A stretch of DNA of 43,614 nucleotides from Paludibacteraceae bacterium (lineage in GTDB: Bacteria > Bacteroidota > Bacteroidia > Bacteroidales > Paludibacteraceae). The translations under genes and the position numbers were made by a program. Below the pieces are notes generated by a model that saw only the letters and a list, made by a program, of their open reading frames with translations, had not been told where the DNA came from and made no database searches. Below are positions 1-43,614 of this stretch, piece after piece. Numbering within the stretch: position 1 is the stretch's first letter; every line of letters starts with the position of its first letter. The DNA is taken from positions 1-43,614 of the forward strand of contig JAGBVI010000050.1 of assembly GCA_017630395.1 (NCBI GenBank), given 5' to 3'.

Positions 1-2
1 CA

Positions 3-104
3 GCCGAGAGTTTCAATGCAAAAGTAAAGGCTTTTAGAAATCAATTCCGAGGTGTCAGCGACATACCTTTCTTCCTCTTTAGACTAAAAACTATTTTTGC
101 CTAA
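3..104 (+). CDS. ISL3-type transposase, C-terminal end (partial, cut by window edge)
   Basis: Frame 3 is open from the first base to a TAA at 102-104. It encodes about 33 residues that begin AESFNAKVKAFRNQFRGV and end in FFLFRLKTIFA. This closely matches, from memory, the C-terminus of ISL3-family DDE transposases common in Bacteroidetes (AESFNAKIKAFR...GV...FFLFRL.KI.A). The rest of the gene and the left end of the element lie outside the window. The right end of the element probably falls shortly downstream, where a small inverted repeat (CACCG...CGGTG, about 118-136) precedes a run of C. Whether the copy is intact cannot be judged. Confidence 0.65.
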   Translation, partial: AESFNAKVKAFRNQFRGVSDIPFFLFRLKTIFA

Positions 105-195
105 TTTTTTTACATCTCCACCGAAAATTTACGGTGATCCCCCATATCCATATTTATTTCGGGTCTGTGCGTTCCCTACATCAGACATTTAAAAC

Positions 196-432
196 AAAAA
201 AAAAGGTGTGGGAACTATATCTGCTTTATCCTATAGGATGGCTTCTCGCAAGCCGATGACACCGGATAAAGCAATAGCCCACACCAAAGGATATGCGGAA
301 AGCCAATAATGGCTACACATGCCAATGATGCGGTGCTATTGCCTATTATCTCCGTGTCAAGTAAAATTTTGCGAGAATTTTCCTATGAAGATAATTTCAA
401 TAACACCTATACACACTCCCAATAAGGAACTA
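196..432 (-). ncRNA. Candidate structured RNA or orphan leader with terminator, minus strand
   Basis: Read on the minus strand, GGTGTGGG (285-278) pairs with CCCACACC (212-205). The stem continues with CTAT/ATAG and a perfect ten-pair TGCTTTATCC/GGATAAAGCA (273-264 with 231-222), capped by GGCTT/AAGCC. The long hairpin is followed at once by a run of nine T (204-196), so it should terminate transcription. A second stem lies upstream: CGGA/TCCG and ATAAT-GGC with GCC-ATTAT, between 354 and 296. A TAACTTTG box (445-438, minus) matches the Bacteroidetes -7 consensus and would start a transcript near 432. No family (6S, tmRNA, RNase P, SRP) was recognised. It could be a stand-alone small RNA or a leader cut off from its gene. 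Confidence 0.45.
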
Positions 433-833
433 CTTCGCAAAGTTAAAAAAGTTTTTTATATATAAAATAGCTGTTGACAAAATTTTTTACGACTCCATAT
501 AGAAAATTTTAATTGCTTGAGAGTAAACGTAAATAACAAACTTTGCAAAACATAAAAGTGATATAAGGCTGCATCTATTTATTAAAACAATAGTAAAAGT
601 ATTTGGTTTGAAACTTCCCGTACTCGCCCCGCACTAAATTTCAACAAACATATCATAAAGTTATTTGTTGTATTACACAATTATTCCATTGTCAATACCC
701 CACATATTACCCAGTAAAACTTGACACAATTAAAATATTTTACAACTAACAAGTCGTATTTATGTATATTTAATAAAAATTTTCGTCTATTCATAAAAAA
801 ATATTTGTTATATTTGCATTAAGATTTCACGAA
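355..833. other. AT-rich gene-free stretch
   Basis: No open reading frame of useful length or recognisable RNA gene is visible. The only signal noted is TATATTTG at 809-816 (plus strand), which fits the Bacteroidetes -7 box. It could be the promoter of the RloA/RloB pair, in which case the repeat at 834-1031 lies inside the 5' untranslated region. Confidence 0.4.
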
Positions 834-1031
834 AGTGGGTTCTACAAATTTATTTCGTGTTTTTTTTGTTTTTTTTCGAGTAGATTGCAGAGCAAAAAGA
901 AGGGTGCTTACAAATACTATGACCTACTGACAAACAACAAGTGGCGAAACAAATCAAAAAAATACCGAAAAGTTTATCAACCCATGATTAATATTTTTTT
1001 TTATTTATAATGGTAAATTTACAAATCTCCC
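834..1031 (+). repeat. MITE-like repeat family A, copy 1
   Basis: About 198 bp whose left end (GTGGGTTCTACAAATTTA) and right end (TAAATTTACAAATCTCCC) are diverged versions of the inverted termini of the best-preserved copy at 15761-15956. The interior shares recognisable blocks with that copy, such as GACCTACTGACAAACAACAA and ACCGAAAAGTTTATC. It has no coding capacity. It ends 12 bp before the ATG of the RloA-like ATPase gene. No clear target duplication remains, so it is probably an old insertion. Confidence 0.65.
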
Positions 1032-1043
1032 CTAAATAAGATT

Positions 1044-2387
1044 ATGCTATTGTCTGCCAAATTTGAAAATATATACTCGTTTAACGAAGAGACTCGCATT
1101 CTTTTTACAGCAAGTAAAAGTGACCTATTACCATTGCATGTATCACGTGCAGAGAAGCGTGATGACATTTCGGTACTCCGAATGGGACTGATTTATGGTG
1201 CTAACGCTTCTGGGAAGTCGAACATCATAAAATGTTTGGCTATCATCAAGGAATTTGCCTTGAATGGATGGAGTAATCGTAAATTCAACTACTTCAAGAT
1301 GACAGATGATCCTCAGGAGCGTTCGAGCATCGAATTGGAGTTCAAAGTAAATAACCAATTCTTCGCTTACGGTATAGCTTTCTCAAAAGGTGGTTTGTTG
1401 GAAGAATGGTTGTACAAAACCGGCAGCCGTACTGATGCCATGATTTTTGAACGCAAGCGTAACGATGACAATTGGGAAAATACAATTGCATCACAGTATT
1501 TGAAAACTGAGACAGGTTCATTCTTAAAGTTCTTGATTGACGGAACTCCGACCAAGGGTACTTTCCTAAGTGAATACATCAAGCGTAATGGCAAGGGGAT
1601 AGATGCTATAAAATCTACACGCAAATGGTTTGAGAATCTGAATATCATCTTTCCCAATACACACAGGACAGATTTTCCATTCCGAGCTGTGAATGACAAC
1701 CAGTTCAAGAACGTGATGCGTGAACTGCTTGGCTACTTTGGTACAGGCATATCAGACCTTCTTCGCGTCGAGTCGAAATCAGAAGAATTGGGCATTCCCG
1801 ATGAAATCAGGCAAAAGATTGAAGAAAGCCTTGATGGCAAAGATGAAAAGACAGGTATCGTAATTCACAATGAAAACCGCTTCATCTTCGCAGAAAAAGA
1901 TGTATCAAAGAATCTAAAATGGTATGAGTTGAAAACTATCCATAGAAAGGAGGATAGCAGCTCAGACTACATTTTCGAAATGTTTGAGGAGTCAGATGGA
2001 ACGTCACGCCTTTTTGATTTCATTCCTATGCTTATTGATATGCGCAGCAACGATGCTGTTTATATTATTGACGAAGTGGATAGGAGCTTGCATCCAATAT
2101 TAACATTAAAACTATTAGAACTATACAATAGTCTGCTTAGAAACGATTCGCAAATGCAGTTGATTTGCACCACGCATGAGTCAAATTTACTTTCAACTGC
2201 ACCTATCCGGCAAGATGAGGTATGGTTTGTGGAAAAAGACAAGTTAGGAGCAAGTCATTTGTCTTCTCTTTGTGAGTACAAACCAAGAGAGAATATTCAA
2301 AAAGGTTATTTGAATGGCCGATACGGAGCTATTCCCTTCTTTGGAGAACTGAATAATATTCATTGGGACTATGCGAAGCAGGAGTAG
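1044..2387 (+). CDS. AAA-family ATPase, RloA/AbiLi-like (putative anti-phage defence)
   Basis: A 447-residue cytoplasmic ATPase of the ABC/OLD-like AAA group. Walker A is GANASGKS (residues 52-59), an ABC-type signature is SDGTSR (317-322), Walker B is YIIDEVD with D343 and E344, and the switch histidine is H378 in TTHES. The roughly 250-residue insertion between Walker A and the signature is typical of such ATPases. The stop overlaps the next gene, which encodes an RloB-type protein. This ATPase plus RloB pairing is known from RloA/RloB genes in restriction-modification loci and from the lactococcal abortive infection system AbiL; a defence role here is inferred from that. By eye the two genes look less AT-rich than their surroundings, and a mobile-type repeat lies directly upstream, which fits horizontal acquisition. 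Confidence 0.8.
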   Translation: MLLSAKFENIYSFNEETRILFTASKSDLLPLHVSRAEKRDDISVLRMGLIYGANASGKSNIIKCLAIIKEFALNGWSNRKFNYFKMTDDPQERSSIELEFKVNNQFFAYGIAFSKGGLLEEWLYKTGSRTDAMIFERKRNDDNWENTIASQYLKTETGSFLKFLIDGTPTKGTFLSEYIKRNGKGIDAIKSTRKWFENLNIIFPNTHRTDFPFRAVNDNQFKNVMRELLGYFGTGISDLLRVESKSEELGIPDEIRQKIEESLDGKDEKTGIVIHNENRFIFAEKDVSKNLKWYELKTIHRKEDSSSDYIFEMFEESDGTSRLFDFIPMLIDMRSNDAVYIIDEVDRSLHPILTLKLLELYNSLLRNDSQMQLICTTHESNLLSTAPIRQDEVWFVEKDKLGASHLSSLCEYKPRENIQKGYLNGRYGAIPFFGELNNIHWDYAKQE

Positions 2388-3033
2388 TTTGATGCGCGAG
2401 CGTCAAGAGGCATTCCGTGACGCTCGTCTTATAATTATTGCATCCGAGGGCAAGGACACGGAACGGATATATTTCAAGGCATTAGCCAAGGAATACACCA
2501 ATCCTCGCGTGCATGTGCATATTTTAGAACGAAGTGAAGCCGAAAAAAACAACTCAAGTCCAGAACACGTCTTGAAGCAACTAAACAACTACAAAAAACA
2601 ATATGCGTTGGAAGCAGACGATGAACTTTGGCTTGTGGTAGATAAAGACCGTTGGACTGAGGCTATGCTGTCACGCGTGGCAACGGAATGTGCACAAGAT
2701 GACTATATGCACATGGCTTTGAGTAACCCTTGCATAGAACTCTGGCTATTGTTGCATCTGGTAGATATCTCATTACTGACACCCGAGGAACAGTTACAAT
2801 GGTTGAAGAATCGTCGCAGGTCGAAGAATACAGATCCATATCTAAAGGTACGTTTACGTCAGGAAATGGGTGCGTACCGAGAGGCTTCATACGATACCCA
2901 AATGCTGATAGCCAAGGTGGATAAGGCGATAGATCAAGCAAGAACATTGGATAAGAATCCTGCAGACCGATGGCCTCAAACGCTTGGAACACGAGTCTAC
3001 TTATTGGCTGAGAGTGTAATGAATAAAAAGTGA
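2371..3033 (+). CDS. RloB/AbiLii-like protein, putative effector of the defence pair
   Basis: A 220-residue protein of the RloB family. It shows the N-terminal SEGKDTE motif (E26, E31), an acidic VVDKDRW motif (D91, D93) and the family signature SNPCIELWLLLH (119-130, E123). The acidic residues in this order resemble a TOPRIM-type metal site, so nuclease activity is plausible but not shown. The ORF starts inside the ATPase gene (17-base overlap); a second ATG at 2392, just after the ATPase stop, gives a protein seven residues shorter and cannot be excluded. The two genes are surely co-transcribed. By analogy with AbiL, the ATPase would sense or restrain and this protein would act on the target; that is inference. 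Confidence 0.75.
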   Translation: MRSRSSLMRERQEAFRDARLIIIASEGKDTERIYFKALAKEYTNPRVHVHILERSEAEKNNSSPEHVLKQLNNYKKQYALEADDELWLVVDKDRWTEAMLSRVATECAQDDYMHMALSNPCIELWLLLHLVDISLLTPEEQLQWLKNRRRSKNTDPYLKVRLRQEMGAYREASYDTQMLIAKVDKAIDQARTLDKNPADRWPQTLGTRVYLLAESVMNKK

Positions 3034-3339
3034 ATCAAGAATCTTGTTCCTCTCCTAATGTTAATACAATAAACAGGAACCATTGCTCAAAGAACACAAC
3101 CAATGTGTAGAGTAGCAGAAACAATAAAGGTCTTCATCAAAAACCTAGGTATGCACGATTTCTTTGAAAGCAAAGATGACTGTCCTAAAAAATTATGACC
3201 TATGCGAATCGAACGATGAATGAAAAGTTGAAGAGCAGTCAAAATTACACGCTAACGAAATAAAATAGGATACCTAAACACAACCCAACCTAAAATCGTT
3301 ATAATAGAGATTTAGATTGAGACCTCTAAATAAGAAAAA
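3034..3339. other. Intergenic region with one 31-codon ORF
   Basis: About 306 bp between the RloB gene and the tolC-like gene. The only reading frame of note runs from ATG 3103 to TGA 3198 and would encode 31 residues starting MCRVAETIKVF and ending DDCPKKL. I do not recognise it, and it may be chance or the remnant of a gene. No clear terminator or TAnnTTTG promoter was found. Confidence 0.3.
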
Positions 3340-4809
3340 ATGAAAAAAATAATTGTTGCTTTGGTTGGATTTTCAGTAGCGAATTTCGCTTTTTCTCAAA
3401 CTATCTATTCTTTAGACAGCCTGCAAAAATTAGCCAAGGAGAATAGCAAAGAACTTGCCATCGCTAAAATAAAAACAACTCAAACTCAATATGAAAAAAG
3501 TGCCGCATTTACAAAGTTCCTACCCGAAATTACCATTCAAGGTGGTTACGTCAGAAATTTTGAAGAACTATCCTTAATAAGCAAGGATATGCTACTCCCG
3601 ATAGGGTCATTGAATGGAAATCAATTTTCGTTTACACCAGATCAAATCAACAATCCAATAGAAATCCGCAACGGAAATATTGTGCTTTTAGACAAAAACG
3701 GACAACCTTTTAATCCTCAAGCTGAACCGTCGAAAATCTTATGGAAAGAGTATGCCGTTATCCCGAAAGAGAGCTTGACATTTGATACTCGAAACCTCTT
3801 TATTGCCTCACTCAATTTTATTCAACCGCTATTCATGGGCGGTAAAATTATTGCCTATAACAAAATTGCTCGATTAAAAACTGATTTATCGAATTACGAA
3901 GCGGATGAGTGTAATGAAAATATTGAAATTTTTGTAGAACAACTGTATTGGCAAATTGTCTCCTTGGTTAACAAGCATGATGCCATCGTTTCACTCATCG
4001 AGTTATTAAATCAGACAGAAAAAGAACTCCAAATATTAATAGAAACCGGTATTTCTGCGCCAAGCGAACGTTTGAACGTTGCTGTAAAAAGAGACGAAGC
4101 CGAATTGAATGAGCTCCAAATCCTCAATGCAATATTACTCTCCAAAATGTCGTTGGCTCAACTTTGCGGAATCCAATTGAACAACGAGATTATTTTGAAA
4201 GATGAAGGGTTGGAGAATCTACATTCTGTTCCTCAAGAGAGAGTATCTTTAGACTCGATTATATCAAGACGGTGGGAGATAAAAAAACTAACCACAGTGG
4301 GCGATATACAGAAACAAAAAGAGCGAATAGAACGCTCAACTCTTCTTCCTTCAATCTCATTTATAGGGACCTATACCGGAACCAATCCGGCTATCAACAA
4401 TGGTTTTCAAAAGCACTTCTCGTTTGATTGGCATTTGGGAATCTTGGTAAACATCCCGCTTCTTCATTGGGGCGAAAATATTTATTCTCTGAAGGCTGCC
4501 AAGTGCGAAAGTAATATAACCCGACTAAGACTTGAAGAGGCAAAAGAAAAGATTAACCTACAAGCAGAACAGAGCTATCTGCGGCTAACGGAATCTTGGC
4601 GAAAGTTGCAAATGACGGAAATCAATCTCGAGAGAGCCAGCGAAAACTTGAAGGCTGCCAACGAGGGTTTTCTCGAGGGGGTAATCCCTGCTTCCACTCT
4701 AATGGAGGCTCAAACTGCGTGGGTAAAGGCAAGAGCAGAAAGAATAGATGCAGAAATTGAAATTAAAATAAATGAAATGAATTACAAAAAAGTAACAGGC
4801 CGACTGTAA
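3340..4809 (+). CDS. TolC-family outer membrane efflux channel
   Basis: A 489-residue protein with a classical signal peptide (MKKIIVALVGFSVANFAFSQ, cleavage after about residue 19-20). It then has two repeats of the long amphipathic helices and short strands of outer membrane efflux proteins; heptad-like helical stretches occur near residues 180-265 and 385-480. The C-terminal LMEAQTAWVKARAERIDAEIEIKINEMNYKKVTG is split here only to note its motifs LMEAQ and NYKK, which are usual for TolC homologues. It forms the outer membrane exit duct. It is followed by an adaptor and two ABC-2 permeases in the same direction, so the four form one export system. A 162 bp gap containing repeat fragments separates it from the adaptor gene. 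Confidence 0.88.
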   Translation: MKKIIVALVGFSVANFAFSQTIYSLDSLQKLAKENSKELAIAKIKTTQTQYEKSAAFTKFLPEITIQGGYVRNFEELSLISKDMLLPIGSLNGNQFSFTPDQINNPIEIRNGNIVLLDKNGQPFNPQAEPSKILWKEYAVIPKESLTFDTRNLFIASLNFIQPLFMGGKIIAYNKIARLKTDLSNYEADECNENIEIFVEQLYWQIVSLVNKHDAIVSLIELLNQTEKELQILIETGISAPSERLNVAVKRDEAELNELQILNAILLSKMSLAQLCGIQLNNEIILKDEGLENLHSVPQERVSLDSIISRRWEIKKLTTVGDIQKQKERIERSTLLPSISFIGTYTGTNPAINNGFQKHFSFDWHLGILVNIPLLHWGENIYSLKAAKCESNITRLRLEEAKEKINLQAEQSYLRLTESWRKLQMTEINLERASENLKAANEGFLEGVIPASTLMEAQTAWVKARAERIDAEIEIKINEMNYKKVTGRL

Positions 4810-4824
4810 TCAGTTCGTCTTAAT

Positions 4825-4844
4825 GTGAGTTCTATAAATTCACT
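4825..4844 (+). repeat. Repeat family A terminal fragment
   Basis: GTGAGTTCTATAAATTCACT is nearly identical to the terminal inverted repeat of family A (GGTGGGTTCTATAAATTCA at 15761). The rest of the element is missing. It sits next to an inverted fragment of family B in the gap between the TolC-type and HlyD-type genes. Confidence 0.5.
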
Positions 4845-4854
4845 GGGTGAGATT

Positions 4855-4928
4855 TTAGAATAGATTAAAAAGAATCTCAAAGAACCTAAAATAAGAGGGT
4901 GGAACTCAAAATAAATTTAAACAGCTTC
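4855..4928 (-). repeat. Repeat family B, inverted truncated copy
   Basis: The reverse complement reads GAAGCTGTTTAAATTT, then a CTCTTATTTT block, then CTTTGAGATTCTTTTTAA. This is the same order as the left half of family B at 15684 and 43481. The right half is missing. It lies between genes of the efflux operon and does not interrupt an ORF. Confidence 0.6.
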
Positions 4929-4971
4929 TACGATTTGTCCAAAACTAAGGTTTTATAAAACAATAATAACA

Positions 4972-5961
4972 ATGATGCATAAGAAGAAAAATAAAATGAC
5001 TCTCCTAATTTTTACTCTGCTACTTATTATTATCGCAGGAGTAAGCGTTGTGGGGATAGTTAGGAACACGAAGGAGGAATCGTTTATTCAAGGTGAGATT
5101 GAATTCACAGAACTTCGGATATCGGGGAAAGTTGCCGGAAGGATAGATAGTTTTTGGGTTGAAGAAGGAGACTATATTAGAGCCGGCGACACCCTTGTTG
5201 TAATCCAATCTCCTGAAATAGAGGCTAAACTACACCAAGCTGAGGCGGCCGAAAAAGCGGCTTTTGCTCTTAACCAAAAAGCTGAGAACGGACTGCGAGA
5301 AGAGAGTCTGAATGCTGCATTTGAAATGTGGCAAAAGGCTGTTGCCGGAGCAGAAATCGCCCGAAAATCTTATAACAGAATGCTTCGTCTCCATGAAAAA
5401 AAGGTAATTTCGACGCAAAAATTGGACGAAGCGGAGGCAAATTACAAAGCAATGATGGCTACTGAAAAGGCGGCGAAATATCAGTATGATTTAGCTAAAA
5501 AAGGGAGCTACAAGGAGGATAAACAAAGTGCAATGGCTCAACTAGAACGTGCCCATAGCGTTGTCAACGAAGTGCGTTCATACCTCGACGAAACGCTTCT
5601 GACCTCCCCGATAGCAGGGAAAGTGGGAACCATATTTCCACTGAAGGGTGAGTTGGTGGAACAAGGTGCTCCTATCATGAATATCATCGACACAACAAAA
5701 ATCTTTGTCATCTTTTCAATTCGTGAAAGTGACTATCCGATTTTGTCTGTTGGAAAAGTGATAAAGGGGTATATACCTGCCCTTAACAACCAAGAGATAG
5801 ACATGAAGGTGACAAGTGCCAAAGATTTAGGGAACTTTGCAGCTTGGAAGGCTACAAAACAGACCGGCGAGTTAGATTCGAAAACATTTGAAATAAAAGC
5901 CGTTCCTCAAAAAGCCCCAGAAGGATTAATCAGCGGAATGTCTGTTATCATCAAAAAATAG
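4972..5961 (+). CDS. HlyD-family membrane fusion protein (periplasmic adaptor)
   Basis: A 329-residue adaptor with one N-terminal membrane anchor (about residues 9-28). A biotinyl/lipoyl-like half domain follows (IDSFWVEEGDYIRAGDTLV, near 58-76), then a long alpha-hairpin rich in A, E and K (about 80-200). The second lipoyl half (SPIAGKVGTIFPLKGELVEQ, near 212-231) and a beta-barrel domain complete it. Such proteins bridge an inner membrane transporter and a TolC channel. Two neighbouring starts exist (MMHKKK); the first is used. It is three bases from the first permease gene, so co-translation is likely. Substrate unknown. Confidence 0.88.
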   Translation: MMHKKKNKMTLLIFTLLLIIIAGVSVVGIVRNTKEESFIQGEIEFTELRISGKVAGRIDSFWVEEGDYIRAGDTLVVIQSPEIEAKLHQAEAAEKAAFALNQKAENGLREESLNAAFEMWQKAVAGAEIARKSYNRMLRLHEKKVISTQKLDEAEANYKAMMATEKAAKYQYDLAKKGSYKEDKQSAMAQLERAHSVVNEVRSYLDETLLTSPIAGKVGTIFPLKGELVEQGAPIMNIIDTTKIFVIFSIRESDYPILSVGKVIKGYIPALNNQEIDMKVTSAKDLGNFAAWKATKQTGELDSKTFEIKAVPQKAPEGLISGMSVIIKK

Positions 5962-5964
5962 GTT

Positions 5965-7143
5965 ATGCCATCTATGATCAAAACAAGATTTAATCACTTC
6001 CTGAAAATATTTTACAGAGAGTTGAAAGAAATTATGTTTCATCCAAAGTATCTCTTCTTAATTGTTCTTTTTCCACTATTTTCAACATTTTTGTTCTTAA
6101 CAATGATGCAAAACGGACTTCCTCAAGCACTTCCGATAGCTGTCATCGACCAAGATAATAGTGCCACATCAAGAAGAATCATTCGTCAGCTCGACAACTA
6201 TAAACAGACTGATGTAACCGCCCGAGTTCCCAATTTTCAGGAAGCTCAAGAACTTCTAAAAAAGGGGGATGTTTATGCTATGCTTTCGATTCCTCCTAAG
6301 TTCGAGCAGGAGCTTCTCTCTTTTCGTCAACCAACCATAACCTACTACCTCAATGGAGCCTTTATCGTAGCCAATTCTCTCCTGTTCAAAGACCAAAAAA
6401 CGCTATCAATAGTGAGTAACGCTGCCGTTAATTTGGAACTTCGCAAAGCGAAAGGAGAAAGAGAGGAACAAATTATGGCCGACCTTCAACCAATATACAT
6501 AGACACTCACGCCCTTGGCAACCCGCTTATCAACTATGCTATCTACCTCTGCTCCATTATTCTTCCGGGTATCGTTGGCATACTGATTATGCTGACAACA
6601 CAATACACATTGGGAAATGAAATAAAGAGAGAGAGTTGCAAGAGACTTCTTTCTATGGCACACAACAACATCAGAACTATGCTATCAGGCAAAATGCTCC
6701 CCTATACACTCCTCTATTGGTTGGTTCTTTCTTGTATCGATGTCATCTTATATAAATTTATGGAATACCCATGCCAAAATGGTCTGCTAACAATTATGAT
6801 AGGTGGATTGCTATACATCGTAGCTTGCCAATCTTTATCCCTAATCATATTCTCACTATTTCCTTCCATGCAAATATCATTAAGTATCATAGCCCTAATC
6901 AGCGTTTTATCCTTATCAATGAGTGGTTTTACCTTTCCCGTATCTGAGATGAATCCACTACTACAAACAATGGCTGAACTTTTCCCTCTGAGACACTATT
7001 TTTTGTTTTATGTTGATAACTGTCTCAATGGTGTGCCTCTGCAGTATAGTTGGCAATCTGTTGCGGCATTAATCGGATTCCCGCTGTTGGGTTTATTGGC
7101 ATCGATTCCAATCAAAAATGCTTATCAAAATTGCAGTAAATGA
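5965..7143 (+). CDS. ABC-2 type transporter permease, first of two
   Basis: A 392-residue inner membrane protein with the ABC-2 permease layout: a cytoplasmic start, one membrane helix near residues 28-46, a large periplasmic domain (about 47-190), then about five membrane helices to the C-terminus. A late MSGFTFPVSEMNPLLQTMAELFPLRHY segment carries the typical SGFTFP and LFPLRHY motifs of the YhhJ/YbhR type. Its last four bases overlap the next permease start (ATGA), a sign of coupled translation. The two permeases probably form a heterodimer. No ATP-binding subunit gene is present in or next to this operon within the window. Confidence 0.85.
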   Translation: MPSMIKTRFNHFLKIFYRELKEIMFHPKYLFLIVLFPLFSTFLFLTMMQNGLPQALPIAVIDQDNSATSRRIIRQLDNYKQTDVTARVPNFQEAQELLKKGDVYAMLSIPPKFEQELLSFRQPTITYYLNGAFIVANSLLFKDQKTLSIVSNAAVNLELRKAKGEREEQIMADLQPIYIDTHALGNPLINYAIYLCSIILPGIVGILIMLTTQYTLGNEIKRESCKRLLSMAHNNIRTMLSGKMLPYTLLYWLVLSCIDVILYKFMEYPCQNGLLTIMIGGLLYIVACQSLSLIIFSLFPSMQISLSIIALISVLSLSMSGFTFPVSEMNPLLQTMAELFPLRHYFLFYVDNCLNGVPLQYSWQSVAALIGFPLLGLLASIPIKNAYQNCSK

Positions 7144-8333
7144 AACGTCGATTTAAACAATATATCTTACGAATTTTGGTTTATTGGAAAAGTGAATGGG
7201 AAGCCATCTCTTCTGACAGAGCCTTACTCCTACTCTTGTTTGCTGCTCCTATCTTCTACCCTATCATCTACGGCTCTATCTATGATAATGAGGTAGTAAA
7301 AGAGGCAGAACTAATTGTTGTTGATCATAGCCAAACAGCGGAAAGCAGAAGATTCTGTAGGCTTTGCGATGCAACAAGAGAGGTAAAAATTGTAGCAAAA
7401 AAAGAAAACTTAAAAGAGGCTGAAAGGGCTATCCAACAAAAGGAAGCCTACGGAATCATAGAAATCCCCTCCGACTTTTCAAAAAAGTTAATAGAAGGAG
7501 AAAAAAGCTACCTAACTCTTTTTTCTGACATGAGCAGTCTGCTCTATTATAAAAATTACTTGCAAACACTCACCAATGTTTCGTTAGAGATGAATAAAGA
7601 GATACAGATAAAGCGATTAAACAAAAGTAGTTCTCGAGAAGAAGATATTGCAGTACAACCTATCATTTACCAAGAGTCAACACTCTACAATACCTCCAAC
7701 GGATTTGGCAGTTTTCTAATACCGGGGGTCATCATGCTGTTAATTCAACAAACTCTGATAATCGCCATTTGCGCTCTCAACGGGAAACGTTGCGAAGAGA
7801 ATACAAAGCCGACAAACACTCAACAAACACTCTTAGAGACTATCTTTTCCATCTTAGGAAGGTCGTTCTGCTACATCATGATTTATTGTGTGCTGGGTTG
7901 CTACCTATTTGTGGTCATTCCCTATCTCTTCTCTTTACCACAAATCGGCAATTATTGGGACATCATGGGATTGTACCTGCCCTATCTATTTGCGGTTGTC
8001 TATTGGGGCTTGTTTCTTTCCAATTTTTTCCAAGAGAAAGAAGAAGCCTATCTCTATCTTGTGTTTACCTCAGTAATTCTTTTGTTTTTGTCCGGAATAT
8101 CTTGGCCTGTCCATGCCATCCCGACAGGATGGAAGGTGGTGAGTTATTTGATTCCAAGCACATTCGAGATACAAGGCTTTATAAAAATCAACACAATGGG
8201 AGCCGAATTATCAGAGATAACTTGGGAATACATCGGGTTGTGGCTTCAAGCAGTCGGCTACTTTGCTCTATGCATCCTAGCAGTTCAAACTAAAAGAGAC
8301 AAAAAGTGTGTCAGAACCAACAATCCGGGCTGA
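7140..8333 (+). CDS. ABC-2 type transporter permease, second of two
   Basis: A 397-residue paralogue-like partner of the preceding permease with the same layout: a first helix around residues 27-45, a periplasmic domain, then five or so helices (from about 190). The motif SGISWPVHAIPTGW matches SGFTFPVSEMNP of its partner in position. It starts in an ATGA overlap with the upstream gene. Last gene of the export operon; its stop codon lies inside the loop of a large hairpin (8305-8365) shared with the end of the convergent cellulase gene. The proteins transported cannot be told from sequence. Confidence 0.85.
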   Translation: MKRRFKQYILRILVYWKSEWEAISSDRALLLLLFAAPIFYPIIYGSIYDNEVVKEAELIVVDHSQTAESRRFCRLCDATREVKIVAKKENLKEAERAIQQKEAYGIIEIPSDFSKKLIEGEKSYLTLFSDMSSLLYYKNYLQTLTNVSLEMNKEIQIKRLNKSSSREEDIAVQPIIYQESTLYNTSNGFGSFLIPGVIMLLIQQTLIIAICALNGKRCEENTKPTNTQQTLLETIFSILGRSFCYIMIYCVLGCYLFVVIPYLFSLPQIGNYWDIMGLYLPYLFAVVYWGLFLSNFFQEKEEAYLYLVFTSVILLFLSGISWPVHAIPTGWKVVSYLIPSTFEIQGFIKINTMGAELSEITWEYIGLWLQAVGYFALCILAVQTKRDKKCVRTNNPG

Positions 8334-8365
8334 AAGTTCCAACAGATTGTCCGTTCTGACACACT
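8301..8365 (-). terminator. Terminator hairpin with 13 bp stem (shared stem sequence with 33814-33852)
   Basis: AGTGTGTCAGAAC (8305-8317) pairs perfectly with GTTCTGACACACT (8353-8365), with an inner stem ACAATC/GATTGT (8320-8325/8345-8350). On the minus strand the stem is followed by TTTTTGTCTCTTTT, so it should end the cellulase transcript. It lies between convergent genes and could also act on the efflux operon, though no T run follows on that strand. Confidence 0.7.
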
Positions 8366-8401
8366 CACAATATCACTACAATATCAGTTAACTATCACTC
8401 A

Positions 8402-11362
8402 TCAACGTTTAAGGAATTGAGCTCTCTTAACGCCAGAATCAGTAATAAGCTCCACGATATATATACCGGCAGCAAGCTGAGAAAGATTCAAAGAAATTTT
8501 ATCCTCTTCGACATCTGCCTCTACTTCAAACACTGCACCGGAAGAAGCATAAACTTTAACGTTCAACAAAGACTCTTCACTAGATAAATCTATGAACAAA
8601 TTATCGTCCACCGGATTAGGGTATAAAGAGAGAGTACTGCCCTTCACAGTTTCTACAGAAACAAGATCACAAGGGGCATCTTCATCAATCACTGCAAATA
8701 CCGGTGTTCTTGCACAAGAAGAACCGGCAGAAATCTTCCAATCAAAAAGAGCAGGGAAGCCATAATCATTTGCAGTGCCGGAATTAAATTTAATGATGTC
8801 CGAGTAAGCAAACTCATCATAATTACAATTTGTTGAATAGTTGAACTCTGCATTACCTGGTTTAAATTCAATAACGTATGTACCTGCTTTTGTGATATTT
8901 ATAGGATTTTGCTCAAAAGAGAAAGTATAACTTCCCGCATTTTGAACATTTTCTGCAGCCGAAACAAACACGCCTTCTGCATCACCTGAAAGAGTTGCTG
9001 TTAAAGTTTGTTCACTCTTATGATATACACTACTATAACTTACAGAAATCTGAGTAATTTGCACTTCTCCTGAAGTTGTAAAATAGACTTTTTTATCCCC
9101 ATAAGTTCTGTTATTAGCCAATTGCTTTTCAGATGGTCCGGCTGTTGCAGAAATAGAACCTGCATCTTGCACATAAAATACCTTTGACTCTGAAATTTCA
9201 GTTGAGAACGAAGAACCTTTTCCTAAAGCAGTTCCTCCCTCAGGAGCATCATACCACTCATAATCACCATCAGCCAACACCGAAAGATTAACATATCCCG
9301 GTTTACAAATAACATCACCCTCAACCTCAGGTAACAAAGATGTAACATTCACCTCAACCGTTTTACTTTCGCAACCGGTTGCAGAGATAGTCAAACCATA
9401 AGTACCTGCAGAATAGGCAATATATACAGTATCATTTGCATCTTCAATTTTAGTTCCATCCTTGCTCCAAGAATAGGACAATCCCTCACCTGCCACAGAA
9501 GCAGCCAAACGAGCAGAAGTTTGCTTACAAAGTTCCACATCCTCTCCAATAGTAAAATCAGGAAGAACGTCTGTAACTGTCACCTCAGCACTAGTTGACC
9601 ATGCCCCGGAAGTTTCAACCACTTCGCATTTATACGTACCTGCTTCAGAAACAGAGATACTCTCCTTTCCATCGAAAGAAGATAAAGGAGAATCATTTTT
9701 ATACCACTTGTAAGTAACTTTTTCACCCTCGTCCAAATTAGAAAGGTCAACAACTGCGTTGATAGTTACAGTTCCAACTCCACAAAGAGTTCTATTTGCA
9801 CCAAGTTCTGGAGTAGGATGTCCAAATTTATTTGTATTAACAGGACTAAGAATAGAATTGATATAACCCAAAGCACCAACTAATCCTGCATTATAATCAA
9901 TACCTCCCTCAGAATAGGTATAATCTGCACCTGGAACATCACTATAGGAACCATCCAGATTACCACCAACCAGATAACCAAATTGTCTGAACTTATCCTT
10001 AACAGTTACGCCAGCCTCTTTATCAGTATCTTCGCGATAATAATTCCTGTGATGAACATACTTTGGAGATTTTTCTCCAAATCCGGTAATATAAGATAAA
10101 TTACCGGAGTTCTTACCCATTATGTATTCGATTGTAGTAAGTGAATATTGATTTACAGAAGACATGTCGCCCTTCAATTTGCTATATAATCCGTAAACAA
10201 AAGCTTGATTGGCAGGGAAACGAAGTTTACCCCAACCACCAACCTTCTTATTCAAGAAATATCCGGAAGCGGGTTTATACATCGAATTAACATAAAAATC
10301 CATTACATTGAGAGCTTTCTCTGAGTAAGAAGATTCTTTTGTAGATGCAATCAAATAAGCTGCTAAATCCTCCGTATTATTATAACACAACGTATAATTA
10401 TAATTATAATCTGCTTCTGCATTCATCCAAGAACAATTTGCTTCTGCATCTGCCAAATATTTTTTATCTCCTGTTGTTCTATAAAGCTCAACGCTAAATG
10501 TTACCATATCAGCAACATACTTTGGTTTAGACCCATAAAATCCTCCGGCTGCCGAGTTCCCTTTTGGCGTTCCATTAACAAATTCGTATGCTACCAAAGC
10601 CTTTTCCAAACACTTTTTAGCATAATCTCCATCAAAAGGGGCATAAAGCCTTGCCATCGCAGCTAAGGCCGAACCACAAAGGGCTGCCATAGAGGTAACG
10701 TTACCTGTTGCCTTAGAAACTTTTCTGGACCCATCGGCTTCACCACCCTCAGATACTGGCAAAGTTGCCATCACAGATGCTGTAACCCAATGTTTATGAT
10801 CCGCATCCCCATCTCCTACTTGATAATAGAAAGTAGATTTATCTCTTACGCATTTCATCAAATAGTCTGTGGCATATTTTACCTCATCCAAAATATCCGG
10901 AATTCCATTGGGTTTACCCTTTTTTCCTTCCCACGTATAATCATCAGCCGAAATATATCCGCTATAATCAAATGAATAATAATCATCATACCCTTCCGGA
11001 AACTCAGAATAACCCAACAGCAGCATATAAGCTGAATAAAACTCTGTTTGACCAAATTTCACATGGTCTCCACAATCAAACCATCCACCGGACAAATCGT
11101 AATCTCCATCTGCATCTTTCACAAATGATTGACCTTGCACAAACTTACTTTTATCCCATGAAACATTAACACTCGTTGGATTATGTGTCGCCAATAACCA
11201 ATTAGGGCCGACTCCCGATCGCTGAGCGCCATAAAAACGAGTGGTCATCCACAATGCCTTCTGATATTGTTCTAAATCAAACGAAGGATTTTGTGCCCAC
11301 CCAAAAAATATTGGTAAAAAACTGATTACCAATAAAATACATGATTTACTAATTTTATTCAT
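8402..11362 (-). CDS. Glycoside hydrolase family 9 cellulase with Ig-like domains and T9SS sorting domain
   Basis: A 986-residue secreted enzyme. A signal peptide (residues 1-23, ending GWAQ) leads into a GH9 catalytic domain at about 26-505. The domain carries the signature DLSGGWFDCGDHVKFG (D96, D99), the substrate-binding HHR (437-439) and the catalytic acid E485 in YSEGGIDYNAGLVGAL. Ig/PKD-like modules follow (about 515-690), then a beta-rich region. The C-terminus (about 910-986, NPVDDNLFIDL ... GIYIVELITDSGVKRAQFLKR) is a type A sorting domain of type IX secretion. The protein is thus expected to cleave internal beta-1,4-glucan bonds at the cell surface or outside. It has its own terminator and no polysaccharide-utilisation genes beside it. 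Confidence 0.92.
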   Translation of the reverse strand: MNKISKSCILLVISFLPIFFGWAQNPSFDLEQYQKALWMTTRFYGAQRSGVGPNWLLATHNPTSVNVSWDKSKFVQGQSFVKDADGDYDLSGGWFDCGDHVKFGQTEFYSAYMLLLGYSEFPEGYDDYYSFDYSGYISADDYTWEGKKGKPNGIPDILDEVKYATDYLMKCVRDKSTFYYQVGDGDADHKHWVTASVMATLPVSEGGEADGSRKVSKATGNVTSMAALCGSALAAMARLYAPFDGDYAKKCLEKALVAYEFVNGTPKGNSAAGGFYGSKPKYVADMVTFSVELYRTTGDKKYLADAEANCSWMNAEADYNYNYTLCYNNTEDLAAYLIASTKESSYSEKALNVMDFYVNSMYKPASGYFLNKKVGGWGKLRFPANQAFVYGLYSKLKGDMSSVNQYSLTTIEYIMGKNSGNLSYITGFGEKSPKYVHHRNYYREDTDKEAGVTVKDKFRQFGYLVGGNLDGSYSDVPGADYTYSEGGIDYNAGLVGALGYINSILSPVNTNKFGHPTPELGANRTLCGVGTVTINAVVDLSNLDEGEKVTYKWYKNDSPLSSFDGKESISVSEAGTYKCEVVETSGAWSTSAEVTVTDVLPDFTIGEDVELCKQTSARLAASVAGEGLSYSWSKDGTKIEDANDTVYIAYSAGTYGLTISATGCESKTVEVNVTSLLPEVEGDVICKPGYVNLSVLADGDYEWYDAPEGGTALGKGSSFSTEISESKVFYVQDAGSISATAGPSEKQLANNRTYGDKKVYFTTSGEVQITQISVSYSSVYHKSEQTLTATLSGDAEGVFVSAAENVQNAGSYTFSFEQNPINITKAGTYVIEFKPGNAEFNYSTNCNYDEFAYSDIIKFNSGTANDYGFPALFDWKISAGSSCARTPVFAVIDEDAPCDLVSVETVKGSTLSLYPNPVDDNLFIDLSSEESLLNVKVYASSGAVFEVEADVEEDKISLNLSQLAAGIYIVELITDSGVKRAQFLKR

Positions 11363-11554
11363 AACTCTTGATCCTATTATATTTTACACAAAAACGGGTG
11401 TAAGATAAGAATTATTAACCTTATTTCCTCAATTTTATCTAAAAAAAAATACCATGCATCGTCAAATCAATTTAAATTATTGACGAAACAGAATAAAAAA
11501 ACTACAACATAAATATGACTACTCCCCAATAAGAGGATTTGAACTTTCTCTTAT

Positions 11555-12004
11555 TTATCTCACTGGAATTTTAGCAACTCTCGCTTCATGCCTTCCCCCC
11601 TCAAAATCAGTAGATAAGAATGTCTCTACAATCTCCCAAGCCTTTTCAATAGAAATAAAACGTGCCGGAATACCAACCACGTTGGCATTATTATGTTCTC
11701 TTGCCAAACGAGCAATCTCTACCTCCCATGAGAGTGCAGCCCTAATGCCCTGATGTTTGTTGCATGTCATGCTGATACCATTACCTGTGCCACAAATGGC
11801 TATCCCCATATCACAAATACCTTCTTCCACAGCCATAGCCATCGGGTGTGCAAAATCCGGATAATCACAACTATCGGTGGTATCTGTCCCAAAATTACGC
11901 ATTGTAACGCCTTTTTCTTCTAACTTCTTTACAATGAAATTCTTTACTTCCACTCCGGCATGGTCGTTACAAATACCCACTGTCAAATTTTTAAAATCTT
12001 TCAT
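11555..12004 (-). CDS. rpiB: Ribose-5-phosphate isomerase B
   Basis: A 149-residue RpiB/LacAB-family enzyme interconverting ribose 5-phosphate and ribulose 5-phosphate in the pentose phosphate pathway. It shows NDHAG near residue 13-17, the conserved DYPDFAHPMAMAVEEG segment, and the active-site loop ICGTGNGISMTCNKHQGIRA, whose cysteine is the catalytic base in family members. Full family length. It lies 58 bases after parE in the same direction and is probably transcribed with it. An AATAAGAG/CTCTTATT inverted repeat at 11528-11555 overlaps its stop but lacks a T run. Confidence 0.95.
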   Translation of the reverse strand: MKDFKNLTVGICNDHAGVEVKNFIVKKLEEKGVTMRNFGTDTTDSCDYPDFAHPMAMAVEEGICDMGIAICGTGNGISMTCNKHQGIRAALSWEVEIARLAREHNNANVVGIPARFISIEKAWEIVETFLSTDFEGGRHEARVAKIPVR

Positions 12005-12062
12005 GTCCTTTTTATTGAATCAAATTTTTGGTAACTACAAAATAGTTTCTTAAAACTACTAA

Positions 12063-13946
12063 TTAATCCTCAGGAATATCCTCTTCCATCACAAGGTTAT
12101 CAATGATAAAATCTTGCCTTTTTGGAGTGTTTTTACCCATATAAAACGCCAACATTGCATTGACACTATCCTCTTTTCTTAGCGATACTTGATCTAAACG
12201 TATATCTTTCCCTATAAAACATTTAAACTCATCATGAGAAATCTCTCCCAAACCTTTAAATCGTGTAATCTCCGCATTGACCCCCAATTTTGCTATAGCC
12301 GTCAGACGCTCCTCATCGGTGTAGCAATAAAAAGTTTGCTTCTTATCTCTTACCCGAAACAAAGGTGTTTGGAGGATATATACATGCCCCCTCTTCACCA
12401 AATCAGGAAAAAATTGCAAAAAGAAAGTAAGCAACAACATTCGGATGTGCATACCATCGACATCGGCATCAGTGGCAATAATCACCTTGTTATATCGCAA
12501 ACCATCCATTCCATCTTCGATATTCAATGCAGCTTGCAACAAGTTAAACTCCTCATTTTCGTAAACCACTTTTTTCGTCGATCCAAAACTATTAAATGGC
12601 TTTCCTCTCAAACTAAAAACAGCTTGATAATTGGCATCTCTACTCTTTGTTATAGATCCGCTCGCAGAGTCTCCCTCGGTGATAAATATAGATGTTTCTT
12701 CTTGCAAATTTCCTTTTACGTCATTATAATGACATCGACAATCTCTCAATTTACGATTGCACAAGTTCACCTTTTTAGCTCTTTCTCTTGCCACCTTCGT
12801 CACTCCGGCAATAGCTTTTCGCTCCTTCTCTGCAGCCAAAATCTTCTCATACAATACATCGGCTACATTGGGATACTTATGCAAATAGTCGTCTAACTCT
12901 TTCTTTACAAAATCATTTACATACTTATTGATGGAAACACCCCCATCCGGTGCCATATCTTTAGAGCCTAATTTCGTTTTGGTCTGACTCTCAAAAATGG
13001 GTTCTTCAACATCAATGGCAATAGCAGCAACAATCCCTAAACGGATGTCTGCCAACTCCATATTTTTATTGTAAAATTCTTTAATCGTTTTTCCTAACGC
13101 CTCTCTAAAAGCTGATTGATGCGTTCCTCCTTGCGTAGTATGCTGACCATTCACAAAAGAATAATACTCTTCACCATACTGTATGCAATGGGTCAACGCA
13201 AACTCTATATTCTCCCCTTTCAGATGAATGATAGGATAGATAGGTTGCTCAGACACATTGTCGTTCAACAAGTCCAACAAACCATGTTTTGAATTATACT
13301 TTTTACCATTGAATATCAAAGTCAAACCTGTATTCAAATAGGTATAATTCTTCAACATAGTCTCCACGAAATCCTCCCTGAATTTGTAATTGGGGAAAAT
13401 GTTGGGAGAATCATCCGGACGGAAAAAGATCAATGTTCCATTAGGTTCATCCGAATCAATGATACCGGAATCCTCCACCAATTCTCCATGTCGAAAAAGG
13501 GCCCAACGAGTTTTTCCATCTCTGAAAGCTTGTACTTTAAATTCAGAAGAGAGTGCATTGACAGCCTTTGTACCCACACCATTCATACCAACCGACTTCT
13601 TGAAAGACTTATTGTCGAATTTTCCTCCGGTATTAATCTGAGAAACCGCTTCAATCATTTTACCCAAAGGAATACCTCGACCATAATCGCGAACAGACAC
13701 AGCTCCATCCTCCAAAGTAATATCAATTTGTTTACCGGCTTGCTGACGAAACTCGTCAATACCGTTATCCAAAACCTCCTTCAAAAGAACATAGATACCA
13801 TCGTCTGAATGTGAACCGTCACCCAATTTACCAATGTACATACCGGGACGCAACCGAATATGCTCTAACGGCTCCAAGTGTTTGATACTATCCTCGTTAT
13901 AATCTCCCGCTTGGGAATTTTGTATTTCAAAGTCTAATTCTGCCAT
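12063..13946 (-). CDS. parE: DNA topoisomerase IV subunit B
   Basis: A 627-residue GyrB/ParE-type ATPase subunit that with ParC decatenates daughter chromosomes. The GHKL ATP site includes EVLDNGIDE (E57, N61) and GRGIPLGK. The TOPRIM metal site has [10 protein letters not shown] (E424) and [19 protein letters not shown] rather than EGDSAGGS is what I recall for Bacteroidetes ParE and separates it from Gyr[10 protein letters not shown] replaces the more usual EVxDNSIDE. A TATTTTTG box (minus strand, 13972-13965) just upstream fits a promoter with a very short leader. parC is not in the window. Confidence 0.93.
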
Positions 13947-14041
13947 ACTTAAACCTCATTTTTGCAAAAATACATTTTTTTTGCCAAAATTCAGAATAAT
14001 AACCAAGTAAATATTTTCGATAGAAGTGCAAAATAGAGAAC

Positions 14042-15322
14042 TTACTCATTTCCTAACAACTCTCTTCCTCGAAAGGTATATCCCACACCCCAAGTTATAA
14101 ATTGTGCTTTGGTGAAGTAGGTTGATCTTATTCCCATAGTAGCAAAATAGGTCCCAACCGGCTCTATTTTCACTCCTATCATTTGATAAAACCGAGGCTG
14201 TTTTTCGTCTTTATGTAGGATGTCATACCCCATATTGGCATAGACAGAAAAATAGGGTAATACAATCTCTCCTTTTAACGAAACTCCTAATGAAAAACGT
14301 TCTTTTCTCTCTCCTAATGTTACATGTTCGTAATATTTATTGTCGGAGGAATTTAAAATATAATCTGCCTTTGCTCCCACACTCTCATCGTACAAAAAGT
14401 CTAAACTCAATCCATATTTATACTTGTAACTTCGAGTTAACAAAGCTGCGTAACTTAAAGCAAAAACTCTATAGCGATAATCAACATACTGTGTAGTCAA
14501 CTGGGTATTGGTTCCATCGTAATAAATTTGCTTAACCGATAACATAGCCCAAACTTCATGATCTAAACGATACTTTTGGCGCTGTTTAATAAATGGTACT
14601 GAATTTCGTAACACCTCTTCTGTATCTTGAATGCGATAACCGAGAGTTAAAATAGGTGTTAACATATTGATTCCTCGATTGGGCATACGGGTAGCACCAT
14701 TGGAGAAATGGTCAAAAGAAAAACCCACTTTAGCATCCCAATGCTTAGAAAGCAAAAAACGCAAATAGAGATCCAATGATACATAGATGTTATTTTTCCA
14801 TCCGACTGCTACATTATCTTGATTATCAAAACGATCGTAATGATTCCAATTAGTTGAATACCCTAAGTTTAACTCTCCATTAAAGGTGAGCCACGGAGTT
14901 ATACGTGCAAAACGTCCTCCATAAATCATATAGAGAGTCCACGGATATCCTAAACGCTCATCAAAATAGTTGGCACCGGAGAATCCAACTCCTAAATAGG
15001 GATTTCTATATGCTTTTGCTCGCCAATCATCCGGCTTCAGTGTCCAATGAAACTCTAATGCATAAGCCAAAAATTTCTCCACCTCCCAATCTTTTGAATA
15101 CTTCCACGACAAGGATGGGATATCAAAACTTCTCCCTTTTACCAAATTATTGGTGGGCAATACAAATCCATATTTTGCTTTTGCTACCCATGATAGCTGC
15201 GGCTTTGAAATAAATAACGTGTCGTGCTGAGATACATCGATTGCACGTCCTTGCAAAACAAATCCTGCAAGGAGAAGCAAAACAACGGAGTGCCTATATT
15301 TGAGCAAAACTTTAAATTTCAT
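14042..15322 (-). CDS. PagL-like acyloxyacyl hydrolase (lipid A deacylase family)
   Basis: A 426-residue outer membrane protein with an N-terminal signal peptide (about residues 1-27) and alternating beta-strands. The segment FDHFSNGATRMPNRGIN (H205, S207, N208) matches the catalytic H-x-S-N motif of PagL lipid A 3-O-deacylases, including the later PN-G-N. PagL proper is about 150-190 residues. This protein is longer, with extra strands on both sides, as is common for Bacteroidetes members annotated as acyloxyacyl hydrolase. Likely role: trimming acyl chains from lipid A; not proven. A TATATTTG-type box (minus strand, 15600-15593) would be its promoter if the family A repeat at 15364-15541 lies in its leader. 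Confidence 0.75.
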   Translation of the reverse strand: MKFKVLLKYRHSVVLLLLAGFVLQGRAIDVSQHDTLFISKPQLSWVAKAKYGFVLPTNNLVKGRSFDIPSLSWKYSKDWEVEKFLAYALEFHWTLKPDDWRAKAYRNPYLGVGFSGANYFDERLGYPWTLYMIYGGRFARITPWLTFNGELNLGYSTNWNHYDRFDNQDNVAVGWKNNIYVSLDLYLRFLLSKHWDAKVGFSFDHFSNGATRMPNRGINMLTPILTLGYRIQDTEEVLRNSVPFIKQRQKYRLDHEVWAMLSVKQIYYDGTNTQLTTQYVDYRYRVFALSYAALLTRSYKYKYGLSLDFLYDESVGAKADYILNSSDNKYYEHVTLGERKERFSLGVSLKGEIVLPYFSVYANMGYDILHKDEKQPRFYQMIGVKIEPVGTYFATMGIRSTYFTKAQFITWGVGYTFRGRELLGNE

Positions 15323-15363
15323 GTTGCATCCTTCTTTGGGTAGCTTCTAAAATTACAAATATT

Positions 15364-15541
15364 GACCGATGCTATAAATTCATTTCGCAAAATCTTTGAA
15401 TTTATTTCAAATAGATTACCATGCTAAAAAAATGTAGAAAAGGTAATTTATCCAACTAACAAACAGCAAGTCATCGAAATAAATCCCAAAGTCATCAACC
15501 ATCGTTTTTTAATTATAAACAATGAATTTATAGTCCGCTCC
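15364..15541 (+). repeat. MITE-like repeat family A, copy 2 (degenerate)
   Basis: About 178 bp. The left end GATGCTATAAATTCATTTCG and right end AATGAATTTATAGTCCGCTC are decayed family A termini. The interior keeps CTTTGAATTTATTTC, AACAAACAGCAAG and ATCGTTTTTTAATTA. It ends 42 bp upstream of the PagL-like start codon. Confidence 0.55.
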
Positions 15542-15683
15542 TATCTTCATAAATCGTGTTTTATTTGATTGATTGAAGCATACTTTATGCTACAAATATA
15601 TAACAAATTTGAATAATTAATGTTGTTTAGGAAATGTTTAAAGTTATTTAGAATGAGAAGGAGCTGTCTAAATTTTATTATTA

Positions 15684-16076
15684 GAAGCTGTTTAAATTTT
15701 ATTAAAAAAAAAAATTTAGAGTTTCACTCTCTTATTTTCGGCATCTTTGAGATTCTTTTAGGTGGGTTCTATAAATTCATATCGAGGAATTTTTGAATTT
15801 ATTTCGAGTAAATTGCTGTGCGAAAGAAGGAAGCAGTGCAAGCACTGTGACCGACTGACAAGCAGCAAATTGGCGAAAGAAATCAAAAATTACCGAAAAG
15901 TTCGCCCGTTGATTTACGTTTTCTTAATTAGAAACGGTGAATTTATAGAACTCACCTTAAACCTATTTTTATTCTCCTTTTTTGATAATAGTCAACTATT
16001 TTCTGCAAAAGAAGACTAAAAATAGATTTAAAAATCTCTCTCAAATATGCTCGAAATAAAATTTAAACAACTTCTT
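15684..16076 (+). mobile_element. MITE-like repeat family B, full copy interrupted by a family A element
   Basis: The left terminus GAAGCTGTTTAAATTTTATT (from 15684) is the inverted complement of the right terminus AATAAAATTTAAACAACTTC (ending about 16074). Both ends are flanked by TTA, consistent with a three-base TNA target duplication of the kind made by some IS5-family elements. Without the inserted family A copy the element is about 193 bp, and its two halves are long imperfect inverted repeats. A second decayed left terminus (GAGCTGTCTAAATTTTATTA, 15661-15680) lies just upstream. No transposase is encoded. Confidence 0.65.
15761..15956 (+). mobile_element. MITE-like repeat family A, copy 3 (best preserved, nested in family B)
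   Basis: A 196 bp element with near-perfect inverted termini GGTGGGTTCTATAAATTCA and TGAATTTATAGAACTCACC. It is flanked by TTA on both sides (15758-15760 and 15957-15959). The same family B sequence at 43543-43556 lacks it, giving an empty site whose length matches removal of the element plus one TTA. No protein is encoded; ORFs across it are spurious. Confidence 0.75.
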
Positions 16077-16127
16077 ATTTTTTTTAAGAATAGAATACTA
16101 TCAACTGCAAAAGAATAATAATAGAGG

Positions 16128-16166
16128 TTGATTTTACTTTTCAAGGGTGTATTTATAGAACTCTCC
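16128..16166 (+). repeat. Repeat family A, right-end fragment
   Basis: GGTGTATTTATAGAACTCTCC (16146-16166) and the preceding TTGATTTTACTTTTCAA resemble the last 40 bases of family A. Just upstream, CTATCAACTGCAAAAGAATA resembles the centre of family B, so 16077-16166 appears to be an eroded mosaic of both families. Confidence 0.45.
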
Positions 16167-16180
16167 TTTAAAATTCGACC

Positions 16181-16221
16181 AAAAAGAAAGAGGGACTCCA
16201 CAAAATTGAATTGTCCCTCTT
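16181..16221 (-). terminator. Terminator of the dcw cluster
   Basis: On the minus strand, AAGAGGGAC (16221-16213) pairs with GTCCCTCTT (16196-16188) and is followed by TCTTTTT. It lies 26 bases past the ftsZ stop, so it is a plausible intrinsic terminator for the whole cluster. Confidence 0.75.
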
Positions 16222-16246
16222 AAAACCTTATTCTAGTGATGTACAT

Positions 16247-17413
16247 CTACTCTCTACTTGCGAATCCTATTCGGTCATCATCGTCATCATCAAATTCCAA
16301 ATCAGACAAATCTTGAATGCAATCAAACGGATCTTCGGGAGTTTCTTCTTGCTTTGGAGCAGAACTATTAACTCCAGAACATCCATAATATTTTTCCAAA
16401 TATTTATAGTAATTTTCAGGATTTTCCAAATCCAAATCTTTCATATCATCTTCCGACTCAAATCCGGTTACAACCAACAGCACAGAGAGTTCTCCCTCTT
16501 CTAATAACTCATTGGCTGTACTTCCCCAAATATAATCGGTATCACCCAACTCGTTCTCCAAATAGGCTGTAACCAAGTTTAACTCTTTGGTAGTAATTTC
16601 GCTATCTGGGTGGTAAGAGATATTCATCAATACTTTTGTTGCACTTTGCAATTGTGGCTTATACATCAACGGGGAGTCAAACGCACGCTTAATAGCCTCT
16701 TCTGCTCTATTTTCGGCTTTACTTGTTCCCATACCGATGATAACATATCCACTGTTTTTAAGGGTAGTCTCCACATCTTTCATATCGACGTTCACCACAC
16801 CATGACGGGTAACAACCTCTGCTATTCCTTTGGTAGCAGTAGCCATCACCTTATCTATTTGAGCATGTCCTACGCTCAACTTCACATCTTCCCTATCTTC
16901 ATCAAAGAGGTGATCTGAATTTGCAATCAAAATTGCATCCACACTCTCGCGCAACTCTCTCAATCCCTTGAATGCATTATTAAGACGTTTTCTTCCCTCA
17001 AATTTCATTGGAACAGAGACGATTGCAACAGTTAAAATATTTTTCTCCTTAGCAATTTTTGCAATATACGGAGAGGCTCCTGTTCCGGTTCCTCCACCCA
17101 TTGCAACAGAAAGGAAAACCATATCCGTTCGCTCCTCAGTGAAGAGTTTTTCTATTTCTTCTCTAGATGATTTAGCAGCTTCAAATCCATTTTCAGGTAT
17201 ATTCCCTGCACCCAAACCCGTAGTTCCTAAAACGATTTTTTTTGGAACAGGAGAGTTTTTTAAGAATTGGGCATCCGTATTGCAAACCACAAAATCCACA
17301 CCTTCAATACCATTGTTGTACATGTAGTTGACGGCATTTCCACCCCCACCTCCAATTCCTAAAACTTTAATTTGAGGTTTAAACTCATCATTAATGATTA
17401 TATCTATTCCCAT
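16247..17413 (-). CDS. ftsZ: Cell division GTPase FtsZ (short, acidic tail)
   Basis: A 388-residue tubulin-like GTPase that forms the cytokinetic ring. It shows the nucleotide-binding GGGGGN (21-26), the signature GGGTGTG (106-112) and the T7 loop NVDMKDV with N208, D210 and D213, so polymerisation-coupled hydrolysis should be intact. The core ends near residue 320. The remaining tail is only about 70 residues and ends in six aspartates plus RIGFASRE, rather than the hydrophobic/basic conserved peptide that usually binds FtsA. The usual IPND stretch after VDxL is replaced by IANSDHL. Last gene of the cluster, directly downstream of ftsA (30-base gap) with its own terminator. Confidence 0.95.
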   Translation of the reverse strand: MGIDIIINDEFKPQIKVLGIGGGGGNAVNYMYNNGIEGVDFVVCNTDAQFLKNSPVPKKIVLGTTGLGAGNIPENGFEAAKSSREEIEKLFTEERTDMVFLSVAMGGGTGTGASPYIAKIAKEKNILTVAIVSVPMKFEGRKRLNNAFKGLRELRESVDAILIANSDHLFDEDREDVKLSVGHAQIDKVMATATKGIAEVVTRHGVVNVDMKDVETTLKNSGYVIIGMGTSKAENRAEEAIKRAFDSPLMYKPQLQSATKVLMNISYHPDSEITTKELNLVTAYLENELGDTDYIWGSTANELLEEGELSVLLVVTGFESEDDMKDLDLENPENYYKYLEKYYGCSGVNSSAPKQEETPEDPFDCIQDLSDLEFDDDDDDRIGFASRE

Positions 17414-17443
17414 ATATTATATATTTTAAATATGTTATACATA

Positions 17444-18706
17444 TTACTTTCCCCAAATATTATTAGTAGCATTATCCAATGCATCTACCAGTGCACCCAA
17501 ACTAAATTTGCTTTTCCCTTTTTTTTGTGGAGTAGGTTCAGGCAACTCCTCTATGCAATTTTCGTCATGCGAGTTTAAAATTGCACATAGTTTAGAATAA
17601 TCCAAATATTTCTGACACTCCTTTTTGCCTAAACTACTTAAATTTTCACTTAAACATGTTGGATATCCTCCAACTACCTCTTTCCCAAAGATGGTTTGCA
17701 TCTTTTCTGATATTCCAACGCTCTTAGCTCCACCTCCTACAAGAACAATTCTCATAATTTTGGGAATAATGTTATTATCCTGACAGAAAAGTTCGATTTG
17801 AGAGAGTTGCGAATCCACAACTTTGCCTATACACTCTGAAACTTGCGCAAGATTAACGACGGTTTTTACACCATTAATCTCCATCGCAATCTCCCCTACA
17901 CGAGGTTTGACTCCGCACTTTATCTTAAGTTGTTCTGCCTGCTCTTTCGAAAAAGAGAACTCCTCCATCAATTTGCGCGTTATATCATTTCCACCGAAAT
18001 CAAAGACATTTAAACTACGCAAAGACATTTGTGAATAAAAGGCCAAGGTTGTAGTTTCTCCGCCAAAATCCAATAATAAAACTCCTTTTACTCTCTCTTT
18101 TTTGGTCAATACCACCTCTCCAAGCGACGCAAAAGAAAGAAAGTGTGAACATGCGTTCTCTGCTACATCTTTATTTCCACAAGATATCGCCTTATAAAGA
18201 TTGCTTTCGCCCTCTTTGTTGCCTATAATCAAGGTATATCTTGCCTTTAAACTTGTTGCATATTTTCCCTCCACCGAAAGGGTAGGAGCACCATCATTAA
18301 CAATATATGCCTGCAAAATAGACTCAAAATTTACATAACTATTAGAGGTAGGATTTTTAAGGCTCTCTTCACGCATTTCATCAAGTAGAGACTGCGTAAT
18401 CTCCTGATCTTCAAAATTCCTTATCACATCTGTTGTTACACTTTTCATTTTGCGATAGGAATTAAATACATAAAATTTCTTGACAACAACTTGTGTCAAG
18501 CCGGCTTTATTTAATAATTGTCTGACAAAAGGGAAAAAACTTTCTCTCAAGGCCACGGTATCAACAATCAGTCCCTTTTCAATCCCCTTTGATTTTTGGG
18601 CATGAACAGCCTTTATAGAAACTTTACCATCATCGTTTCTACTTCCAATTACACCTTTTATATAGGAGGAACCTAAATCAACTCCCAATACCAAATTTTC
18701 ATTCAT
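17444..18706 (-). CDS. ftsA: Cell division protein FtsA
   Basis: A 420-residue actin-like protein that tethers FtsZ to the membrane. The phosphate-1 motif is GVDLGSSYIK (8-17), the second phosphate loop is LLLDFGGETTTLAFY, and the adenosine motif is IVLVGGGAKSVG. The SHS2/1C insert follows the first subdomain. The C-terminus FSLGALVDALDNATNNIWGK is a typical amphipathic membrane-targeting helix. Sequence is rather diverged, in parallel with the unusual FtsZ tail. It lies between ftsQ and ftsZ, as in most dcw clusters. Confidence 0.92.
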   Translation of the reverse strand: MNENLVLGVDLGSSYIKGVIGSRNDDGKVSIKAVHAQKSKGIEKGLIVDTVALRESFFPFVRQLLNKAGLTQVVVKKFYVFNSYRKMKSVTTDVIRNFEDQEITQSLLDEMREESLKNPTSNSYVNFESILQAYIVNDGAPTLSVEGKYATSLKARYTLIIGNKEGESNLYKAISCGNKDVAENACSHFLSFASLGEVVLTKKERVKGVLLLDFGGETTTLAFYSQMSLRSLNVFDFGGNDITRKLMEEFSFSKEQAEQLKIKCGVKPRVGEIAMEINGVKTVVNLAQVSECIGKVVDSQLSQIELFCQDNNIIPKIMRIVLVGGGAKSVGISEKMQTIFGKEVVGGYPTCLSENLSSLGKKECQKYLDYSKLCAILNSHDENCIEELPEPTPQKKGKSKFSLGALVDALDNATNNIWGK

Positions 18707-18746
18707 ACGCTATTCTAATTTGAAATAAACAGATTAGAACCATTTA

Positions 18747-19487
18747 TCATTTCTTTGTACAAACTGCCTGATTATCAAAACTTAAATTAATTTTTCTATA
18801 ACGATTCCACCCCACTTTATTGAATCCATTTTTGTACAACGAATACAACTTATGCAACTTTCGTTCATAATCTTCTAATGATCCCATTTCGATTATTTGA
18901 TTTCCCACTCGAGGAATTAATATCACTTTGCCATTGGGCTCAAAATGAATCTGTTCGATTTGAGCTTTCCAAAAAGGATTCTCATGTAGATAAAGTCCAA
19001 ATTCATACAAATCGCCCCTTGCCAAGTTCTTAGAGACACTTCCGGTAACAATTGGGACAAATGCCGTAAAATCCTGCGAAACAGTCAACACATTCCCTTC
19101 CAAATCTATGTAATAGTTACCGGAACTCCCCATCACTCTCAAAATTGGTTCTCGCTGCCTGACTTCCACCACCAAGGTTCCTGATGGAGTTTTGTAACAC
19201 TCTGCCCTCTTGATTCTGGTCTGCGACTCTAATAACGCCTCGATTTGAGCCTCATCAATGCAATCATATCTCACCCCCAAAGGATTCAGTCCGCCTTTCT
19301 CTAAAATTTGAGATACATCCGATTTGGATACAAAACGTAATGTTGCGCTATCTTTGACAATGGCTTTCAATCCAGAACACATCGTCTCGCTCGATTGAAA
19401 CGAAGTTGTTACAACCGAAATAACAAGGTAACCTAAAGCCAACACAACCAAGCCTACTTTTAACCAATATCGTTGTTTATCTGTCAT
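18747..19487 (-). CDS. ftsQ: Cell division protein FtsQ/DivIB-like
   Basis: A 246-residue bitopic protein with a short cytoplasmic N-terminus, one membrane helix (about residues 9-27), a POTRA-like region (about 45-112, including LRFVSKSDVSQILEKGGLNP) and a beta domain. FtsQ connects early and late division proteins. Sequence conservation is low, as usual in Bacteroidetes; position immediately after murC (no gap) and before ftsA supports the name. Confidence 0.85.
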   Translation of the reverse strand: MTDKQRYWLKVGLVVLALGYLVISVVTTSFQSSETMCSGLKAIVKDSATLRFVSKSDVSQILEKGGLNPLGVRYDCIDEAQIEALLESQTRIKRAECYKTPSGTLVVEVRQREPILRVMGSSGNYYIDLEGNVLTVSQDFTAFVPIVTGSVSKNLARGDLYEFGLYLHENPFWKAQIEQIHFEPNGKVILIPRVGNQIIEMGSLEDYERKLHKLYSLYKNGFNKVGWNRYRKINLSFDNQAVCTKK

Positions 19488-20861
19488 CTATTTAGCTTTC
19501 TCTAGTAATTTTTCTGTCACAGTTGGTATTAACAAATCCAAATCACCAGCCCCTGCCATCAATAGCACTTCAAAAGTGTGTTGTTCTGTAAAAGCAAGAA
19601 ACTCTTCCTTTGAAAAAATACTCTTTTCTGCCACTTGCACTTTATCCAACAACATTTGTGATGTCACTCCCTCAATAGGTTCTTCCCTTGCGGGATAAAT
19701 ATCTAATAAATAGACCTCATCCGCTAATGAAAGTGCTTCCGAGAATTCGTCTGCCAAGTCTCTTGTTCTGGTATAAAGATGTGGCTGAAAAACCACACTT
19801 AACTTTTTGTCAGAATAGAGCTTTCGCACCGACTCTATGCTGGATTTCAACTCTTCAGGATGGTGCGCATAATCATCCAAAAAGACAATATTCTCTCTTT
19901 TGATATGAAAATCAAATCGTCTTTTTACTCCTGCAAATGTAGCCATAGCTTCTTTTAGTTCCAACTCCGACACTCCATTCATCCACGCCATTGCCATCGC
20001 CGCAATTCCATTTTCTAAATTAACATAAACCGGCACACCTAACTGCACATCCGAAATGTGCACATCCGGTCCTACAAAATCAAAAATGATTTCGCCTCCT
20101 CCAATACGAATATTCTCCGCATGAAAGTCCCCCTTTTCAATAGAGTAAGTATAAATCTTAACTCCCTTTTGTAACCTCGGTGATATAGGGAGATTCTCTT
20201 TCATCAATAAAACACCATTGGGACGAATAAGAGAGACAAACTCTTCAAACGCAGCACGATACTCTTTTTCTGTCCCATATATATCCAAATGGTCTGCGTC
20301 TACCGCTGTCACCACTGCCATATAAGGGGTTAGGGTGAAAAATGAACGATCGTACTCATCAGCCTCTATCACAACCAAATCAGACTCGTTAGATAATAAT
20401 AAATTACGATCGAAATTTTTGGAAATTCCACCTAAAAAAGCATTACACTTTACCGAAGAATTATGCAACAAATGGGCTATCATTGTAGAAGTAGTAGTTT
20501 TTCCATGCGTACCCGACACACAGATGGCTTGCTGCATTCGAGTCACCTCACCCAAGGCTTGAGAACGTTTACAAACATTGAATTGTTGTTCCCTGAACCA
20601 AACCAATTCCGACATATCAGAAGGGATAGCCGGTGTATAAACCACCATCGTATTTTGAGGATCTTTATACAACTCCGGAATCAAAGCTACATCATCATTG
20701 TAATGAATGGATATTCCCTCTGCCTCCAACTCTTTCGTCAACAAAGTTGATGTGCGATCATACCCTGCCACGTCAAAACCTTTGGCTTTAAAATAACGTG
20801 CCAAAGCACTCATGCCAATTCCTCCAATTCCTAAAAAATAGACCGACTCCCTCTTTTTCAT
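19488..20861 (-). CDS. murC: UDP-N-acetylmuramate-L-alanine ligase
   Basis: A 457-residue ATP-dependent Mur ligase that adds L-alanine to UDP-MurNAc, the first amino acid of the peptidoglycan stem. It has the N-terminal UDP-binding FLGIGGIGMSALA (9-21), the ATP loop GTHGKTTTS (117-125), the central EADEYDRSF and the C-terminal DDYAHHPEE. Family-typical length. It is two bases from murG and abuts ftsQ. Confidence 0.97.
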   Translation of the reverse strand: MKKRESVYFLGIGGIGMSALARYFKAKGFDVAGYDRTSTLLTKELEAEGISIHYNDDVALIPELYKDPQNTMVVYTPAIPSDMSELVWFREQQFNVCKRSQALGEVTRMQQAICVSGTHGKTTTSTMIAHLLHNSSVKCNAFLGGISKNFDRNLLLSNESDLVVIEADEYDRSFFTLTPYMAVVTAVDADHLDIYGTEKEYRAAFEEFVSLIRPNGVLLMKENLPISPRLQKGVKIYTYSIEKGDFHAENIRIGGGEIIFDFVGPDVHISDVQLGVPVYVNLENGIAAMAMAWMNGVSELELKEAMATFAGVKRRFDFHIKRENIVFLDDYAHHPEELKSSIESVRKLYSDKKLSVVFQPHLYTRTRDLADEFSEALSLADEVYLLDIYPAREEPIEGVTSQMLLDKVQVAEKSIFSKEEFLAFTEQHTFEVLLMAGAGDLDLLIPTVTEKLLEKAK

Positions 20862-20863
20862 AA

Positions 20864-21961
20864 TTATACCAATTTTAATATTTCATCAGCAATCCTATCA
20901 GCAGAATTTAGCTGACTCATACCTAAAGCATTTTTACCTAATTTCAACAGACGTTCTCCATCTTTTATTAAGAGCAAAGCTTCATCTACCATTATACGAG
21001 GAGCATCTGCGTCCCTTACCAAAACGGCTGCATCTTTTGTTGACAAAGCCTCTGCATTATGAGTTTGATGATCTTCTGCTACATTAGGAGATGGAACCAA
21101 AATTGATGGTTTACCCAATAGACATAACTCCGAAATGGAACTTGCACCTGCTCGTGAAACAACCAAATCGGCAATGGCATAAGCATAATCCATTCGCTTA
21201 ACAAAGTCGGTCACCACAATACGCTCACACGGAGACTCAGCAACCCTCTTTTTAACATCTTCAAAATAGTACTTACCGGTCTGCCATAAAACTTGAATGT
21301 TAGCAGCTTGCAGTTTCTCTAAATCGCCCATCATACTTTGATTGATGGTTCTTGCACCCAAACTTCCACCAACCACTAATAAGGTTGGCAACTCAGGAGA
21401 AAAACCAAAATGGCGATAAGCCTCTTCAGCCTTTGGCTGAACTTCTAGGAAGTCTTGACGCACAGGATTTCCTGTTAGTTCGATGCTCTCCTTTGGAAAA
21501 AAACGTTCCATACCAGAATATGCAACACAAATCTTTTTCGCATTTTTAGCCAAAAGTTTATTGGTAACTCCTGCATAGGAATTTTGCTCCTGCAAAACTG
21601 TCGGGATACCCAACCTATTAGCCGCAAAGAGAGTCGGGCCACTGGCATAACCACCTACCCCGATAACTACATTAGGCTGAAACTCCTTAACAATCTGTTT
21701 CGCCATTTTTAAACTCTTGAAGAGCTTTACGAGAACTTTAAAATTGTTCAAGAGATTACTTCTATCGAATCCTGCCACAGGCAATCCTTCAATCTTATAA
21801 CCTGCATTAGGCACTTTTTCCATCTCCATTCGTCCTTCTGCCCCTACAAATAGAAAATCAGCATCCGGCACTCTCTTTTTTAACGCATTAGCAATGGATA
21901 TCGCAGGAAAAATATGTCCTCCTGTTCCACCTCCACTTATGATAAATTTTAACTGTTTCAT
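20864..21961 (-). CDS. murG: UDP-GlcNAc:lipid I N-acetylglucosaminyltransferase
   Basis: Adds GlcNAc to lipid I to form lipid II at the inner face of the membrane. The GT28-type glycine loop GGGTGGHIFPA lies at residues 10-20. The acceptor region GVGGYASGP and the donor-site SRAGASSISELCLLGKPSILVPSP are present. An upstream in-frame ATG (21979) would add six residues (MLLNRN) directly against the ftsW stop. The start at 21961 was chosen because homologues begin within a few residues of the glycine loop. Between ftsW and murC in the cluster. Confidence 0.95.
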   Translation of the reverse strand: MKQLKFIISGGGTGGHIFPAISIANALKKRVPDADFLFVGAEGRMEMEKVPNAGYKIEGLPVAGFDRSNLLNNFKVLVKLFKSLKMAKQIVKEFQPNVVIGVGGYASGPTLFAANRLGIPTVLQEQNSYAGVTNKLLAKNAKKICVAYSGMERFFPKESIELTGNPVRQDFLEVQPKAEEAYRHFGFSPELPTLLVVGGSLGARTINQSMMGDLEKLQAANIQVLWQTGKYYFEDVKKRVAESPCERIVVTDFVKRMDYAYAIADLVVSRAGASSISELCLLGKPSILVPSPNVAEDHQTHNAEALSTKDAAVLVRDADAPRIMVDEALLLIKDGERLLKLGKNALGMSQLNSADRIADEILKLV

Positions 21962-21979
21962 ATTCCTATTCAATAACAA

Positions 21980-23230
21980 TTATTCCTCTATTTGCACCTC
22001 TTTTTCTTCCCTTTTAGACTTATCCACACGCTGTCTTCCGTTTGAAGAACTCTCTTTAGGATTTTCGTAAATATATCTGCTGATACACAACAACAATCCA
22101 AAACTTAAACATCCAACAAGACAGGAGGTTCCACCTCTACTGATAATTGGCAAGGGTTGTCCCGTAACAGGTACACAACCAAGCGAAACCGCCACGTGAA
22201 AGTAGGCTTGAATCAATAACATCAAAGATATACCCAACAGAGTGTAACACAATATCGGCTCATCGCAACGATAAATCAAATAAAGACAACGAGAAAAAAC
22301 ACCCAAATATAGTGCAATAACAAGCAACGAAAATAAGCCGGTTTCTTCAACAATTATAGCAAAGATAAAATCATCAAAGGCATGCGGAAGGAAATCTCTC
22401 TGCTCACTATCTCCAATTCCCAACCCTGAATAACGACCGTTTGAAATGGCAATTCTCGCATGAGTTGATTGCCGGTTATAATCGGTTACTTCAAACGAAC
22501 TATCCAAAGGAACCTCTGCATAAAATCTGACAAGTCGATTTTGCCAAGTTTCAGCTCTATGAAACACATCTCCAATTTCTTTTCCTGTAAATAAGAAGTA
22601 GGTAAGTCCTATCACAAAAACGGAACAAACAACACCAACAAAACCTCGCGAAGAAATGAACGCCCATAACTCTTTTAAAGAGATTCCTGCACAAAACAAC
22701 ATAATTAAACAGATTGCAAAGAGCATTGCCGCGGTTGACAGGTTATCCAAAAGAATTAAAAACGTAGGAATCATCACCATACCAAGAAATATCCAAATTC
22801 GTTTAGGAGTAAAGACACCCTTGCATCGACCTATAAACAATGCGCTACTTATTATTGTGGATAGTTTTGCTAATTCAGAAGGTTGAAACTGGACACCAAA
22901 AAAAGAGATCCAACGTGTTGCATTATTGGTTGCCGTTCCAAACAATAACACAAAAATGAGAAGGGCAATTGAGACTACATACAAAAATAGACCCAAGAGA
23001 GGGATATACTTATAAGGCAAAGAACGATGCGTAAAGTAAGCCACAACAAAGCCGACCAACAAAAACATGACATGTCGAGTGATAGGAGCATTGAAATTTT
23101 TAGCTCGGAACGCAAGTGTACTTGATGCCGAATACATCTCCACAATAGAGATAGCAATCAGCAAGAAGAAGCAGGTCCAAATAACCTTATCGCCCTTGAG
23201 AAAATCTTTATAAAAATCCGTTACACTCAT
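21980..23230 (-). CDS. ftsW: Septal peptidoglycan glycosyltransferase FtsW (SEDS family)
   Basis: A 416-residue polytopic membrane protein with about ten helices. SEDS motifs visible include the RWISFFGVQFQPSELAK region, the NGRYSGLGIGDSEQ loop, the HAFDDFIFAIIVEETG loop and the final PLPIISRGGTSCLVG. It polymerises lipid II with its partner transpeptidase FtsI. The C-terminal tail is charged (about 30 residues rich in K, R, E). Position between murD and murG supports FtsW rather than RodA. Confidence 0.95.
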   Translation of the reverse strand: MSVTDFYKDFLKGDKVIWTCFFLLIAISIVEMYSASSTLAFRAKNFNAPITRHVMFLLVGFVVAYFTHRSLPYKYIPLLGLFLYVVSIALLIFVLLFGTATNNATRWISFFGVQFQPSELAKLSTIISSALFIGRCKGVFTPKRIWIFLGMVMIPTFLILLDNLSTAAMLFAICLIMLFCAGISLKELWAFISSRGFVGVVCSVFVIGLTYFLFTGKEIGDVFHRAETWQNRLVRFYAEVPLDSSFEVTDYNRQSTHARIAISNGRYSGLGIGDSEQRDFLPHAFDDFIFAIIVEETGLFSLLVIALYLGVFSRCLYLIYRCDEPILCYTLLGISLMLLIQAYFHVAVSLGCVPVTGQPLPIISRGGTSCLVGCLSFGLLLCISRYIYENPKESSSNGRQRVDKSKREEKEVQIEE

Positions 23231-23233
23231 TTT

Positions 23234-24568
23234 TTATAAACTTTTTACCATCTCTTTAAATTGAGTTCCTCTATCTTCATAACTTTTAAACAAATCAAAA
23301 CTTGCGCAACAAGGAGACAATAATACTGTGTCCCCTTTTTTCGCCAACCGATACGCAGCTTCTACCGCCTCTTTCATAGACCCTGCATCCTCGATATGTG
23401 GCACTTTCCCATCGAAAAAGGCATGCAATTTTGAATTATCCACACCCATGCAAATCAATGCAGAAACTTTCTCCTTCACCAACGCCTCAATTTCTGTATA
23501 ATCGTTTCCCTTATCTTTTCCACCCAATATTAGAACAACAGGAGTAGTCATTGATTGTAGTGCATACCAACATGAATTAACATTGGTTGCTTTCGAATCA
23601 TTGATATAGGTAACACCTTTCACATTAGCAACCCTTTCCAAACGATGTTCTGCACCTTTAAAAGTTCGGAAAGCCTCTCGAATAGATTCGTCAGAAATAT
23701 TAGCAAGCACTGCTGTGATTCCTGCTGCCATTGAATTATACATATTGTGCTGTCCACGCAATGTCAATTCCGAGATTGGGGTTTGGAATGTTCTGTTTCC
23801 GGTATTAATCTTAATTAATTCATTTTCGATATAAGCTGCAAGATCTTCCGACTTCTCCAACGCAAACGGAAAAGTTTTGGCCTTGATTTTACGTTCACTC
23901 AACTCCTTTCGGATATAGGGGTCTTCATTCCAATAGATAAAACAATCAGAAACAGACATATTCTGAACAATACGAAATTTTGAATTAATATAGTTCTGAA
24001 ATTTATATTCATAACGATCCAAATGGTCGGGAGTGATATTCAACAAAATAGCTACATCTGCCTTGAACTCATACATACCATCCAATTGGAAACTACTCAA
24101 TTCTATCACATAATACTCTTGTGGAGTTTGAGCCACCTGACGAGCCAAGCTATTTCCGATATTTCCAGCCAATCCAACCTTCAGTCCTGCACATTTCAAT
24201 AAATGGTAAATCAGCATAGTGGTGGTAGTTTTACCATTGCTACCTGTGATACAAATCATCTTAGCATTAGAATATCTGCCGGCAAACTCTATTTCCGAAA
24301 TAACCGGAATAGAAGCCTTTTTAAACGAGAGTATCATAGGCAATGAATCCGGAATGCCCGGACTCTTCACCACCAAGTCTGCATCTTCAAACATAGACAA
24401 GGTGTGAGTTCCCTCCTCCCACGCAATGGAATGAGATTCTAACTCCTGTTTATAACGAGTTTGTATCTTTCCTGAATCTGACACAAAAACGTTATACCCT
24501 TTCTCTTTGCCAAGAATTGCAGCTCCTACACCACTCTCTCCGGCTCCTAATACGATTAATTTTTTCAT
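23234..24568 (-). CDS. murD: UDP-N-acetylmuramoylalanine-D-glutamate ligase
   Basis: Adds D-glutamate to UDP-MurNAc-L-Ala. The N-terminal LGAGESGVGAA, ATP loop GSNGKTTTT (109-117), central NITPDHLDRY, INDSKATN and the C-terminal LLSPCCASFDLFKSYEDRG are all diagnostic of MurD. An in-frame ATG eight codons upstream (24592) exists; the start at 24568 (MKKLIVLGAGESG) fits the family N-terminus better. Three bases from ftsW. Confidence 0.96.
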   Translation of the reverse strand: MKKLIVLGAGESGVGAAILGKEKGYNVFVSDSGKIQTRYKQELESHSIAWEEGTHTLSMFEDADLVVKSPGIPDSLPMILSFKKASIPVISEIEFAGRYSNAKMICITGSNGKTTTTMLIYHLLKCAGLKVGLAGNIGNSLARQVAQTPQEYYVIELSSFQLDGMYEFKADVAILLNITPDHLDRYEYKFQNYINSKFRIVQNMSVSDCFIYWNEDPYIRKELSERKIKAKTFPFALEKSEDLAAYIENELIKINTGNRTFQTPISELTLRGQHNMYNSMAAGITAVLANISDESIREAFRTFKGAEHRLERVANVKGVTYINDSKATNVNSCWYALQSMTTPVVLILGGKDKGNDYTEIEALVKEKVSALICMGVDNSKLHAFFDGKVPHIEDAGSMKEAVEAAYRLAKKGDTVLLSPCCASFDLFKSYEDRGTQFKEMVKSL

Positions 24569-24646
24569 ATATTCAAAATGTATTACATTCATTTTGGGCT
24601 ACTTCAAATTCACCTTATAATATCCAACAAACGACGATTTTGACAC

Positions 24647-25861
24647 CTATCGTATCTTCAGCGTAACGATGGTCAAAACAGCCAAAAGAATACTAACAAT
24701 CCAGAATCGAGCAACAATCTTTGACTCCGGAATATTCCTCTTCTGATAATGATGATGCAAAGGAGCCATCAAAAAGACTCTTCTACCCTCACCATATTTC
24801 TTCTTTGTGTACTTAAAGTAGGACGTCTGAATGATAACCGAAACACTTTCCACAAAAAAGACACCGCATAAAATAGGTAACAGAAGCTCTTTACGAATAA
24901 TAATAGAGATAACTGCTATTACACCTCCAATCATCAAACTACCTGTATCACCCATAAAAACCTGTGCAGGGTATGCATTGTACCATAAAAAGCCTATCAG
25001 AGCCCCCACAAAAGCACAAATAAAAATAACCAACTCCTCAGAATTTGGGATATACATAATATTCAAATAACTCGCAAATTCTATATGTCCGGATAAATAG
25101 GTTAAAATACCTAATGTTATACCTATAACAGCAGAAACTCCGGTAGATAAACCATCTAAACCATCTGTTAAATTCGCTCCATTTGATACCGCTGTTAAGA
25201 CAAATACTACAACAAAAACAAAGAATATCCATCCCAATAGTTGAGAGTACTCTCCTGCCCATGAAAATAGATCCGCATAATCAAAATTATTTCCTTTGAC
25301 AAAAGGGATAGTAGTTTCTGTAGACTTTTCGCTGACAGACGAATAATGAACCACCTCTTTGTTATGCCGCTCTGAAGTAATATTTTCTCTGATTACAACA
25401 TCATCGTTTATGTATAAAGTAAGACCAACCAGCAAACCAATACAAACTTGACCAATAATTTTATAACGCCCCTTCAATCCTTCTTTGTCTTTCTTAAACA
25501 CTTTGATATAATCATCCAAAAATCCCATTCCGCCCAACCATACTGTTGTGATAATCATAAGCAAAATATAGACATTATTCAATTTGGCAAAACAAAGCAC
25601 CGGTATCAATATCGAAATAATAATGATAATTCCACCCATTGTCGGAGTTCCTTTTTTGGCCATCTGCCCGGCCAAATCCAAATCACGTATCGTCTCTCCC
25701 ACTTGCTTTTTTTGCAAAAAATCTATTATCTTCCTGCCGATGATCGTAGCAATCAATAGAGAAGAGATAAATGACAAAGAAGAACGGAACGAAATGTACC
25801 TAAATACGCCCATTCCCGGAATGTCTAAACTTGACAAGTAATCGAATAAATAACAGAACAT
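24647..25861 (-). CDS. mraY: Phospho-N-acetylmuramoyl-pentapeptide transferase
   Basis: A 404-residue polytopic enzyme that loads phospho-MurNAc-pentapeptide onto undecaprenyl phosphate to make lipid I. Motifs: [17 protein letters not shown] with the Asp pair, [22 protein letters not shown] and PLHHHYQK. An extended loop between the third and fourth helices (about residues 155-195), seen in Bacteroidetes MraY, makes it longer than the roughly 360 residues of E. coli. About 78 bases separate it from murD and 60 from murE. Confidence 0.96.
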
Positions 25862-25921
25862 ATCATTTAAATTTAATTTTTCATTTTACAACTTCCTAAC
25901 ACTGCATGCAACAAGCCTCAA

Positions 25922-27373
25922 CTACACCATTGTCTCCCTAACCACCTCCTTATCATCAAAGTGGATTCTTGTTCCATTGATTTCTTGATAATTCTCGTGT
26001 CCTTTCCCTGCTATCAAAACAATATCCTTGGGCCTTGCCAAAAGCATTGCTGTTTTTATAGCTTGGTAGCGATCAAGAATAGTTATCACTTTAGCTCTAT
26101 CTGCCAACTCAACCCCCTCCATCATCTCTTCAACAATGGTTTGAGGCTCTTCATTCCTTGGATTATCAGAAGTAAAAATCACCTGATGACTCAATTTAAC
26201 AGCCTCTTTTGCCATCAATGGTCTTTTACCTTTATCTCGATTTCCTCCACACCCAACAACCGTTATCAATCGAGCCTCAACAGCCAAAAAACTATCTATC
26301 GTCTCTAACACATTCTTTAAAGCATCCGGTGTGTGCGCATAATCCACTATTACCTTATAACCGGAAGGTGCCGCTATAGGTTCGAACCGACCAGATACAG
26401 GTTTTAACGCACTAAGATTTAACAACGTCTCATCTGAGTCACACCCCAAAAGGAGAGCTGTAGCATAAACGGCCGTTAAATTATATGCATTGAATTTACC
26501 AATAAAAGGAAGAAAAATTTCTTTTCTGTTTATTTCCAATTTCAACCCATCGAATCCATCTTCTACAACCTTAGTCATAAAATCAGACATAGAGCGAACA
26601 GAATAGGTTCTCTTTTCTGCCTTTGTGTTTTGCAACATCACCAACCCGTTTTTATCATCAACATTCGTCAACGCAAAAGCCTCTTCCGACAATTCATCAA
26701 AGAAACGTTTTTTCACTGCAAGATACTCTGCAAAAGTCTTATGATAATCTAAATGATCTCGAGTAAGATTTGTAAATACGCCTCCTTCAAAATATAGCCC
26801 CTCTATTCGACGCTGATCAATAGCATGAGAGCTCACCTCCATAAAGGCAAATTTACAACCACTCTCAACCATCTGAGCCAACAACCGATTGAGCGTAAGA
26901 GGGTCCGGTGTGGTATGTGTTGAGGGAAACTCCTCTTTATCAATACAATTACAAACCGTAGAAATCAAACCACACTTATAACCTAAACGCTGAAATAAAC
27001 GGTATAACAAGGTGGCTATAGTTGTTTTCCCATTCGTCCCGGTAACACCTACCAGACGCAAAGAAGAAGAAGGAAAATCGTACCAAGCAGAAGCAATTTT
27101 TCCTAAAGCAACATTGGCATTCTGCACCACAACATATGCCACATCTGAAGAGAGAGTTTTCGGCAATATTTCACAAACGATAGCTACTGCACCTTTTTCA
27201 ATTGCCGATTGAATATAGTCATGACCATCCACTTGGGTTCCTCGAGTAGCAACAAACATGTTACCCGCTTCTACTTTTCGGGAATCGGAATTTACTCCTG
27301 TCAAATTGATATCACTTTGTCCTACCAATTTAACAATATCCAACGAGGTCAATATATCATTCAAATTATTCAT
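25922..27373 (-). CDS. murE: UDP-MurNAc-L-Ala-D-Glu:meso-diaminopimelate ligase
   Basis: Adds the third amino acid of the stem peptide. The ATP loop is GTNGKTT (112-118), with THTTPDPLTLN, the carbamylated-lysine region and DYAHTPDAL. The specificity motif DNPR (403-406) predicts meso-diaminopimelate, so the wall is of the Gram-negative A1-gamma type. The longest frame begins at a GTG (27379) overlapping the ftsI stop as GTGA. The ATG at 27373 is preferred, giving MNNLNDIL. Confidence 0.95.
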   Translation of the reverse strand: MNNLNDILTSLDIVKLVGQSDINLTGVNSDSRKVEAGNMFVATRGTQVDGHDYIQSAIEKGAVAIVCEILPKTLSSDVAYVVVQNANVALGKIASAWYDFPSSSLRLVGVTGTNGKTTIATLLYRLFQRLGYKCGLISTVCNCIDKEEFPSTHTTPDPLTLNRLLAQMVESGCKFAFMEVSSHAIDQRRIEGLYFEGGVFTNLTRDHLDYHKTFAEYLAVKKRFFDELSEEAFALTNVDDKNGLVMLQNTKAEKRTYSVRSMSDFMTKVVEDGFDGLKLEINRKEIFLPFIGKFNAYNLTAVYATALLLGCDSDETLLNLSALKPVSGRFEPIAAPSGYKVIVDYAHTPDALKNVLETIDSFLAVEARLITVVGCGGNRDKGKRPLMAKEAVKLSHQVIFTSDNPRNEEPQTIVEEMMEGVELADRAKVITILDRYQAIKTAMLLARPKDIVLIAGKGHENYQEINGTRIHFDDKEVVRETMV

Positions 27374-27375
27374 AA

Positions 27376-29526
27376 TCACCTTAAATTTAATTTAATTTTA
27401 CTACCTTTAATTAGGTTGGTACCAGGTGAAATAGATTGCGAATAAACAGTACCTACTCCCTGAATTTCAACAATTAATCCACTATTTTCCAATAAAAAAA
27501 CTGCATCCTTTGCACCCATTCCCATAACATTAGGAACAAGATCTGTTTTCCAAACTTGTCCTGTCAAAACCAAGTCCTTTTTAGAAACTTGCGAACGTCC
27601 CCACTCGTTTTTATGCTCCAATGTATAAGGTATTTCCAGATCATCTAACAAATACCCTAAATCTGTTATATTCCCATCTTTTGTTGCCGGATAGAATATT
27701 CTTGTCGTATCGGGTACTAATTGACGACGCGACCTAAAGGAAGGGGCCTGTGCATACAACTGCTCTGCAATATCCTTAAATGCACTTCCGGAAATTCCGC
27801 CTGCCGAAGGATAAACACCTTGTTTCGGATACCAAACAACAACAATCACACTATATTGCGGTTCATCAGCTGGAAAAAAACCACAGAATGTCAATTGATG
27901 TTTTCTTTCTCCTTTCACATTCTGCACTGCAGTTCCAGTTTTTCCGGCAATCTGAAAGATATCAGTTCGCACATTCTGAGCAGTACCATGCTCCACCACA
28001 TCCACCATCATCTGTTTCACCTTTCCCAACGTTGCAGGAGAGCAGATCTGCGGATTCAACACCCTTGGGCTCTTTTCTACAGAGCGTTTACCATTCAACC
28101 CAACACTATTCACCAAGTAGGGATGCATCATCTTTCCATTATTTGCAATCGCATTGTAAAGTGTCAGTATATAAATAGGAGGAACTTTTACCTCATAGCC
28201 ATGAGCAATCCATGGCAAAGACAATTTCGACCAAGTAGGGTCGTCAACACTCTTAATATAAGGTCTCGCCACTCCTCTTATCTCTAAATCCAAATCATTA
28301 TTTATCCCTAATTTATATAATCCCTCAATAAACTTTTGCGGGTTATCTTTAAACAACTCATCAATAATCAAAGCCGAAGCAATGTTAGAAGAGACCTGAA
28401 TTCCTCTACTCAAAGATATTTTTCCGTACCCTCCCTTATTATAATTCCAATCTCTCATTGTCTTCCCATAAAAATTATGAGATCCATTGCCGGTCGGAAT
28501 CATAGTAGAAGTATCCACCTTTCCGGTCTCCAAAGCCACAATAGCTGAGGCTATTTTAAATGTAGAACCGGGTTCAGTTTGCGATGCCAAAGCATAATTC
28601 GTTCCCTCTAAGTAAGAACCATCCCCGGCTCGCTTCAAATTACTCATGGCACGAATTTTCCCTGTTTGCACCTCCATTACCACCGCACAACCATGATCAG
28701 CACCATTCTTAATCAATGTCTTCATCAACGCTTGCTCTGCTATATCTTGAATATTAACATCCAACGTTGTGTAAACATCCTCTCCATCAATCGGCTCCAC
28801 AATACATATATCTCGATATTTCCCAGCCACTTTTTCGTAAGAGAAAACGCCCGGCAAGCCTTTCAATAAAGAGTCATAATATTGTTCTATACCGCTTCGG
28901 CCCCCTTTCCCTTTTTCGGCATACAATCCTCCTATGGTTCGCGCTCCCATACGGTTGGAACCATACGGACATTGACGAGCGACAGACTCCTCTTCAAAAA
29001 CGCCACTCTTATTTCTCCCTCTGTTAATAAATGGGAATTTACGCACCCTTTTCAGCTCAACATACGACAAACGCTTATCCCCAACCCGGAAGTGGCGACT
29101 TTTCTTACTCTTTCCCCTAAGAATATGCTCCTTCAACTGCTGAGGAGTTTGATTCGTATAAATCGTTGCCAAAGAATCGCATAAATCATCCAAAAAATAC
29201 ATCAACGTATCATATTGATAACTCACCTTTTTATTCTTTCCCTGACCGGTAACAACCTCATATCCACCTGCACAGAAGTCCATGTAAAGTCGATACGTTG
29301 GGATACTCGCAGCCAACAACTTACCATCCTCAGCCCAAATATTACCACGGTTAGGAGGAGCCGCAACGCTATCATTCCTCACCTTTATTCTTTTTCCCTC
29401 TGCAATCCAAAAATCCCCCTCATTATACATAATGCCCCACATTTTTATTGCAAAATAGGCAAGCACGATAGATGCAATAAAAAAGATACAAGCAACACGC
29501 CGAATTAACGATTTCTTTGCAGACAT
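27376..29526 (-). CDS. ftsI: Peptidoglycan transpeptidase FtsI (PBP3-type) with PASTA domain
   Basis: A 716-residue class B penicillin-binding protein. It has one membrane helix (about residues 12-32), a pedestal domain beginning RGNIWAEDGKLLA, and a transpeptidase domain with S321-TF-K324 (GSTFK), SSN and KTGTA motifs. The last 60 residues (VPNVMGMGAKDAVFLLENSG ... IKLNLR) form a PASTA module, which is common in Bacteroidetes FtsI but absent from E. coli. It cross-links septal peptidoglycan with FtsW. It abuts the ftsL-like gene (shared base) and overlaps the murE region. Confidence 0.95.
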   Translation of the reverse strand: MSAKKSLIRRVACIFFIASIVLAYFAIKMWGIMYNEGDFWIAEGKRIKVRNDSVAAPPNRGNIWAEDGKLLAASIPTYRLYMDFCAGGYEVVTGQGKNKKVSYQYDTLMYFLDDLCDSLATIYTNQTPQQLKEHILRGKSKKSRHFRVGDKRLSYVELKRVRKFPFINRGRNKSGVFEEESVARQCPYGSNRMGARTIGGLYAEKGKGGRSGIEQYYDSLLKGLPGVFSYEKVAGKYRDICIVEPIDGEDVYTTLDVNIQDIAEQALMKTLIKNGADHGCAVVMEVQTGKIRAMSNLKRAGDGSYLEGTNYALASQTEPGSTFKIASAIVALETGKVDTSTMIPTGNGSHNFYGKTMRDWNYNKGGYGKISLSRGIQVSSNIASALIIDELFKDNPQKFIEGLYKLGINNDLDLEIRGVARPYIKSVDDPTWSKLSLPWIAHGYEVKVPPIYILTLYNAIANNGKMMHPYLVNSVGLNGKRSVEKSPRVLNPQICSPATLGKVKQMMVDVVEHGTAQNVRTDIFQIAGKTGTAVQNVKGERKHQLTFCGFFPADEPQYSVIVVVWYPKQGVYPSAGGISGSAFKDIAEQLYAQAPSFRSRRQLVPDTTRIFYPATKDGNITDLGYLLDDLEIPYTLEHKNEWGRSQVSKKDLVLTGQVWKTDLVPNVMGMGAKDAVFLLENSGLIVEIQGVGTVYSQSISPGTNLIKGSKIKLNLR

Positions 29527-29912
29527 TAGTACAACTCAATTACAAAAGGTGGACAATCCAATATATTCAACGAGCTATCTTTTTGAGATAACAAAAACTT
29601 AATTTGCGATTGTTTACTTTTTCCTAACAACTCAGATGAGAGAGTCAATGCTTCGTGCTTAACATCTCTCAATTCTTTTTGCAAATTATCAATTTCTGCA
29701 ATTTTCGATTCACAAGAAAAACGCAAAGCAACACTCGCAAGAAAAAAAATAATTACAAGCCCAAAAAGAGGAATATGACGATAGAATCTTCCTTTTGATA
29801 AGAAATTTCCGGACAATAAATCACCAAACGATATTTTAGAACCTCTATTAAATATCGATTTATCCGTAAACTCCTTTGACTCTGTAACAACTTTCTTAAA
29901 AAAATCAGCCAT
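29526..29912 (-). CDS. ftsL: FtsL-like division protein
   Basis: A 128-residue bitopic protein with a basic cytoplasmic part, one membrane helix (about residues 45-62, IPLFGLVIIFFLASVALRF) and a periplasmic coiled coil (about 65-105). Size, topology and position between rsmH and ftsI are those of FtsL, which with FtsB and FtsQ activates FtsWI. Sequence identity within this family is always low, so the call rests on topology and context. Confidence 0.8.
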   Translation of the reverse strand: MADFFKKVVTESKEFTDKSIFNRGSKISFGDLLSGNFLSKGRFYRHIPLFGLVIIFFLASVALRFSCESKIAEIDNLQKELRDVKHEALTLSSELLGKSKQSQIKFLLSQKDSSLNILDCPPFVIELY

Positions 29913-29913
29913 T

Positions 29914-30825
29914 TTACGAACCTAAAAACTCTGCAATTCTCAACTTAGCACTACGAGAACGTGGATTCTGTGCAATCTCCTCACTATCCGGCACAATCAC
30001 CTTATTGTTCACCAACTTAAAAGGCGACTTCCTATTTCCAAAAAAATCCTGTTCTACCTTCCCCTCAAAATTGCCTGATTTCATAAAATTCTTCACCAAT
30101 CTATCCTCCAAAGAGTGATACGTCAATATCACTAATCGACCACCGGGATTTAGAAGATTTAAAGAGGATTGCAACAACTTCTTTAGTACTTCCATCTCTC
30201 GATTCACCTCTATACGAAGAGCTTGAAACAAACATGCTAAATTTTTCTTCTGCTTATCTTTCCCCACCAAAGGTTCCACAACATTCACCAAATCAGAAAT
30301 CATCTCAAACTTCTTCTCTGTACGATGCGCAACAATAACCGAAGCAATCTTACGTGCAGACTTCAATTCACCATAATAATAAAAAAGGTCAGCCAACTGC
30401 TCCTCTGTATAACGATTAAGTACATCTGCAGCTGTCATCACCGCTCGCTGATTCATTCTCATATCTAATTTCCCATCGAAACGAAAAGAAAATCCACGGT
30501 CAGACTCATCAAAATGATGAAAAGAGACACCCAAATCAGCCAAAATACCATCCACCTTATCAACACCATGGTACTCCATAAAATTGGAGATATACCTAAA
30601 ATTACTTCTGACAAACGTAAATCTAGTATCTTCTATAATATTTTGCATTGCGTCCAAATCCTGATCGAACCCAAACAAACGCCCTTCGGAATTCAAACGA
30701 GACAGTATTTCACGAGAGTGCCCACCGCCACCAAAAGTTACATCAACATAAATTCCGGAGGGCTTAATAGCAAGACCATCCATGCACGGATACAACAAAG
30801 CCGGAGTATGATACACTTTTTCCAT
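29914..30825 (-). CDS. rsmH: 16S rRNA (cytosine1402-N4)-methyltransferase
   Basis: A 303-residue SAM-dependent enzyme (MraW) that methylates N4 of C1402 in the ribosomal P site. The SAM loop is VDVTFGGGGHS (27-37). LADLGVSFHHFDESDRGFSF, LDMRMNQ and LTYHSLEDRLVKNF are family hallmarks, and the C-terminal NPRSRSAKLRIAE is canonical. Two bases from mraZ and one from the ftsL-like gene. Confidence 0.97.
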   Translation of the reverse strand: MEKVYHTPALLYPCMDGLAIKPSGIYVDVTFGGGGHSREILSRLNSEGRLFGFDQDLDAMQNIIEDTRFTFVRSNFRYISNFMEYHGVDKVDGILADLGVSFHHFDESDRGFSFRFDGKLDMRMNQRAVMTAADVLNRYTEEQLADLFYYYGELKSARKIASVIVAHRTEKKFEMISDLVNVVEPLVGKDKQKKNLACLFQALRIEVNREMEVLKKLLQSSLNLLNPGGRLVILTYHSLEDRLVKNFMKSGNFEGKVEQDFFGNRKSPFKLVNNKVIVPDSEEIAQNPRSRSAKLRIAEFLGS

Positions 30826-30827
30826 TA

Positions 30828-31280
30828 CTACAATACCATTTGATTTCCCATTTTCTCCTGCAAAGCCTTAGAGAAAGCTTCATCATCCAACAAACTATCC
30901 TCAAATAAATCTTTATTCCACACCTCGAAATATTTTCCCACACCCACAACAAGAGCCTCTGAAGTAATTTCAAGAAGATCCAAATTACGTCTTTGAATCA
31001 AAATTCTGCCACTTGCATCCAAATCTACTTGCTCGACACCCGCCGAAAACTGACGATAAAGACGCAAATCACTCTGATTCCACAAATTTAATTGTGACAT
31101 AAACTGAGCATTCAACTTTTCCCACTCAGAAGCAGGATAAAATTTAGCACATTTACTTACCGTATCGACCCGCAAGAAGAGAGTAGAATCCCCCTCCAAA
31201 GCACGACGAAACGCTGCAGGAACAAACAAACGCCCCTTCCCGTCAACCTTTACATCCATATTTCCCGAAAATCGACACAT
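30828..31280 (-). CDS. mraZ: Transcriptional regulator MraZ
   Basis: With the start at 31280 the product is 150 residues, the usual size, beginning MCRFSGNMDVKVDGKGRLFVPAAFRRAL, whose MxxFxGN and DxKGR-x-x-x-P pieces are the first SpoVT/AbrB-like half. The second half carries VDLDASGRILI. A longer frame runs to 31370 but would place the MraZ boxes and promoter inside the gene, so it is rejected. In studied bacteria MraZ binds repeats upstream of its own operon and represses it; the boxes at 31328-31343 suggest the same here. Confidence 0.93.
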   Translation of the reverse strand: MCRFSGNMDVKVDGKGRLFVPAAFRRALEGDSTLFLRVDTVSKCAKFYPASEWEKLNAQFMSQLNLWNQSDLRLYRQFSAGVEQVDLDASGRILIQRRNLDLLEITSEALVVGVGKYFEVWNKDLFEDSLLDDEAFSKALQEKMGNQMVL

Positions 31281-31303
31281 AAATAAACATTTTTTCAATG
31301 TGC

Positions 31304-31343
31304 CAAAGATAGGAAAAAAAAATTTATCCCCCACTATTCCCCA
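31304..31343 (-). promoter_or_regulatory. dcw cluster promoter with two MraZ boxes
   Basis: On the minus strand, TGGGGAATAG and TGGGGGATAA are direct repeats with TGGG spaced exactly ten bases (31343 and 31333), as in known MraZ operators, although three or four repeats are more common. Downstream, TATCTTTG (31311-31304) is a perfect TAnnTTTG -7 box. The boxes fall over the expected -33 region, so binding should block the sigma factor. The implied leader is about 18 bases. Confidence 0.7.
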
Positions 31344-31439
31344 CTTCACTTTTTTCACACTGTTTTTCAATTAGTTTTCAACAATTTGATTAATTTTATT
31401 TTTTTTAACACCAAAATATGGTTAAAAGATTTTTTTGAT

Positions 31440-31447
31440 TAAATTTG
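31440..31447 (+). promoter_or_regulatory. -7 promoter box for the gls-like operon
   Basis: TAAATTTG matches the Bacteroidetes -7 consensus and would start transcription near 31453, about 34 bases before the ATG at 31487. It overlaps a TTG that could be read as an earlier start, which argues against that start. A clear -33 box is not seen. Confidence 0.5.
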
Positions 31448-31486
31448 CGTGAATTTTTTTGCAATGATGACGATACGCAAATAGAT

Positions 31487-32299
31487 ATGACGGGAAAGAA
31501 AATTGATATTGAAAAAATATTGGAAAAAAAGATGCCTTCCCTAAAAAAAAGGCTTCCCAAGTTCGTTATTTCCTACATTGAACGTGCCATCTGCCAAGAC
31601 GAGATAAATCGTGTTTATAGCAAATTGGGACATCTGCAGGGATATGATTTTGCCCATGCCTTACTACAGGAGGAATTCAATATCAAGTATAACGTTATTG
31701 GGAAAGAAAATCTCCCCAAGGATTCTCACGTAATATTTGCATGTAACCACCCATTGGGAGGGGCTGATGGCGTGATAATGATTGATATTTTAGGCGCAAC
31801 ATATCCTTCCCTAAAAATTCCTGTCAATGATTTTTTGATGAACATTGATAATCTTTGTATCTTTTTTATTCCGATCAACAAAATCAGTGGTCAAGCTAAG
31901 GGAACATCGCAACTCCTAAATGATGTATGCAGTTCGGACGATGCGATTCTCTTTTTTCCTTCCGGGCAGTGCTCTCGCCGACAAGAAAATGGTGAGATAA
32001 AAGACAATGAATGGAAAAAGACATTTATCTCCAAAGCTATTCAGTATCAAAGAGATATAATCCCTATTCATTTTGATGGAAAGAACTCAAAATTCTTTTA
32101 CAATTTAGCCTACTATAGGAAAAAGTTAGGCATCAAGGTGAATATCGAAATGCTCTACCTTCCGAGTGAATTATTTAAACAAAGGAACAAAACATTTACT
32201 ATAAAAATCGGTCAACCTATACCTTACTCTACATTCGACAAATCAAAAACGGAGAAAGAGTGGGCTCAATGGGTAAAAGAAATTACTTATAGTCTATAA
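31487..32299 (+). CDS. glsA: PlsC-like O-acyltransferase, GlsA-like (acyl-amino-acid lipid synthesis)
   Basis: A 270-residue acyltransferase. The NHPLGGADG motif (H88, D94) occupies the place of the family's HX4D and here has five spacer residues. FPSGQCSR (157-164) is the second acyltransferase block. The next gene encodes an OlsB-like N-acyltransferase. In Bacteroides thetaiotaomicron, GlsB and GlsA make N-acyl-3-acyloxyacyl glycine (glycine lipids), GlsA adding the second, ester-linked chain; the same role is inferred here. A TTG at 31445 gives a longer frame but lies in the promoter box. Gene order is glsA-glsB, whereas I recall glsB first in B. thetaiotaomicron. Confidence 0.75.
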   Translation: MTGKKIDIEKILEKKMPSLKKRLPKFVISYIERAICQDEINRVYSKLGHLQGYDFAHALLQEEFNIKYNVIGKENLPKDSHVIFACNHPLGGADGVIMIDILGATYPSLKIPVNDFLMNIDNLCIFFIPINKISGQAKGTSQLLNDVCSSDDAILFFPSGQCSRRQENGEIKDNEWKKTFISKAIQYQRDIIPIHFDGKNSKFFYNLAYYRKKLGIKVNIEMLYLPSELFKQRNKTFTIKIGQPIPYSTFDKSKTEKEWAQWVKEITYSL

Positions 32300-32321
32300 C
32301 TCCAAAAAGAAAGGATCTAAA

Positions 32322-33308
32322 ATGGAAGAAATTATAAGTCCTATTTCAGTAGAGCTTTTAGAAAGTGAACTAACTTCTGAAAAGTTTCTTAGAAAAACCA
32401 ACAAGGGGAACAATGAAATATATGTGGTTACTGCTCACAATGCCCCTAATGTTATGCAAGAGATTGCTCGCCTCAGAGAAATCTCATTCCGTTCTGCCGG
32501 TGGGGGTACGGGACTAAGTTTGGATATAGATGAATATGACACCTGCGAAAATCCGTACCAACAATTAATCGTTTGGAATCCGGAAGCTAGAGAAATAATC
32601 GGGGGGTATCGTTATATATTAGGTAAAGATGTATCTTTTGATGAACAGGGTACACCTAAATTAACCTCTTCTCATCTTTTTGCTTACTCTGAAAAATTTA
32701 TAAAAGAATATCTTCCATATACTCTTGAATTAGGTCGCTCGTTTGTACGCCCGGAATATCAATCCTCCAAAATGGGTGCCAAAAGCCTTTTTGCATTGGA
32801 TAATCTTTGGGACGGAATCGGTGCTTTAACAGTTACACTTCCTAACGTAAAGTACTTTTTCGGGAAAGCAACCATCTATCCATCTTTTGACGAAGATGCT
32901 CGGAATCTAATCTTCACATTCATGCAAAAATATTTTCCGGACAAGGATCATTTGATATACCCTCACCACTTATTGGACACTCGCAAAAAATGGGAGGAAA
33001 TGAACCAAATCCTTTGTGGGAATAGCTACAAGGAAGATTATTGTATCTTAAAGAGTTACATTCGAGAATCCGGTCTAAACATTCCGCCGTTAATCAATGC
33101 TTACATGGCACTTTCTCCAACCATGCGAACATTTGGCTCTTGCATCAATGATGAATTTGGAGATGTTATCGAAACAGGACTGATGATTACCATCGAAGAC
33201 ATCTTTGAAGAGAAACAACAAAGACATATTCAATCTTACGTTGAACAACTTCAACAAGAGAAAGAGGACATTCTCAATAATGCCACATCTATCTTAAACA
33301 TCAGTTGA
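32322..33308 (+). CDS. glsB: OlsB/GlsB-like N-acyltransferase (glycine/ornithine-lipid type)
   Basis: A 328-residue GNAT-fold protein of the ornithine-acyl-ACP N-acyltransferase group. Visible are the substrate segment REISFRSAGGGTGLSLDIDEYD, the core YRYILGKD, and LELGRSFVRPEYQSSKMGAKSL, where ELGRSFV is the family hallmark. In Bacteroides the homologue GlsB links a 3-hydroxy fatty acid to the amino group of glycine. The C-terminal 100 residues extend past the minimal domain. It follows the O-acyltransferase gene by 22 bases, so the pair is an operon. Its end overlaps the convergent ybaK by 15 bases. Confidence 0.78.
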   Translation: MEEIISPISVELLESELTSEKFLRKTNKGNNEIYVVTAHNAPNVMQEIARLREISFRSAGGGTGLSLDIDEYDTCENPYQQLIVWNPEAREIIGGYRYILGKDVSFDEQGTPKLTSSHLFAYSEKFIKEYLPYTLELGRSFVRPEYQSSKMGAKSLFALDNLWDGIGALTVTLPNVKYFFGKATIYPSFDEDARNLIFTFMQKYFPDKDHLIYPHHLLDTRKKWEEMNQILCGNSYKEDYCILKSYIRESGLNIPPLINAYMALSPTMRTFGSCINDEFGDVIETGLMITIEDIFEEKQQRHIQSYVEQLQQEKEDILNNATSILNIS

Positions 33309-33785
33309 ATCGGAGATAAGATAGGCCATTATAATTGAACAATAGGAGATTAATTCATGTGGTGACAATTTTAGTTGTAACCCTCTTACTCCTGCACTTA
33401 TGTAAATAAAAGGATAATCAATAGCGGTTTCATGTATATACGTCGGGAACCGCTTTTTCATTCCCAAAGGAGAACATCCTCCGCGTATATATCCGGTAAC
33501 AGGCAGTAATTCTTTCATAGGAATCATAGCACAACTCTTATTTCCTGAAGCCTTGGCTGCCTTTTTTAAATCCACCTCTTTATCACCGGGAATCACACAG
33601 ACAAAATAGCCCGACTTATCCCCCCTCAAAACCAACGTTTTAAATACACACTCTATCGGTTCACTTAATTGCTCTGCAATATGAACCGCACTTAAATCGC
33701 TCTCATCTACTTGGTACGGAATTAATTCATACTTTATTTTTTGTTGGTCTAATAACCTCGCTGCATTGGTCTTCTGTATCTTCAT
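33294..33785 (-). CDS. ybaK: Cys-tRNA(Pro)/Cys-tRNA(Cys) deacylase YbaK
   Basis: A 163-residue member of the YbaK/ProX editing family, which hydrolyses mischarged Cys-tRNA(Pro). Family features: KTNAARLLDQQKIKYE at the start, the lysine in VFKTLVLRGD (about K49), CVIPGDKEVDLKKAAKASG, and GYIRGGCSPLGMKK (about 97-110). Full length. Its 3' end overlaps glsB on the opposite strand. A terminator-like hairpin (33814-33852) lies just upstream and belongs to the preceding gene. Confidence 0.93.
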   Translation of the reverse strand: MKIQKTNAARLLDQQKIKYELIPYQVDESDLSAVHIAEQLSEPIECVFKTLVLRGDKSGYFVCVIPGDKEVDLKKAAKASGNKSCAMIPMKELLPVTGYIRGGCSPLGMKKRFPTYIHETAIDYPFIYISAGVRGLQLKLSPHELISYCSIIMAYLISDSTDV

Positions 33786-33808
33786 AACAAAAACTTCAAA
33801 ATATTACA

Positions 33809-33852
33809 TAAAAAGTGTGTCAGCCTGCAAAATCACAGATAACTGACACACT
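33809..33852 (-). terminator. Terminator hairpin sharing its stem with 8305-8365
   Basis: AGTGTGTCAG (33814-33823) pairs perfectly with CTGACACACT (33843-33852). On the minus strand the stem is followed by TTTTTATG, giving an intrinsic terminator for the beta-barrel gene that ends at 33922. Stem and flank (TGAGTGTGTCAG ... CTGACACACTTTTT) match the terminator at the end of the cellulase gene, while the loops differ. Confidence 0.65.
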
Positions 33853-33921
33853 CATTTATTTATGATATTTCTAAAGGTGAATTGCAATATAATTCATAAA
33901 AGTCACCTATAAGACTCAAAA

Positions 33922-34653
33922 TCAATTAAAAACCCATCCCAAACGCAAAGATGGAGTTACAAGTGGAGCAAAATCAACTTGATGATGATCACTATCAATT
34001 ACATCACTTGATGAAGAGTTTCCATTTTCACTTTCAGTTTTCACATCTCTCTCAAAATGAGCTGCAACACCAATTCCGATTTCAGCACCAATAAACAAGT
34101 TCTTTACAAAATAGTAGTTGAAACCTAATTGACCTGAAACGCCAAAAGTATTGTAACAATTTTCATTCTTCAATGTTGAAGATGAAGTATTAGTTTCTTC
34201 ATAAACTTTATTACTTGTCAAAGCAAAAGAGACTTCAGCACCAACGTATGGACAAAGTTTTTCTGTTCCTTTAAAAGTGTAGTTAAAACCTGGTGCGATA
34301 GAGAAACGAGATACTCGTTCAGAATTTCTTTCCCACTCATCTCCCTCTTCGCCATTATCTACAACATCTTTGCTAAGTCCAAAACCTAAACCTAACTTTA
34401 GCTCTACCTTTTCAGATACAACATAGATTCCGCGCAACATACCACCATTTAGACTGACTGCATTTGATAAAAGCGGAGCAAATCCGATTTCTGCCATGAT
34501 GCTACCTTCATCTGCTTTAAACTTGTTTTGAACTTCTGACTCAGAAACCTCTGCTACATTAGCAGTTGTAGAATTAGCGGCTGTAGAATCTGCCACCTGC
34601 GCATTTAGACTCACTGCGGAGAATAACAATGCCATTAAAAATAATTTCTTCAT
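33922..34653 (-). CDS. Outer membrane beta-barrel (porin-like) protein
   Basis: A 243-residue protein with a signal peptide (residues 1-18, ending LNAQ). A short T/A/S/E-rich stretch (20-45) follows, then alternating amphipathic strands rich in G and aromatic residues (GMLRGIYVVSEKVELKLGLGFG, APGFNYTFKGTEKLCPYVGAEVSFAL, FGVSGQLGFNYYFVKNLFIGAEIGIGV). The final LRLGWVFN ends in an aromatic-rich strand. This is the pattern of eight-stranded outer membrane proteins; no specific function is assignable. TATCTTTG (34740-34733, minus) is a likely -7 box with a leader of about 75 bases containing two short hairpins (GGAGA/TCTCC and GGTTTT/AAAACC). Confidence 0.75.
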   Translation of the reverse strand: MKKLFLMALLFSAVSLNAQVADSTAANSTTANVAEVSESEVQNKFKADEGSIMAEIGFAPLLSNAVSLNGGMLRGIYVVSEKVELKLGLGFGLSKDVVDNGEEGDEWERNSERVSRFSIAPGFNYTFKGTEKLCPYVGAEVSFALTSNKVYEETNTSSSTLKNENCYNTFGVSGQLGFNYYFVKNLFIGAEIGIGVAAHFERDVKTESENGNSSSSDVIDSDHHQVDFAPLVTPSLRLGWVFN

Positions 34654-34861
34654 TTGTTTTTATTTTTTTTTGGAGAACAATCTCCATTGTTAAAATTTTC
34701 GCAACCTACCAATGGTTTTTCAAAACCGAGCGCAAAGATAAATCAAATAATTTATATTAACCACCTATTGGAGATATATTCCTCGGTAAGATTATCAAAA
34801 TTTTAATCTGCACTGTAAATAACGATGTGCTAAAAAATATTATCATTCTCCTCTCCCTACT

Positions 34862-35027
34862 GGCGCGTCCTAATAGGCGAAAAAAGTTTATGGCAAAAGA
34901 GTTGTTGCGCTCTTCAATGAAGATTTCGCCGTATGGGATATACGATTTTTCTCACTCCTTCCGTCCGGATTATATAATTTTATAGGATTCCTCAAACAAT
35001 AAGCGTATGGACTTTTATCCTCCCCCA
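34862..35027 (-). pseudogene. Decayed RHS/YD-repeat protein fragment
   Basis: On the minus strand one frame reads SPYAYCLRNPIKLYNPDGRS, the conserved end of RHS-associated core domains (usually SPYAYCxNNPIKYxDPDGR). A shifted frame just after it reads YIPYGEIFIEERNNSFAIN, which resembles the YxPYGExFxEERN motif of the same proteins. That motif normally lies upstream, so the piece is rearranged as well as frameshifted. No intact gene remains. It lies in the gap between the beta-barrel gene and the pheA leader. Confidence 0.6.
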
Positions 35028-35061
35028 AAAAAAAAAAATTAAAAAAAAATCTAAAAAAATA

Positions 35062-35092
35062 TTGCAGAAAAAAAAAAGTATCTCTACTTTTG
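35062..35092 (+). promoter_or_regulatory. Promoter of the pheA leader
   Basis: TTG at 35062-35064 and TACTTTTG at 35085-35092 are separated by 20 bases, fitting the Bacteroidetes -33/-7 pattern. Transcription would start near 35099, about 23 bases before the leader peptide ATG. The flanking DNA is extremely A-rich. Confidence 0.65.
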
Positions 35093-35121
35093 CAACGATA
35101 AAACAAAAACGTCAAAAACAA

Positions 35122-35199
35122 ATGAGAAATTTTAATTACACATTCTTTTTCTTCTTTTACTTTTACTTTAAGAGTAGAAGCGGGATTGTGTTGTCGTAA
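35122..35199 (+). CDS. pheL: Phe/Tyr-rich leader peptide of pheA
   Basis: A 25-codon ORF (ATG 35122, TAA 35197-35199). Codons 8-16 (35143-35169) encode FFFFFYFYF, seven phenylalanines and two tyrosines in nine codons; another Phe and Tyr lie just before. It sits between a good promoter and an intrinsic terminator, upstream of the prephenate dehydratase gene, exactly like the leader peptides of Phe-controlled attenuators in enterobacteria. The ribosome would stall on these codons when charged tRNA-Phe is scarce. Confidence 0.85.
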   Translation: MRNFNYTFFFFFYFYFKSRSGIVLS

Positions 35200-35252
35200 T
35201 TAAACTAAAATAAGTAAAACAATAGGTCCCGCAGTAATGTGGGACTTTTTTT
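35180..35252 (+). promoter_or_regulatory. Transcription attenuator: antiterminator and terminator of pheA
   Basis: Terminator: GTCCCGCA (35226-35233), loop GTAA, TGTGGGAC (35238-35245), then seven T (35246-35252), with one G-U pair. Antiterminator: GCGGGA (35180-35185), inside the leader peptide ORF, is complementary to TCCCGC (35227-35232), helped by TTGT/ACAA next to it. A ribosome stalled on the Phe codons leaves GCGGGA free and the terminator cannot form; a ribosome reaching the stop codon covers it and the terminator forms. Mechanism inferred by analogy with enterobacterial pheA. Confidence 0.8.
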
Positions 35253-35264
35253 ATACATAAAAAT

Positions 35265-36107
35265 ATGAAAAGAGTAGCTATACAAGGAATTGCAGGGTCA
35301 TTCCATGACATCGCAACAAGAGAGTACTTCAAAGATGAAGAGATTGAAATTGTTCCATGCGAAACGTTCGCACAGGTTTTCCAAACTATGAAGTGCGATA
35401 CATCTCTGATTAGTTTAATAGCAATCGAAAATACCATTGCAGGAAGTTTACTTCAAAATCATCAGTTGTTAAAAAATAGCGGACTAAAAATAGCAGGAGA
35501 ACATAAACTTAGAATTAAACATAACTTAGTTGCCATTGCGGGGCAAAGTATTGAGGATATTAAAGAGGTCTATTCTCACCCGATAGCATTAATGCAATGT
35601 GGCGAATTTTTAGGACAAAACAAAGGAATAAAAGCAATTGAATATGACGATACCGCATCAAGTGCTAAAATGATTGCAGAGCTCAATGAAAGTGGGAAAG
35701 CTGCCATCTGCGGCGAAGAAGCTGCCAAAATCTACGGATTGGAAATTTTGGCCAAAGGAATTGAGACTAACAAACGTAATTTCACCCGTTTTTTGGTATT
35801 GGCAGACCCATGGATGGTGGACGATTTAAATCAAAAAAGACAACCTAACAAAGCAAGTTTGGCTTTTGTTCTACCGCATGAAGAGGGTAGTTTAGCTCAA
35901 GTACTTTCCATCCTCTCTTACTACAAAATGAACTTGACCAAAATTCAATCCATGCCTATAATTGGTCATGAATGGGAATACGAGTTTTTTGTAGATTTGC
36001 GTTTCGAAGATTATTTGCGCTTCAAACAATCATTAGATGCCATTGGACCACTAACCAAAGGATTGACAATTTTAGGGGAGTATCAAGAGGGCAGACAAAC
36101 TTTATAA
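35265..36107 (+). CDS. pheA: Prephenate dehydratase with ACT domain
   Basis: A 280-residue enzyme converting prephenate to phenylpyruvate, the committed step to phenylalanine. Motifs: IQGIAGSFH (6-14), the substrate-binding IENTIAGS (54-61) and NFTRFLVL (TRF at 174-176). A regulatory ACT domain (about 197-275) contains EEGSLAQVLSILS where Phe-binding family members have PGSL. The ESRP motif of Phe-inhibited enzymes reads IQSMP here, so feedback inhibition may be altered. There is no fused chorismate mutase; that activity lies in the next gene. Expression is controlled by the attenuator immediately upstream. Confidence 0.93.
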   Translation: MKRVAIQGIAGSFHDIATREYFKDEEIEIVPCETFAQVFQTMKCDTSLISLIAIENTIAGSLLQNHQLLKNSGLKIAGEHKLRIKHNLVAIAGQSIEDIKEVYSHPIALMQCGEFLGQNKGIKAIEYDDTASSAKMIAELNESGKAAICGEEAAKIYGLEILAKGIETNKRNFTRFLVLADPWMVDDLNQKRQPNKASLAFVLPHEEGSLAQVLSILSYYKMNLTKIQSMPIIGHEWEYEFFVDLRFEDYLRFKQSLDAIGPLTKGLTILGEYQEGRQTL

Positions 36108-36171
36108 CAAATTAAATTTTAAACAAATAGATAAAAATAAAAATAGTAATAACAATATAAAAAGGGATAAA

Positions 36172-37233
36172 ATGGATTTAGAAAAATTACAATTAACTGG
36201 AGTTGAAGAGAAACGTCCATTGGTGATAGCCGGCCCATGTAGTGCTGAGACAGAAGATCAAGTGATGGAAACTGCTAAAGAGTTATCAAAAAATGGTGTA
36301 AAGGTATTTCGTGCCGGAATTTGGAAACCAAGAACCAAACCGGGAGGATTTGAAGGAAATGGAGTTGTGGCATTGCCTTGGATGCAACAAGTAAAAAAAG
36401 AGACAGGAATGTTGACTGCAACAGAGGTTGCTACTGCTAAACATGTTGAAGAGGCTCTTAAATACGACATTGACCTACTATGGATTGGAGCCAGAACCAC
36501 TGCAGACCCATTTGCTGTACAAGAGATCGCAGACACACTAAAAGGAGTGGATATCCCTGTATTGATTAAAAACCCTGTTAACCCCGACTTAGAGTTGTGG
36601 ATTGGAGCTTTGCAACGATTAAATTTTGCCGGTATAAAACGTTTAGGAGCTATCCACAGAGGTTTTAGCTCTTACGACAAAAAATTATACAGAAACCTAC
36701 CACAATGGCATATCCCTATCGAGTTGCACAGACGTATTCCGGAATTGCCTATCATCTGCGACCCAAGTCATATTGCCGGAAGAAGAGACCTTATCGCCAC
36801 TCTTTGTCAACAAGCTATGGACCTACAATTTGACGGTTTGATTATTGAATCTCACTCAGACCCTGATCATGCTTGGAGTGATGCTTCTCAACAAGTTACC
36901 CCTGACGTATTATCATTGATTCTTAATAACTTAGTTATCAGAGAAACAAGTCAAACCACAGAAAACCTATCGGAACTAAGAAAACAAATCGATGAAATAG
37001 ACATAAATCTTACCGAAATTCTTGCTAAGCGAATGAGAATCTCTAAAGAGATTGGTATCTACAAAAAAGAGCATGATATGCCTATCCTTCAAACCAGCAG
37101 ATACGATGAAATCATCCATAAACGAGTTCAAGAGGGTATGGCAATGGAGATGGGAGAAGAGTTCTTAAAATCTATTTTTGAGGCTATTCACTCAGAATCT
37201 GTTCGTCAGCAAATGATGATTATCAACAAATAA
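36172..37233 (+). CDS. aroF: Bifunctional DAHP synthase / chorismate mutase
   Basis: A 353-residue fusion. The N-terminal part (about 1-260) is a type I-beta DAHP synthase with VIAGPCSAE, WKPRTKPGGFEG, the metal/PEP residues around IGARTTADPF, IKNPVNPD, and CDPSHIAGRR. The C-terminal part (about 262-353) is an AroQ chorismate mutase (LSELRKQIDEID, LAKRMRISKEIG, RYDEIIHKR). It thus catalyses both entry to the shikimate pathway and the branch toward Phe/Tyr. The mutase domain usually provides feedback control. It lies 64 bases after pheA with no terminator between, so the Phe attenuator likely governs both. Confidence 0.93.
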   Translation: MDLEKLQLTGVEEKRPLVIAGPCSAETEDQVMETAKELSKNGVKVFRAGIWKPRTKPGGFEGNGVVALPWMQQVKKETGMLTATEVATAKHVEEALKYDIDLLWIGARTTADPFAVQEIADTLKGVDIPVLIKNPVNPDLELWIGALQRLNFAGIKRLGAIHRGFSSYDKKLYRNLPQWHIPIELHRRIPELPIICDPSHIAGRRDLIATLCQQAMDLQFDGLIIESHSDPDHAWSDASQQVTPDVLSLILNNLVIRETSQTTENLSELRKQIDEIDINLTEILAKRMRISKEIGIYKKEHDMPILQTSRYDEIIHKRVQEGMAMEMGEEFLKSIFEAIHSESVRQQMMIINK

Positions 37234-37284
37234 TTCATCGAAAGGAATGAATCCATCCTTCTATTGATTGATGGTGTTATAAAA

Positions 37285-37333
37285 ACTAACCCTAATGTTT
37301 ATTCTCAGACATCAGGGTTAGTTATTTTTTTTC
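37285..37333 (+). terminator. Bidirectional terminator after the aromatic operon
   Basis: ACTAACCCTAATGT (37285-37298) pairs with ACATCAGGGTTAGT (37309-37322) with one mismatch, followed by A and eight T. On the minus strand the stem is followed by TTTTTAT, so it may also end transcripts of the convergent LD-carboxypeptidase gene. Confidence 0.85.
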
Positions 37334-37433
37334 TCATCAACTCCGGATTGACGTTACTTTTACCTCAACAAAAAATCAGTTGTAAGGCTACTTAAGCGAA
37401 TTTTAATGCCTTTCATTTTGTGAATTTTCAAGT

Positions 37434-37452
37434 TAGGAGAAGACTTCTCCTA
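37434..37452. repeat. Perfect short dyad over the LD-carboxypeptidase stop codon
   Basis: TAGGAGAAG and CTTCTCCTA are separated by one base and include the stop codon of the minus-strand gene. No T run follows on either strand; a weak terminator or chance dyad. Confidence 0.35.
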
Positions 37453-38364
37453 TTTATTCATCTCAATTATAACATTGTCACCGACAACAATATCCACGTT
37501 AGCACCTAAGATAAGAGGCATATTCTGACAACCATGACCTGCTGGAAAATCAAAAATCACAGGTATATTCCGGCTACCGACTGCCTCCAAAATTGCAGTT
37601 TCTAAATTATTTAACATAGAGGGGTCTGCTGCCACATCCGAAAATTCCCCAACAATCAAACCAGAAATCCGCTCAAAGACCCCTGCCAAACGAAGAGCCT
37701 GCAACATACGATCTACATGATACAGCGCTTCGGAAACATCTTCAATAAAGAGAACGGCGCCCTGTTTAATAGGATTGAAAGAGGTTCCTAACAATGCATA
37801 TAGCAGAGAAAGATTTCCTCCGACCAACTGTCCTGATGCTTTCCCTCTGCGGTTATAGCCGGAAGAGGGCAATGTATAAGTGAGTTTATTCCCAAACAAA
37901 GTCTCTTTTAAAGCCTCTACAGACTCTCTATTATTACCCTCATGCGCAATAGCCTTTGCCATAGCACCATGAATAGAGGCATACCCCTTCTGATTCAAAG
38001 CAGCATGCAACACCGTAATATCACTAAATCCAATCAACCATTTAGGATTTTTTCTAAAGAGGGTAAAATCAATTTTATCAATAATTCGCATCGTTCCATA
38101 TCCTCCTCTTGAACACAAAACAGCTGCTATAGTTGGATCATCCAACACCTTCTGAAGATCATCGCAACGCCACTTATCATAACCGGCAAAACGTCCGACC
38201 TTGGCTGTTGTGTACTCTCGTTTTTCGGGTCGCAAACCCCACGTCTTTAAGACCTCTATGGCTCCATCAACCAAATCAGCATCTATTGCACCTGCAGGAG
38301 ATACAATCGCCACTCTGTCACCTTTTTTTAAGAATGGAGGTAAAATCACATTATTCATTTTCAA
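37450..38364 (-). CDS. LD-carboxypeptidase, peptidase family S66
   Basis: A 304-residue serine peptidase of the LdcA/MccF family. The catalytic triad is visible at family positions: S114 in IGFSDIT, E208 in FIEDVSEA and H277 in AGHGCQN. The preceding CSRGGYGTMR is also conserved. LdcA removes the terminal D-alanine from murein tetrapeptides during wall recycling in the cytoplasm; MccF homologues instead cleave microcin C-type compounds. Length and lack of a signal peptide fit LdcA. A second ATG two codons downstream is possible. A family A repeat ends 20 bp upstream of its start. Confidence 0.9.
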   Translation of the reverse strand: MKMNNVILPPFLKKGDRVAIVSPAGAIDADLVDGAIEVLKTWGLRPEKREYTTAKVGRFAGYDKWRCDDLQKVLDDPTIAAVLCSRGGYGTMRIIDKIDFTLFRKNPKWLIGFSDITVLHAALNQKGYASIHGAMAKAIAHEGNNRESVEALKETLFGNKLTYTLPSSGYNRRGKASGQLVGGNLSLLYALLGTSFNPIKQGAVLFIEDVSEALYHVDRMLQALRLAGVFERISGLIVGEFSDVAADPSMLNNLETAILEAVGSRNIPVIFDFPAGHGCQNMPLILGANVDIVVGDNVIIEMNK

Positions 38365-38383
38365 TCAGAATTATTAGATATAT

Positions 38384-38546
38384 GATGGGGTCTAAAATTC
38401 ATTTTGCGGAATTTTTGAATTTATCTCGGTTAGATTACTAATTGAAAGTAAGAAATTTACCTAAAATAAATCAAAAGCACCCAAAGTGCATGACCCAACG
38501 ATTTATACGTTTTTAATTAAAAAACGGTGAATTTATAGAACTCACC
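38384..38546 (+). repeat. MITE-like repeat family A, copy 4 (internally shortened)
   Basis: Left end GATGGGGTCTAAAATTCATTTTG and right end GGTGAATTTATAGAACTCACC; the right terminus is perfect. The interior keeps GGAATTTTTGAATTTATCTCG and CGTTTTTAATTA, but about 30 bases are missing compared with copy 3. Flanking triplets do not match, so the target duplication is lost. Confidence 0.65.
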
Positions 38547-38561
38547 CAGTAATTAGAGTTT

Positions 38562-38599
38562 GCTAACCTAACTTCAAAAATTAAATTATCAAGGTTAGC
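38562..38599. repeat. Inverted repeat downstream of the lamin-tail protein gene
   Basis: GCTAACCT (38562-38569) and AGGTTAGC (38592-38599) could form a hairpin with a 22-base loop. No T run follows, so terminator function is doubtful. The remaining sequence of the 38365-38670 gap holds only the repeat above and nothing else recognised. Confidence 0.35.
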
Positions 38600-38670
38600 C
38601 CTAATAACTTTCTACAATATTCGTAAAAAAATACGACATCACAAAATTATTTAAAGCAATTTCTCCCCAA

Positions 38671-40428
38671 TCACCGTTCTGAAGTAACCAATACAACCCA
38701 TTTTTTTCGGATTACACTCCCCTTCTCATGAATCGCCTCCCACAACAAGACATAAGGGGCAGAAGGTAACACCCTGCCGGCATCATCTCTTCCATCCCAA
38801 ACAATCTCACCCTCGTTGGGAAACAAAAGATGATCGGCAAGAATTTTGACACAATAACCGGAAAGCGAATAGATACGGATGGTTACAAAATAACCCACAT
38901 CATCCAATCGGTATCGCAATCTAAAATGTTGCGACTCATCATAATAGGGGAAGCAGTATTCAGACGATTCAAAACTAAGCACATCGACAGACTCCGCCGA
39001 AGAGGCATTAGCATACCCCGGAGTTCCATACCCCACACTTCCTGCAGAAGACACCCAATGATTCGACTCCCAATCAACCCTTTCCAACGATACACCCTTA
39101 CCCTTGTTGGCCAACAACTCTGAATGCATCGAAACATCGTAATAAAAATTATCAATTACCAAACTATCCTCGCTTCTAAAGAGGACAATACAACCGTCTT
39201 CATTTCGCAAACTTGGCATTGAGTTCAATAAGATAAAAGCCGAAGGATCTTGACAATCAAAATAGTTACAAACACCTTCCACCTCATCCGTAATCAATTT
39301 ATACTCACCGGGGAAGATAAACAAAGGCTCCGTTGACAACTTTTTAGATGAGTAGATAGACGAATCAGCCGCCTTTCGAGTAGAGAAACGCAAAGTAGAA
39401 AGGTCGATAATTTTATTGCTATTGTTATAGATTTCCGCATATTCACTTCCACCGGAAACTGGATTAAACAAGACTTCTGAAAATAAAAGGTCGCCGGGAG
39501 CCACACTATCCGGGATGGCAAAATAGAGTGTGGTATCATTCATTGCATTACCGGCCATATCTACGCAATTGGAAACAGATAATCCGTAACGAACCCCCTG
39601 TTCTAAACGTTCGTGCAAAAGAATAGATAAAGTATTGCACTGCGAATTCCAATAAGACTCATAATACGAGAGATTCTGCAACTCATACGAAAAAGCACCG
39701 CAATCAATCCGCTCACTCAATTGCAAGATAATTGAAGAGTCTGAAATAGAGAATTTTTCGACTTTAGGAGCAATGAAATCCGAAAGTGCAGTCCCATCAA
39801 TATATAAATCATCAAAATAAAACTTATCCGAATTAGTTTTGGAATATTTGCAATAAATTCCGGAAAAGAAAGAATTTTCAAACATCGTATCTTTCACCAC
39901 AAACTCCTCTGTAAAAGAGATTTCGTCATTTAGTCTGGAATAGACTCTCCACTCTCCCTCTTCCGAGCGTATCACTTTAAGAGAAAGAGAGATGGAAGAA
40001 CGATCCAATCGATCCTCAATACTTCTGCCTAAAATTTTGGTAGAACCATTGCTCATTCTGTACAACAATATTTGTCGGTTAGTATTTCCGACTTGCAGAA
40101 AATAGCCATTCAACGCCTCTGATAAAACAGGAGAGTCACTGCAGAGAAAAAAACGCGTATAATTAGAGCTCGAAGGACGAAATTGCAACTCCATTGATAA
40201 ACTCCACTCTGCATTATTCATGGCAGTAGAGGGAAACGCCACATAACTCTTTCCCAACTTATCCGGGTCATTTAATTGCAACCTATTATCCTCTGAAATA
40301 AGGAACCGCGAACAATCTCCCGTCCACTCCAAAGGGATAGAATTTTCAGAAAAAGAGTTAGAAATAGAAGAAAAAGAACAAAGCGGAAACAATAATCCCG
40401 CAAAAACAGATAAAAATTTTCGTTTCAT
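38671..40428 (-). CDS. Secreted lamin-tail-domain protein with FlgD-like C-terminus
   Basis: A 585-residue exported protein with a signal peptide (residues 1-20). The N-terminal part (about 25-215) looks like a beta-sandwich of the concanavalin/LamG sort. A short Ig-like region follows (about 220-310). A lamin-tail domain (about 315-465) begins GDLLFSEVLFNPVSGGSEYAEIYN, the hallmark start of this fold. The last 90 residues contain WDGRDDAGRVLPSAPYVLLWEA, a FlgD/FN3-like module seen at the C-terminus of many Bacteroidetes surface proteins. Probably a surface or extracellular adhesion/structural protein; no enzyme motif. Promoter: TTTG (40505-40502) and TAAATTTG (40481-40474), 20 bases apart. 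Confidence 0.7.
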   Translation of the reverse strand: MKRKFLSVFAGLLFPLCSFSSISNSFSENSIPLEWTGDCSRFLISEDNRLQLNDPDKLGKSYVAFPSTAMNNAEWSLSMELQFRPSSSNYTRFFLCSDSPVLSEALNGYFLQVGNTNRQILLYRMSNGSTKILGRSIEDRLDRSSISLSLKVIRSEEGEWRVYSRLNDEISFTEEFVVKDTMFENSFFSGIYCKYSKTNSDKFYFDDLYIDGTALSDFIAPKVEKFSISDSSIILQLSERIDCGAFSYELQNLSYYESYWNSQCNTLSILLHERLEQGVRYGLSVSNCVDMAGNAMNDTTLYFAIPDSVAPGDLLFSEVLFNPVSGGSEYAEIYNNSNKIIDLSTLRFSTRKAADSSIYSSKKLSTEPLFIFPGEYKLITDEVEGVCNYFDCQDPSAFILLNSMPSLRNEDGCIVLFRSEDSLVIDNFYYDVSMHSELLANKGKGVSLERVDWESNHWVSSAGSVGYGTPGYANASSAESVDVLSFESSEYCFPYYDESQHFRLRYRLDDVGYFVTIRIYSLSGYCVKILADHLLFPNEGEIVWDGRDDAGRVLPSAPYVLLWEAIHEKGSVIRKKWVVLVTSER

Positions 40429-40454
40429 TTTACGTTAAGTTAATAGTTTATAAA

Positions 40455-40505
40455 TATCTTTGCAAACGATATGCAAATTTAATGCAAAATATAAGGTTAA
40501 ACAAA
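40455..40505. promoter_or_regulatory. Divergent overlapping promoters of asd and the lamin-tail gene
   Basis: Plus strand: TATCTTTG at 40455-40462, placing the asd start site near 40469 with a leader of about 60 bases. Minus strand: -33 TTTG at 40505-40502 and -7 TAAATTTG at 40481-40474, spacing 20. The two promoters overlap back to back, so polymerase binding at one may hinder the other. Confidence 0.55.
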
Positions 40506-40528
40506 ATAGTAAATAAAAATTTTTAGAA

Positions 40529-41539
40529 ATGAAAGTAGCAATTGTTGGAGCAAGCGGTGCCGTAGGTCAAGAATTTCTACGTGTATTGGCAGAAAGAAAC
40601 TTTCCGTTAGACGAGTTGGTATTGTTCGGGTCATCAAGAAGTGCCGGAACCGAATATGAGTTCAAAGGGAAAAAATGTGTTGTAAAAGAATTAAAACACG
40701 GCGATGATTTCAAAGACATTGACATCGTATTCACCTCTGCAGGAGCAGGAATTTCTAAAGAATATGCTGCCGACATTACGAAATATGGAGCAGTAATGAT
40801 AGACAATTCAAGTGCATTCCGCATGGATGATGATGTACCTTTGGTTGTGCCTGAGTGCAATGCAGCAGACGCATTGAATCGTCCAAGAGGAATCATTGCC
40901 AATCCAAATTGTACTACTATTATGATGGTAGTTGCCCTTCAGCCATTAGAAAATATCAGTCATATCAAGCGCATTCACGTTGCAAGTTACCAAGCTGCAA
41001 GTGGTGCCGGAGCTGCAGCCATGGCAGAGTTGGAACAACAATACCGCGAAGTGTTGGACGACAAACCTGTAACAGTTGAGAAATTTGCTTACCAATTGGC
41101 CTACAACGTAATCCCTCAGATTGACGTATTTACTGATAACGGCTACACCAAAGAGGAGATGAAGATGTTTAATGAAACAAAGAAAATCATGCATAGTGAT
41201 GTTAATTGCTCTGCAATGTGTGTTCGCGTTCCCTCTCTTCGCTCCCACTCAGAGTCTATTTGGATTGAAACTGAAAAACCTATCAGCGTAGAAGAAGCAA
41301 GAGAAGCTTTTGAAAAATTTGAAGGAGTTCAATTGATGGACGATCCTGCCAATAAGAAATATCCTATGCCACTATTCTTGGCCGGAACGGACGATATTTA
41401 TGTAGGACGTATTCGCAAAGATTTAGCTAACGAAAATGGCTTAACATTCTGGATTGTGGGAGACCAAATTAAGAAAGGTGCAGCCCTAAATGCAGTTCAA
41501 ATTGCTGAATACTTGATTAAAGTTGGTAATGTAAAATAA
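40529..41539 (+). CDS. asd: Aspartate-semialdehyde dehydrogenase
   Basis: A 336-residue NADPH-dependent enzyme making aspartate semialdehyde for lysine, meso-diaminopimelate, threonine and methionine. NADP loop GASGAVG (7-13), catalytic Cys128 in NPNCTT, the substrate loop [13 protein letters not shown] and the conserved [12 protein letters not shown] containing the active-site His. Full length. It supplies diaminopimelate for MurE, though it is not linked to the dcw cluster. Single-gene unit with its own promoter and terminator. Confidence 0.96.
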
Positions 41540-41580
41540 TAAGATAAAATCAATTACGAACGATTTTTATATAGGCAACA

Positions 41581-41612
41581 AAGCCCTGCATCATAACGAC
41601 GCAGGGCTTTTG
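41581..41612 (+). terminator. Terminator of asd
   Basis: AAGCCCTGC (41581-41589) pairs perfectly with GCAGGGCTT (41601-41609), and TTTTG follows overlapping the stem. A G/C-rich nine-pair stem just after the asd stop. Confidence 0.75.
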
Positions 41613-41761
41613 TATTGGGAATCAACCATCTACCTATCAATTTTTAAACCGGCTACATACATATTATAATTAATAGATTGATATTCACATATAGCCACAA
41701 CCCAACCACAGGATCTTCTTTCTTAAGGTTTATTTCAAAACCGTTACCTCAGACACAACTT

Positions 41762-42466
41762 TCAAAAATTCATATAGAACGAAACGGCATTCATCCCTAA
41801 TCCGAAATCAAATTCCGGATTAAAACTCAACGATGAAGCATTATGCTGCCTCACAAGACGCTTACAGCCACGAGTCCCTTTTATCGTATTTACAAGTCCG
41901 GTCGCTAAAAGCGGATAACTTGTCAGGCGCAATCCCGAAGCGACTATGTACCAAGGTATATCTCCCGTGAAAACACCAACCATAACAGTTCCCGAACTTA
42001 AAACTCGACAGACTGCACTCCAGACTATTAGTTTTTTACCTTTTTCTCTTTTCGCTTGATACATTTGAAAATCGTTCCAATCGGCTCCCATAATCCTTTG
42101 GGCATATTTAATTGACAATTCAGTACCTCCTGAAGACAAACCGGACTTTGAATCTTTGTCATAAATCAAACTCGGCACTGTCATCACTGACGAAGGGTTG
42201 ATAAGAATATCTTGTGATTGAAACGATGTTTTCACACCGAAAACATCCTTCTCTCCATTTTGATATTTTATCATAAAAATATCATCTTTTTCCTCCACGA
42301 ATGTAGGTCCATTCAGATTAGATAATCTTTTGTATTTAATGTTTTCCACACCTACTTCTACAAGTTTACACTCTATTTCATCGCCATTTTGCATGACAAT
42401 CACATCTTGTCCAACAGCTGATAATGAGCATAATACAGAAATAATAGAGAGCAATATCTTTTTCAT
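41762..42466 (-). CDS. Secreted protein of unknown function, paralogue of the next gene
   Basis: A 234-residue protein with a signal peptide (residues 1-19, ending SAVGQ). A compact N-terminal domain (about 20-80; DVIVMQNGDEIECKLVEVG, IKYKRLSNLNGP, DDIFMIKYQNGEKDV) is closely similar to that of the neighbouring gene. Further on, a hydrophobic pair of segments (about 148-195) may be membrane spans, and the C-terminus ends in strand-like GLGMNAVSFYMNF with a final Phe. No enzyme motif and no lipoprotein cysteine. It follows its paralogue by three bases, so they form an operon. I do not recognise a function. Confidence 0.6.
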   Translation of the reverse strand: MKKILLSIISVLCSLSAVGQDVIVMQNGDEIECKLVEVGVENIKYKRLSNLNGPTFVEEKDDIFMIKYQNGEKDVFGVKTSFQSQDILINPSSVMTVPSLIYDKDSKSGLSSGGTELSIKYAQRIMGADWNDFQMYQAKREKGKKLIVWSAVCRVLSSGTVMVGVFTGDIPWYIVASGLRLTSYPLLATGLVNTIKGTRGCKRLVRQHNASSLSFNPEFDFGLGMNAVSFYMNF

Positions 42467-42469
42467 ATT

Positions 42470-43273
42470 TTAGAATGTTACTGCAAATGCGATATTATTA
42501 CCATTTGAATTAATACTAAACTCAGGCACAGCCATACCGGTGTTCTTTTTGCCATTTTCATACGCTTCAATATACTTGTCAACTATTTGAGTAGCATTTT
42601 TGTGACCACGCTTATGCACTCTTCTTCCAATAAAAAAAGTTGGAGTACCAATGGTAAAAAAGACTGCCGAAATAAACGAGGTATAAACAAATCCATTTGC
42701 CCTAAGATCGCGTTTATAAAGGCTCACACCAGGTATTACTGTAACTGCAATACCCGTCAATCCTGCAATAGCCATTGGAGCGCCAACATTAGTCAAATTT
42801 TCACCTACTCTTGATTCTTCTCTTGCTTTCTTAAAATCAAGCCAATCATGGCTTAGCAAATCCATCGCTTGCTCTTCCGGCAACATATTTCCCCATTTGA
42901 TTAGACCAGACTCTCTTTTCCCTTTTGTTGTATATTTTAAGTAAGTATGAGAAATGGGGGTAGGCTCTTCATATATATATTCATAAGAATCTACATCATT
43001 CACATTAGTAGAGATAGCTGAAGGCTCTGATGTTGGAGAGCTATGAGCAATCACATCCTTTTCGCCATTCTCATACTTAATCATGAAAATGTCGGATTTC
43101 TTTTCAGAAAAAGCAGGACCATCCAAATTTACCCAACGTTTGTACTTCACCTCATTTTTACTAACCTCCAAAATTCTACATTGTAGTTCATCTCCATTTC
43201 GTTTGACAATGATGTCTTGAGCAGACAGATTAAAGACCACGCACATTGTCAATAAAAAAATTAGTTTTTTCAT
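42470..43273 (-). CDS. Secreted protein of unknown function, first of a tandem paralogue pair
   Basis: A 267-residue protein with a signal peptide (residues 1-18, ending LSAQ). The N-terminal domain (about 19-78) shares IV.RNGDE..C...EV...KYKR..NL.GP.F..K.DIFMIKY.NGEKDV with the downstream paralogue. A central linker (80-115) follows, then two hydrophobic stretches (about 165-215), and a C-terminus NNIAFAVTF ending in Phe, as in outer membrane proteins. Likely envelope-associated. Promoter: TATCTTTG (43395-43388, minus) with TTTG (43416-43413) 17 bases upstream. A perfect 14-pair hairpin sits in the leader. Confidence 0.6.
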   Translation of the reverse strand: MKKLIFLLTMCVVFNLSAQDIIVKRNGDELQCRILEVSKNEVKYKRWVNLDGPAFSEKKSDIFMIKYENGEKDVIAHSSPTSEPSAISTNVNDVDSYEYIYEEPTPISHTYLKYTTKGKRESGLIKWGNMLPEEQAMDLLSHDWLDFKKAREESRVGENLTNVGAPMAIAGLTGIAVTVIPGVSLYKRDLRANGFVYTSFISAVFFTIGTPTFFIGRRVHKRGHKNATQIVDKYIEAYENGKKNTGMAVPEFSINSNGNNIAFAVTF

Positions 43274-43346
43274 TCTTACATTTGTTTAATTATAAAAAAA
43301 ATTTTTCCTCTCGGTAGCTCTAACTACCAAGGGGGTATTTAAGCGA

Positions 43347-43380
43347 ATGAGTTTTTTTTGTGATAGCAAAAAAAACTCAT
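43347..43380 (-). promoter_or_regulatory. Perfect 14 bp hairpin in the 5' leader of the paralogue operon
   Basis: ATGAGTTTTTTTTG (43347-43360) and CAAAAAAAACTCAT (43367-43380) are exact inverted complements with a six-base loop. It begins a few bases after the predicted start site, so the mRNA would begin with this hairpin. A second small hairpin (GGTAG/CTACC) lies closer to the gene. Could stabilise the message or regulate it. Confidence 0.5.
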
Positions 43381-43479
43381 GTCTTTACAAAGATATGAGC
43401 GAATTTAATTTTCAAATTATTTCACCTATACAACTGACTATCAGAAATATTCAAACAAAACAAATTATTCAATAAACTT

Positions 43480-43614
43480 AGAAGCTGTTTAAATTTTATT
43501 AAAAAAAATTAGAGTTTCACTCTCTTATTTTCGGCATCTTTGAGATTCTTTTTAACCTATTTTTATTCTCCTTTTTTGATAATAGTCCACTATTTTCTGC
43601 AAAAGAAGACTAAA
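43480..43614 (+). mobile_element. MITE-like repeat family B, copy running off the window
   Basis: From GAAGCTGTTTAAATTTTATT (43481), preceded by TTA, the sequence follows 15684-15757 and then 15960-16018 almost base for base, without the family A insertion. The right terminus lies beyond the window. It serves as the empty-site reference for the nested insertion. Confidence 0.65.

What the first reader, a model, noticed from the sequence alone, without database searches (positions are those of the whole stretch)
35062..35264. Complete phenylalanine attenuator in a Bacteroidetes genome
A consensus promoter, a 25-codon leader ORF with seven Phe and two Tyr codons in nine, an antiterminator arm (GCGGGA) inside that ORF, and a terminator with seven T precede prephenate dehydratase. 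Each piece is visible and in the order needed for ribosome-stalling attenuation. Such control is well known in enterobacteria, but I am not aware of it being characterised in Bacteroidetes, where transcription-translation coupling and start-site recognition differ. The operon also contains DAHP synthase-chorismate mutase.
Basis: partly seen in the sequence, partly recalled or inferred. Interest (0 to 1): 0.78.

Follow-up and report, generated by a model that had tools for sequence, protein, structure and literature searches.

The report
Phenylalanine attenuator conserved across Bacteroidia
A short piece of RNA in front of a phenylalanine-making gene carries a tiny reading frame full of phenylalanine and tyrosine codons, and most of the related bacteria examined keep the same arrangement, so it very probably lets the cell stop making the enzyme when those amino acids are plentiful.

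Summary
The leader ORF (35122-35199) has 7 Phe and 2 Tyr in nine codons, GCGGGA (35180-35185), a terminator (35225-35246) and seven T, before pheA. Shuffled DNA gave no such ORF.

An automated test found leader plus terminator in 111 of 113 untruncated loci of the order and 55 of 59 from other orders of the class. Antiterminator (2:3) and terminator (3:4) both show compensatory change. A weaker 1:2 hairpin completes the classical layout.

Split operons argue that codons are read as sensors. Where pheA stands alone (8 genomes), five leaders have 0-1 Tyr within the run; three pheA have no leader. Leaders on the detached tyrA/DAHP synthase half keep Tyr.

The mechanism is of the known enterobacterial kind. 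A putative attenuator before the B. thetaiotaomicron pheA operon was tabulated in 2005, and a structured pheA 5' element was reported in Flavobacterium in 2021. My ten literature searches showed no experimental test, and no Rfam family reached its threshold. Verdict: real and strongly supported; a new member of a known kind. The response to phenylalanine is inferred, not shown.

The parts
35062..35092 (+). Bacteroidetes-type promoter TTG-N20-TACTTTTG; start of transcription expected near 35099 (inferred)
   Evidence: TAnnTTTG lies within 70 nt upstream of the leader start in 123 of 163 loci against 12 expected from shuffles, the full form in 104 of 163
35122..35199 (+). leader ORF MRNFNYTFFFFFYFYFKSRSGIVLS with its stop codon
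   Evidence: chance test; relatives
35149..35165 (+). arm 1: Phe/Tyr codons that pair with 35169-35185 (1:2 hairpin, -12.7 kcal/mol; shuffles -8.2)
35179..35188 (+). arm 2: antiterminator arm AGCGGGATTG; its GCGGGA starts 13 nt after the first base of the last Phe codon (35167)
35225..35233 (+). arm 3: pairs with arm 2 (antiterminator) or arm 4 (terminator)
35238..35252 (+). arm 4 and seven T: intrinsic terminator
35265..36107 (+). pheA, prephenate dehydratase
36172..37233 (+). DAHP synthase-chorismate mutase

Best explanation
A ribosome-mediated transcription attenuator of the pheA - DAHP synthase/chorismate mutase operon that senses charged tRNA-Phe (and, less, tRNA-Tyr). When Phe or Tyr is short, a ribosome stalls on codons 8-16; its front edge would end just before 35180, which frees arm 2 to pair with arm 3 as soon as arm 3 is made, so polymerase passes. 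When they are plentiful the ribosome reaches the stop codon at 35197, covers arm 2, and the 3:4 terminator forms. Without translation, 1:2 ties up arm 2 and 3:4 again forms. Shown: anatomy, conservation, compensatory changes, spacing, Tyr codons following operon content in split operons. Inferred: stalling, the response to Phe, coupling of ribosome and polymerase, the transcription start.
For: Automated leader plus terminator in 172 of 219 loci examined: order 111 of 113 untruncated, other orders of the class 55 of 59, other classes 6 of 43. Arm 2 window against own arm 3: -16.6 kcal/mol, shuffles -8.5, foreign arm 3 -11.0; 162 of 176 elements are matched by at most 2 of 50 shuffles. On a sequence-only alignment of all 90 thinned order-level elements, 2:3 has 50 cells changed on both sides (shuffles 13.2) and 3:4 has 76 (18.3), both 0 of 500. 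Arm 2 starts a median 12 nt (mode 13) after the first base of the last Phe/Tyr codon; a ribosome at the stop codon would overlap it in 170 of 176, and cover at least half of it in 145. Five leaders on solitary pheA have 0, 0, 0, 0 and 1 Tyr up to the end of the run, the detached halves keep 38-62% Tyr, and 74 leaders on linked operons average 45%: p=1e-4, or 5e-4 with one per lineage. A His-rich leader precedes hisG in the same genome.
Against: No RNA or expression data. In the finished RNA the terminator is favoured even downstream of a stalled ribosome (-18.6 against -17.5 kcal/mol; P(3:4) 0.87-0.97), so antitermination must rest on 2:3 forming first. The outer two 2:3 pairs are often unpaired (55 and 21 of 90), and further pair types do not exceed shuffles. 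The 1:2 hairpin is weakly supported: 60 of 176 elements at most 2 of 50 shuffles, and arms exchanged between two sequence types pair almost as well. Over 80 loci the Tyr share does not follow whether tyrA is in the operon (p=0.18). Three of eight solitary pheA genes have no leader. On well-supported tree branches the commonest compensatory change gives only 3 independent pairs (sign test 0.25; 8 changes on the whole tree). Most p values are not corrected for relatedness.
Confidence: 0.93

Rival explanations
1. A metabolite riboswitch or T-box in the 5' leader controls the terminator; the Phe/Tyr ORF is incidental.
For: A terminator with an alternative pairing upstream of a biosynthetic gene is what riboswitches look like.
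Against: No Rfam family reaches its gathering score in the window or in 17 loci searched with a lax threshold, one of them the window's own. Between arm 2 and arm 3 the sequence is poorly conserved, so no aptamer is visible. The Phe/Tyr codon run is kept, and its Tyr content changes when the operon is split.
Confidence: 0.02
2. The short ORF acts on translation only (re-initiation or ribosome delivery to pheA), not on termination.
For: Leader genes close to start codons are common in Bacteroidetes (abstract and passages of PMC4833913).
Against: The stop codon lies 65 nt before the pheA start, with a terminator between; the arm that pairs with the terminator is kept in step with it.
Confidence: 0.03
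3. The ORF encodes a small functional (for example membrane) protein, with an ordinary terminator after it.
For: An aromatic, hydrophobic peptide could insert in membranes; within groups of near relatives the peptides are alike beyond the Phe/Tyr run.
Against: Across the class little besides Phe/Tyr is shared, and the length and the frame over arm 2 differ; the Tyr content follows operon content.
Confidence: 0.02

Closest known systems
Enterobacterial pheL/pheA attenuator (Rfam RF01859 Phe_leader)
   Same: Phe-rich leader ORF, three alternative helices, U-tract terminator, prephenate dehydratase gene downstream (enterobacterial anatomy recalled)
   Different: Scores 34.9 bits against a gathering score of 55 in the window's own locus; many Tyr codons; Bacteroidetes-type promoter
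Bacteroid-trp (Rfam RF01692; Table 1 passage of PMC2864571)
   Same: Same class of bacteria; all five matches that I read hold a short ORF with 2-3 neighbouring Trp codons and a terminator-like hairpin (by eye), so it looks like the Trp counterpart
   Different: No match in the window or in the window's genome; other arms and other amino acid
Putative attenuator before pheA>hisHb>aroAIb-aroQ>tyrA of B. thetaiotaomicron (PMC1173090, Table 7, after Merino's website) and the pheA 5' element of F. psychrophilum (PMC9723704, section 19)
   Same: Very likely the same family, in other Bacteroidia
   Different: The passages that I read give no leader peptide for pheA, no amino-acid specificity and no comparative test
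Salmonella mgtCBR tandem attenuators (PMC3641672, abstract read)
   Same: Two leader ORFs in series before one operon, as in 20 related loci here (not in the window)
   Different: There the two sense different signals (ATP and proline); here both are Phe/Tyr-rich

Membership tests
Ribosome-mediated amino-acid attenuator | Leader ORF rich in codons of the amino acid that the operon makes | tested here: met
Ribosome-mediated amino-acid attenuator | Mutually exclusive antiterminator (2:3) and terminator (3:4), both kept by compensatory change | tested here: met
   (and 52, 53 on 60 of the 90); changes counted on a tree
Ribosome-mediated amino-acid attenuator | 1:2 hairpin that favours termination without translation | tested here: met
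   clearly weaker than the other two helices
Ribosome-mediated amino-acid attenuator | Stalled ribosome leaves arm 2 free, ribosome at the stop codon covers it | tested here: met
   spacing, (overlap 170 of 176, at least half covered 145)
Ribosome-mediated amino-acid attenuator | Folds with the ribosome masked give 2:3 on stalling and 3:4 at the stop codon | tested here: inconclusive
   3:4 at the stop codon as expected; 2:3 on stalling only before arm 4 is made, or in a fold where RNA upstream of the ribosome pairs with the U tract
Ribosome-mediated amino-acid attenuator | Readthrough rises when the amino acid is short | not testable with these tools
   needs expression data
Rfam RF01859 Phe_leader | Score at or above the gathering score of 55 bits | tested here: not met
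   34.9 bits in L002; no match at the gathering threshold in the window
Rfam RF01692 Bacteroid-trp | Match to the model | tested here: not met
   (no match in the window or in G000)
Riboswitch or T-box | Match to a known family | tested here: not met

The most novel reading that the evidence does not exclude
Class Bacteroidia carries an old, apparently inherited family of leader-peptide attenuators (Phe/Tyr here, with His and Trp counterparts) whose codon content is re-tuned by selection when an operon is split: Tyr codons are dropped from solitary pheA and kept on the tyrA/DAHP synthase half. This would mean that a ribosome keeps close step with polymerase at these leaders in a phylum whose translation starts do not rely on Shine-Dalgarno sites, and that leader composition reports which end product an operon serves.
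Probability: 0.7. Interest if true: 0.65.

Novelty: new member of a known kind. Interest (0 to 1): 0.5.

Why it matters
It extends classical attenuation, with comparative evidence, to a whole class of abundant gut and environmental bacteria for which my searches showed only predictions. Because attenuation requires the ribosome to act on RNA that is still being made, the leaders are ready-made tests of transcription-translation coupling in Bacteroidota. The split operons are natural experiments that separate RNA structure from codon identity.

Tried and rejected
Default-on two-arm model: after (extended 2:3 more stable than the terminator in 141 of 176) I thought that untranslated RNA would read through. 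Folding the upstream part showed the 1:2 hairpin; 1:2 plus 3:4 beats 2:3 in 169 of 176. Dropped.

Tyr share follows tyrA in the operon: not supported over 80 loci (57 with tyrA in the operon, 14 elsewhere, 9 without a listed match). Only loss of linkage to DAHP synthase, and one genome without a detectable tyrA, go with loss of Tyr.

BTnc231 (RF04180), a weak match in one relative (31 bits, gathering 80.4), did not appear in the ten loci, so I dropped the idea that this sRNA is the terminated leader.

ARAGORN's tRNA-Phe is not supported by Rfam.

Limits. The order-level loci were chosen by PheA similarity, so they lean to near relatives; the 80 named ones were put in the order by title and similarity, not by a taxonomy call; some genomes occur twice (219 loci; 176 non-identical elements in 163 loci). 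The tree used the 55 loci among those 60. The arm 2 position was found by best pairing and often includes one unpaired base; the shuffle and swap tests used a window fixed by position. L057 and L167 carry leaders but failed the automated terminator test. The five solitary and the linked leaders come from different samples: solitary and L107, linked from the named loci. Solitary genes were picked by eye (7 of 63; 55 linked; G484 undecided). G467's DAHP synthase match is a fragment at a contig end, and its other half was not read. G520's second DAHP synthase copy (L292) showed no leader. The leader of G520's solitary pheA was judged by eye. G006's tyrA lies elsewhere but was binned as 'no match'. 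No chance control was run for the His and Trp leaders.

Full report
OBSERVATION. The window lies in a 3.57-Mb assembly (G000). The promoter is TTG-N20-TACTTTTG at 35062-35092, the Bacteroidetes form (consensus recalled); TAnnTTTG precedes the leader start within 70 nt in 123 of 163 loci, against 12 expected from shuffles. An ORF of 10-95 aa with nine Phe/Tyr codons in a row occurs once in the window and never in 60 shuffles of it.

CONSERVATION. I examined 219 loci with a pheA gene: 30, 80 named ones, 29 and 80 stretches. A script that asks for six or more Phe/Tyr in nine codons plus a terminator hairpin within 130 nt found 192 elements in 172 loci. By group: order 111 of 117 (4 truncated at contig ends, 2 without; one of these, L057, has a leader but no T run); other orders of the class 55 of 59 (of the 4 without, L167 has a leader; in L171, L175 and L178 the gene follows closely on what looks like coding sequence, by eye); other classes of the phylum 6 of 43. 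Seven further stretches taken later from the order sample (L294-L300) show a leader in six; L297, from a 1.2-Mb genome, shows none. So the element is widespread in the class Bacteroidia and patchy beyond it. The other order-level gene without a leader, L097, is a solitary pheA (the same sequence as L283).

STRUCTURE. The 32 nt after the last Phe/Tyr codon pair with the 5' arm of the terminator at -16.6 kcal/mol on average, against -8.5 for dinucleotide shuffles and -11.0 for arms of other elements (176 unique elements). A MAFFT alignment of all 90 thinned order-level elements (A3), made without regard to pairing, was tested for both helices. For 2:3, 87.2% of cells are paired, with 50 cells changed on both sides (shuffles 13.2; slid versions at most 25) and no unpaired cell at the three pairs 17:102, 18:101 and 19:100; the two outer pairs are often open, and the number of further pair types does not exceed the shuffles (225 of 500 reach it). 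For 3:4, 98.5% are paired, with 76 cells changed on both sides (shuffles 18.3; slid at most 10). An earlier count on 60 of these elements gave the same picture. At the three core pairs arm 2 follows arm 3 by Watson-Crick changes (1 G-U cell in 270), whereas the matching terminator pairs hold 44 G-U cells. On a PheA tree of 55 loci the G-C/A-U switch at 19:100 (19:121 in A2) needs at least 8 changes; on well-supported branches only 3 independent pairs remain, all in the same direction.

THE THIRD HELIX. The Phe/Tyr codons also pair with the stretch that begins just before arm 2 and runs into it (window 35149-35165 with 35169-35185, -12.7 kcal/mol). Over 176 elements this hairpin has -9.7 kcal/mol against -6.8 for shuffles of its 3' part (26 beat all 50 shuffles, 60 are matched by at most 2) and -7.7 with foreign 3' parts; arm 2 is at least half paired with arm 1 in 146. 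Exchange between two sequence types of leader changed the energy by under 1 kcal/mol, so this helix is much the weakest of the three. Together with 3:4 it beats 2:3 in 169 of 176, so untranslated RNA should terminate.

GEOMETRY. Arm 2 begins 13 nt after the first base of the last Phe/Tyr codon in 44 of 176 elements, median 12 (the segment often includes one unpaired base): about where the front edge of a ribosome waiting at that codon would lie (ribosome dimensions recalled). A ribosome at the stop codon would overlap arm 2 in 170 of 176 and cover at least half of it in 145. Folding the window's leader gives 1:2 plus 3:4 when free and 3:4 with the ribosome at the stop codon. An early stall gives 2:3, but in a fold where RNA upstream of the ribosome also pairs with the U tract. 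Folding only what lies downstream of the ribosome gives 2:3 (-17.5 with the last Phe codon in the A site) while arm 4 is not yet made, and 3:4 (-18.6) afterwards. So the switch must work during transcription.

NATURAL EXPERIMENTS. In the order sample (139 genomes: 63 with a pheA match; 138 with a DAHP synthase match) seven genomes have pheA away from DAHP synthase (G054, G457, G557, G528, G520, G496, G467), 55 have them together, and one (G484) cannot be decided; G452, the genome of L107, is an eighth. Five of these eight pheA genes have a leader: MTRFFTHFFFFFTQQ (G054), MKHDTFRFFFFFAFFFCNG... (G452), MRRNSFRFFFFFAFFFCNG... (G457), MMITINNSFFFFFFRSDPEKGL (G467) and MYFDFVFGFLFCFPKS (G520), with 0, 0, 0, 0 and 1 Tyr up to the end of the run. 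G452 and G457 have two further Tyr codons at the very end of the ORF, beyond arm 2, where a stalled ribosome could not free it. Three have no leader (G557, G528, G496). The detached halves that I read (aminotransferase, tyrA and/or DAHP synthase; not read for G467) keep mixed leaders, for example MNNTFGYYAFYYYFFYNN (G054) and MIKNISVFAYFYYYFYFSNK (G452), with 38-62% Tyr. Leaders on linked operons, counted in the same way on the named loci, average 45% Tyr (74 elements, 69 loci); the only one without Tyr, L054, lies in a genome with no match to the prephenate dehydrogenase family (a metagenome assembly, so it may be a gap). Solitary against linked: p=1e-4, or 5e-4 with one per lineage, without correction for relatedness. 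In G054 the RNA word CTTTAC that serves arm 1 is kept but read in a frame without Tyr (by eye). Against a simple rule: over 80 loci the Tyr share did not differ between operons with and without tyrA (p=0.18), and the window's own operon, with tyrA elsewhere and no aromatic leader before it, has 3 Tyr among 11 Phe/Tyr codons.

NEIGHBOURING CASES. The same genome has a His-rich leader, MVQFFHHIHHYFQR, followed by a terminator-like hairpin before hisG; 14 of 15 genomes tested have a short ORF with at least four His in nine codons there (no chance control, two of the genomes near-identical). The five Bacteroid-trp (RF01692) matches found in 15 genomes, four of them above the cut-off, all hold a leader with two or three neighbouring Trp codons. 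So this attenuator is probably one of a set.

PRIOR WORK. PMC1173090 (passages, Table 7) lists an attenuator before pheA>hisHb>aroAIb-aroQ>tyrA of B. thetaiotaomicron, taken from Merino's website. PMC9723704 (section 19 and passages) reports clues of leader-peptide attenuation before amino-acid operons and structured 5' elements before pheA and hisG in Flavobacteriaceae, without Rfam hits, and says that translation initiation there relies on signals other than Shine-Dalgarno. PMC7366714 (passages) mentions leader-like ORFs in long 5' UTRs of B. thetaiotaomicron. PMC2864571 (Table 1 passages) lists Bacteroid-trp. A 2010 comparative paper by Lopatovskaya and others was seen only as a reference and may cover Bacteroidetes. 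My ten searches (listings, with passages of some papers) showed no experiment on a Bacteroidetes amino-acid attenuator; most subscription journals are not in that library.

VERDICT. It works like the enterobacterial phe attenuator but fails the Rfam Phe_leader threshold, so I treat it as a separate family of the same kind. The response to phenylalanine is inferred.

Noticed in passing
L006-L010, L014, L015, L017-L020, L035-L038, L048, L159, L160, L180, L219, upstream of pheA; also L291 (before an aminotransferase/DAHP synthase operon) and L298 by eye: Two Phe/Tyr-rich leaders in series, each with a hairpin in the script's test: 20 of 172 loci; L035-L038 repeat genomes of L014, L015, L017 and L019. 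Whether they make a stronger switch or sense different amino acids is open.
   Followed up: partly
L319 (G000:C99), upstream of hisG: His-rich leader MVQFFHHIHHYFQR in the window's own genome, so attenuation is probably used for more than one amino acid.
   Followed up: partly
window 9139-9233, - strand: ARAGORN calls a 95-base tRNA-Phe inside a 986-aa ORF; Rfam finds no tRNA there, so it is probably a false call.
   Followed up: partly
G000:C19:3605-4060 (L227): tyrA lies on another contig with no aromatic leader, and scores far higher against PDH_N (112 bits) than the tyrA of G034, G030, G059, G033, G017 and G026 (31-43 bits), which suggests another type of gene.
   Followed up: no
window 32322-33308, + strand: Glycine N-acyltransferase GlsB (NCBIfam, 500 bits against a cut-off of 300), a glycine-lipid enzyme.
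   Followed up: no
L006:3542-3587: Near-threshold match to Acido-Lenti-1 RNA (35.2 bits, gathering 37), a family listed for Acidobacteria and Lentisphaerae.
   Followed up: no
L042, L043, L045, L050 and others, downstream of arm 2: In Parabacteroides-type leaders the stretch after arm 2 (TTTGTATGTA) also pairs with bases just before arm 3, which lengthens the antiterminator.
   Followed up: partly
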